Part shown: positions 1 through 44,619 of the stretch, piece after piece | Layout: each line of letters starts with the position of its first letter | Numbering within the stretch: the first letter of the stretch is position 1 | Assembly: GCA_028702315.1 (NCBI GenBank) | Contig: JAQVPA010000006.1 | Location: forward strand, 1-44,619 | Length of the DNA: 44,619 nt | Source: Candidatus Margulisiibacteriota bacterium | GTDB taxonomy: Bacteria > Margulisbacteria > WOR-1 > O2-12-FULL-45-9 > XYB2-FULL-48-7 | Reading direction: 5' to 3' | The notes under the pieces: model-generated | The model's input: the letters and a program-made list of their open reading frames with translations, nothing else | What the model was told of the DNA's origin: nothing | Databases searched by the model: none | Program-made: the position numbers and the translations under genes

Positions 1-1
1 C

Positions 2-133
2 AAAATCGAAGGATTGTGGACTGATAAGCAAGTAGGCGAACGATTGTCTAAATTAGGCAGCGAGCATGCAAAAAAATTTTCCTGTGACGATACGGCACGG
101 AACATTATTGAATTGTTTAACAAGTTAAAATGA
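2..133 (+). CDS. C-terminal fragment of a CDS truncated by the window edge (probably a glycosyltransferase)
   Basis: Frame 2 reads KIEGLWTDKQVGERLSKLGSEHAKKFSCDDTARNIIELFNKLK* and overlaps the next ATG (ATGA); the tail resembles GT4 C-termini. Confidence 0.5.
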   Translation, partial: KIEGLWTDKQVGERLSKLGSEHAKKFSCDDTARNIIELFNKLK

Positions 134-1149
134 GAAAAAAAACGAATTATTTCGATTACTTATTTAGGGATCCGTTAACTGGTTTCCCCCGTCATCATAC
201 TCCTCGAAAAATATTCAATTTACTTCTTAATCAAATAGCAAAACTATTCGGTTTAACTTATGTCTTGGGCATGCCGATCCACATGAACATCGAAGTCAAC
301 AATACTTGTGACCTAAGATGCCCAATGTGTTCTTCAGGCCAAAAATACTCTAGGCGCAAAAGAGGGCTTATGAGTTATGAGAATTTTACTAAAATTGTCG
401 ATGAGGTCTCTCCATATCTCTACAAAATAGGGCCCTTTAACCTAGGGGAACCATTGCTCCATAAAGATATATTTAAAATGATAAGATATGCGCAAGCCAA
501 GAATGTTGCGGTGATTGTTAGCACAAATGGCAATGCCATGGATGCGGTTAAAGCGGAACAACTGGTCGATGCCGGGTTGGAGGAACTGATTATTTCCATG
601 GATGCGGCAACAGAACATACCTATCAACAAAACCGTCCCGGTGGTAATTTTGAACAATTACTAAAAAACATCAGGACTCTTATGGGGATTAGGGCAAAAA
701 AGAAAAGTCGCTTCCCTTTCGTGATCATAAACATGATTTTAATGGATAACAACATTGTAGAAATGGATGAATTCGTAAAATTAGCAAAGACCCTAGGAGT
801 CGATAAATATAATTTTTCTACTTATTGGGAAATGTATCTTGGGGATTCTGTTAAAGAAAAACATACTGGCAAGCTTAAGCCGAAATCAGAAGAATATAAA
901 AACATTATGCCAAGCGTCATGCGGGTCGACAATCGCTGCAGCTGGGCTTGGAGCGGCTGCATAATCAGTTGGGATGGGACAGTAATCCCCTGTTGTTTTG
1001 ATTATAATGAGACCTATCGGCTTGGGAATGTGTTTGAAGGAGGAATTCGGAAAATATGGAACAATGAGCGATACAGGGGACTCCGGCATTTAATTCGCCA
1101 GGGAAGATTAAATCCTCCTTTATGTCGAAATTGCCCAAGAGTTTTTTGA
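130..1149 (+). CDS. Radical SAM protein with SPASM-type C-terminal cluster
   Basis: CDLRCPMC (CxxxCxxC) motif; C-terminal Cys motifs GCIISWDGTVIPCCFDY...CRNCPRV. Confidence 0.9.
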   Translation: MRKKTNYFDYLFRDPLTGFPRHHTPRKIFNLLLNQIAKLFGLTYVLGMPIHMNIEVNNTCDLRCPMCSSGQKYSRRKRGLMSYENFTKIVDEVSPYLYKIGPFNLGEPLLHKDIFKMIRYAQAKNVAVIVSTNGNAMDAVKAEQLVDAGLEELIISMDAATEHTYQQNRPGGNFEQLLKNIRTLMGIRAKKKSRFPFVIINMILMDNNIVEMDEFVKLAKTLGVDKYNFSTYWEMYLGDSVKEKHTGKLKPKSEEYKNIMPSVMRVDNRCSWAWSGCIISWDGTVIPCCFDYNETYRLGNVFEGGIRKIWNNERYRGLRHLIRQGRLNPPLCRNCPRVF

Positions 1150-1150
1150 T

Positions 1151-2380
1151 ATGAAGATATTGCTTTTAACCAATTGTTATCCGCCCGAAATCGGCGCCGC
1201 CGCCAACCAGCTTTATGAGTTAGCCGGCGAGTTGAAAAAACTCGGGAATCAAGTCCTGGTTGTGACCCGATTCCCCCGGCATATACCAGAAGAATTGATG
1301 CCGAAAGACGGGGACGGATTTTTGTCTCGGGAGAAAAGGGAAGGGGTCGAAATCGTCAGGATCAAAATACCCCATTTACCCCGTCATATTCCCTTAATGA
1401 GAGAGGCAGAACATGTTTTAAATATCCTGCTTCTTTTTTTGGCTGCGCTTTTATCCGGCAGAACGCAGGTAACCCTGGTTTATTCACCCCCAATCGTGGT
1501 CGGCTATGCCGCGGTGCTGTTACGCTTTTTTACCGGCAGTCGGGTTGTCTTCAACGTCCAGGATCTTTTCCCTCAAAGCATGATTGACCTTGGCTTATTA
1601 AAGAATCGGTTCCTGATCGCGGTTAGTCGTTTTTTTGAAAAACTGAGCTATCAAATCGTCGATTTGATTACCGTTCATTCTGAGGGAAACCAAGAGATAG
1701 TTGCCCGCACATCAAGCCAACCTGACAGAATTGAGGTGGTCCCTAATTGGGTCGACACTAATTATATTGTGCCGGGCAACAGAAACAATGTCTTCCGCCA
1801 TGAATTCGGTCTTGGGGAGAAATTTGTTGTCTCTTTCGCCGGTTGCATGTCCGATGCTCAGGATATGGACATAATCTTAAACAGTGCAGCTAGTTTGCAG
1901 GCTAATAACGATATCCTGTTCCTTTTAGCTGGCAACGGGCCGAATTATGAGAGCGTTAGACAGCGGGCCGAGAATTTACCGAACGTTAAGATCATTCCGA
2001 TCCAGCCACGGAATAAATATGTCAATCTTCTGGCCGCATCTGATATTGCGCTTGTCACTTTGAACGCTCACGTTGCAACCCCGGTTGTCCCCTCAAAAAT
2101 TTTGAGCATTATGTCCTCAGGCCGACCGCTGATTGCGGCCTTTCCACCCGATGGAGATGCGCCTAAGATCATTAAGGCTGCCGGTTGCGGTCTTTTTGTC
2201 CCAGCCGGAGATAAAATAAAATTTGCCGAAGCGATCATAACACTTTATAATGATAAAGAATTGAGAAAACGCTGTGGCGAACAAGGACGGGAGTATGTAG
2301 TTAAACATTTTTCCTTGACCGCCTGTGCCGCTCAGTACGAAGGACTTTTTAGGAAATTAATCAATGGACAAAACGATTAA
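1151..2380 (+). CDS. GT4 family glycosyltransferase (WbuB-like)
   Basis: N-terminal MKILLLTNCYPPEIGAAANQLYELA, NVQDLFPQS, VHSEGN, C-terminal GT-B motifs; paralogous to 8586..9812. Confidence 0.88.
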   Translation: MKILLLTNCYPPEIGAAANQLYELAGELKKLGNQVLVVTRFPRHIPEELMPKDGDGFLSREKREGVEIVRIKIPHLPRHIPLMREAEHVLNILLLFLAALLSGRTQVTLVYSPPIVVGYAAVLLRFFTGSRVVFNVQDLFPQSMIDLGLLKNRFLIAVSRFFEKLSYQIVDLITVHSEGNQEIVARTSSQPDRIEVVPNWVDTNYIVPGNRNNVFRHEFGLGEKFVVSFAGCMSDAQDMDIILNSAASLQANNDILFLLAGNGPNYESVRQRAENLPNVKIIPIQPRNKYVNLLAASDIALVTLNAHVATPVVPSKILSIMSSGRPLIAAFPPDGDAPKIIKAAGCGLFVPAGDKIKFAEAIITLYNDKELRKRCGEQGREYVVKHFSLTACAAQYEGLFRKLINGQND

Positions 2381-3338
2381 GTTATTTATAAAGAAATCCG
2401 CGTGTACGCAAGCCGATCTGGCCGAGGCATTTGATTGGATTAGGCTGAATCGGGAAGTGAAGCCAGGTGATCTCGTCCTGTTAAAGCCGAATTTGACCTA
2501 CCCGAAATATAAACCAGGCGTGACCACATCCCCGCCAGTGTTAGAAGCCACGATCAAATTACTGAGGGACCTGGGGGCCAAAATTGTAGTCGGCGAATCC
2601 GATGGCGGCTACAACTCTTACGAAGTCAAAGATGCTTATCATGATTTTGGGCTTTATGAACTGGAAAGAAGATACGGCATTAAGATTGTTAATTTTTCAG
2701 CCGATAAAACCAGCTGGCGGTATTTAACGATTAATAAATATGCCAAACAGTTCCAGGTCGAATATCCGGCCTTGCTGGAAGAATGCGACCATTTTATAAC
2801 TTTGCCAGTCCCCAAAGTACACGCCATGACAGGTATAAGCCTTTCCTACAAAAATCAATGGGGTTGTGTTCCCAATACAATGCGACTCCGCTATCATCCA
2901 ATCTTTAACGAAGCAATATTTGCAATTAACCAGATACCAAAAAGCAAATTTACGATCATTGATGGGGCTTATGGTTTGACTCGGAGCGGGCCAATGGTTG
3001 GGGACGCTTTTAATCTCGGCTGGCTCCTGGCGGCTAACAATTTTGAAGCCGCCGACCTGGTAGCCAGTCGATTGATGAAGGTTGAGTTAAGACGCATCAC
3101 TCACTATAGAAAAGTATTTAAAGCCGGCTTAGTGCCGGACTTGGCAATGGTGTTATTTAATCAGGACTACCGACCTTTGATCTCTGATCGTTTTTATCTG
3201 AAACGGGACATCTGGAATTATTTAGCCCTGGCCGCTTGGCTCCATCCGACGATTAATCATTTCTTCTATGAGTCATGCGCAGCTGACCTGTTACATAAAA
3301 TAATGTATACTTTTCGTAAAAGGCCGATTAGTGACTAA
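2364..3338 (+). CDS. DUF362 domain-containing protein (no ferredoxin domain seen)
   Basis: KPNLTYPKYKPGVTTSPPVLEATIKLLRDLGAKIVVGESDGG and DHFITLPVPKVHAMTGISLSYKNQWGCVP are typical of DUF362; 17-nt overlap with upstream GT. Confidence 0.8.
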   Translation: MDKTIKLFIKKSACTQADLAEAFDWIRLNREVKPGDLVLLKPNLTYPKYKPGVTTSPPVLEATIKLLRDLGAKIVVGESDGGYNSYEVKDAYHDFGLYELERRYGIKIVNFSADKTSWRYLTINKYAKQFQVEYPALLEECDHFITLPVPKVHAMTGISLSYKNQWGCVPNTMRLRYHPIFNEAIFAINQIPKSKFTIIDGAYGLTRSGPMVGDAFNLGWLLAANNFEAADLVASRLMKVELRRITHYRKVFKAGLVPDLAMVLFNQDYRPLISDRFYLKRDIWNYLALAAWLHPTINHFFYESCAADLLHKIMYTFRKRPISD

Positions 3339-3355
3339 TTGGAAAGGGAGTAAAG

Positions 3356-5512
3356 ATGAAACAAGTAATTCAAAATTATAAAACCGGCGAATTAAGCATT
3401 GTTGATGTGCCTGCGCCTCAAGTCAAGCCCGGGGGCGTATTAGTCAGAACAATAAACTCTGCCGTCAGCGTTGGGACGGAAAAATTAATGGTTAACTTAG
3501 CCCAGCAAAAGCTGTTGGGTAAAGCCCTATCGCGCCCTGATTTAGTAAAACGACTGATTGATAAGGTTAAAAACGAGGGTTTAATGGAAGCATACCAAGC
3601 GGTCAAAGGAAGAATGGAAACTGCACAGCCGCTCGGCTATAGTTCCGCTGGAGAAGTGATTGCTGTCGGAGATGGGGTTGATGAATTTAAGATTGGAGAT
3701 AAAGTGGCGTGTGGCAGTGACATGTTTGCGACTCATTCCGAGATAACCTGGGTGCCAAAAAATGACTGCGTTAAGATCCCGGATAATGTTTCCTACGAAG
3801 AAGCGGCTTTTGCTTATATTGCGGCGATTGCCATCAATGCAATTCGCTGCGGGAATCTTTCTTTTGGATCTAAAGTTGCCGTAATCGGTTTGGGATTACT
3901 TGGACAAATTGCGGTTCAAGTCCTTAATGCCTGGGGCTGCGAAGTTTTCGGTTATGATTTAGATGACCGTAAAACTCAACTCGCGATCGATTTAGGCGCC
4001 AGTGATGCCGTTTCTGATCGAAATGAAGCGCTTAATATAACTAAGCTGCTTACCAACGGACATGGGTTTGATGCTACAATCATTATGGCCTCAACCCCAA
4101 GCAACGCTCCGATAGAACTATCCGCGGAAATCACCAGGGAAAGGGGGACGGTCGTGGCCTGCGGCCTGATCAAGCTCGATGTGCCGCGCAATGTCTTCTT
4201 TGAGAAAGAATTAGCGCTAATAGTTTCGCGTGCCACGGGTCCGGGGAAATTTGATTATGCTTGGGAATTTAAAGGGGTTCATTACCCACTTTCTTTGGTT
4301 CGCTGGACTCAAGCCACGAATATGGCAGAATACCTGAATCTACTGGCAAAGGGGAAGTTTTCATTGAAGAAAGTGATTACTCATCGGTTTCTGATCACTG
4401 AAGCCTTAAATGCATATGATTTGCTGTTAGGCAAAGAGCATCAATATTATCTTGGAGTCTTACTTAATTACCCGACCAAGGCATCGATCGAGCGAAAAAT
4501 TGTTGTCAATTATAAAGCAGATGTTGCCTCCGAAATTCCGGTAGTGGGCATGATTGGGGCTGGTCTTTTTTCCAACGTAACAATATTGCCTTGTTTAAAA
4601 AAGATTCCTGAAGTTGCTCTGCGTGGTGTAGCCACTGCAACCGGCTCATCCGGACGCAATGCAGCCAAGCAATTCGGATTTGAATATTGCACAACTGATT
4701 ATCAGGAAATACTCAATGACTCAAAGATTAATACGGTTATTATCGCAACTCGGCACGATCTTCATTGCCAAATGATAGTCGAATCCTTAAATGCGGGTAA
4801 AGACGTTTTTGCCGAAAAACCATTAGCCATGACCCGAGAAGAGGTTAAACAAATCAGTGACGCCTATCGAAAAAATGGCAAACGGCTGATGGTCGGTTTC
4901 AATCGCCGATTTTCCCCATTTGCAATTAAAGCCAAAGAATTGATGGGCGAAGTTGGTGCGATCACCGTCAATTGTCGGGTCAATGCCGGGTTCGTACCCA
5001 AATCACATTGGACATTGAACAAAGAGGGGGGAGGGAGAGTAATTGGTGAAATGTGCCATTTCATCGATTCAATTCAATATGCCACCTCATCACTGCCAGA
5101 GCGGGTATATGCAGAAACAATCTCTTCAAACAATGATCAAGTAACCAATGAAGACAATATTGCCGTGACGCTTAAAATGAAGAACGGTTCAATGGCAACG
5201 CTGCTTTACACTTCGGTGGGACACAAAGGGATCCCGAGGGAACGGATCGAAGTTTTTGGCAATAATCAGAGTTATGTCATCGACAACTTTACTGATTTGC
5301 TTTTTATTCGTGATGGCAAGCGGGAAAAAATGCGGCGCTGGAACATTGACCGTGGCCATCAAAATGAATTTGCGGTATTTTTCAACTCAATTAAAAAAGG
5401 CACGCCTCTGCCGGTAGATTTTGTAGAATACGTTTACACCACTTTAACCACTCTGGCAATTATGGAATCACTTAAATCCGGCCAGCCGGTTACTATCGGA
5501 TCCGTGGAATAA
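3356..5512 (+). CDS. Bi-domain oxidoreductase: zinc-type alcohol dehydrogenase fused to Gfo/Idh/MocA domain
   Basis: N-terminal MDR fold (VAVIGLGLLGQIAVQVL), C-terminal VVGMIGAGLFSN...EKPLAMT...GFNRRFSP. Confidence 0.9.
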   Translation: MKQVIQNYKTGELSIVDVPAPQVKPGGVLVRTINSAVSVGTEKLMVNLAQQKLLGKALSRPDLVKRLIDKVKNEGLMEAYQAVKGRMETAQPLGYSSAGEVIAVGDGVDEFKIGDKVACGSDMFATHSEITWVPKNDCVKIPDNVSYEEAAFAYIAAIAINAIRCGNLSFGSKVAVIGLGLLGQIAVQVLNAWGCEVFGYDLDDRKTQLAIDLGASDAVSDRNEALNITKLLTNGHGFDATIIMASTPSNAPIELSAEITRERGTVVACGLIKLDVPRNVFFEKELALIVSRATGPGKFDYAWEFKGVHYPLSLVRWTQATNMAEYLNLLAKGKFSLKKVITHRFLITEALNAYDLLLGKEHQYYLGVLLNYPTKASIERKIVVNYKADVASEIPVVGMIGAGLFSNVTILPCLKKIPEVALRGVATATGSSGRNAAKQFGFEYCTTDYQEILNDSKINTVIIATRHDLHCQMIVESLNAGKDVFAEKPLAMTREEVKQISDAYRKNGKRLMVGFNRRFSPFAIKAKELMGEVGAITVNCRVNAGFVPKSHWTLNKEGGGRVIGEMCHFIDSIQYATSSLPERVYAETISSNNDQVTNEDNIAVTLKMKNGSMATLLYTSVGHKGIPRERIEVFGNNQSYVIDNFTDLLFIRDGKREKMRRWNIDRGHQNEFAVFFNSIKKGTPLPVDFVEYVYTTLTTLAIMESLKSGQPVTIGSVE

Positions 5513-5529
5513 ATTAAGGGAGCTGTAAA

Positions 5530-5721
5530 ATGTTGATTATAATAACCTTGCTGCTGTTATTTTCTTTTGCTGTTATGCCGGCCGAAGCCTATTTAGACCC
5601 CGGAACAGGCAGTTATATTTTTCAAATCGCCGCCGCTTTTCTTCTCAGCGGATTGTTATTATGGAAGCAATTCTGGAGGAAAGCCATTAATCTCCTAGGT
5701 CGATTATTTAAAATCAAATAG
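5530..5721 (+). CDS. Small membrane protein with signal-like N-terminus and YLDPGTGSYIFQ motif
   Basis: 63-aa ORF preceded by GGGAGCTG; hydrophobic N-terminus, LDPGTGS motif, second TM, basic tail; collinear with neighbours. Confidence 0.75.
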   Translation: MLIIITLLLLFSFAVMPAEAYLDPGTGSYIFQIAAAFLLSGLLLWKQFWRKAINLLGRLFKIK

Positions 5722-5723
5722 TA

Positions 5724-7106
5724 ATGGAATCGTCACAACTTCAGAGCTCTTGGCGGGACCCCAATGGTTTTGTCTTTCGACAAAATGGAGTAATCTATCG
5801 TCAAATCAACAAATCATATGCAGCTGATTACCGCTTATTCCTGAGCTCCGGTCTCTATAATGAATTAACAGAGCATGGACTGCTGATTAGTCATGAATCG
5901 GCGAAAGTCGCACCCGTCACACCGGATAGTTCTTATCAAGTGATTAAGCCAGAACAAATACCCTTTATTTCCTACCCTTATGAATGGTGTTTTAGTCAAT
6001 TAAAGTCGGCAGCGTTAACTACCTTAAAAATTGAGCAAAGCGCGCTCAAGCACGGCTTGACACTCAAAGACGCCAGCGCCTATAATATCCAATTTTTCCG
6101 AGGACGACCCATCTTAATTGATACCCTTTCTTTTGAACAATATCACGAGGATCAACCCTGGACGGCTTATCGTCAATTTTGCCAACATTTCTTGGGCCCG
6201 TTAGCCTTGATGTCTTATCGCGATGTTCGCCTTGGGAAATTGCTTCAAGTATTTATCGATGGTTTACCGCTTGATCTGGCACACAAACTACTTCCCGTTC
6301 GAGCTTATGCGCGGTTGTCGTTTCTCCTGCATATTAAGCTCCACGCTAAGGCGCAAGAAAAGTATTCCGGTCGCAAACAATTATTACACCATCGGCAAAA
6401 ATACAGTCGACTGGCAAGATTTGGTTTAGTGGATAATTTATGCTCGGCAATTGATAGTTTAAAGTGGCGTCCGCCAAAAACGACTTGGGGGAATTATTAT
6501 GCTGAGCATAATTATTCTGCCGTGGCAATGCGGGCCAAGAAGAATTTAGTTGAAGATTTTATTAAGCGGGTCAAGCCGCATTCGGTTTGGGATCTTGGCG
6601 CAAACACTGGCGAATTTAGTCGGCTGGCTTCCGCAGCCGGCATTCACACCATCGGCTTTGACAATGACCCCGCCGCGGTTGAGAGAGCCTATTTAACGGC
6701 CGTGGCTGATAAAGATATCAATTTTTTGCCTTTGGTCCTTGATCTCTTTAATCCCAGTCCAGGGTTGGGATGGGCACATCAAGAAAGGGATTCTCTTATC
6801 AAACGCGGACCAGCAGATTTGGTGCTGGCTTTAGCATTAGTTCATCATCTGGCAATTGGGAATAATCTCTCTTTTAATTCAATTGCTAGTTTTCTGGCCA
6901 TGCTTGGTCGTTGGCTGATTATTGAGTTCGTGCCAAAAACTGATTCGCAGATAATGAAAATGCTGCTTTTCAGGAAAGATATTTTTAGTGATTATAATCT
7001 AGCCAATTTTGAACAAGATTTCCGGTTTTTTTTTACAATTGAGGCTCGTTCGGTAATCCCGGATTCCGGAAGAATACTATATTTAATGAGAAACAAAAAC
7101 ATATGA
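5724..7106 (+). CDS. Class I SAM-dependent methyltransferase
   Basis: SVWDLGANTGEFSRLASAAGIHTIGFDNDPAAVERAYL is a Rossmann SAM-binding motif; ALVHHLAIGNN. Confidence 0.8.
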   Translation: MESSQLQSSWRDPNGFVFRQNGVIYRQINKSYAADYRLFLSSGLYNELTEHGLLISHESAKVAPVTPDSSYQVIKPEQIPFISYPYEWCFSQLKSAALTTLKIEQSALKHGLTLKDASAYNIQFFRGRPILIDTLSFEQYHEDQPWTAYRQFCQHFLGPLALMSYRDVRLGKLLQVFIDGLPLDLAHKLLPVRAYARLSFLLHIKLHAKAQEKYSGRKQLLHHRQKYSRLARFGLVDNLCSAIDSLKWRPPKTTWGNYYAEHNYSAVAMRAKKNLVEDFIKRVKPHSVWDLGANTGEFSRLASAAGIHTIGFDNDPAAVERAYLTAVADKDINFLPLVLDLFNPSPGLGWAHQERDSLIKRGPADLVLALALVHHLAIGNNLSFNSIASFLAMLGRWLIIEFVPKTDSQIMKMLLFRKDIFSDYNLANFEQDFRFFFTIEARSVIPDSGRILYLMRNKNI

Positions 7107-8584
7107 ACAAAAAACTGATTGTTTATCCCTTTTTGTTCGCCATGTATCCCAGCCTGTTCCTTTATGCCAATAATTTTCGGGAGGTTGATTTAACCGCCCT
7201 TTTTTTACCGATCGTTTTTTCGCTCTTGGGCACACTTCTAATTTGGTGGTTACTGTATATTATCAACCATGACTTTGAAAAAAGCGCTTTTATAACAACA
7301 CTGATAATAGTATTCTTTTTTTCTTATGGCCATTTTTCCAGCTTGATTATGGGCCTTAAATTAGGGGAATTTGTTTTATTAAGGAATCGTTATCGTGCTG
7401 TAATCTATTTGGTTTTTTTTCTGTTTGCCTGTTTTTGGGCCGTTTGTAAATTTGATAAAATCAGGCGTTTCAAAGAGTGGCTTAATTTGGCGGCCTTTAT
7501 CATCATTATGTTTTTGCTGATTAATCTTATCGGACAAAAGCTGGCTAGGGTAAAGATCGACGAATCGAGACAATCTTCGGGTGGAGCTAAAATAATCGCA
7601 ACGGCAAATCAGCCTGACATTTATTACTTAATTCTTGACGGGTACGCCCGGCGTGATGTTCAGCAGGAAATTTTTGGCGTGGCCTATGATGCTTTGTTCT
7701 CTTATCTCCGCAATAAAAAATTCTACCTAGCCACGCAAAGCACCAGTAATTATGCCATGACTTCTTTATCTCTAACATCATCTTTAAATATGAAATATTT
7801 TCTCTCGTCCGAAGAATTTATGCAGCGCAACACTCAAGAAAATGAAGTTGAGAATCAGCTGCGCCGGCATGGATATAAAATTTATGGTTTAGAAGCTGGC
7901 GTGATGACCGAAAAAAACGTCAAATCATCAAAAAGGGGGATATCGAACAGTTCTTTTTGGCTGATGATTATCAACACAACAATGGTGGAGATGGTTGCGC
8001 ACCGGCTTAATTTGTATGCGCCAGTGATCCGTGCTGAAGTGTTAGGCGCTTATAACCAACTGGAAAAGGTCGTCCCCAAGACAGGACCTAAATTTGTTTT
8101 TGTTCGCATCCCTTCTCCTCATCCACCATATATTTTCAATCGCCACGGGGCCGCGGTTAATACTGTCAAATTTAAAGCCTGTGGTGACGTTTGGAAAACC
8201 AGTTGGGATGATAAAACGGCTTATTATGAGCAATTGAATTTTATCTCAGACCGCACTATCCAATCACTAAATTATATTTTATCCAATTCTAAGCGACAGC
8301 CGATAATCATAGTTCAATCGGATCATGGTCCGCAATTTTCTGATGAGAAAAACGGCTTTTATCGCAAACGAATGGGGATACTGAACGCTTATTACTTACC
8401 GCCTGGGATCAAAAAAAGACTTTACCAAACAATTACACCGGTTAATTCTTTTCGCTTGGTTTTAAGCGAGATTATTGGCTTGAAATATCCACTATTGCCC
8501 GATTATAATTACTTTTCCACCATGGAGCGCCCATATGATTTTCATCGAATTAAGGATATTAATCAATCAGGGAGAATAGAGTAA
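7103..8584 (+). CDS. Membrane-anchored sulfatase/alkaline-phosphatase-superfamily hydrolase or transferase
   Basis: N-terminal multi-TM segment then PDIYYLILDGYARRDV...FVRIPSPHPPYIFNRHG...IIVQSDHGPQ; ATGA overlap with upstream gene. Confidence 0.8.
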   Translation: MNKKLIVYPFLFAMYPSLFLYANNFREVDLTALFLPIVFSLLGTLLIWWLLYIINHDFEKSAFITTLIIVFFFSYGHFSSLIMGLKLGEFVLLRNRYRAVIYLVFFLFACFWAVCKFDKIRRFKEWLNLAAFIIIMFLLINLIGQKLARVKIDESRQSSGGAKIIATANQPDIYYLILDGYARRDVQQEIFGVAYDALFSYLRNKKFYLATQSTSNYAMTSLSLTSSLNMKYFLSSEEFMQRNTQENEVENQLRRHGYKIYGLEAGVMTEKNVKSSKRGISNSSFWLMIINTTMVEMVAHRLNLYAPVIRAEVLGAYNQLEKVVPKTGPKFVFVRIPSPHPPYIFNRHGAAVNTVKFKACGDVWKTSWDDKTAYYEQLNFISDRTIQSLNYILSNSKRQPIIIVQSDHGPQFSDEKNGFYRKRMGILNAYYLPPGIKKRLYQTITPVNSFRLVLSEIIGLKYPLLPDYNYFSTMERPYDFHRIKDINQSGRIE

Positions 8585-8585
8585 A

Positions 8586-9812
8586 ATGCGTATCTTGATC
8601 TTATCTGAAGCCTTCCCACCCGAGACTAAATCAGCCTCAACGCTCTTCTTTGAGCTGGCGGAGTCGTTGGCCAAAGGCGGCCACCAGGTCTCGGTCCTCA
8701 CCAGAATGCCGCGCTACAATGTCGCCGCAGGAACAAACGTCAAAGCCTTGCCGGAAAAGGAGATCATGTCGGGCGTTACGGTCTATCGGTTCCAGACGCC
8801 ACCGCTTGCCCGCGATATCCCGTTCATCCGCGGCTTTGAACATTTCTTGCTCGGCTGGCTTTTCTTTTTCGGCGGCCTCGGCCTGGGGGAATTCGACTTG
8901 ATCCTGGTCTATTCACCGCCGCTCCCGCTCGGGGTCGCCGGCTACTGGCTCGGCCGGATCAAAAGTTGCCCCGTCGTGGTTAATATTCAAGACTTATACC
9001 CGCAAACGGTCATTGATCTTGGCCTCCTAAGAAACCGTTTCTTAATCTGGGTCTCAAGAAAAATGGAACATTTCATCTACAAGAATTCCGACACCCTAAC
9101 CGTTCATTCGGAAGGCAATAAACAGTATTTGATTAGGTCAGGCGCGGAACCGAATAAGGTCGCCGTGGTCGACAATTGGGTCGACACAGAGCTTATCCGA
9201 CCGGGGGACAAAAACAATGATTTTAGCCGAAAATACTGCTTGGCAGACAAGTATGTTGTCTCTTTTGCCGGCGTAATCGGTTTTGGCCAAGGATTAGAGG
9301 TCGTGATTGAAATGGCGGCACGGCTTAAGGAATACCAAGATATCCTATTCGTGATCGTCGGCGACGGCGTAAAAAAGGGGGAACTTGAAGCGCAAGCTAA
9401 GGCACAAGGAGGGAAAAACGTTTTATTCGTTCCAACCCAGCCAAGAGATATTTACCCGCAAATATTGCATGCCTCCGACGTTTGCCTGGTCGTACTGGAC
9501 AAAACATTGGTCACACCAGTCGTGCCGGGCAAAACTTTATCAATCATGGCTGCTGGGAAACCAGTTTTGGCCAGCCTACCACTTTCTGGTGATACGCCAA
9601 AGATATTGAGCGCAAACAATTGCGGCCTTGCGGTAGAAGGAGGTCGGGCAGACCTCCTTGCGGAAGCGCTCCTAAAATTGTATAATAACAAGCCATTAGC
9701 AGTTGAAATGGGGAAAAACGGCCGGGCGGCAGCCTTAAAGAATTTTTCCCGCTCTATTTGCGTTGATAAATATGACTCCTTATTTAAATCACTAATGATC
9801 GGGAGGAAATAA
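8586..9812 (+). CDS. GT4 family glycosyltransferase (WbuB-like)
   Basis: MRILILSEAFPPETKSASTLFFELAESL..., NIQDLYPQTVIDLGLLRNRFL, VHSEGN; paralog of 1151..2380. Confidence 0.88.
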   Translation: MRILILSEAFPPETKSASTLFFELAESLAKGGHQVSVLTRMPRYNVAAGTNVKALPEKEIMSGVTVYRFQTPPLARDIPFIRGFEHFLLGWLFFFGGLGLGEFDLILVYSPPLPLGVAGYWLGRIKSCPVVVNIQDLYPQTVIDLGLLRNRFLIWVSRKMEHFIYKNSDTLTVHSEGNKQYLIRSGAEPNKVAVVDNWVDTELIRPGDKNNDFSRKYCLADKYVVSFAGVIGFGQGLEVVIEMAARLKEYQDILFVIVGDGVKKGELEAQAKAQGGKNVLFVPTQPRDIYPQILHASDVCLVVLDKTLVTPVVPGKTLSIMAAGKPVLASLPLSGDTPKILSANNCGLAVEGGRADLLAEALLKLYNNKPLAVEMGKNGRAAALKNFSRSICVDKYDSLFKSLMIGRK

Positions 9813-10849
9813 TGGATTATAAGAACGAATATAAAGGGAAAAAGATTTTGGTCACCGGCGGGGCAGGGGCCATTGGCTCAAACCTGGTTAAAGGGCTATC
9901 TGAAGCCGGAGCAGAAAAGATCATTGTCCTAGACGACCTTTCTTCTGCGGAAAGATGGAATATACCATCACTTCCGAATGTCCTTTTTTCTGAGGGGAAT
10001 ATTTTGGACGAGATCAAGCTTAAAAGAGTTTTTTTTGAAGAGCCCGAATATGTTTTCCACTTAGCAGCTTTTTTTGCTAACCAAAACTCCCTTGATCACC
10101 CAGAAAGCGATTTGCAAGTCAATGGGATGGGCACGCTACGCCTGCTCGAATATTCTGCGCTGACCAAAGTCAAACGATTTGTTTATGCCTCCTCAGGCTG
10201 TTCGATCTACGGAAGCCATGCCCCAATGCCACTCAAAGAAGATTTCATGTCAATGCATCTCTCAACACCTTACCAGATCACTAAAATGCTTGGCGAACTT
10301 TACTGCAATTTCTTCCAGCACCAATATGAGGTCCCGGTCGTCAAAACAAGGTTCTTTAATTCTTACGGTCCCGGCGAGATCCCCGGCCAATACCGAAATG
10401 TTATTCCTAATTTTATCTTCTGGGCGATGAGTGGCAAACCGCTCCCGATCACTGGCACAGGAGAAGAAACTCGCGATTTTACGTTTGTTGGTGATATTGT
10501 CGATGGGCTCCTTCGTTCTGGAGTAATGAAAGAAGCGATCGGTGAAGAGTTTAACCTGGCTTCGGGCCGTGAGATCCAAATCAAGCAGCTGGCAGAGATG
10601 ATCAACAAAATGACCGGCAACAAAGCCGGGATAAACTTCGCACCGAGGCGTAAATGGGACACGAAATCGAGAATACTAGCTTCGATCGATAAAGCTAATA
10701 AGCTGATCGGCTACAAGCCAAGCACGACTTTTGAGCAAGGTTTGCCGCAGGCAATCGATTGGTTTAAGCAAAACTGGAGTAGCATTCAACATGCTGCTAG
10801 TTTTGGTCCTGGAGCTTCTTCTGCTGTCAGAACAATTATCGGCAAGTAG
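9812..10849 (+). CDS. NAD-dependent epimerase/dehydratase (extended SDR)
   Basis: ILVTGGAGAIGSNLVKGL, ASSGCSIYG, PYQITKMLGE (YxxxK). Confidence 0.9.
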   Translation: MDYKNEYKGKKILVTGGAGAIGSNLVKGLSEAGAEKIIVLDDLSSAERWNIPSLPNVLFSEGNILDEIKLKRVFFEEPEYVFHLAAFFANQNSLDHPESDLQVNGMGTLRLLEYSALTKVKRFVYASSGCSIYGSHAPMPLKEDFMSMHLSTPYQITKMLGELYCNFFQHQYEVPVVKTRFFNSYGPGEIPGQYRNVIPNFIFWAMSGKPLPITGTGEETRDFTFVGDIVDGLLRSGVMKEAIGEEFNLASGREIQIKQLAEMINKMTGNKAGINFAPRRKWDTKSRILASIDKANKLIGYKPSTTFEQGLPQAIDWFKQNWSSIQHAASFGPGASSAVRTIIGK

Positions 10850-10850
10850 C

Positions 10851-10879
10851 TTGTATCTTCATAATTAAAGACCTATAAT
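10851..10879 (+). promoter_or_regulatory. Predicted sigma70-type promoter TTGTAT-17-TATAAT, 7 nt before the ATG
   Basis: -35 at 10851-10856, -10 at 10874-10879, ATG at 10887. Confidence 0.65.
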
Positions 10880-10886
10880 TAATTTG

Positions 10887-11942
10887 ATGTTATACATTTT
10901 AGCTTTATTGGCAGCCCTATTTTTTTCGCTAATCTTTACTCCCATAGCCAAACACTTCGCCGCAAAATTTGGCGTTTTGGACAAGCCCGGTTTTCGCAAG
11001 ATCCACGCAAAGCCGATGCCATTAACCGGCGGTGAAGCGATCTTCCTGGCCTTTGCCCTGACGGCTGTTATATTCAGCCAAATATCAAGGGAGATCGCCG
11101 GTATCCTGCTGGTCGGCCTAGGCTTTATCGCCTTTGGCTTGCTGGACGATGCTGGGATCAAGATGCGCGCACGCTACAAAATTTGGTCGCATCTTTTATT
11201 AGCTTGCGCTTTTGCCTATTTTACTGGCATCCATTTTTCGTTTTTCAGATACGAATTGATCAACTGGCTGTTGACCGTCTGTTTTATCACTTTTATGACT
11301 AATTCAATGAATATGCTTGATGGAATGGATGGGCTGGTTTCCGGTGTCTCGTTCCTATCAGCTGGCTTCTTTGCCGTTCTTGCCTTTAATAGCGGGCAAA
11401 ATGATCTTATTATGCTGTCTGTCATTATTATGGGAGCAACGCTTGGTTTCTTAAAATACAACTTTAATCCCGCTTCAATCTTTCTTGGCGAAGCCGGCTC
11501 AACCTTTCTTGGTTACATCCTGGCTGTGCTGGCGATCAAACTGAATGTTTTTGGCCTCTGGAACGTAGCGTTATCGCTGGGAATTGAAAGGCTCCAGCTG
11601 ATTTCATTCATCATCCCTTTGATTGTCCTTGGCATTCCAATCTTTGACACATATTTTGTCTTTGCTAACCGGTTTCTGCATCGGGTCAAATTCAGCCAAC
11701 CAGGCAAAGATCATTCCCATCACCGTATCCATTTGATGGGCTTTTCACAAAAATTTACTGTTCTGACGCTGTATGCCGTCCAACTTATCCTGGGAATGAT
11801 CGCCCTGGCAATGATCAGGTCTGATGTCCAGCAATTCTTTGCCTTATTGGTGATCGTGGCGATCTTTTTTGTCAGCTTTTCGGTTTTCCTCTCACGCATC
11901 AAAGTTTACTCTAATGAACCCAAAAACAGCCCAGTTAGCTGA
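10887..11942 (+). CDS. WecA/MraY-family undecaprenyl-phosphate sugar-1-phosphate transferase
   Basis: Polytopic; GFRKIHAKPMPLTGG, NMLDGMDGL, LGEAGSTFLGY, HSHHR motifs; ATG at 10887 preferred over TTG at 10884. Confidence 0.88.
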   Translation: MLYILALLAALFFSLIFTPIAKHFAAKFGVLDKPGFRKIHAKPMPLTGGEAIFLAFALTAVIFSQISREIAGILLVGLGFIAFGLLDDAGIKMRARYKIWSHLLLACAFAYFTGIHFSFFRYELINWLLTVCFITFMTNSMNMLDGMDGLVSGVSFLSAGFFAVLAFNSGQNDLIMLSVIIMGATLGFLKYNFNPASIFLGEAGSTFLGYILAVLAIKLNVFGLWNVALSLGIERLQLISFIIPLIVLGIPIFDTYFVFANRFLHRVKFSQPGKDHSHHRIHLMGFSQKFTVLTLYAVQLILGMIALAMIRSDVQQFFALLVIVAIFFVSFSVFLSRIKVYSNEPKNSPVS

Positions 11943-12693
11943 AGTTTTCTCCTCCATCCAAGGGGAGGGGATTTACGTTGGTGAAAGGCAGTTCTTTGTC
12001 CGTTTTGCCGGCTGCAATTTATCGTGCCAGTACTGCGATTCCCCTCAGGCGCTTGAAATAAAGCCTAATTACCGCTTTGAGGCTGTCCCCGGCGCCCATA
12101 AGTGGGAGAGCAGGGGAAACCCGGTAACAACGCCGCAGCTAGTAGAATTACTAACTTCGCTGGATAAACCTGGTTTAGATCATTCTTTAAGCTTAACGGG
12201 TGGCGAACCGCTCTTACAGGTCGAATTTCTCAAAGAGTTCTTACCAACAGTGAAAGCGGCGCTCAAGCTTCCTATTTACCTGGAAACCAACGGCACTCTG
12301 CCGGAACATCTTAACGAGGTGATTGATCTGGTCGATATTATCGCCATGGATATCAAATTACCTAGCCTTGCCTACCGGCAGGCAGGCGCAACAGGTTTAT
12401 CACCTTATTGGAAAGAACATAAGAAGTTCTTGGAGATCGCTTATTTGAAAGAAGTATTCGTCAAGATTGTGGTTGCTAAAGAAACAAAAATAATGGAGAT
12501 CGATGAGGCGGCCAAACTGATCGCCGCGGTCGATGAAAAGATACCGCTGGTCTTGCAGCCGGTCACGCCGCATGGCCAGATCAAACATCGTCCGGGCGCT
12601 GAAGAGATACTGGCGTTCCAGGCGACAGCAAAGAGAAAGCTAAAAACTGTAAGGGTTATCCCGCAAATCCACAAACTACTCGGGCTTAGCTAA
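11914..12693 (+). CDS. queE: 7-carboxy-7-deazaguanine synthase (QueE-like radical SAM)
   Basis: FSSIQGEGIYVGERQFFVRFAGCNLSCQYCDSP; SLTGGEPLLQ; LETNGTLPE; MDIKLPS; the internal ATG at 11914 gives the expected N-terminus. Confidence 0.92.
   Translation: MNPKTAQLAEVFSSIQGEGIYVGERQFFVRFAGCNLSCQYCDSPQALEIKPNYRFEAVPGAHKWESRGNPVTTPQLVELLTSLDKPGLDHSLSLTGGEPLLQVEFLKEFLPTVKAALKLPIYLETNGTLPEHLNEVIDLVDIIAMDIKLPSLAYRQAGATGLSPYWKEHKKFLEIAYLKEVFVKIVVAKETKIMEIDEAAKLIAAVDEKIPLVLQPVTPHGQIKHRPGAEEILAFQATAKRKLKTVRVIPQIHKLLGLS
12367..12387 (+). repeat. 21-nt in-frame palindromic segment within queE (encodes LAYRQAG)
   Basis: CTTGCCTACCGGCAGGCAGGC; 16-bp near-perfect palindrome TGCCTACCGGCAGGCA at 12369-12384; codon-aligned between LPS and ATGLSPYW. 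Confidence 0.7.
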
Positions 12694-13434
12694 TCACTCG
12701 CCCTCGATGATCCCCTTAAGCCAGGCACTATTTTCCTGATGTTCTTCTTCAACATGGATAGAATGCATTGAATTAAGCAGGTTTAACTTGTATTCAGCCG
12801 CTCTTTTGGTCAGTAAGGTCAATTGGCCGCGCAACCATGCTCTGGCTTCGGGCCTGGTCGAGGACATTGTTTCCTGCTCGATCTTTTCGGATAAAGCCTC
12901 AAAATCCTTCCGGCTGCCGGAAAAAAGCCTCTGCAAATGAAGTTCCTTGATCCGGCAGATAAGATTTTGCAGTTCTTTTTGCTCTAAAGTGAAGTTTGCC
13001 AACAGGTCCGCCGGTTTAAAATAAAGGTCTTTGGCCATAGCGGCAGTTTCTTTGTTTATCAACTTTTTTTCGGGAATTTCTGCTTTTATTTCCGTTGTAT
13101 CAGCCGGGTAGGGCGGACTGGCACTGATCTCAACATGCTCACGATGAGCAACAATTGGGGAATTTTTTAGCATCCGTTCATGCTCTCTTTTTCTCATCTC
13201 GACCGCTTTCACATCCGTTTCAACCTGACCAGATGCTTCCTGGTTCTCAACTTTATGGGTAATATCTTTCTTGAAAAAGAGCTCTTTAAAAGACTTGGTT
13301 TTATCGATTTCCCCGCCGCGCTCTTCAATGATCTTCCGGTCGGTCGCGGTAAAGGTGACCGCCTGGGCGCCGGCCATAGCTTCGCTTAATTGTCCGGGAT
13401 TGGGCATTATAGGATTGACGACTTGTTCTGCCAT
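12694..13434 (-). CDS. Hypothetical protein, charged/helical
   Basis: Long ORF (246 aa) on the - strand converging on queE; no family recognised. Confidence 0.65.
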   Translation of the reverse strand: MAEQVVNPIMPNPGQLSEAMAGAQAVTFTATDRKIIEERGGEIDKTKSFKELFFKKDITHKVENQEASGQVETDVKAVEMRKREHERMLKNSPIVAHREHVEISASPPYPADTTEIKAEIPEKKLINKETAAMAKDLYFKPADLLANFTLEQKELQNLICRIKELHLQRLFSGSRKDFEALSEKIEQETMSSTRPEARAWLRGQLTLLTKRAAEYKLNLLNSMHSIHVEEEHQENSAWLKGIIEGE

Positions 13435-13610
13435 TCTACATTAATAATCGTAAAATAGGGGGTTAATCTTGCATCAAAACCGCTCACTTCGTATGTCGCA
13501 TAATATATCTTATGTAGTGATAGACATAGGTGACGAATAGTGATTATTTGGCTTGGGAGTGCGAAATATTACGTCACCCGCCCTTTATCCACATTGGTTA
13601 TTAGCAGCAA

Positions 13611-14129
13611 TTAGAAGCTTTTAGCGATATTGAGATCGAATTCGAGCAATGAACCCTTATTATCTACATTATTAACGATCACTTTAGGAGTTAAAATCAC
13701 GTCCCAGATATACATTATATAATCAATCGAGACTCCCCCATAAAGGCCTTTATAACTCGTATTAGCGGCAAACAACTGCGAATTACCGGAGAGATCGGTC
13801 AAACTGACATCTTTATTCGATTTAAGCCTGAATAAACCCATATGCGCGCTAAAAGAGAGCTCCGGCGATACGGGTCTTTTTATGGTCAAGCCGCCTTTAA
13901 GGGCGCAAATTTGGGCCGTATAATTATAATCGGTGATAATTTCTTCAATTTCCAGGCCAAGTTTATTATTATTGAGCTCTATAGGGAGCCAGACTTTTGC
14001 CCCAAGGTCAAGTCCGGAACCAGACCCACAAACAAAACCGCAATAAATATCACCACTTATTGCATAGGCAGAACCAACTAAAAGCAATATGAGGAGAACA
14101 ATAAAACAGTATTTACTAATTCTTGGCAT
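13611..14129 (-). CDS. Hypothetical secreted, possibly outer-membrane beta-barrel protein
   Basis: Signal peptide ([17 protein letters not shown]), alternating beta-like segments, C-terminal Phe; overlaps purQ 3' end. Confidence 0.6.
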
Positions 14130-14781
14130 TTATGATCGATTTGAAGATCAACAGGCCATCTTCTGAACCGAGCAATGACTCAGACGCTCTTTCCGGATGC
14201 GGCATCATACCCAGAACATTGCGCTTTTTATTACAAATACCGGCAATTGAATCGATCGAACCATTAGGATTTTCGCCTTGATAGGTAAAAACTATCTGCT
14301 TATTCCTCTTTAATTCGCTTAACGTCGCTTTATCGCAGGTATAATTGCCTTCGCCATGAGCGATCGGCACATTTAAAGCCTGTTTGTTAACTAATTGGTT
14401 AGTGAACGGCGTCTGGTCATTTTCAACCCTGATCGTCACATGCTTGCAGATGAAATGGAGGTTATTATTGCGCTTTAAAGCGCCGGGGAGCAGTCCGGCT
14501 TCGGTCAGGACCTGAAAACCGTTGCAGATCCCGATCACCAAACCTCCCCTATCGGCAAATTTTTTTACATTTTCCATGATTGGCGAGAACCGGGCAATCG
14601 CGCCGCAACGTAGATAATCGCCGTAAGAAAAACCGCCAGGCAAGATCAGGCAGTCTAAATGGTCTAAAGTCGTCTCCTGATGCCATATATACTCGACTGG
14701 CTGCTTCAAAACATGCTTAACGACATCATGGCAATCATGGTCGCAATTTGAACCTGGGAATACAATCACGCCAAATTTCAT
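14116..14781 (-). CDS. purQ: Phosphoribosylformylglycinamidine synthase subunit PurQ
   Basis: [48 protein letters not shown]. Confidence 0.95.
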
Positions 14782-14784
14782 TTA

Positions 14785-15033
14785 TTATTCAACCTCATAC
14801 CGGTAATCTTCTATGACCATATTGGCGAGAAGTTTCTTGCACATTTCATCGATAAGCTTCTTGGTGGTTGGGTGGCTAGGTTGATCGGTGGTTAGGTCTA
14901 ATTCAATGTATTTACCAATATGAACGCCGGAAACCTTTTTATAACCAAGGGAATGCAGGGCTGATTCGACCGTCTTGCCTTGCGGATCGAGCACCCCTTT
15001 TTTAGGAGTTATGTATATCTTTACTTTAGCCAT
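14785..15033 (-). CDS. purS: Phosphoribosylformylglycinamidine synthase subunit PurS
   Basis: MAKVKIYITPKKGVLDPQGKTVESALHSLGY...CKKLLANMVIEDYRYEVE; start trimmed to the ATG with SD-like AAAGGA. Confidence 0.93.
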   Translation of the reverse strand: MAKVKIYITPKKGVLDPQGKTVESALHSLGYKKVSGVHIGKYIELDLTTDQPSHPTTKKLIDEMCKKLLANMVIEDYRYEVE

Positions 15034-15051
15034 TGTTTTTATTCCTTTCAA

Positions 15052-15098
15052 CCCCACATTAAAATGTGGGGAATTATTCTGCGGATTTTAATCCGCAG
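15052..15098. repeat. Two tandem perfect 20-bp palindromes in purS-purB spacer
   Basis: CCCCACATTAAAATGTGGGG (15052-15071) and CTGCGGATTTTAATCCGCAG (15079-15098) separated by AATTATT. Confidence 0.9.
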
Positions 15099-15112
15099 TA
15101 CCGGCACTGTTA

Positions 15113-16405
15113 TTATAATCCAAACCTCCTGAAGACAATATCAATGTTCTTTAAATGGTTGCGGATATCAAATATCTTCGTTATTTCATCGCGGGAAAGA
15201 TACTTGAGCGCGTCGCGGTCCTCAAGCATCAGCTCCATCATGTGGCGGCCGCTGGAGCGCGATTTCATAGCGGCGGTCTGGACGATCTTGTACGCTTCTT
15301 CGCGCGTTAGCCCGCGCTCGGTCAGCGCCAACAATATCTTCTGCGAAAAAGTCATGCCGCCGGAACGTTCAATGTTCTTTCTCATGTTCTGCGGGAAAAC
15401 CACCAGGCCGTCCATCACCCAGGCGAACTTCTGCAGCATATAATCGACCAGCATGCAGCTGTCCGGTAAAATTACCCGTTCGACCGATGAATGCGTAATA
15501 TCTCGTTCATGCCAGAGAGCAACATCCTCAAGGGCCGCGATTGAATTCCCCCTAACAACCCGGGCCAGCCCGGCGATCCGCTCGCAGGTGATCGGGTTTT
15601 TCTTGTGCGGCATGGCCGATGAACCTTTTTGCCCCTTGCCAAATGGCTCTTCGACCTCCCAAACCTCGGTCCGCTGCAGGTTCCGTATTTCGGTTGCAAA
15701 CTGCTCTAAAGTTGCCGCCACGACCGCTAACGTGGTCATAAATTCCGCGTGCCGGTCCCGTTGCAATACCTGAGTTGAAGCTGGCGAAGGCTTCAACTTC
15801 AATTTTTTGCAAACATATTCTTCAACCCGAGGATCAACCGCGGCGTAAGTCCCAACCGCACCGGATATCTTGCCGACCGAAACAACCTCTTTGGCCCGGT
15901 TCATCCGATCAAGATTCCTTTCCATTTCAGCAATCCAGACCAGAAGTTTTAATCCAAAAGTGATCGGCTCGGCATGAACGCCATGTGTCCGGCCCATCAT
16001 GATCGTGTTTTTTTCTTCTTTGGCGCGGCGCTTTAAGATCTTAATGACATCTTCAATATCCTTAATAATAAGCTCGGCCGCCTCGCGCATTTGGATCGAC
16101 CGGGCGGTATCTTCAACGTCGTAGGAGGTTAAGCCCATATGGATATACCGGGAATCGCGGCCGACTTTTTCCGCGACCGAAGTCAGGAAAGCGATCAGGT
16201 CATGCGCGGTCTCTTTTTCGATCTCGTTGATCCGCTTAATATCAAAGGAGGCCTTCCTTTTTATTTTAGCCAGCGCTTCCCGCGGGATCTTACCGAGACT
16301 GGACCACGCTTCGCAAGCTGCGATCTCCACCTCCAGCCATTTGCGGAATTTATTCTCTTCCGACCATATTTCCCTCATTTTCTGCATCGTATATCGATCG
16401 ATCAT
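15113..16405 (-). CDS. purB: Adenylosuccinate lyase
   Basis: MGLTSYDVEDTA; GRTHGVHAEP; GSSAMPHKKNPI signature. Confidence 0.96.
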   Translation of the reverse strand: MIDRYTMQKMREIWSEENKFRKWLEVEIAACEAWSSLGKIPREALAKIKRKASFDIKRINEIEKETAHDLIAFLTSVAEKVGRDSRYIHMGLTSYDVEDTARSIQMREAAELIIKDIEDVIKILKRRAKEEKNTIMMGRTHGVHAEPITFGLKLLVWIAEMERNLDRMNRAKEVVSVGKISGAVGTYAAVDPRVEEYVCKKLKLKPSPASTQVLQRDRHAEFMTTLAVVAATLEQFATEIRNLQRTEVWEVEEPFGKGQKGSSAMPHKKNPITCERIAGLARVVRGNSIAALEDVALWHERDITHSSVERVILPDSCMLVDYMLQKFAWVMDGLVVFPQNMRKNIERSGGMTFSQKILLALTERGLTREEAYKIVQTAAMKSRSSGRHMMELMLEDRDALKYLSRDEITKIFDIRNHLKNIDIVFRRFGL

Positions 16406-16457
16406 TTAATAATTTCCTCCATTTCCTAATATCCCGATCCCCGGATATCCTAATATC

Positions 16458-17531
16458 CTAAACTATGGTCATGCTTTCAATTTCGTCCATCAGCGCTTCG
16501 ACCATTTCCGCTTCAGGAACCTTGCGGACAACCTGGCCTTCGCGGAAGATCAAGCCAACGCCATTGCCGCCGGCCAGGCCGACATCGGCATCGGCCGCTT
16601 CGCCGGGCCCGTTGACCTCACAGCCCATTATAGCAACATTAAGCGGCTGCTTGATACTCCTCGTCCTTTCTTCGATCTCCTGGGCGATCTTAACAACATC
16701 GATATCGGTCCGGCCGCAAGTCGGGCAGGAAATAATACTGACCCCATGATAGGTTAGCTCCATTGACTTTAATATTTCATACCCTACCCTGACCTCTTCC
16801 ACCGGGTCCCCCGTCAGGGAAACACGGATCGTATCCCCTATCCCCATCGCCAATATCGCCCCAATTCCCGCCGATGACCTAACTATACCTACCCTGGGGA
16901 TACCGGCTTCGGTCACGCCAACATGAAGCGGATAACCGGTTTTCTTAGAGATCAACTCGTAAGCTTTAATTGTCAAAGGAACGGATGTTGCTTTAATGGA
17001 TATGGCAATATCGTGAAAATCCAAAGCCTCCAACATCTCCACATTCTTTAAAGCGCTCTTGACCAGCCCTTCCGCTGTTACATGCCCCTGATAACGCTTC
17101 CGGATCTCTTTTTCCAGTGAGCCGGAATTCACCCCAACCCGGATCGGTATTTTGTGCGCTTTAGCAGCGTCAACTACCGCCTTAATCTTGCCGCTGTCTC
17201 CGATGTTCCCGGGATTGATCCGTAATTTATCGACGCCCCCTTCAGCCGCGATGATCGCGTATTCGTGGTTAAAGTGGATGTCGGCAACGAGCGGGATATT
17301 GATCCGCTGTTTAATCTGCTTCAAGGCGAGCGCCGATTCCTTGTCCGGAACAGCACAACGTACAACCTGGCAGCCAGCCGTTTCCAGCTCGTGGATCTGC
17401 TTGACCGTCGCCTCGACATCCGAGGTCTTGGTCTTGGTCATAGATTGGACGGCGATGGGGTTGCCACCGCCGATCTCAATCTTGCCAATCTTTATCTTCT
17501 TGGTATTATTTCGATTCGTCTGCGTAGGCAC
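16458..17531 (-). CDS. ispG: 4-hydroxy-3-methylbut-2-enyl-diphosphate synthase
   Basis: GGGNPIAVQSMTKTKTSDVEATVKQI; RINPGNIG; ISCPTCGRTDIDV; AIMGCEVNGPGEA. Confidence 0.96.
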   Translation of the reverse strand: MPTQTNRNNTKKIKIGKIEIGGGNPIAVQSMTKTKTSDVEATVKQIHELETAGCQVVRCAVPDKESALALKQIKQRINIPLVADIHFNHEYAIIAAEGGVDKLRINPGNIGDSGKIKAVVDAAKAHKIPIRVGVNSGSLEKEIRKRYQGHVTAEGLVKSALKNVEMLEALDFHDIAISIKATSVPLTIKAYELISKKTGYPLHVGVTEAGIPRVGIVRSSAGIGAILAMGIGDTIRVSLTGDPVEEVRVGYEILKSMELTYHGVSIISCPTCGRTDIDVVKIAQEIEERTRSIKQPLNVAIMGCEVNGPGEAADADVGLAGGNGVGLIFREGQVVRKVPEAEMVEALMDEIESMTIV

Positions 17532-18045
17532 AGGCGACCGCCCCCCATCCCAGCGGGAAGGTCAGGAAAATACCCACCCAGAAAATATACGAACCGAGGT
17601 GAGCGACCACGCTGGCTAAGATCAAAAACAAAAGATGCATCCAGAGGTTGTTTTTCCTGACCACCTCTTTGCTGGCGCGCATGCCGGCGCCGATGCCAAG
17701 TTTTTTGTCAAAAATAAAGAGCAATGAATACATCCACCAACTGGCCCAGCAGAGCCCAGGTACGATCAACAGCAGTAAGCCAACCGCAACTAGAATGACG
17801 ATCCAAATATTGCCAAAGAACAAGGCAAAGAACCGATTGACCGGCGCAAAAATATCGTTCAAGGCAATCGCTTCACCTCTTTTGGCTTTGACAAAAAGCA
17901 TTTGCAAGCCGATCATCAAAGGAATGAACAAAAGCCCCAGGGTTAATGCCCCCAAGATAATAACAACCAATGTGGCTAGAAAAATGGTAAAAAAGTTCTT
18001 GATGTAAATATTCCAGGCGTCCGTAAAAGCTTTAACAATATCCAT
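17506..18045 (-). CDS. Integral membrane protein
   Basis: 179-aa ORF with several hydrophobic helices; overlaps ispG start by 26 nt. Confidence 0.7.
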   Translation of the reverse strand: MDIVKAFTDAWNIYIKNFFTIFLATLVVIILGALTLGLLFIPLMIGLQMLFVKAKRGEAIALNDIFAPVNRFFALFFGNIWIVILVAVGLLLLIVPGLCWASWWMYSLLFIFDKKLGIGAGMRASKEVVRKNNLWMHLLFLILASVVAHLGSYIFWVGIFLTFPLGWGAVACAYADESK

Positions 18046-18055
18046 AATAGCCTCC

Positions 18056-18946
18056 TTAAAGGTTTCCCTTTCCGGTTATTTTCCTGTACGCCTCCAGATA
18101 CTTTTCTCTCGTCTTTTGCACCACCTCCTCGGGGAGTTTTGGGGCTGGTGGTTCTTTGTCCCACTTGATCGATTCAAGATAATCACGAACAAATTGCTTA
18201 TCGTAACTCGGCTGGGATTGCCCGATCTTATAAAGTTCCTTTGGCCAGAAGCGCGAAGAATCGGGTGTCAGCATCTCATCTATAATGATGATCTCCCCGT
18301 CGTGAAAACCGAATTCAAACTTGGTGTCGGCTATAATGATCCCTTTTTTATCGGCGTGGTCGGCACAAGCCCGGTAAAGAGCGATCGTCTTATCTTTTAA
18401 AGTATTAGCGGTCTCTTTGCCAACCTGGTCAATAACCTGGTCAAAGGTGATGTTCAGGTCGTGGCCTTGTTCCGCTTTGGTCGTCGGTGTAAAGATCGGT
18501 TCGGGCAGCCTTGACGATTCCTTTAATCCCGCCGGTAGTTTGATCCCGCAGATGGATTGGCTCTTTTGGTAATCCTTCTATCCGGAACCGGAGAGATAGC
18601 CGCGGACGACGCATTCGATCGGGATCAATTCGGCTTTTTTGCCGATGACCGAACGCTTAGCCAGCTTGTCTTGGAAAAGTTGAAGCGCCGCCGGATACTT
18701 GCTGGCGTCGGATTCGATGATATGGTTCTTGATGATATTCTTGGTGAAATCGAACCAGAAGAGCGAGATTTGGGTCAAGATCGCCCCTTTGTCGGGAATG
18801 CCATTGGGCATGACGGAGTCGAAAGCGGAAATGCGGTCGGATGCGACTAGGAGAAGAGAATCGCCGAGGTCAAAAACATTGCGAACTTTCCCTTTTTTAA
18901 AAAGCTTTATCCCGGGCAGTTCGATGTCGAGTAAAACTTGTCCCAT
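18056..18946 (-). pseudogene. purC: Phosphoribosylaminoimidazole-succinocarboxamide synthase interrupted by one in-frame TAG (18578-18580)
   Basis: Both halves are in the same frame: ...[48 protein letters not shown]...; similarity continues on both sides of the stop. Confidence 0.9.
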
Positions 18947-18953
18947 CACGAGG

Positions 18954-18981
18954 ATTATATCACTATTTTAAGGAATGTAAA
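18954..18981 (-). promoter_or_regulatory. Predicted promoter for purC operon: TTTACA-16-TATAAT, 7 nt before ATG
   Basis: Minus strand: TTTACA (18981-18976), TATAAT (18959-18954), CCTCGTG, ATG (18946). Confidence 0.6.
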
Positions 18982-18991
18982 ACAAGGATAA

Positions 18992-19714
18992 TTAACGGCC
19001 GGGCCGGAACATCAGCCAAAGGAATTTGGGGAGAGCCAGCTGTCTTTTCCATCTCTGCGGTTCGGTCAGAAGGCGGTAAAGCCATTCAATATACAACGCC
19101 CTGACCCACTTTGGCGCGCGCTTCTTGCGTTCGGAAATAACGTCCAAACTGCCACCGATCACCATGCTAACCGGCACATTCAGCTCCTTCAGGTGACGAT
19201 TAAGCCAGCGTTCCTGTCTCCCTGCCCCCAGCCCGACAAAGAGGATGTCTGGCTTGTCTTCTTTGATCTGTTTGATGACCTTCGAATCGTCACTAAAGTA
19301 ACCATCATGCGTTCCAGCGACGCAAACGCCGGTTATGTTATTGATCAGCTTATCGGCTGCTTCTTCGGCAACTCCAGGTGCGCCACCTAAGAGAAATATT
19401 CTGCGCCCTTTCTTAATTAACTCGACCATCAGGTCTATCCCGCTGACTCGTTCCTGCAGCGGGCGTCCCAGTATCCTGGAAACCACGACCATGCTGATGC
19501 CATCGGGGACTCGCAAGTCCGCATTATTAAGGATTTCCCGCAGTTCTGTATCCTTTTGGGCGGTAACGATAATCTCGGGGTTGGGAGTAACAACAAGGCG
19601 CGGCCCCCCGGCGGCAATAAAGACCTCTACCTGCTCAACCGCCTCTTTGAGGGTGACGTTATCGACTTTTATTCCGGCAAAGTCTATTGTCTTCGGCATC
19701 TGCCCTTTCGTCAT
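18992..19714 (-). CDS. WecG/TagA/CpsF family glycosyltransferase
   Basis: VTPNPEIIVTAQ; RVPDGISMV; VERVSG-like RVSGIDLM; LLGGAPGVAEEAA; DILFVGLGAGRQERWL. Confidence 0.93.
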   Translation of the reverse strand: MTKGQMPKTIDFAGIKVDNVTLKEAVEQVEVFIAAGGPRLVVTPNPEIIVTAQKDTELREILNNADLRVPDGISMVVVSRILGRPLQERVSGIDLMVELIKKGRRIFLLGGAPGVAEEAADKLINNITGVCVAGTHDGYFSDDSKVIKQIKEDKPDILFVGLGAGRQERWLNRHLKELNVPVSMVIGGSLDVISERKKRAPKWVRALYIEWLYRLLTEPQRWKRQLALPKFLWLMFRPGR

Positions 19715-19795
19715 AACGTTAAATAGTATACAATATTATTCCCTGAAATTGAGTGAAATTTTTCAGAAAGGGCAACGAAAGAGTAACGGAGACTC

Positions 19796-19812
19796 ACCCG
19801 CCTCCGGCGGGT
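19796..19812. repeat. REP-like hairpin ACCCGCC-TCC-GGCGGGT
   Basis: 7-bp perfect arms, 3-nt loop. Confidence 0.75.
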
Positions 19813-19821
19813 AAAATGAAG

Positions 19822-19852
19822 CCCTGGCAATAGAACTGCCGGGGTTATTTTT
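19822..19852 (+). terminator. Terminator/attenuator-like hairpin immediately upstream of pgm RBS
   Basis: CCCTGGCA-atagaac-TGCCGGGG followed by TTATTTTTTA, then AGGGAGG and ATG at 19868. Confidence 0.55.
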
Positions 19853-19867
19853 TAGGGAGGAAGAAAA

Positions 19868-21544
19868 ATGGGGAAAGTTGTTAATAAACTAGCAGGTCAG
19901 CGGGTTCCAAAATCCATGTTGATAAATGTCCGTCATTTAATAAGCACTTTTTATAATTTTACCGGAAAATTAAAGAATGTTGCTTTTGGCACTTCTGGAC
20001 ACCGCGGCACCTCCCTGGACGGCTCTTTTAACCGACAGCACATCGAAGCGATCACGCAAGCCATTTGCGAATACCGAACCGCGAACAGTATCACCGGCCC
20101 GCTCTATCTTGGTTTTGATACCCATGGTTTATCCACGCCAGCCTTTAAAGTCGCGCTAAAAGTTTTGCATGCCAACGGGGTAAAGGTCATCGTCAACAGA
20201 TTCAATGAATATACTCCTACCCCGGTTATTTCCCGCATGATCATCAGGCACAATCAAATGAATGGCACGGAGAAGGCTGACGGCATCGTAATTACTCCTT
20301 CTCATAACGGCCCGGGCGATGGCGGGTTTAAATATAATCCTCCTCATGGCGGCCCAGCCGATGTTGACGCAACCGGCTGGATCGAAAAACGCGCGAACGA
20401 GATCATGACCGAAAATAATAAGGTCGTCAAATTAAGCAATTATTATTGGGCACGATACGGAGCGCAGCTGACTAAAAAGACCGTGGCCAAGGATTTTGTG
20501 GCCCCATTCGTCGAAGACCTGGGGAAAGTCATTGATTTCACAGCCATTCGAGAGGCCAAGTTAAAGATCGGCGTCGATCCAATGGGTGGAGCCGGCGTTC
20601 ATTATTGGCGGAAGATCGCCAAACGTTATGGTATCAGGATCGATGTAGTGAACAAAAAAGTTGACCCGCAATTCGGATTTATGACACTTGATCATGACGG
20701 CAAGATCAGGATGGATTGCTCCTCAAAATACGCGATGGCCGGCCTGATCGGCTTAAAAGATCAATTTGATATAGCCTTTGGTAATGATCCTGATTATGAC
20801 CGGCATGGGATCGTCACGCCGGAGGGCTTAATGAATCCCAATCATTTCCTGGCCGTGGCCATCTGGTATCTTCTGCAAAACAGGCCTGAATGGGCGGCAA
20901 ATCTGAAGATCGGCAAGACCCTGGTCAGCAGCAGTATGATCGATAAAGTAGTAGCGGATCTCGGCCATGAACTTTACGAAGTCCCTGTCGGCTTCAAATG
21001 GTTCGTCGATGGCCTGGCCATGGGTTGGCTGGCTTTTGGCGGCGAAGAAAGCGCTGGCGCAACATTCTTGTGCATGGACGGGTCAACGTGGACAACCGAT
21101 AAGGATGGCTTCGCCCTGGCGCTCCTGGCCGCAGAAATCAGGGCAAAGACAGGCTTAAGCCCTCAACATATTTACGATAACATTCTTGTGCCAAAATATG
21201 GTAATTTCTATTATGATCGTAATGACGTTGAACTGACGGAAACAAGCGCGCCGTTATTCCGGAAAAGTGCCAAAGAACTTGCCACCCGGCTTAAGATCGG
21301 AGATAAAATCGCCGGCCGGAAGATCGTTAAGGTCATCATAACCGCTCCAGGCAACAACGCTCCAATGGGCGGAGCCAAGGTCTTTTTTGACGACGGTTCC
21401 TGGTTTGCCGTGCGGGCTTCGGGCACGGAACTGAAGGGCAAAATATACATTGAAACCTTCGGCGCAGAATCTTTGACAACGGAATTAAAAGCGCTCTGGG
21501 AAAACATTAATAATGAAGTTGAACCAATAATGTTGGCGGCTTAA
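19868..21544 (+). CDS. pgm: Phosphoglucomutase (alpha-D-glucose-1,6-bisphosphate-dependent type)
   Basis: FGTSGHRGTSLDGSFN; VITPSHNGPGDGGFKYNPPHGGPAD; FGNDPDYDRHGIVT; FGGEESAGATFL. Confidence 0.95.
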   Translation: MGKVVNKLAGQRVPKSMLINVRHLISTFYNFTGKLKNVAFGTSGHRGTSLDGSFNRQHIEAITQAICEYRTANSITGPLYLGFDTHGLSTPAFKVALKVLHANGVKVIVNRFNEYTPTPVISRMIIRHNQMNGTEKADGIVITPSHNGPGDGGFKYNPPHGGPADVDATGWIEKRANEIMTENNKVVKLSNYYWARYGAQLTKKTVAKDFVAPFVEDLGKVIDFTAIREAKLKIGVDPMGGAGVHYWRKIAKRYGIRIDVVNKKVDPQFGFMTLDHDGKIRMDCSSKYAMAGLIGLKDQFDIAFGNDPDYDRHGIVTPEGLMNPNHFLAVAIWYLLQNRPEWAANLKIGKTLVSSSMIDKVVADLGHELYEVPVGFKWFVDGLAMGWLAFGGEESAGATFLCMDGSTWTTDKDGFALALLAAEIRAKTGLSPQHIYDNILVPKYGNFYYDRNDVELTETSAPLFRKSAKELATRLKIGDKIAGRKIVKVIITAPGNNAPMGGAKVFFDDGSWFAVRASGTELKGKIYIETFGAESLTTELKALWENINNEVEPIMLAA

Positions 21545-21570
21545 GACCTAAGAATGGGAGGAAAAAGGAA

Positions 21571-23244
21571 ATGACTATTAGAAAAGTACTGCCTTTAATG
21601 AATCAATCCCGAGTTTTCGAACAATTATTGTTACAGGCTGGGATCATGAAGAAAACTCATTTGAAACAATTATGGGATGCCAATCCTCAGGCAAGAGCCG
21701 ACATGATAATCAAAACTGACAAATTTTCTTTGGATTACGGATTTCAGCGGGTGACCTCCTTAATAATGGATGCCTTATATCAATTAGCGCGGGAAATGGA
21801 GCTCGAGCAGCATATTGCGGCCAGGTTTAACGGCGAAAAGATCAACGTGACCGAAGGCCGGGCAGTCGGCCATCACGCCCTGCGCGCGCCCCTGAATGAG
21901 CCCTTCATGGTTGATGGCGTCGACCAGATGCCTTTGGTCTACGGAGTCCTGGAGCAATTGGAACGTTTCTCTAACGCGATCATTTCCGGACAATGGCGGG
22001 GCGTGACCGGGAAAAAGATCACCAAGATCGTTGGCGTCGGCATTGGCGGTTCCAAATACGGGCCGGAAGATGTTTACCTATCCCTTTCCGATCGCGCTAA
22101 ATATGGAGTGACCGCCGCTTTTGTCTCTAACGTCGATCCTGAGCATTTGACAAGAGTCTTTGCGGATTGTGATCCAGAAACAACGCTTTTTGTGATCGAA
22201 TCAAAAACATTCACTACCGCGGAAACCGTTGAAGCCAACGCCCAGTCAGCCCGGCGCTTGATGCTGGAAAAACTGGCCGGCAAGGCCTCCCCCGAAGAGA
22301 TCATAAAGAAGCATTTTGTTGCGGTCTCCACAGCCGAAAAACTAGTAAAGGATTTTGGTATCGACCCGGCGAACATGTTTGGTTTTTGGGATTGGGTCGG
22401 CGGCCGGTTCAGTGTCTGGTCGGCAATCGGCGGAGCGGTCTTGGGCCCTACCCTTGGTTTTGACACTTTCAAGGAGTTCCTTGCCGGCGGGAGAGCAGCG
22501 GATTTGCATTATCGGGATTCCGATTTTGAACATAATGTCGCTGTCACCATGGCGCTCATCAGAATCTGGAACCGAGTACTTATGGATTATAAGAGCCTGG
22601 CTGTCGTCCCTTACAGCCAACCGCTCAGAGATACAGTTTTTTACTTGACCCAACAGATCGAAGAAAGCCTGGGCAAGGGTGTTGATAAACTTAAGAGGCC
22701 AGTCAATTTTGTCCCCACTTCTATCGTTATGGGCGATTCCGGCTCAGACGCGCAACATTCATTTTTTCAGGCCGAACACCAGATCCCCGAAGCCGGGATC
22801 GTACCGATTGAATTAACCGGGTTTAGATTTCCTAGAAAGGGGGCTGATCTACCAATCGTCGGCCGAGATCTAACTCAACATCAGCGGTTGCTGGCAAACC
22901 TTTTCGCCCAAAGACGGGCACTGGCCTTCGGCGAAACCAACGAAAAGGAACCGCACCGGAATTTCTCCGGCAACCGGCCAACCAGCCTGTTGATGTTTGA
23001 TCGGCTCTCTCCATTTACCGTCGGCTTATATCTGGCAACGTATGAAAACGTGGTTGACGCCGAAGGCGCGATTGAAGGGATAAATGCCTATGACCAGTAT
23101 GGCGTTGAAAAAGGGAAAAAAGAAGCTACGGCGATCGAAAAAGCGATTGAGCAAGCCAATCGAGTCGGCATCGGCAACGTTGATTTAAGCGGTTTTGATC
23201 TATCAACCCAAAGGCAGATAAGAGAAATATTCCCGAAAGTCTAA
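21571..23244 (+). CDS. pgi: Glucose-6-phosphate isomerase
   Basis: VGVGIGGSKYGPEDV; SKTFTTAETVENA-like segment; FWDWVGGRFSVWSAIG; 21571 downstream of a GGAGG RBS. Confidence 0.93.
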   Translation: MTIRKVLPLMNQSRVFEQLLLQAGIMKKTHLKQLWDANPQARADMIIKTDKFSLDYGFQRVTSLIMDALYQLAREMELEQHIAARFNGEKINVTEGRAVGHHALRAPLNEPFMVDGVDQMPLVYGVLEQLERFSNAIISGQWRGVTGKKITKIVGVGIGGSKYGPEDVYLSLSDRAKYGVTAAFVSNVDPEHLTRVFADCDPETTLFVIESKTFTTAETVEANAQSARRLMLEKLAGKASPEEIIKKHFVAVSTAEKLVKDFGIDPANMFGFWDWVGGRFSVWSAIGGAVLGPTLGFDTFKEFLAGGRAADLHYRDSDFEHNVAVTMALIRIWNRVLMDYKSLAVVPYSQPLRDTVFYLTQQIEESLGKGVDKLKRPVNFVPTSIVMGDSGSDAQHSFFQAEHQIPEAGIVPIELTGFRFPRKGADLPIVGRDLTQHQRLLANLFAQRRALAFGETNEKEPHRNFSGNRPTSLLMFDRLSPFTVGLYLATYENVVDAEGAIEGINAYDQYGVEKGKKEATAIEKAIEQANRVGIGNVDLSGFDLSTQRQIREIFPKV

Positions 23245-23257
23245 CAATCATCTCGTT

Positions 23258-23298
23258 GAACAAAAAGGGTTTTGGGGAAGCCTAAAGCCCTTTTTTCT
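23258..23298. terminator. Candidate bidirectional intrinsic terminator between convergent pgi and deacetylase lipoprotein
   Basis: AAAAAGGGTTTT...TAAAGCCCTTTTTTC inverted repeat with flanking A/T runs. Confidence 0.6.
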
Positions 23299-24010
23299 TA
23301 CTTAGAAGCGAGTCGAGGGGAATTATTTCAACCTTGTTCGCCTTCAAATAATTGATAAATTTATCCGCCACGCCCTTATTCTCATTCCCGTTCCCATGGA
23401 TTAGGATGACCGAACCGTTCTTGATCGACTCTCCCTTCCCTAGCCACGCATCAGCATCAAGGTTAACGTAACCCATCTTAGCCAGTTCTATCAATCTTTG
23501 TTTTTTATGCCGCAGTCCGGGGAAGCGGAAATACTTGGAAACCGTCAGGTGATGATTACGCATAACATTCACGTTATGCAAAACCTCGTAACGGAAGTTG
23601 ACCTTTGGGTTATTAAGGAAATCGTCACTCACCGGATGGGAATAAGAATGATTGACCCAGGTGATATCCAAATCGAGCTTTTTGATCGCCTCAAGTTCTT
23701 TTTCATGCCGCTCGAGCCAGCGGCCGGAGACGCAAACCGCGATTGGGGCCTTTAATGACGATAGATATTTGAATAACTTTGCTTCATACGGCTTAGAAGA
23801 AGGGCAAAGGTCGGTCGTTATGGCAATCTTGGTTATCGGAGAAGTCACCTTAGTGGCCGGAACTTCTGGCTTGGAACAACCAGTAACCAAAAACAAACAA
23901 CCTGTTAAATAACCTATAACCAAAAACAAACAACAGACAAACGTTCCCTGTTTAAGGTTAGAAGGTTTTCGGTTATTTGATTGTTTCTCGTTTGAGGTTA
24001 TCTGTTTCAC
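23282..24010 (-). CDS. Polysaccharide deacetylase (NodB-like) lipoprotein
   Basis: Lipobox [50 protein letters not shown]. Confidence 0.75.
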
Positions 24011-24564
24011 TTAATGAGCGCTAAAGCTTCGGCCCTGGCCTTGGCATCTCGCCGAAACACGCCGCGGACGGCAGAAGTAACGGCGACTGTGCCTGGCTTC
24101 TTGACCCCGCGCATCGACATACACATGTGTTCGGCTTCGATCACGACCAAAACACCGCGCGGTTTCAACTTATCCATTAAACAGTCGGCTATTTGGCCGG
24201 TCAGCCGTTCCTGTACCTGCGGGCGCTTGGCGTAACCTTCAACTACCCTAATCAGCTTCGATAGCCCAGTTAGCTTCCCCTTAGTCGGGATATAAACTAC
24301 ATGGGCTTTCCCGGCAAAAGGAACAAGGTGATGTTCGCAGATCGAGTAAAAAGGAATATCCTTGACCATCACCATCTCCTCGTGATCGCCCTGTTTAAAG
24401 ATCGTCACCTCTTTGGCGGGATCCATATGCAGGCCAGAGAAGATGTCGGCATACATTTCCGCAACGCGATTCGGTGTTTCTTTTAAGCCGTTTCGGTTGG
24501 GATCCTCGCCAATGGCCTCAAGAATATCTTTAATTGCTTTAGCTATCTTTTTTTGATTTATCAT
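24007..24564 (-). CDS. folE: GTP cyclohydrolase I
   Basis: [53 protein letters not shown]. Confidence 0.96.
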
Positions 24565-24577
24565 TTTAATCCTTTAG

Positions 24578-24640
24578 AATAGAGTAACGCGATACGGGTA
24601 ACGCGTACATTGAACGCGTTACGCATTACTCTATTCGCGC
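24578..24640. repeat. Type-A interspersed palindromic repeat, fhs-folE spacer
   Basis: GAATAGAGTAACGCGatacggGTAACGCGTACATTGAACGCGTTACGCATTACTCTATTC; imperfect dyad. Confidence 0.8.
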
Positions 24641-24642
24641 CA

Positions 24643-26208
24643 CTAAAACAATCCGGTAATTTTCCCATCCTCCGTAATATCCATGTTCTCGGCTGCCGGA
24701 TGCTTGGGCAAACCCGGCATAGTCATTATATCACCCGCGTAGGCGACGACAAAGCCGGCGCCGGCGGACGGCTTAAGACCGCGGATCGTAATTTTTAACC
24801 CATGCGGCCGGCCGTATACCTTGGCATCGTCCGACAGAGAATACTGGGTTTTGGCAATGCACACTAAACTGTTACTCAAGCCAATACTATTTAATTTTTC
24901 GATGTCTGCCAAAGCCTGGTCTGTCCAATTGACCCCGTCAGCGCCATACACTTTGATGGCGATCTTTTCGATCTTCTCTTTCAGTGATTCGCTCGATTCA
25001 TATAAAGGATGAAATTTCGACTTAACGCTGGTAATCTTAATAATTGCCTCTGCCAGCCCCTTGCCTCCCTTGCCCCCCTTCTCCCAAACATCAGAAATAA
25101 CCGCCGGCACTCCGAATTCCGCACTCCGCACTCTAATCTCATTAAGTTCAGCGTCCGTATCATTTGCTTTCTTGTTGATCGCGATCACGACCGGCACGCC
25201 AAACAGCTGGATATTTTCGACATGTTTGGCCACATTATCATAACCATGGCGCTCGATCGCCTGTTTGGTAACAACGATCACCGCTGCCGCTGGTTTTAAG
25301 CCTGCGATCCGGCATTTGATGTCAAAGAACTTTTCGGCACCAAGCTCAGTCGCGAAGCCGGCTTCGGTCACGACGTAATCGGCCAGCTTTAAAGCAAGCT
25401 TTGTCGCCACGATCGAGTTACAACCGTGGGCAATATTCGCGAAAGGTCCGCCATGGACGAACGCCGGCGTCCCTTCGATCGTCTGGACCAGCGTCGGCTT
25501 GAGCGCGTCAAACATCAGCAAGGCCATTGCGCCGTTGGCTTTTAAATCAGCAGCGATGACTGGCTTGCCACTCCGATCATAAGCAACAACGATCCGGCCA
25601 AGACGCGCTTTCATATCATTCAGGTCTTTGGAGAGGCAAAGGATCGCCATTACCTCCGACGAAGCGGTAATATCAAACTGGCCGCGGAGGGCTCGGTCGT
25701 TCATATCGATCGCCCGGCGCCAAACGATCCGGTTCTCATCGATGCCAAGCTCATTCCCCTGGTAAATATGATTGTAAAGCATCGCCGCCAGGAGGTTATG
25801 CGCGGAGTTGATCATATGCATGTCGGAGGTGAGATGAAGGTTGATATCCGCCATCGGCAAGACCTGAGAATATCCGCCACCAGCTGCCCCCCCCTTCATC
25901 CCCATCACCGGCCCAAGCGATGGCTCACGGACACAAACAAATGACTTTTTCCCAAGTTTATTCAGTGCCTGCGCCAGCCCAATGGTCGTTGTTGTTTTCC
26001 CCTCGCCCTGAGGCGTCGGGGTCATGGCAGTCACCAAGATCAGCTTGCCCTCTTTCTTTTTCTTTAGTTTTTTAAAAGCGCTTAAATTAATCTTTGCTTT
26101 GTCACAGCCGTGGAGTTCAACATCACCCAACTTAATGCCGGCGCGTTTCGCTATGTCGACAATTAACTTTAATTTGGCCTGTTGCGCTATTTCAATATCT
26201 GTTTTCAT
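24643..26208 (-). CDS. fhs: Formate--tetrahydrofolate ligase
   Basis: TAMTPTPQGEGKTTTTIGLAQAL; REPSLGPVMGMKGGAAGGGYSQV; FVHGGPFANIAHGCNS. Confidence 0.96.
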   Translation of the reverse strand: MKTDIEIAQQAKLKLIVDIAKRAGIKLGDVELHGCDKAKINLSAFKKLKKKKEGKLILVTAMTPTPQGEGKTTTTIGLAQALNKLGKKSFVCVREPSLGPVMGMKGGAAGGGYSQVLPMADINLHLTSDMHMINSAHNLLAAMLYNHIYQGNELGIDENRIVWRRAIDMNDRALRGQFDITASSEVMAILCLSKDLNDMKARLGRIVVAYDRSGKPVIAADLKANGAMALLMFDALKPTLVQTIEGTPAFVHGGPFANIAHGCNSIVATKLALKLADYVVTEAGFATELGAEKFFDIKCRIAGLKPAAAVIVVTKQAIERHGYDNVAKHVENIQLFGVPVVIAINKKANDTDAELNEIRVRSAEFGVPAVISDVWEKGGKGGKGLAEAIIKITSVKSKFHPLYESSESLKEKIEKIAIKVYGADGVNWTDQALADIEKLNSIGLSNSLVCIAKTQYSLSDDAKVYGRPHGLKITIRGLKPSAGAGFVVAYAGDIMTMPGLPKHPAAENMDITEDGKITGLF

Positions 26209-26217
26209 TTTACTTCC

Positions 26218-28125
26218 CTAATGTCCTAATTGTGGCACAAATGTCCGAATTTTTTCACTAATTGAACTCGAATTAAGGCCATACTTCTCAAGAATTTCCG
26301 CTCTTTTTCCATGCTCAATAAATTTACTCGGCAAACCAATTCTTAAAACCGGAATATTTATTTTTTCATCAGCCAGAAGTTCGCAAACAGCGGAACCAAA
26401 GCCACCATCAAGCACTCCTTCTTCGATCGTCACGACTTGTTCACAATTCTTAACCGTTTTAAGGATCAACTCTTTATCCAACGGCTTAACAAAACGCGCG
26501 TTAATCACAGTCGCGGCGATCCCTTCTTTTTCCAGGGCAGTTGTCGCTTCGATTGAAGGTTGGACCATGGAACCGATTGAAATTATGCATATTTTCGTTT
26601 TAGGGCTATGGATCTTTGACCGATGAGCCACTTCCCCTTTACCAATATCTAAAATTGTCTGCTCAAGTGAACCCGCAACTTCCGGACCTGAACCCCGAGG
26701 ATAGCGAATAGCGATCGGCCCATTATGGCCGGCGGCGGTCCAGAGCATCTGGGCGAATTCATTCCCGTCTTTTGGCGCCATCACGACCATATTCGGCAAG
26801 GAACGGAGATAGGCCAGATCAAATATCCCATTATGCGTCGCGCCATCCTCACCGACAATCCCGGCCCGGTCAACGGCAAAAACGACCGGCAAGTTCTGCA
26901 GACAAACGTCATGAATAATTTCGTCATAAGCTCTTTGCAGAAAAGTGGAATAAACAGCCACGACCGGCTTAAGCCCTCCTTTGGCCAGCGCGCCGGCAAA
27001 CGTCGCCGCGTGCTCTTCAGCAATCCCAACGTCATAAAACCTTTTCGGGAACTGCCGGGCAAAATCCTCAAGGCCGGTCCCATCGATCATCGCGGCGGTG
27101 ATCGCCACGACTTTATCGTTTGTCTTACCAATCTCAGCCATCGTCCGGCCAAAGATCGCAGTGTAAGTCTCTTTCCCGCCGCCATTTAGCGGCTCGCCAG
27201 TTTTAATGTCAAAGGGACCAGTGCCGTGAAAACGGGTCGGATCCTTCTCCGCTGGCGGATATCCCTTCCCTTTTTTGGTCAGCACGTGGATCATGACCGG
27301 CCCGTTGATCTCCTTAGCATGATGCAAGGTGCTCATGATCAAGGGGATATTATGGCCGTCGATCGGGCCAAAATATTTAAAGCCGAGCTCTTCAAAGATC
27401 ACATCAACCTTGAAGCTGACTACAATATGCTTGGTCCGGTCTTTCAGTTTCTTCGCCGCCTCAAAAAGAGAAATACCAACCTTTGGAATCCGCTTCGTCA
27501 ATTTTTCTATCCTATTCCGCAGATCGATATAAGCATTACTGGTCGAGACCTGGGTCAGATAATTCGAAATCGAGCCGACATTCTTGGAGATCGACATTTC
27601 ATTGTCATTCAGGATCACGATCAGGTTGCTTTTAACGCTGCCAATGTTATTAACACCTTCAAATGATAATCCGCCGGAGATCGACCCGTCGCCAATGACC
27701 GCAACAACATGGCTCTTTTGCCCGGTCAGCTCCTGGGCCCGGACCAGCCCGATCGCCTGCGAGATCGAGGTCGAAGCGTGCCCAACGGTAAAAATGTCAT
27801 GCGGACTTTCGTTGATGTTAGGGAAGCCTGATAAGCCGCCAAGCTGCCGCAAAGTTGAAAATGTTTCAAGCCGGCCAGTCAGGATCTTGTGGGCGTAAGC
27901 CTGATGGCCGACATCCCAGAGGATCTTATCTTTGGGGCTTTCAAACGTCGCATGCAATGAAACTGCGATCTCGACCGCCCCTAGGCTCGGCGCCACATGA
28001 CCGCCGGTCCGGGCTGTAACTTCGATGATCTTTTGCCTAATCTCCGTCGATATCTGTTCCAGCTGTTTGGTCGATAACTCCCGCAGCGTTTCCGGTAGCT
28101 TTATTTTATCTAATAAAGTAGACAT
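26218..28125 (-). CDS. dxs: 1-deoxy-D-xylulose-5-phosphate synthase
   Basis: GGHVAPSLGAVEIAVSLH; WDVGHQAYAHKILTGR; VIGDGSISGGLSFEG; FDVGIAEEHA-like; PRGSG. Confidence 0.96.
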   Translation of the reverse strand: MSTLLDKIKLPETLRELSTKQLEQISTEIRQKIIEVTARTGGHVAPSLGAVEIAVSLHATFESPKDKILWDVGHQAYAHKILTGRLETFSTLRQLGGLSGFPNINESPHDIFTVGHASTSISQAIGLVRAQELTGQKSHVVAVIGDGSISGGLSFEGVNNIGSVKSNLIVILNDNEMSISKNVGSISNYLTQVSTSNAYIDLRNRIEKLTKRIPKVGISLFEAAKKLKDRTKHIVVSFKVDVIFEELGFKYFGPIDGHNIPLIMSTLHHAKEINGPVMIHVLTKKGKGYPPAEKDPTRFHGTGPFDIKTGEPLNGGGKETYTAIFGRTMAEIGKTNDKVVAITAAMIDGTGLEDFARQFPKRFYDVGIAEEHAATFAGALAKGGLKPVVAVYSTFLQRAYDEIIHDVCLQNLPVVFAVDRAGIVGEDGATHNGIFDLAYLRSLPNMVVMAPKDGNEFAQMLWTAAGHNGPIAIRYPRGSGPEVAGSLEQTILDIGKGEVAHRSKIHSPKTKICIISIGSMVQPSIEATTALEKEGIAATVINARFVKPLDKELILKTVKNCEQVVTIEEGVLDGGFGSAVCELLADEKINIPVLRIGLPSKFIEHGKRAEILEKYGLNSSSISEKIRTFVPQLGH

Positions 28126-28579
28126 AGTAAGTCAGCAGGGTCAGGATAATGGCCATGGTCGCCCCAGCACAGACTTCAATCGGATCATGGCCCAATATTT
28201 CTTTCAGCTTTTCGATCCTGATCTTCCCATTAGAATAGATATCATCAACGATCTTGTTCAATATCTCCGCCTGTTTGCCGGCCGCGCGGCGAACGCCGGT
28301 CGCGTCATACATGACAATCAGGGCAAAAACGAGGGAAAGAGTAAAGAACGGGGAATTCCAGCCCTGGGTCAGGGCAATGCCAAGGGTTAACGAAGTCACA
28401 GAGGCTGAGTGCGCGGAAGGCATCCCTCCCGCCTCAAAAAAATGCCAAAGACTCCACTTCCCTTCCGATAACCGATAAAGGACTACTTTCAACGATTGGG
28501 CCAGAAACCAAGAAATGGTCACCGCGACAAAAGTAAAATTATGTAACAGAGCCTTAACGACATCGGTCATATATTCCAA
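28106..28579 (-). CDS. Divergent PAP2 family (DUF212/YuiD-like) membrane phosphatase
   Basis: SWFLAQSLKV; GGMPSAHSASVTSL; DATGVRRAAGKQAEILN; overlaps dxs start. Confidence 0.85.
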   Translation of the reverse strand: MEYMTDVVKALLHNFTFVAVTISWFLAQSLKVVLYRLSEGKWSLWHFFEAGGMPSAHSASVTSLTLGIALTQGWNSPFFTLSLVFALIVMYDATGVRRAAGKQAEILNKIVDDIYSNGKIRIEKLKEILGHDPIEVCAGATMAIILTLLTYYVYFIR

Positions 28580-28590
28580 CGTATTTCCCC

Positions 28591-29250
28591 CTATCTCCCT
28601 TTCAGGATAGCTTCCATCATTATTAAGTCTTCGGGGGCCGTCACTTTGATGTTTTCATACGACCCCATTACCATTTTAACCGGTTTCCCCAGTTTTTCAA
28701 CCGCCATCGCGTCATCGGTGACCGCGCCTCTTAATTTCGCGTAAGCGTTCCTGATCAACGCTGCTTTAAATACTTGCGGTGTTTGGGCCTGCCATAGTTT
28801 GTCGCGATTCATCGTACGCGTTACTCTATTCTCGTTACGCATTACTTCTTTAATCGTATCCTTCACCGACACCCCAACCACAACCGCCCCATGCTTTCTT
28901 GCTTCCTTGATCGATCGCTCAATTATCCCGGTTGTAACCGCCGGGCGGGCGCCGTCATGGATCAAAACGATTTCGGCTGAACCAGGTAAAGCCGCCAAGC
29001 CGTTCCTGACCGAATCCTGCCGTTCCGCGCCTCCAGCAACGATACCGATGATCTTTTTTTTCGGCAATTTCTTCGCCAGTTCCATTTGCCCGGGCGCGAC
29101 AACCAGGATTATCCCGTCGATCGGCCGGGTATTTTGAAAAGCGGCCAGGGTCCAAGCCAGCATCGGCCGCCCGGCAATTTTCAGGAACTGCTTCGGCTTC
29201 CCCATTCTTTTGCCTTTCCCACCAGCAACTATAATTGTAATATTTTTCAT
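28591..29250 (-). CDS. ispD: 2-C-methyl-D-erythritol 4-phosphate cytidylyltransferase
   Basis: IIVAGGKGKRMGKPKQFL; VLIHDGARP; DKLWQAQTPQVF; an alternative ATG exists at 29259. Confidence 0.93.
   Translation of the reverse strand: MKNITIIVAGGKGKRMGKPKQFLKIAGRPMLAWTLAAFQNTRPIDGIILVVAPGQMELAKKLPKKKIIGIVAGGAERQDSVRNGLAALPGSAEIVLIHDGARPAVTTGIIERSIKEARKHGAVVVGVSVKDTIKEVMRNENRVTRTMNRDKLWQAQTPQVFKAALIRNAYAKLRGAVTDDAMAVEKLGKPVKMVMGSYENIKVTAPEDLIMMEAILKGR
28810..28847 (-). repeat. Type-A repeat copy inside ispD coding sequence
   Basis: Minus strand: GTAATGCGTAACGAGAATAGAGTAACGCGTACGATGAA, matches intergenic copies. Confidence 0.8.
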
Positions 29251-29282
29251 TGTACGCATTACGCGTTACGCGTTACTCCATT
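29248..29282 (-). repeat. Type-A repeat half-unit filling the spacer between M24 peptidase stop and ispD start
   Basis: Minus strand: GAATGGAGTAACGCGTAACGCGTAATGCGTACAATGAA; includes the ispD ATG. Confidence 0.8.
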
Positions 29283-29947
29283 CAAGTCAACACCTTGCAT
29301 CCGGTCTTCGTCACCAAAACCATATCCTCGATCCGCAAGCCACCCCAACCCTTAACGTATATCCCAGGCTCGACCGTAATGACCATCCCGGCCTTTAATT
29401 TCTGGCGGCTCTTGAGCGAGATGCGCGGCGCTTCATGCACTTTCCGGCCGACACCGTGGCCGGTCGTATGGATAAAACATTCTCCCGGACACTTTTTTTC
29501 GCTGATATGGCAGTCAACAAAACAATGTTTTTTGATTATATCCCTGGCCGCCAGATCGACCCAGCGACACCAAACCCCGTCTTTCACCACGCTGATCGCC
29601 CTTTTCTGCGCCGCCAGGACCGTATTATAGAGATGGTTGTATCGACCAGTCGGCTTCCCGATAAAAAAGGTCCGGGTTATGTCGGAACAATAGCCCTGAT
29701 ATTTCGCGCCCAGATCAACGACAACCTGCTCCCCTTTTTTGATCTTTTTGCCGGTCGGCTTGGCATGGGGATCGAGCGACCTCTTGCCCGACGCCACAAT
29801 AATGTCAAATGACAGGCTGGCCCCGGCGGAAGTTATTTCGTAGATTATCCAATCAGCAATCTCTTTTTCTGTCTGGCCCGGCCGGATACGGAGAGAGCGC
29901 ATTACGCGGCTCGCTATTTCGATCGCCTTCTTTTGCGCGGGCTTCAT
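29282..29947 (-). CDS. M24 family metallopeptidase (aminopeptidase P/Xaa-Pro dipeptidase-like)
   Basis: VVDLGAKYQGYCSDITRTFFIG; HTTGHGVGRKVHEAPRIS; ITVEPGIYVKGWGGLRIEDMVLV. Confidence 0.9.
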   Translation of the reverse strand: MKPAQKKAIEIASRVMRSLRIRPGQTEKEIADWIIYEITSAGASLSFDIIVASGKRSLDPHAKPTGKKIKKGEQVVVDLGAKYQGYCSDITRTFFIGKPTGRYNHLYNTVLAAQKRAISVVKDGVWCRWVDLAARDIIKKHCFVDCHISEKKCPGECFIHTTGHGVGRKVHEAPRISLKSRQKLKAGMVITVEPGIYVKGWGGLRIEDMVLVTKTGCKVLT

Positions 29948-30388
29948 TTACTTCTTATTGCGGATCAGATCGATGGCGGCTTTCAAGCCAAGCAGGTAAC
30001 TGTTAATGCCAAAACCGGATATCTGCCCGATCGCGACCGGCGCAATAACCGATTTGTGGCGGAACTCTTCGCGCGCGTAGATATTTGAAAGGTGGACCTC
30101 CACGACCGGCAGGGCGATCGCCGCGATCGCGTCCCTGATCGCCACGCTATAATGAGTGTAGGCCCCCGGGTTAATAATGACCGCCGCATATTCTTTCCTG
30201 GCTTTGCCAAGTTTTTCCACTATCTCCCCTTCTCCATCAAGTTGGACAGTCTCCAGATCAACTCCTTCTTTTTTAGCCAGAGCCGTTAGAGCGGCATTGA
30301 TCTCATCCAAGGTGAACTTGCCGTAAACCGCGACTTCCCGCTCGCCAAGCAACGCTAAATTTGGGCCGTGAATTACTAGGATTTTCAT
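29948..30388 (-). CDS. aroQ: Type II 3-dehydroquinate dehydratase
   Basis: [59 protein letters not shown]; start trimmed to [10 protein letters not shown]. Confidence 0.95.
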
Positions 30389-30395
30389 GATGCTA

Positions 30396-30424
30396 AATAT
30401 ACCATAACCGATAATCGTTATCAA
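30396..30424 (-). promoter_or_regulatory. Predicted promoter for aroQ: TTGATA-17-TATATT, 7 nt before ATG
   Basis: Minus strand: -35 at 30424-30419, -10 at 30401-30396, ATG at 30388. Confidence 0.65.
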
Positions 30425-30455
30425 GACAAACCCCGTGAGGGTATTAGTGACTTTG

Positions 30456-30464
30456 TGCTATAAT
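30456..30464 (+). promoter_or_regulatory. Predicted extended -10 element (TGCTATAAT), 8 nt before the PBP ATG
   Basis: TGC at 30456-30458, TATAAT at 30459-30464, ATG at 30473. Confidence 0.6.
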
Positions 30465-30472
30465 TAATCCCA

Positions 30473-32419
30473 ATGGCAAAAAAAAAGCGGGCCGATCGGA
30501 CTAAATTATATCTGGCCGGAGCACTGATCATCCTGGCGGCGGCCGCTGGTTTTGCCCTGCAGGCTATCTATTCGCTACCGAATATCGACAGCTTAAATAC
30601 TTATGTTCCCAGTGAAAGTACGATCCTCTACGCGGCTGACGGCAAAATAATCGCCCGTTTCCACCAGGAGGAGAACCGCCAGGTCGTGCCGCTCTCAAAA
30701 ATATCGGTTTTTTTCCAGAATGCCGTGATCGCGACCGAAGATCCCAATTTTTACGGGCATCATGGTCTCGATTTTTCGGGGATAATCCGGGCCAGCATAA
30801 AGAATTTTTCTTACGGTCGAATAGTCGAAGGCGGCAGCACTATTACCCAGCAGCTGGCTAAAAATCTTTTCCTCAACAAGCGCAAATCCTTTGTCAGGAA
30901 ATTTTCCGAAGCGCTGATCGCCCTGCAGATCGAACGCCGCTATACGAAAGAAGAGATCCTGGAACTCTATTTAAACCAGGTTTACCTGGGCCATAACGCT
31001 TACGGCATCGAATCGGCCGCTAACCTCTACTTCGGCAAGCGGGCCGCCGAACTCGATCTGGCGGAATCGGCCATGATTGCCGGTCTGATCCGCGGCCCGG
31101 AACTATATTCTCCATATCGGAATTACAAAGGGGCCAAGATCCGCCAATTATACGTCTTGAATAAAATGTACGAAAAAGGGCTGGTGCAGGAGCGCGAAGC
31201 CAAGCTAGCCGCGATCGAGGAACTTGATTTTTCTCCTAAGAATCTCAAAGCGCTCGGCGAGATGGCCGCCTACTTTATCAGTTATGTGTTACAGGATTTA
31301 ACCAATAAATACGGCGAAGAGATGGTTTATCATGGCGGCTTAAAGGTCTATACCACGCTCGATCAGGATAAGCAGGCCATCGCCGAGAACGTGATCAACC
31401 AATTCGTTTCGGCGGAAGGGAGCAAATATAATTTTTCCCAGGCCAGCCTGGTCTCCCTTGATCCCCGAACCGGCTATATTAAAGCATTGGTCGGCGGCGC
31501 CAATTTTTACGAAAGTAAATTCAACCGCGTCACCCAGGCACAGCGGCCGCCCGGCTCATCATTTAAGCCATTTGTTTATACCGCCGCGATCGAACAAGGG
31601 ATCTATCCGGGGACCGTCTTAAATGACGTGCCAACAACTTTCCAGGTTTGGCCAAACCGTTGGAACCCATTCGGTACTTGGAAACCAATGAACTTTGACA
31701 ACAAGTTCCGGGGAAGAGTAACCATGCGCTACGCGCTGGAAAAATCCCTTAACCTCCCTTCAATTAAATTATTGGAGCGGGTTGGAGTCCAAAACGCGAT
31801 CGGTGTGGCCCAGAGAATGGGGATCAAGAGCCGTCTTGAGCCGGGATTAGCGTTAGCCCTTGGCGCTTCAGAAGTTAATTTATTGGAAATGACCTCGGCT
31901 TTTGGCGTTTTTGCCGACAACGGCATCCGAGTTGAACCGACCGCGATCACCAAGATCGAGAATCGCGACGGCGTCACGCTTTACAAACACGAGATCCAGG
32001 AACGGCGGGCCTTGGACGAAAACGTGGCCGCGATCATGGTCGATATGATGAGAGGCGTCTTGACCCGGGGAACAGGCGTCCGCGGCCAGATCGGCCGACC
32101 GGCCGCCGCCAAAACCGGAACCTCCCAGGAATTCAAAGATGCCTGGTTCATCGGGTTTGTCCCCCAGCTGGTGACCGGCGTTTGGGTTGGTAACGATGAT
32201 AATACGCCGATGCGGGGCGTAGCTGAAGTCGCCACCTGTCCGAGAATTTGGCGGGCTTATAACCTGGCAGCGTTGGCCGGCCAACCGGCGCTCGATTTTC
32301 CCCAGCCCGAAGGCTTAGCGGAAAAGGATTACAGTTTGACCGTACCACCGGAAGAAAATGTCGAAGAGTATGAAGAGATCATCACCGTGGAGGCGGAACC
32401 GGAAAATGAAGAATATTAA
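30473..32419 (+). CDS. Class A penicillin-binding protein (PBP1A family)
   Basis: ATEDPNFYGHHGLDFSGIIRA; GGSTITQQLAKNLFL; RPPGSSFKPFVYTAAIE; KTGTSQEFKDAWFIGF. Confidence 0.95.
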   Translation: MAKKKRADRTKLYLAGALIILAAAAGFALQAIYSLPNIDSLNTYVPSESTILYAADGKIIARFHQEENRQVVPLSKISVFFQNAVIATEDPNFYGHHGLDFSGIIRASIKNFSYGRIVEGGSTITQQLAKNLFLNKRKSFVRKFSEALIALQIERRYTKEEILELYLNQVYLGHNAYGIESAANLYFGKRAAELDLAESAMIAGLIRGPELYSPYRNYKGAKIRQLYVLNKMYEKGLVQEREAKLAAIEELDFSPKNLKALGEMAAYFISYVLQDLTNKYGEEMVYHGGLKVYTTLDQDKQAIAENVINQFVSAEGSKYNFSQASLVSLDPRTGYIKALVGGANFYESKFNRVTQAQRPPGSSFKPFVYTAAIEQGIYPGTVLNDVPTTFQVWPNRWNPFGTWKPMNFDNKFRGRVTMRYALEKSLNLPSIKLLERVGVQNAIGVAQRMGIKSRLEPGLALALGASEVNLLEMTSAFGVFADNGIRVEPTAITKIENRDGVTLYKHEIQERRALDENVAAIMVDMMRGVLTRGTGVRGQIGRPAAAKTGTSQEFKDAWFIGFVPQLVTGVWVGNDDNTPMRGVAEVATCPRIWRAYNLAALAGQPALDFPQPEGLAEKDYSLTVPPEENVEEYEEIITVEAEPENEEY

Positions 32420-33794
32420 ATTTGGGACCGATGGCTGGCGTGCCAAGATCGCCGACGATTTTACTTTTGATAATGTCCGTCTGGTAGCGCAAGCCTTGGT
32501 CACCCATCTTAAGGAGCTCAAAGTCGAGGACAAAGGGATTGCCGTTGGTTACGACAATCGTTTCCAGTCAGAGGATTTTGCCCGCGCTGCCGCCGAGATC
32601 TGCTCCGGCGCCGGGATCAAAACTTTGTTAATGGCCCATTCGCTCCCCTCGCCGACCCTCTCCTATACGGTAAAAAACCTTGGTTTGGCCGCTGGGATAA
32701 TGATCACCGCTTCCCATAATCCGCCGGCCTGGAATGGCTTCAAGATCAAAGAAAGCTTTGGCGGCTCATCATTTCCGGAAACGACCAAGGCGGTCGAAAG
32801 CCATATCCAGCCAGTTTTGGCCATTGCGCCGTCGACAAAAAACATCAGTAGCTATGAACCGGACACCGAATACCTGAAAAAGATCAGTTCACTCGTAGAC
32901 ATGCCAACCATAAAAGCGGCCGGATTAAATATCATTTTCGATCCAATGCACGGCAGTGGCGCGGGTTATTTTAAAAAGCTTGGTGTTTCGGTTACCGAGA
33001 TCAGAGGGAACCGCGACCCGCTCTTTAGCGGCATAAATCCCGAACCTCTCCCGGTCAACCTCGAAGAATCGATCTCATTCGTTAAGGAAAGCGCCTTAGC
33101 CAACCCAGACAAATTGACCGTTTGCATCGTCGTTGACGGCGACGCCGACCGGATCGCGGCAATCGACGGTTCAGGCCGGTTCATTAATACTCATAATATT
33201 TTCTGCCTTCTGTTGCGCTACCTGGTCAAGCATCGAAAGATGTCTGGTGAGGTAATTAAAACTTTTAATCTTAGCAATTTGATCGATAAATTATGCGCCC
33301 AATACGGCTTGGCACTAACGGTTACGCCAATTGGGTTTAAATATATTGCCAAACAGATCATGGAAAAAGATGTCCTGATGGGCGGTGAAGAGAGCGGCGG
33401 CATGGCGGTCAAAGGCTTTATCCCGGAACGTGACGGCACCCTGGCCGGATTAATGCTGCTCGAGCTGATGGCACTGGAGAAGAAAACATTAGCACAGATC
33501 ATGGACGAAATAATGGCAGAACATGGTTATTTTTATTATGACCGGATCGATCTCCACACTGACAAAGGGCCGGAAACGGTCAAGAAGTTAGGCGAAAACA
33601 AGCCCAAAGAATTTGCCAACATGAAGGTCAAAAATATTGAGACCTTGGATGGGTTAAAGCTCTCTTTTGAAGATGAAAGTTGGATCCTCTTTCGGGCTTC
33701 AGGGACCGAACCGCTTCTGCGAATTTATGTTGAAGGCCGCACCCCGGAAGAGGTCAAATTAATTCTCGGCGCCGGCGAAAACTTCGCTAAATAG
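32406..33794 (+). CDS. Phosphoglucomutase/phosphomannomutase family protein
   Basis: IKFGTDGWRAKIADDFT; MITASHNPPAWNGFKIK; VDGDADRIAAID; GGEESGGMAVKG; FRASGTEPLLRIYVE; start trimmed. Confidence 0.93.
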   Translation: MKNIKFGTDGWRAKIADDFTFDNVRLVAQALVTHLKELKVEDKGIAVGYDNRFQSEDFARAAAEICSGAGIKTLLMAHSLPSPTLSYTVKNLGLAAGIMITASHNPPAWNGFKIKESFGGSSFPETTKAVESHIQPVLAIAPSTKNISSYEPDTEYLKKISSLVDMPTIKAAGLNIIFDPMHGSGAGYFKKLGVSVTEIRGNRDPLFSGINPEPLPVNLEESISFVKESALANPDKLTVCIVVDGDADRIAAIDGSGRFINTHNIFCLLLRYLVKHRKMSGEVIKTFNLSNLIDKLCAQYGLALTVTPIGFKYIAKQIMEKDVLMGGEESGGMAVKGFIPERDGTLAGLMLLELMALEKKTLAQIMDEIMAEHGYFYYDRIDLHTDKGPETVKKLGENKPKEFANMKVKNIETLDGLKLSFEDESWILFRASGTEPLLRIYVEGRTPEEVKLILGAGENFAK

Positions 33795-33797
33795 TAT

Positions 33798-35132
33798 CTA
33801 TTTCCCGCCCTGCAGCTCTTTCTCGAATTCCAGCTTCCTTTGGATCCGCTGTAGTTCCGCTTTCTCCTGGGCAACTTCGCGCCCCTTTTTCAGCTTCTGA
33901 AACATAGCCAGCAGTTTTTCGTGCAATTCTTTGCTGTCGCCGGCAACCAGCGACGCTTTTCGAAATTGGGCCGACGCTAATTCGCTCTCTCCAGCCTGCT
34001 CATAAGCTTTGCCCAGCACAATATAAAGTTCGGGATTCCCCCCTTCGATCTTGACAGCGTTTTCATATTCCGCGATCGCCAGGTCTTTGCGCCCGGCAGA
34101 AAGATACAACTCGCCAAGGTAAAGATAGATCATCGGGTTGTTCGGCTCCTGCTGCAACCCCTTCTTGTATTCCGTGATCGCCGGTTGCAACATCCCCTTA
34201 AAGCGGTAGTCATGGCCTTTGAGTACCGGATTAAGCACTTCAACTTTGGCCTTACCGGCGACTTCCGCATGCCAGCGTTGGAAAGTTTTCGCTTTTTTCT
34301 CTTGCAGCGCCTGCTCCTCACTGATATTCCTTATCCGCGAATCGGTAACTTTAATAATATGATAACCAAATTGGGTTTTAACGATCCCGCTTACCTGCCC
34401 CGGTTTTAATGAGAGAACCGTCTGTTCGAACGGCTCAACCATCATTCCGGTCGTAAAATAGCCAAGGTCGCCTCCCTTTTTAGCCGAGCCAGTATCTTTG
34501 GAGTATTGTTTAGCTAACTGGGCAAAATCACCACCCGCTTTCAATTTACTAAGCAACTCCTTGGCTTCGGCCTCGGTCGGGACCAAAATATGGCTGGCCC
34601 TGATCTCCCGCAGGTCATCCGGTGTCAACCGGACCTGTTCCTGCAACTTGGTATTTAGTTTCTGGACTAGGATATCGTCACGAATAAGGTCCTTAAATTT
34701 CCCCAGATCAAGCCCCATCGCTTTCAAGGCCTTTTCCAGATCGCGTTTTGACGACACTTTCTGCTGTTTCATGATGTTGTCAATAGTCGCGTCAATTTCC
34801 CGTCCGGAGACCCGGACCTTTTTTCTGGCTTCCCCAACCAGCATGGTAAAATCGATCGCCTGGCCCAGTGCCAAGCTTTCAATCATCGCCAGATCGGTCG
34901 GCGTCAGTTCCTTGTTCTTGCCATACTCGGTAGCAACACGGTTCAATATTTCCCGGTAGCGGATCGCCGTTACCTCGCGTCCGTTAACTTTGGCGATCAC
35001 GTTCGGATTATTCGAACCGCCAAAATCACCGCCTAATCCTTTAAAACCAATGCCATAAAACATCGAACCGGCAAAAACCACCGCGACGACAATCATGATT
35101 GTCTTTGTTTTTTTCCTTAACCAGCTTAACAT
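33798..35132 (-). CDS. SurA/PpiD-like peptidylprolyl isomerase with C-terminal TPR repeats
   Basis: N-terminal TM anchor, SurA-N-like segment, parvulin core (RASHILVPTEAEAKELLSKLKAGGDFAQLAKQYSKD...GGDLGYF), TPR-like YLGELYLSAGRKDLAIAEYENAV. Confidence 0.88.
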   Translation of the reverse strand: MLSWLRKKTKTIMIVVAVVFAGSMFYGIGFKGLGGDFGGSNNPNVIAKVNGREVTAIRYREILNRVATEYGKNKELTPTDLAMIESLALGQAIDFTMLVGEARKKVRVSGREIDATIDNIMKQQKVSSKRDLEKALKAMGLDLGKFKDLIRDDILVQKLNTKLQEQVRLTPDDLREIRASHILVPTEAEAKELLSKLKAGGDFAQLAKQYSKDTGSAKKGGDLGYFTTGMMVEPFEQTVLSLKPGQVSGIVKTQFGYHIIKVTDSRIRNISEEQALQEKKAKTFQRWHAEVAGKAKVEVLNPVLKGHDYRFKGMLQPAITEYKKGLQQEPNNPMIYLYLGELYLSAGRKDLAIAEYENAVKIEGGNPELYIVLGKAYEQAGESELASAQFRKASLVAGDSKELHEKLLAMFQKLKKGREVAQEKAELQRIQRKLEFEKELQGGK

Positions 35133-35141
35133 TATTTCCTC

Positions 35142-36029
35142 CTACGGTTCATTCTTTAAAGCCCGGGAGACAGAAATGTAGCCCCCCAACATACCCAAGC
35201 CAACGCCAGTCATAGTCATGACCAAATAAACGAACCACAGCAACCGCTGGTCCGTGACAACCGGCAGAAAGGGCAAGGCGGCGGATATCTGCATAATTGC
35301 GGAATCGTAAGAAAGCTTCAAGATGATAAAAGAGGCGATCCCGCCGATCACCCCGATCATTATCCCCTCAATAATGAATGGCCATTTAACGAACGTATTG
35401 GTCGCCCCAACCAATTTCATAATATAGATATCTGTTTCCCGGGCGATCACCGTTAAACGGATCGTATTAACCACAATGAGCAAGGTCGCCAGCGAAAGGA
35501 GCACCACCAATACTATGCCGGCCGCCCGAACCGCACCAACCATTGAACGCATTTGGTCGATTAACTTGCCGCTGTAACGGACTTCATCGATGACCTCCAG
35601 GTCAGAGATCGATTTAGCTACGACCGGCAGCATGTCCGGGTTCCTCACCCTGACCGCAAAGGTATGCGGCAAGGGATTTTCGTGGACGATCTCTTCGAGC
35701 GCCAGCTTACTGCCAAAATCGCCTTTAAATTTTTTCCAGGCTTCGGTTTTGGAAGTAAATTCAACTTTCTCCACCCCCGGCAGCTTGCCGATCTTTAGCT
35801 GGACCGCAGCGGCGTCTTCAAGTGAAAGGTCTTTTGATGTGTAGGCAACCAGATCAAGCCGAGAAGCAAAGGTGCCAACAATGTTCCCCATATTAATGAT
35901 CGACAAGAGGAAAAAGCCAAAAACCGTCAGCGACACGGTAATCGTTACGATCGCCACCATGGTCATCAAGGCCGACCGCCGAAAAGAGCGGAACGCTTCA
36001 ATAATAAAAAATTCTATACTGCTAAACAT
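35142..36029 (-). CDS. ftsX: Cell division protein FtsX (permease)
   Basis: N-terminal TM, periplasmic FTSKTEAWKKFKGDFG, three C-terminal TMs; adjacent to ftsE. Confidence 0.92.
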   Translation of the reverse strand: MFSSIEFFIIEAFRSFRRSALMTMVAIVTITVSLTVFGFFLLSIINMGNIVGTFASRLDLVAYTSKDLSLEDAAAVQLKIGKLPGVEKVEFTSKTEAWKKFKGDFGSKLALEEIVHENPLPHTFAVRVRNPDMLPVVAKSISDLEVIDEVRYSGKLIDQMRSMVGAVRAAGIVLVVLLSLATLLIVVNTIRLTVIARETDIYIMKLVGATNTFVKWPFIIEGIMIGVIGGIASFIILKLSYDSAIMQISAALPFLPVVTDQRLLWFVYLVMTMTGVGLGMLGGYISVSRALKNEP

Positions 36030-36702
36030 TGTACATCCCCAATTGCTGGTCGCGGATCAGGCGTCCCCCATCAAGTTCAATGACCCGCTTCTTCATCTCA
36101 TCAACAATGCTCTTATTATGGGTGGCGACGACAACGGTAGTATTCCGCTTATTGATCTTGTCCAGCAGTTGCAAAATATCCCACGAAGTGGTCGGGTCCA
36201 GGTTGCCGGTCGGCTCATCAGCGAGGAGAATCGGCGGATTATTAACGATCGCCCGGGCAATGCAAACCCGCTGTTTCTCGCCGCCGGAGAGCTCATTCGG
36301 AAAAGAGCTGACCCGGCGCAGCATTCCGACCAGCTCTAATGCCTGCATCGCTTTGCGCCTGATGGTTGAGCGCGGCGCACCGGTCACCCGCAGCGCAAAA
36401 GCAACGTTCTCATAGACTGTTCGTTTCGGCAGTAACTTAAAGTCCTGGAAAACAACACCGATATTCCGGCGGAGGTAAGGGACCTGGTCGGGGTTCAACT
36501 CAGCCACATTAACCCGGTCGACAATAACCTTACCCGACGTCGGCAGATCTTCGCGGTAAAGCATTTTTAAAAGCGTGGTCTTGCCGGCGCCGGACGAACC
36601 GACGAGAAAAACAAATTCTTCTTTGCCGATGGTCAGGCTGATATTGTGCAGCGCGTCAATGCCGCTCGAAAATGTTTTAGAAACATTGGTAAGTTCGATC
36701 AT
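36022..36702 (-). CDS. ftsE: Cell division ATP-binding protein FtsE
   Basis: Walker A GSSGAGKTT; LSGGEKQRVCIARAIVNNP; LLADEPTGNLD. Confidence 0.95.
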   Translation of the reverse strand: MIELTNVSKTFSSGIDALHNISLTIGKEEFVFLVGSSGAGKTTLLKMLYREDLPTSGKVIVDRVNVAELNPDQVPYLRRNIGVVFQDFKLLPKRTVYENVAFALRVTGAPRSTIRRKAMQALELVGMLRRVSSFPNELSGGEKQRVCIARAIVNNPPILLADEPTGNLDPTTSWDILQLLDKINKRNTTVVVATHNKSIVDEMKKRVIELDGGRLIRDQQLGMYNV

Positions 36703-36706
36703 TTAT

Positions 36707-37954
36707 TTATTGGTATAAAGGAAAACCTTGGCAAAGCTCGGCAATGCCAGCCGAAACTTCCTGTTTGGTCTTTTCATCAGCGACATTTTTCAAGACCTTG
36801 GCGATCAGGTCAGCGATCTTGGCCATCTCCAACTCTTTCATCCCCCGCGTCGTCAGCGCCGGCGTGCCGAGGCGCAGGCCCGAAGTGATAGTCGGTTTTT
36901 CCGGATCAAAAGGAATTGTGTTCTTGTTCGCCGTGATCCCGACTTCATCAAGGGCTGTTTGGGCGATCTTGCCGTTCACTTTGAATGGCCTAAGATCAAC
37001 CAGTACCAAATGGGTGTCGGTGCCGCCGGAGACAAGCCGGAAACCGTTCTTAAGTAATCCTTCAGCCAACGCTTTAGCGTTCTTGACGATCTGCTCTTGG
37101 TATTTCTTAAATTCCGGTGTCATCGCTTCTTTAAAGCAGATCGCTTTTCCAGCAATGATATGCTCCAATGGACCGCCCTGCGTTCCCGGGAAAACAGCTT
37201 TATCAACTTGTTTCGCGTAAGCTTCTTTGCAGAGAATGAGGCCGGAACGCGGCCCGCGCAAGGTTTTGTGGGTCGTTGAAGTCACAACTTCAGCCACCGG
37301 GACCGGCGAAGGATGGAGACCGGCCGCGATCAAACCGGCGATATGCGCGATATCAACCATTAGAACGGCGCCAACTTCGTCACAGATCTCGCGGAATTTC
37401 GGGAAATCGATAATCCGCGGGTAGGCGGTCGCGCCGGTCACGATCATTTTCGGCTTATGTTCTTTGGCTTCTTTCCGGAGCTGGTCATAATCGATCAAGT
37501 CATTATCCTGGCGGACGCCGTAAGAAACAAATTTAAAGTACATGCCGGTGACATTGACCGGACTGCCGTGCGTCAGGTGCCCACCGTGCGATAAATTGAG
37601 CCCCATCACCGTGTCGCCCGGCTTGATGAACGCCACGTAAGCGGCAAAATTCGCCTGCGAACCAGAATGTGGCTGGACGTTAGCGTGGTCGGCGCCAAAA
37701 AGCTTTTTGGCCCGCTCGATCGCCAAATTTTCAGAAAGATCAACGTTCTCGCAGCCGCCATAATAGCGCTTGCCGGGATAGCCTTCGGCGTATTTATTCG
37801 TCATGACCGAACCGCACGCCTCCATCACCGCCCGGGAAGTAAAGTTTTCGGAAGCGATCATCTCCAGTTTATTTCTTTGCCGGTCAAGCTCCTTATCGAG
37901 CAAGGCGGCAATCTCGGGGTCGGTTTTACGGACATTTTCTATATTAAAATGCAT
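36707..37954 (-). CDS. glyA: Serine hydroxymethyltransferase
   Basis: [54 protein letters not shown]. Confidence 0.97.
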
Positions 37955-38010
37955 TTGATTGTCCTTCCCTTAATTTTAAATTCTAAATTTTTAATTTTGA
38001 ATTTGTCTAA

Positions 38011-38039
38011 AGTATATCATAGCGGTCAATTCTTGCCAA
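38011..38039 (-). promoter_or_regulatory. Predicted glyA promoter TTGGCA-17-TATACT
   Basis: Minus strand: -35 at 38039-38034, -10 at 38016-38011. Confidence 0.7.
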
Positions 38040-38061
38040 CACGCGCAAATTATAGTACAAT
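38033..38061 (+). promoter_or_regulatory. Predicted ygiT promoter TTGCCA-17-TACAAT
   Basis: -35 at 38033-38038, -10 at 38056-38061, ATG at 38077. Confidence 0.6.
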
Positions 38062-38076
38062 TGCTCACTAAACAAC

Positions 38077-38367
38077 ATGACAAAAAGCACTCCTGACCAA
38101 GAAGATTCATACGAGAAATATAAAAAACTGATTGAAGGCCAAGAGCCCGGGGAGTGCCAAGCTTGCGGTGGAGTACTGGAGCTGGAAAAGGTCAATCTCG
38201 AAGATTACCAGAACGGCAAGCTTTATATGATGGAAGGCGTTCCCGCTTATGTCTGTCAGGACTGTAGCGAAGTCTGGGTCCCCGAACCGATCATGGCGGA
38301 ATTTGAAAAGATGATCGATACGGCCAAGCATAAGATTTCGCCCAAGCTCAAAAGACAAAAAAAGTAA
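38077..38367 (+). CDS. YgiT-type zinc-finger protein (MqsA N-terminal-like)
   Basis: GECQACGGVLELEK...YVCQDCSEVWVPEPIMAEFEKMI: paired CxxC motifs. Confidence 0.85.
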   Translation: MTKSTPDQEDSYEKYKKLIEGQEPGECQACGGVLELEKVNLEDYQNGKLYMMEGVPAYVCQDCSEVWVPEPIMAEFEKMIDTAKHKISPKLKRQKK

Positions 38368-38430
38368 TGCGAATAGGGTAATGCGTAACGCGTACAATGA
38401 ACGCATTACGCATTACGCGTTTCGCTATTC
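38366..38430. repeat. Type-A interspersed palindromic repeat between ygiT-like gene and guaB3
   Basis: GCGAATAGGGTAATGCGTAACGCGTACAATGAACGCATTACGCATTACGCGTTTCGCTATTC; begins at the ygiT stop codon. Confidence 0.85.
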
Positions 38431-38451
38431 TTTAAAAAAGGAGAAGTAAAA

Positions 38452-39612
38452 ATGGATATTGAATTAGGCAAAGCAAAAAAGACCAGGCGGGCATACGGTT
38501 TTGACGAGATCGCCCTCTGCCCCTCGATCATCACGATCAACCCGGAGGATACCGATATCTCGGTCAAGATCGGCGGGAAAAAACTCGATATTCCGATCAT
38601 TGCCGCGGCAATGGACGGCGTGATCAGCCCTAAAACCGCAATTCTAATGAGCAAACTGGGCGGCCTTGGCGTCCTGAACCTGCAGGGTGTCTGGACTAGG
38701 TATGAAGACGCAGAGAAGCAGCTAGAAAAAATATCTACTGTAACTAAAGAAGAGTATGTCCCGTTGATGCAAAAGATGTACCTCGAACCGATCAAGAAAG
38801 AATTAGTCATCAAAAGAATAAAAGAAATTAAGGCTGGCGGCGGAATTGCGGCCGTTTCTTCCATTCCTCAGGACGCAATTGAATTGGGCCCGATCGCCCG
38901 CGACGCCGGCGTCGATATTTTTGTCGTCCAATCAACCGTCCTTTCAACCAAGCACAAATCAAAAAGTTCCGCGCCGCTCGACTTGAAAAAGTTCTGCGCC
39001 GAAATGAAAGTTCCGGTCATCGTCGGCAACTGCGTTACTTATGAAGTCGCCTTAACGCTGATGGGGACTGGCGTAGCGGCAGTTTTAGTCGGGATCGGCC
39101 CCGGCGCCGCTTGCACTTCGCGCGGCGTCCTTGGCATTGGTGTCCCGATGGCAACCTCCATTTCCGACTGCGCGGCGGCCCGCGACGCGTATTTCAAGGA
39201 AAATAATGTTTACGTCCCGATCATTGCCGATGGCGGGATGGCTGTCGGCGGTGATATCTGCAAAGCAATTGGCTGCGGCGCTGACGCAGTGATGATCGGC
39301 TCGCCGATCGCCAAAGCAGCGGAAGCACCCGGCCGCGGTTATCATTGGGGGATGGCAACTCCGTCGCCTACTTTGCCTAGAGGGTCAAGAATTAAAGTCG
39401 GGACGATCGGCGGCTTAAAAGAGATCTTGCACGGTCCCGCTAAATTTGATGACGGCTCAATGAACTTTGTCGGCGCTTTGCGAACCTCGATGGGGACACT
39501 CGGCGCAGCCAATTTAAAAGAGATGCAGCAAGTAGAAGTCGTGATCGCCCCTTCCCTCCTGACCGAAGGGAAGGTCTATCAGAAGGCACAATCGCTGGGA
39601 ATGTATAAATAA
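38452..39612 (+). CDS. GuaB3-type IMP dehydrogenase family protein
   Basis: [78 protein letters not shown]. Confidence 0.92.
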
Positions 39613-41162
39613 TGCCAAAACATGACCTGATCGCTGTCCTTGATTTCGGCGCGCAATATTCGATGCTGATCGCCCGGCGCGTCCGGGAATGCAATGTCTA
39701 CTGTGAGATCATGGCTCACAACATCACGGCGGCCGAACTGAAAAAGCGTAAGGTCAAAGGGATAATCCTCTCCGGCGGGCCTTCTTCGGTTTACGATAAG
39801 AATTCTCCTAAACTGGATCCGCAAATTTGGAAGTCCGGGATCCCGATCCTCGGCATCTGTTACGGCACCCAATTAATGGCCAAAGACCTTGGCGGCAGCG
39901 TCAAGCCGGGCAAAAAGCGGGAATACGGCCGGACCGAGCTTTTCATTGACGACCAAACAGACATCTTCGCCGGTTTTGCTAAACAGATCATCTGCTGGAT
40001 GAGCCATGGCGACAGCATCGCCAAGCTCCCCAAAGGTTTTAAAATGCTCGCCCATACGCAAAACACGCCGCTGGCAGCCATCGGCGACCACGAACGAAAG
40101 CTTTACGGAGTTCAGTTCCATCCCGAAGTAGTCCACACCGACCGCGGGACCGAGATCATCAAGAATTTTGTCTACGTCGTCTGCGGCTGCAAACCGACCT
40201 GGACGACCAAGAACTTCATTGAAGAACAGACCAAAGAGATCAAAGAAGCGGTCGGCAAAGGGAAAATATTGCTCGCCCTCTCCGGCGGCGTCGATTCCTC
40301 GACTGTCGCCGCGCTGATCAGCAAAACTGTCGGCAAACAGCTGACCTGCATGTTCATCGACCAAGGGTTCATGCGCAAGAACGAAGCGAAAAAGATCAAT
40401 GAGATCTTTACCAAGCGGTTCAAGCTCAACTTCATCAACATCGACGCCTCCAAACGCTTTTACGAAAAGCTCAAAGGGGTTACCGATCCGGAAGAGAAAC
40501 GGCACCGGATCGGGAATGAATTTATCCGTGTTTTTGAGGAAGAGGCCAAGAAGCTCGGCCATATTCCCCTCCTCGCCCAAGGAACACTCTACCCCGACGT
40601 GATCGAATCGGCTGTTCCTGGTTTGAGCGCCACGACCGCCGTCAGGATCAAAACGCACCACAATGTCGGCGGATTACCGAAAGACATCAAATTCAAGCTG
40701 GTTGAACCGCTAAAAAAATTATTTAAAGATGAAGTCCGCGCGCTTGGCCGCGAGCTGGGAGTGCCAGAAGACCTGATCTCCCGCCAGCCGTTCCCCGGTC
40801 CAGGCCTCGCGATCAGGATCATCGGCGAAGTGACACCGGAACGGGTTAAAATACTGCAACACGTGGATGATATTGTAGTTTCGGAAGTTAAGAAGGCCGG
40901 ACTTTACAAGGAACTTTGGCAATCGTTCGCCGTCCTCCTCCCGATCAGAACAGTCGGCGTTATGGGCGATAAAAGGACTTATTTGAATACCGTCGCGATC
41001 CGCGCCGTCACTTCCCGCGACGCCATGACCGCCGATTGGGCCCGGCTGCCCTACGAATTATTGGATACATTCTCTACCAGAATTATTAATGAAGTACCCG
41101 AAGTCAACAGAGTCGTCTATGATATATCTTCAAAGCCGCCTGCCACGATCGAATGGGAATGA
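39612..41162 (+). CDS. guaA: GMP synthase (glutamine-hydrolysing)
   Basis: [54 protein letters not shown]-terminal [10 protein letters not shown]. Confidence 0.97.
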
Positions 41163-41174
41163 CCAGAGGTAACA

Positions 41175-41202
41175 AATTCCCCACACTTAAGTGTGGGGAA
41201 TT
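41175..41202. terminator. 28-bp perfect palindrome between convergent guaA and mltG (probable bidirectional terminator/repeat)
   Basis: AATTCCCCACACTTAAGTGTGGGGAATT followed by ATTTTGTT. Confidence 0.75.
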
Positions 41203-42199
41203 ATTTTGTTAAAGCCCTGGCCCGCTGATGCTCCTGCCAAGTTTTTGAAAAGGCATGGCTGCCGTCTTTTTTCGCGACAAAAAACAAATAATCAGTTTTG
41301 GCCGGATAGATCGCCGCTTTAAATGATGCTAGCCCCGGGTTGCAGATCGGTCCGGGAGGAAGCCCTCTCCTTTTATAGGTATTATACGGGGACTTAACTG
41401 AAAGTTGGTCCAAATAAACGACCTTACTTGGCCGCTCGAGAGCATACTTGACCGTCGGATCGGCCGCCAGCGGCATCCCGATCTTCAAACGGTTGTAAAA
41501 GACCGAAGCAATGACCGGCCGCTCCGCCGGACGTTGCGCCTCTTTTTCAATGATCGAAGCGAGCGTCATAATCTCGTGCAAAGTCATTTTAGTACTCTTT
41601 TTATTCTGCTCCCAATATGGAACGATCACCGCTTCATATCGCCAGAGCATCGCTTCGGCTAAAACTTCGACCGAAGCTTCGGGAAAGAACCGGTAGGTAT
41701 CGGGAAATAAATAACCTTCCAGCGATTCCGATGGGATATATTTAAAGATACCCCAGTGCCGCTCGCGCAAACCGGCAGTGATCCCTTCCCGTACCAGGTC
41801 CTGGAACTTCTCCCATTTTTTATAACCACTACCCTTCAAGATCATTCCCATTTTATATATCGACGCCCCTTCGGGGAAAGTCACTGTCAACTCCTGCTGC
41901 GGCACAGTTTCACCGATAACCAGTTTGGCGATCACCCGGGGGAGCGGGTCGGAGGGCGAAAGTGAATATTCACCGGCTTTGATCTTATTGCCCAGGCCAA
42001 ATACTTTTATCGCCAGGCGAAAAGCGGAAAAGCGCGGCAAAACACCATTGTTCGTAACGATAGATTGCACAGCCCGGACTGAACTCCCCTGGGGGATAAT
42101 AATGTTTTTGGTCGAGAGATCAAAAGGGTTTGCGGCCCAACAAACAACCACCAACAAGACCAGCATCCCAACCCCAACCAATAGACCGATTTTCTTCAT
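41201..42199 (-). CDS. mltG: Endolytic transglycosylase MltG
   Basis: IPQGSSVRAVQSIV; TLASIIEKEAQ; VFYNRLKIGMPLAADPTVKYAL; GLPPGPICNPGLASFKAAIYP. Confidence 0.95.
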   Translation of the reverse strand: MKKIGLLVGVGMLVLLVVVCWAANPFDLSTKNIIIPQGSSVRAVQSIVTNNGVLPRFSAFRLAIKVFGLGNKIKAGEYSLSPSDPLPRVIAKLVIGETVPQQELTVTFPEGASIYKMGMILKGSGYKKWEKFQDLVREGITAGLRERHWGIFKYIPSESLEGYLFPDTYRFFPEASVEVLAEAMLWRYEAVIVPYWEQNKKSTKMTLHEIMTLASIIEKEAQRPAERPVIASVFYNRLKIGMPLAADPTVKYALERPSKVVYLDQLSVKSPYNTYKRRGLPPGPICNPGLASFKAAIYPAKTDYLFFVAKKDGSHAFSKTWQEHQRARALTK

Positions 42200-42597
42200 T
42201 TCTTCTTCCTATCCAAATAACTTTGCAAGATACCAGCCGCGGCTGATTTATCAATGACTTTTTTTCGTTTTTCTCGGGATACACCGGCGCTGATCAGCAT
42301 TCGCTCCGCGGCGGCGGTCGTCAGCCTTTCATCCCAGCTAACCACGTTAAAACCAGTCTCCGCCTTTAATGTTTCGATAAAGGCTAAAACTTTTTGGGCC
42401 GCGATCCCTAACGAGCCATCCATTGACCGGGGCAGGCCGACAACAATCTCCTGGACATCATCATACCGGCCGATAACGTTTTTTAGCTCCTGGAGATCTT
42501 TAACGGTAGCAACCCCTTGTGCGGTTATCAAGAGCGGGTCCGAAGCGGCCACCCCTATTCTCTTTTCGCCATAATCAATCCCTATAATTCTAACCAC
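42196..42597 (-). CDS. ruvX: Holliday junction resolvase-like protein RuvX/YqgF
   Basis: IIGIDYGEKRIGVAASDPL; VVGLPRSMDGSLG; VSWDERLTTAAAERML. Confidence 0.94.
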   Translation of the reverse strand: MVRIIGIDYGEKRIGVAASDPLLITAQGVATVKDLQELKNVIGRYDDVQEIVVGLPRSMDGSLGIAAQKVLAFIETLKAETGFNVVSWDERLTTAAAERMLISAGVSREKRKKVIDKSAAAGILQSYLDRKKK

Positions 42598-44619
42598 CTA
42601 ACAACCCAACCACCGCTTTGAATCCTTCTCCTATCTTGGACGGATCCTTGCCTCCACCTTCAACCTTGGTCTCTTTCCCTCCACCCTTCCCGCCAACAAT
42701 ATTAGAAAAAGCGGCGGCGATATCCTTGGCAGAAACGCCTTGCGCGGCCAGGTCAGGCGTAACAATTATTAAATAGATCAAACGCTGCGGCAGTGCCGAA
42801 GCAAGAAGTAAGACGCACGATTTGAGCTCCTGCTGCAGCGTATCGGAGATACTGCGCAGCATCTCCATGCTGTAGCCGTTAAATTCCTTCAGCAGGACCT
42901 TTTTCCCGCCAATATCTGCCGCCTCAGCGCTAAAGGCCGCCGCTTCACCTTTGACTTTCTTGTTACGCAATTCCTCGACCTCTTTTTCCGCTTTGCCAAT
43001 CCGTTCGTTCAACCAGTCGGCCCGGCCGCAGAGATGGTCGAGGAATTTGTTAACATTAATTGAATCCTGAGTATCGACCGCCTTGCTTAGCCGTTCCAAT
43101 TCAGTCAGTTCGATCTCAAAGATATTGGTTTCAAGCGTTCGCTCGGCGCCGAGTTTTTCCTTCTCGACCTGCAAAGAGCGGTAATGTTTGATCTTCTCCG
43201 CCATTCCGTCATGTAAAGATTTTGCCTTGTAAATGACGTAGACCTTGGCCGCTTGGCCGGCCAGCGCCTCAATTCGGCGCACACCGGCCCCCAGCGCCCC
43301 TTCCGAAATTATTTTAAAGAAGAGGATATCACCGGTGTTCTTGACATGAGTCCCGCCGCAGAGCTCAAGGCTGTAGCTATCGATCCGCAGTACCCTGACT
43401 TGGTCACCATACTTTTCGCCAAAGAGAGCCATCGCCCCCATCTTGACCGCCTCAGCATGTGATTTTTTCAAGACCTCAACTTTGATCTTTTCCTTGATCT
43501 TCTCATTGACCAGTTGTTCGACTTTTTGCATCTCGGCCAGGGACATGGCATGAAAATGGCTGAAATCAAAGCGGAGCTTGTCCGGCCCGACATACGAACC
43601 GGCCTGCTTGACATGGTCACCCAGTACTTCGCGCAGCGCTTTGTGCAGCAAATGAGTAGCGGTGTGGTGAGCTTCGGTCGCTTTCCGCTTTGAAGCGTCA
43701 ATCAGCGCTTTCACCTTGCTCCCGTCTTTCAAGCCGGCAACATCGTCCACTTCGTGCAAGACAACGCCGCTGGGAGAGATCAGCGTCCCCACTACGCGGG
43801 TCTCTTTTCCATTATAAGAGAAAAGGCCGGTATCGCCAACCTGCCCGCCGCTCTCCCCGTAGAACGGCGTCTTCTCCAGCACAACCAGTTTTTGTTCCGG
43901 AAAGAGGCCGGTAACTTTGCTTTCATCTTCGTTCTTTTCGTAACCGGTAAAATTGGTCGGTTTCAAATGAGAAAGGTCCAGTCCGGTCAGCAGGCGTTTC
44001 TTCCCGCCTTCGACACCGGCATTCCTGGCCCGATCGCGCTGTCCCGCCATTTCTTTTTCAAAGCCGGGTAAATCCACAGCCAACCCTTTTTCCCTGGCTA
44101 ATTCTACGGTCAGATCGATCGGGAAACCATAAGTATCATGGAGTCTGAACGCCTCGGCGCCGGAGAGCGTTTTATCATTCGTTCTCTTGGCCATGACTTC
44201 TTCGAACCACTTCATCCCCTGTTCAAGAGTAGCCAAAAAGTTCTGTTCTTCCTCATTGATCACCTTGGCAATAAAATCTTGTTTTTGCGCCAGTTCCGGG
44301 TACGCGCCAGCCATCATTTTCACCACTTCCGTGGCCAGCTCGACCAAAAAAGGCCGGTCGATCCCCAAGCGGCGGCCATGCGAAATAGCCCGGCGGATCA
44401 AGCGCCGCAAAATATAGCCGCGCCCGGCGTTACCGGGATAGACCCCGTCAGCGATCAGGAAGGTCACCGCTCTGGCATGGTCGGCAATTATCAGAGCCGA
44501 GACTTTGTTGGATACTTTGGCTTGCGCCTGGACCAGGTTTATCAGCGGCGAAAAGAGGTCCGTCTCAAAATTATCATCGACCCCCTGCAGGACCGAAGCG
44601 ATCCTCTCCAACCCCATCC
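42590..44619 (-). CDS. alaS: Alanyl-tRNA synthetase, 5' end truncated by window
   Basis: MGLERIASVLQG; ADHARAVTFLIADGVYPGNAGRGYILRRLIRRA; HTATHLLHKALRE; ELCGGTHV. Confidence 0.97.
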   Translation of the reverse strand, partial: MGLERIASVLQGVDDNFETDLFSPLINLVQAQAKVSNKVSALIIADHARAVTFLIADGVYPGNAGRGYILRRLIRRAISHGRRLGIDRPFLVELATEVVKMMAGAYPELAQKQDFIAKVINEEEQNFLATLEQGMKWFEEVMAKRTNDKTLSGAEAFRLHDTYGFPIDLTVELAREKGLAVDLPGFEKEMAGQRDRARNAGVEGGKKRLLTGLDLSHLKPTNFTGYEKNEDESKVTGLFPEQKLVVLEKTPFYGESGGQVGDTGLFSYNGKETRVVGTLISPSGVVLHEVDDVAGLKDGSKVKALIDASKRKATEAHHTATHLLHKALREVLGDHVKQAGSYVGPDKLRFDFSHFHAMSLAEMQKVEQLVNEKIKEKIKVEVLKKSHAEAVKMGAMALFGEKYGDQVRVLRIDSYSLELCGGTHVKNTGDILFFKIISEGALGAGVRRIEALAGQAAKVYVIYKAKSLHDGMAEKIKHYRSLQVEKEKLGAERTLETNIFEIELTELERLSKAVDTQDSINVNKFLDHLCGRADWLNERIGKAEKEVEELRNKKVKGEAAAFSAEAADIGGKKVLLKEFNGYSMEMLRSISDTLQQELKSCVLLLASALPQRLIYLIIVTPDLAAQGVSAKDIAAAFSNIVGGKGGGKETKVEGGGKDPSKIGEGFKAVVGLLGG

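Follow-up and report, generated by a model that had tools for sequence, protein, structure and literature searches.

Palindromes within protein-coding sequences are known chiefly from Rickettsia and Wolbachia, where they may reflect the gradual decay of intracellular genomes. The Rickettsia palindromic elements (RPEs; Ogata et al. 2000, as reviewed in PMC2229807 and PMC3767692) are quoted in these reviews as 84-150 bp long, and a CGTC tag at one end has been reported for the RPE of R. conorii (PMC3733652). MITEs are small non-autonomous repeats that can sit in-frame inside genes (PMC2229807). Further systems used for comparison were the GTAG/CGTC REPs and the RAYT-associated REPs (PMC3733652, PMC8266576).

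The palindrome analysed here lies in-frame in queE of a WOR-1 genome. The window (the whole stretch of DNA analysed, 44,619 nt) is contig C29 of a 1.53-Mb genome that is 90% complete. Like the Rickettsia and Wolbachia elements, the WOR-1 palindrome is dispersed in spacers, in RNA genes and, in-frame, in conserved genes, and it is absent from orthologs; it is apparently tolerated and open in the frame used, and both groups have queA (tRNA ribosyltransferase-isomerase) among the affected genes. Unlike RPEs, it measures 20-21 nt rather than 84-150 bp, is a near-perfect palindrome without a CGTC tag, is open in every frame on both strands, resides in a non-Rickettsiales lineage and recurs as the same 20-mer in several phyla. 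As it lacks the length and the tag of an RPE, it was not classified as one. The element shares with MITEs its small size and ability to sit in-frame in genes, but it is far shorter, has no internal region between terminal repeats and, as judged from tRNA paralogs, produces no target-site duplication. It resembles the REPs in size, hairpin shape, high copy number and a location mostly outside genes with occasional in-frame copies, and differs from them in the lack of a GTAG or CGTC tag and in its recurrent insertion at one tRNA D-loop region. The literature searched contained no description of such repeats in WOR-1 and no match to the core DNA or the derived peptides.

The insert in queE

The intact open reading frame at 11914-12693 (+ strand) was assigned to queE, encoding the radical SAM enzyme 7-carboxy-7-deazaguanine synthase, by PDB and NCBIfam matches; the best NCBIfam matches are QueE models, all below the NCBIfam curated cut-offs, and the radical-SAM cysteines are conserved (CNLSCQYC cluster). 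The original prediction, an in-frame 21-nt palindromic segment encoding LAYRQAG, was confirmed: QueE residues 151-157 are encoded by the codon-aligned block CTTGCCTACCGGCAGGCAGGC at 12367-12387 (+ strand), in which the 16-bp near-perfect palindrome that had been noted, TGCCTACCGGCAGGCA, occupies positions 12369-12384 and is present as a single copy in the window. Placed by the family consensus, the inserted element reads CCTTGCCTACCGGCAGGCAGG and spans 12366-12386 (+ strand), so that the empty site would be AG/CGCA, with the insert boundary ambiguous by one base. Relative to the 20-bp consensus CCTGCCTGCCGGCAGGCAGG, this copy contains an additional T in the 5' arm and a single G-to-A substitution, and it corresponds to the 21-nt form described below with N = T and one further change.

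As stated in the original prediction, the family runs straight from MDIKLPS into a TG motif. In an alignment of 22 QueE proteins, exactly the seven codons in question were missing from all 21 relatives (42-71% identical), which show a seven-residue gap opposite LAYRQAG and read MDIKLPS-ATG. The relatives were located by name and derive chiefly from WOR-1/Saganbacteria and Margulisiibacteriota genomes; comparison of the queE DNA with that of G005 and G017 gave a clean 21-nt difference. An AlphaFold model based on the 22-sequence alignment (mean pLDDT 89.6) has pLDDT values below 50 at residues 154-161, between a strand (141-146) and a helix (165-175). Because these values occur in an otherwise confident model, the insert is predicted to form a flexible loop that follows directly on the DIKLPS motif. 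Since this motif immediately precedes the insert, an effect on QueE activity is possible, and the insert is probably near-neutral or mildly harmful. A search of the window's genome did not reveal a second full-length QueE, so that, if the pathway works, this enzyme serves it.

An adaptive insertion specific to QueE, with an incidental likeness of its DNA to the repeat, would be in line with the position of the insert next to a conserved motif and with the copies held by queA and queC of the same genome. Yet the queE DNA matches 19 of the 20 positions of the genome-wide element and has one inserted base in addition, and the same kind of insert is found in unrelated genes and in other frames, which makes such an origin barely credible.

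Sequence and distribution of the palindrome

In G000, the symmetry of the copies extends over 20 bp, forming a perfect palindrome with the consensus CCTGCCTGCCGGCAGGCAGG, whose DNA hairpin has a predicted energy of -8.0 kcal/mol. Many copies have an additional base in one of the arms, which yields the 21-nt form CCNTGCCTGCCGGCAGGCAGG in either orientation. Among 119 copies from five genomes, 54 are clearly 21 nt and 31 clearly 20 nt long, 32 can be read either way and two are degenerate. The core element is the 20-bp perfect palindrome, of which the queE copy is a 21-nt variant; in this respect, the original prediction was refined. The copies have variable flanks and show neither a CGTC tag at one end nor a GTAG tetranucleotide at either end. 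By direct reading, the consensus is devoid of stop codons in any frame on either strand, whatever the identity of N, so that copies with a net length divisible by three add seven residues and leave the protein otherwise intact. Depending on the frame, the added peptide is LPAGRQG, xACRQAG or CLPAGRx.

In the 1.53-Mb genome, the 14-bp core GCCTRCCGGYAGGC occurs at 23 sites (28 when one mismatch is allowed, compared with none for a reversed-pattern control), a number far in excess of chance, and the exact sequence TGCCTGCCGGCAGGCA at 20 sites. Of 31 genomes of the class, 25 contain the 16-mer, with 1-45 copies each, whereas 43 genomes from the rest of the phylum have none. Within the phylum, the 14-bp pattern is confined to the window's class (0-60 copies per genome), apart from one stray copy in G031. 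Outside the phylum, the exact 20-mer was detected in 8 of 309 genomes, three of which contain 16, 12 and 6 copies, and additionally in 33 IMG/VR stretches; the other-phylum copies inspected lie mostly in spacers and several in tRNA fragments. In one such genome (G276:C2:1199500-1230500; L296, L297), seven 20-mer copies are located within 29 kb, several of them inside a longer repeated block (gtcattccgagcaccagcgag...).

The earlier proposal of a small palindromic element, RPE-like but shorter, that came to lie in a coding gene with the frame intact is thus supported, as homologs are free of the block and the palindrome is repeated genome-wide in genes and spacers; this is the opposite of the outcome that would have refuted it, namely an equivalent segment of unrelated DNA in the homologs and a palindrome found nowhere else in the genome. 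Set against empty orthologs or paralogs, the copies are discrete insertions of 20 or 21 nt; they are numerous per genome, patchy in copy number between genomes and variable in site, frame and orientation, and they occupy spacers as well as tRNA genes and conserved protein-coding genes. The queE segment is very probably a copy of a mobile, non-coding 20-21 bp palindrome that has spread through genomes of the WOR-1/Saganbacteria class.

The data consist entirely of assemblies, most of them metagenomic, and an assembly or sequencing artefact was considered as an explanation. It has next to no probability, given that the same element was seen at differing loci of many independently assembled genomes, a 2.85-Mb contig (G276) among them, and that there are diverged copies and context-dependent 20- and 21-nt forms. 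The presence of an identical palindrome in many places, often spacers, and in several phyla would also be consistent with a functional DNA motif (an uptake sequence, a protein-binding site or half of a terminator) that is selected wherever it arises. However, uptake sequences, as usually described, arise through substitution in situ, and the palindrome forms discrete insertions of 20 or 21 nt at otherwise unchanged sites and varies from 0 to 60 copies among related genomes; we therefore consider a functional motif very improbable.

Copies in reading frames and tRNA genes

In five genomes of the class, 27 copies lie in-frame within conserved genes (named by NCBIfam or ortholog comparison): queE, queA, queC, metH, lnt and glpK in the window's genome; holB, glmM, prmC, priA, cysS, trmD, polA, hemB, gcvPA and pabB in G004; hemW in G008; miaB, purF, hemW, nnrE and mnmA in G012; and recG, fhs, miaB, hom and hisS in G021. 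Compared with copy-free orthologs, the filled genes are longer by 21 nt (seven codons), in differing frames and with the element in either orientation; these comparisons are between species rather than strains, with empty orthologs being about 60-80% identical. Where the flanks align well (queE, queC, glpK, holB, glmM, gcvPA), the insert amounts to exactly seven codons, which also fits polA and prmC, whose flanks are more divergent. In glpK, the flanking codons TCA AAA GTC/AAA AAT are identical in the empty ortholog of G005; for gcvPA, glmM and polA, the filled genes were compared with the empty sites of the same-genus genome G008 and are longer by 21 nt. The holB copy is a 20-mer accompanied by a compensating T (CTTTCC versus CTTCC) about 10 nt downstream. 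Copies inserted in different phases yield different peptides (LPAGRQG, PACRQAG, CLPAGR), and this speaks against selection acting on a peptide.

Queuosine genes account for three of the six named in-frame copies of the window's genome (queA, L012; queC, L059; and the window's queE), and queA appears to hold two further repeat-derived inserts. The queuosine pathway is possibly under relaxed constraint. The window also contains heptanucleotide tandem arrays (24598-24639, 28808-28838, 29245-29286 and 38361-38433), and such arrays are found in-frame in genes as well (L060, L062, L064, L100, L156, L160); their units differ (TACGCGT, AGTTCGG, CCGAAAT, ACTTTTG). In priA and hemB, the same gene position carries a different heptad in a same-genus species.

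In pairs of tRNA gene paralogs, the insertion measures exactly 20 nt and lies in the 3' part of the D-loop (L256, tRNA-Leu; L300; L283). The L256 copy (G012), GGCAGA[20]CACAAGGGACTT, adjoins the intact paralog GGCAGACACAAGGGACTT, and the 20-nt inserts of L300 (G276) and L283 (G299) are located at the A/GAG junction closing the D-loop. Comparison of the tRNA paralogs revealed no target-site duplication beyond an ambiguity of one base. Truncated or degenerate tRNA genes bearing copies (L142, L106, L256, L283, L300, L011:1475-1540 and the minus strand of L063 at ~1472-1535) come from several phyla, and most of them adjoin an intact tRNA. All D-loop cases have the insert in the same 3' loop region; two tRNA-Pro cases have it in their 3' halves near the T-arm. 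A complete 92-nt tRNA-Met gene on an IMG/VR contig (L135:2239-2330; ARAGORN, Rfam) contains the 20-bp palindrome as an extended variable arm.

Forms that can only be read as 21 nt make up 14 of 22 coding copies but 5 of 60 others in four genomes (Fisher p = 9e-7), the status "not coding" having been assigned by absence of evidence, so that some of the latter may be coding; for G000 and G004 alone, the same test gave p = 2e-5. This strong enrichment of 21-nt forms in coding genes indicates that the frame is kept largely by selection. A 21-nt length built into the element was rejected, since tRNA paralogs give exactly 20 nt and 21-nt forms are enriched in genes. The original prediction is thereby refined further: frame preservation reflects mostly selection, not a fixed length of 21 nt. 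An exception is G021, in which 35 of 37 copies have 21 nt in every context and about half lie within a larger GGAACC...GGTTCC repeat; a 21-nt version was thus itself amplified there.

Possible mobilisation and significance

In size and shape, the element fits a REP sequence, which a REP-associated tyrosine transposase (RAYT/TnpA_REP) encoded in the same genomes could mobilise. In genomes of the class, palindromes other than this one (CCCCACACT-type and GGAACC-type inverted repeats) flank Y1 transposases, one copy of the element is found 40 bp upstream of a Y1 match (G012, L078) and another ~85 bp downstream of one (G025, L089), and about half of the copies in G021 are inside a GGAACC-type repeat. 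Nonetheless, the element is found within 100 bp of only 2 of 20 Y1 loci, its copy number does not correlate with the number of Y1 (PF01797) genes (31 genomes; Spearman 0.14, p = 0.47), and PF01797 transposases are absent from the window's own, 90%-complete genome. The GTAG tag is lacking at both ends, and the palindromes flanking Y1 genes differ in sequence from the element. Mobilisation by these transposases is accordingly doubtful, and the CCCCACACT-type and GGAACC-type palindromes beside several Y1 genes of the class look like those genes' own REPs.

Other repeats of these genomes were recorded in parallel. A second palindrome, CCCCACATTAAAATGTGGGG / CCCCACACTTAAGTGTGGGG, is located at positions 15052-15071 and 41179-41198 of the window; as palindromes of this type flank Y1 transposase genes in relatives (L079, L080, L089, L092), it probably represents the REP of a RAYT of the class. 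The larger inverted repeat GGAACC(T)GCGAG-TGAAC-CTCGCGGTTCC was seen in L226-L280 (G021), L246, L260, L078 (G012) and L099, upstream of hemW; the 21-mer is often nested in its loop, and it sometimes lies in-frame in genes (miaB, two families). GGAAACC-type repeats are present downstream of several Y1 genes.

For the 20-21 nt palindrome, genome-level tests of the mechanism were exploratory. The element may be copied or moved as a single-stranded hairpin, on which a putative enzyme would act in trans, and it would insert without target duplication. Selection would then sort the copies by frame: genes would retain the 21-nt forms and those 20-nt forms that come with a compensating base, and 20-nt forms are common outside genes. 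A general preference for hairpin loops was dismissed on the basis of a perfect-arm test, which is blind to the bulged outer GGAACC repeat and showed no more than a slight excess, confined to three genomes. Tentatively, and with less than even confidence, we propose that a single 20-bp perfect palindrome is one of the smallest known mobile DNA units, entering spacers, a fixed tRNA D-loop region and reading frames across several phyla without target duplication, by means of a mobiliser not yet described.

Annotators should regard the peptides LPAGRQ, ACRQAG and CLPAGR as element-derived where they occur in proteins encoded by these genomes. The contrast between the 20-nt unit in tRNA genes and the 21-nt forms in reading frames makes frame selection directly visible. 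A candidate class outside the Rickettsiales now hosts in-frame coding palindromes, and the occurrence of a much smaller, stop-free palindrome in-frame in priA, polA, cysS, glpK, miaB, the que genes and others shows this route of protein insertion to be more general.

Follow-up and report, generated by a model that had tools for sequence, protein, structure and literature searches.

In the window, by which we mean the whole analysed stretch of 44,619 nucleotides from a Candidatus Margulisiibacteriota bacterium (WOR-1), the gene ispD carries a segment that we read, with good though not complete confidence, as a half-copy of a short, non-autonomous repeat (here called type A) that is specific to the lineage, consists of 7-base units, was copied round the genome and is tolerated in a loop of the enzyme. 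Repeat DNA has become part of working proteins on many occasions, and the pathways hit are those of MEP, shikimate, arginine and NAD, of tRNA modification and of mismatch repair, with the same loops being hit repeatedly. Most known examples of repeats turned into protein come from Rickettsia and Wolbachia, and the WOR-1 case represents a different, heptamer-built kind in a candidate lineage near Cyanobacteria. Orthologues with, without and with different arrays form a natural series on how enzymes accommodate repeat DNA, which also bears on what makes 7-base repeats.

The own genome of ispD contains only one full-length match to the gene, and the closest named IspD comes from candidate division WOR-1. 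The segment (Table 1) consists of the heptamers GTAATGC, GTAACGA, GAATAGA, GTAACGC and GTACGAT followed by GAA, and is translated in frame as VMRNENRVTRTMN, immediately N-terminal to RDKLWQAQTPQ, as a preliminary description had stated. That description placed the segment two bases off, at 28810-28847 instead of 28808-28845 on the minus strand. Its observation that the segment nearly matches a dispersed repeat is borne out on the other contigs of the genome, where the best match to the 38-mer (GTAACGCGTAACGAGAATAGAGTAACGAGTACAATGTA, contig C13) has 34 of 38 positions identical and the next two have 32, whereas the best matches of 300 random coding 38-mers drawn from the window as a chance control had 10-16 mismatches, i.e., never exceeded 28/38. 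An ordinary IspD loop might resemble the repeat by chance, since IspD needs V..T..R at this place, which is supplied by GTA ACG CGT ACG, and since native codons near the 3' end (ACG ATN GAT CGC) resemble GTACGATGAATCGC; the 3' end of the copy (ACGATGAATCGC) could itself be partly native sequence. As an explanation of the whole segment, chance resemblance is nevertheless refuted by the margin over the random 38-mers and by the other heptamers found at the same loop in other genera, and we give it practically no credence.

Table 1. Positions of ispD, of type-A elements and of neighbouring features in the window.
Feature	Position	Strand	Remarks
FolE-like ORF	24007..24564		name from translation
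Full type-A hairpin	24576..24638		fold -27.5 kcal/mol; between FolE-like and formate-THF ligase ORFs
Formate-THF ligase ORF	24643..26208		name from translation
Period-7 run of another heptamer in formate-THF ligase ORF	25118..25133	-	read as RVRSAE
ispD, 2-C-methyl-D-erythritol 4-phosphate cytidylyltransferase, intact	28591..29259	-	TIGR00453, 240.7 bits (cut-off 181.3)
One arm (half) of type-A repeat in ispD	28808..28845	-	34/38 identical to contig C13 element
Second type-A half element, at ispD start	29246..29283	-	GAATGGA, GTAACGC, GTAACGC, GTAATGC, GTACAATGAA
Full type-A hairpin, intergenic	38358..38433		fold -33.0 kcal/mol

The type-A family is observed to be dispersed in the genome of the window. 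Allowing up to two mismatches, GTAACGCGTACRATGAA occurs 32 times in 1.53 Mb and its reversed control not at all, which confirms a copy number above chance, and the core GAATAGAGTAACG occurs 36 times (reversed control 0), six times in the genome G001 and 0-1 times in the remaining 30 WOR-1 genomes searched. Type-A copies are chains of three to five heptamers, namely GTAACG(C/A/G) (also written GTAACGM), GTAATGC and GAATAGA, many of which terminate in GTACAATG or GTACAAT(G); since GAATAGA stands first, second or third, the copies are mosaics. The elements measure about 35-70 bp, and full copies consist of two facing heptamer chains that form a hairpin with a predicted folding energy of about -26 to -33 kcal/mol. 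In several full copies the outer ends GAATAGAGTAACG face CGTTACTCTATTC, so that the terminal inverted repeats characteristic of MITEs are present, and no consistent target-site duplication was found by eye among three full copies. In about 0.38 Mb of the genome, the copies inside genes comprised six halves and one full element and those elsewhere ten full elements and seven halves; these small numbers are suggestive of a bias towards the half form within genes and the full form elsewhere. Rfam yielded no match for the window or the type-A element loci. Five type-A copies (L008, L014, L020, L024 and L025) share a motif around GACGAAATCTCGTC shortly upstream, which looks like part of a longer repeat and also has no Rfam match.

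Several half-copies sit exactly between genes, and their GTAA or GAATAG supplies stop codons of the genes upstream. At the start of ispD, the ATG of the repeat apex (GTACAATGAA) is the start codon of the gene, and the first bases of the element complete the TGA stop of the gene upstream, so the earlier view of the other copies as intergenic holds only in part, the copy placed at 29248 not being purely so. Judging from sequence alone, the apex ATG probably also starts an ArgJ-like gene (L015, named from its translation only), and a gene in L004 also seems to start from a type-A repeat. Hairpins between genes, overlapping stop codons and supplied start codons, as at ispD, would fit a functional DNA or RNA site (a terminator-like hairpin, a translation-initiation signal or a protein-binding site) that selection has placed between genes and that is used from within the gene where a copy is internal; translational regulation was indeed proposed for TAACTGA heptamers (MacGregor, 2015; PMC4679880). 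Yet most period-7 runs lie inside coding sequences, at about the coding fraction or somewhat below it, the heptamers at one site differ between genomes, and the interior ispD copy lacks a second arm, so that we hold such a site, for intergenic and internal copies taken together, to be very improbable.

The repeat-derived segment is absent from relatives. The ispD loop in eight further genomes of the family has other DNA and encodes another peptide, usually of equal length, with the pattern V..ET.DR as opposed to V.RT.NR in the window, and the IspD of G004, 66% identical to that of the window, is also without the repeat sequence; no second genome of the same genus was among those searched, and the comparison is made at family level. 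Relatives therefore encode a different peptide by different DNA, and not the same peptide, which together with the dispersal of the family upholds the proposal that an interspersed repeat became coding sequence in ispD. The loop had further been thought about two residues longer than usual. This is correct with respect to plant and B. subtilis-type structures, which are 1-2 residues shorter, but not within WOR-1, where the 31 residues from VKDT to QTPQ are the commonest length of the family, and a longer loop is rejected there as an argument for insertion. Since the net change in length is zero against most relatives, insertion and replacement cannot be distinguished.

An AlphaFold2 model of the window IspD with 29 relatives (pLDDT 95) predicts that the repeat-encoded residues 135-147 lie in a hairpin, with strands at 133-136 and 141-145, which directly precedes the invariant Arg148; Thr145, inside the repeat-encoded part, is invariant too. 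We take this hairpin to correspond to the beta-arm of E. coli IspD, in which the threonine of KDT and this arginine presumably contact the substrate. In the reading that we prefer, two heptamer chains face each other in the intact repeat to form a hairpin with GTACAATG at the apex, copies of the repeat have been placed round the genome both between and within genes, and one arm took the place of the beta-arm tip of IspD between the invariant Thr131 and Arg148; that native codons were replaced is an inference. What makes the arm tolerable would be the variable length and sequence of the loop, together with the preserved frame and V-x-x-T-x-x-R pattern of the copy, and tolerance rather than benefit is likewise inferred. 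The repeat would spread by copying; within genes, copies would survive solely where they are in frame and the loop is tolerant, and the arrays may afterwards turn over through unit exchange.

The preliminary description understated the phenomenon, for other heptamers are observed in the same loop in other WOR-1 genera and in many other conserved genes. Type A or its GTAACGC unit is read in frame in ispD, nadB, glycolate-oxidase-like and radical-SAM genes, and other heptamers are read in frame in ArgC, TsaD, AroA, NifS and MutS. Scored by period-7 autocorrelation with a cut-off of at least 14/18, the IspD loop holds period-7 DNA in 8 of 26 WOR-1 genes and in 0 of 61 from other phyla, and 0-1 genes are returned for periods other than 7 and its multiples; these counts are approximate, as the motif missed three of the 30 WOR-1 IspD loops and a fourth did not have the length needed for scoring. 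The ispD loop of the window scores only 11/18, because its heptamers differ from one another, and is outside the eight, so that what supports this case is its match to the dispersed family. In G003 the loop holds CGAAATT, and CGAAATTCGAAATTCG has 42 matches in that genome and 0-7 in the others. In G027 (L270) the insert at this loop is of another kind, with two ATGACCAATG repeats flanking the palindrome CCTGCCTGCCGGCAGGCAGG (NLPAGRQV).

ArgC presents the same picture more strongly, with period-7 DNA of about ten different units at one loop (253-267) in 16 of 30 cases and none with periods 6, 8 or 10. The rest of the protein has no strong period-7 window; these counts are also approximate, three rows (G015, G018 and G023) being misaligned at the loop. 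The unit in G000 (the genome of the window), G003 and G004, AAAAGTC, is dispersed there with 14, 25 and 9 matches, respectively, and AATGTCC, the unit in G029, is dispersed in that genome with 18. The AAAAGTC arrays of G000 (L310) and G003 (L316) occupy the same loop in proteins only 71% identical, a sharing which, on sequence evidence, suggests either array maintenance or repeated gain.

The main rival to copying is slippage on the spot, in which variable loops gain short tandem arrays during replication without anything being copied in. It would explain why the units in one orthologous loop differ between genomes and why the ArgC loops of the same-genus pair G007 and G008 hold CTAACAA and CAAACAA, as if one array had turned over in place; CTAACAA, moreover, has only two exact 14-mer matches in G007, so that not every unit has been shown to be dispersed. 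The ispD copy, on the other hand, is a mosaic of different heptamers in an order common to distant loci, and its 34/38 match extends over GAATAGA as well as the terminal GTACRATG. Neither would arise from GTAACGC by simple slippage, which counts for copying. The loop unit belonged, in the majority of the cases tested, to the genome's own dispersed family, and nothing in slippage by itself predicts period 7 rather than 6 or 9, periods that coding DNA would tolerate more easily. Growth on the spot thus appears unlikely to us, and copying from other loci is what we infer.

A scan for exact period-7 runs of at least nine matches, irrespective of the unit sequence, in about 0.39 Mb of each of four WOR-1 genomes returned 33 runs in G000, 30 in G001, 66 in G003 and 0 in G007, against 0-11 runs for the control periods 8, 10, 11 and 13 in the same samples (1-11 in G000, G001 and G003). 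Period-7 runs are therefore strongly enriched in three of the four genomes. The samples of these three, and not that of G007, were partly picked around earlier repeat hits, so that their densities are biased upward and represent upper estimates; this choice does not account for the contrast between periods or for the variety among units. Within coding sequences, as called by a simple home-made gene caller, lie 21/33, 26/30 and 44/66 of the runs in G000, G001 and G003, at a coding fraction of about 85-87%. Named hosts of period-7 DNA are TsaD, aminodeoxychorismate synthase, MutS, NifS, AroA, Dxs, ArgC, ProC and GcvPB, and in the genome of the window ProS-, TrmD- and NadB-type genes. In orthologue alignments, 39% of pairs have a net insertion in the repeat-bearing segment, versus 10% for control segments, and the identity is 0.37 versus 0.68, which places the repeats in variable loops. 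Some runs in conserved motifs (AtpD MPSAVGYQP, DnaE DGACRLPD) look native and are probably due to chance, and the single isolated run in the formate-THF ligase ORF could be so as well. Peptides like KSQKSKV or NSELRTQ may also occur in annotated proteins of other candidate phyla.

A heptamer array gives the same heptapeptide cycle in all frames, so that a long array is open in all three or in none; from this arithmetic one can see how arrays come to be tolerated, though it gives no reason for a unit of 7. A wider reading, which we consider doubtful and advance only as a possibility, is that DNA with a 7-base period is being written and rewritten in WOR-1 genomes by some active process not yet described. 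The IspD beta-arm and ArgC 253-267 would then, as parts of the same tentative proposal, be recurrent landing sites across the class, with units following the current repertoire of each genome, and since 7 is 1 modulo 3 and the three frames share one heptapeptide cycle, an array could seed new loop sequence in essential enzymes. No mobilising enzyme has been identified for the repeats.

The closest known systems are the Rickettsia palindromic elements (RPEs) and the TAACTGA heptamers of Beggiatoaceae. RPEs (Ogata, 2000; reviewed in PMC2229807 and PMC10969869) are fused in frame in 19 protein genes, and an RPE-bearing guanylate kinase stays active (PMC2229807); for R. conorii, 44 RPE insertions are given in review (PMC10969869). 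Like those of WOR-1, the RPEs and the Wolbachia palindromic elements are short hairpin repeats. Each genome has several families of them, both in intergenic positions and in frame in conserved genes, and their mechanism of spread is unknown. Type A agrees with RPEs in multi-copy dispersal, in the stable stem-loop of its full copies and in its in-frame position in conserved genes, but not in size, RPEs measuring 100-150 bp and the heptameric WOR-1 elements 35-70 bp. To our knowledge RPEs are not built of heptamers, and the WOR-1 elements differ further in that often only one arm is found in genes and that different families occupy the same loop across genera. Judged by these features alone, type A behaves as an RPE does, yet its size and heptameric build keep us from classing it as one.

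TAACTGA direct repeats occur in Beggiatoaceae, Cyanobacteria and Bacteroidetes (MacGregor, 2015; PMC4679880), and those of Beggiatoaceae are mostly intergenic and, in ORFs, located mainly at protein ends (PMC4679880). As in WOR-1, heptamer arrays lie near start codons and overlap stops, and the reverse orientation is open in all frames; one heptamer dominates there, however, whereas WOR-1 has many, often inside conserved enzymes, as well as hairpins, and the units of the window (GTAACGM/GAATAGA and others) are not TAACTGA. REP/REPIN-RAYT systems and bacterial MITEs are likewise dispersed, non-autonomous palindromic repeats, from which the WOR-1 elements differ by their heptamer modularity, their coding location and the lack of any target-site duplication seen by eye. 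REP dispersal driven by RAYT is not supported, as the Y1/RAYT transposase family (PF01797) has no match in the genome of the window, which is 90% complete; PF01797 is present in relatives poor in heptamers. Borg tandem repeats are also DNA repeats that make new protein segments, and form local tandem arrays on extrachromosomal elements and encode disordered regions (PMC9879509), whereas the WOR-1 repeats are short, dispersed and, in IspD, predicted to be ordered. No description of heptamer arrays in WOR-1 was found in the literature, which is weak evidence, since subscription papers and preprints were mostly not covered.

Other repeats were noted in the window. A further imperfect repeat (23869-24010), with copies of AACAACCAGTAACCAAAAACAAACAAC at 23875 and 23908, codes for the N-terminal end of a polysaccharide-deacetylase-like ORF (23282-24010). 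Two near-identical small hairpins, CCCCACATTAAAATGTGGGGAATTATT and CCCCACACTTAAGTGTGGGGAATTATT, lie at 15052-15081 and 41179-41208, and a similar sequence, CCCCATACTTCAGTATGGGG, is located upstream of ispD in G003 (L036).
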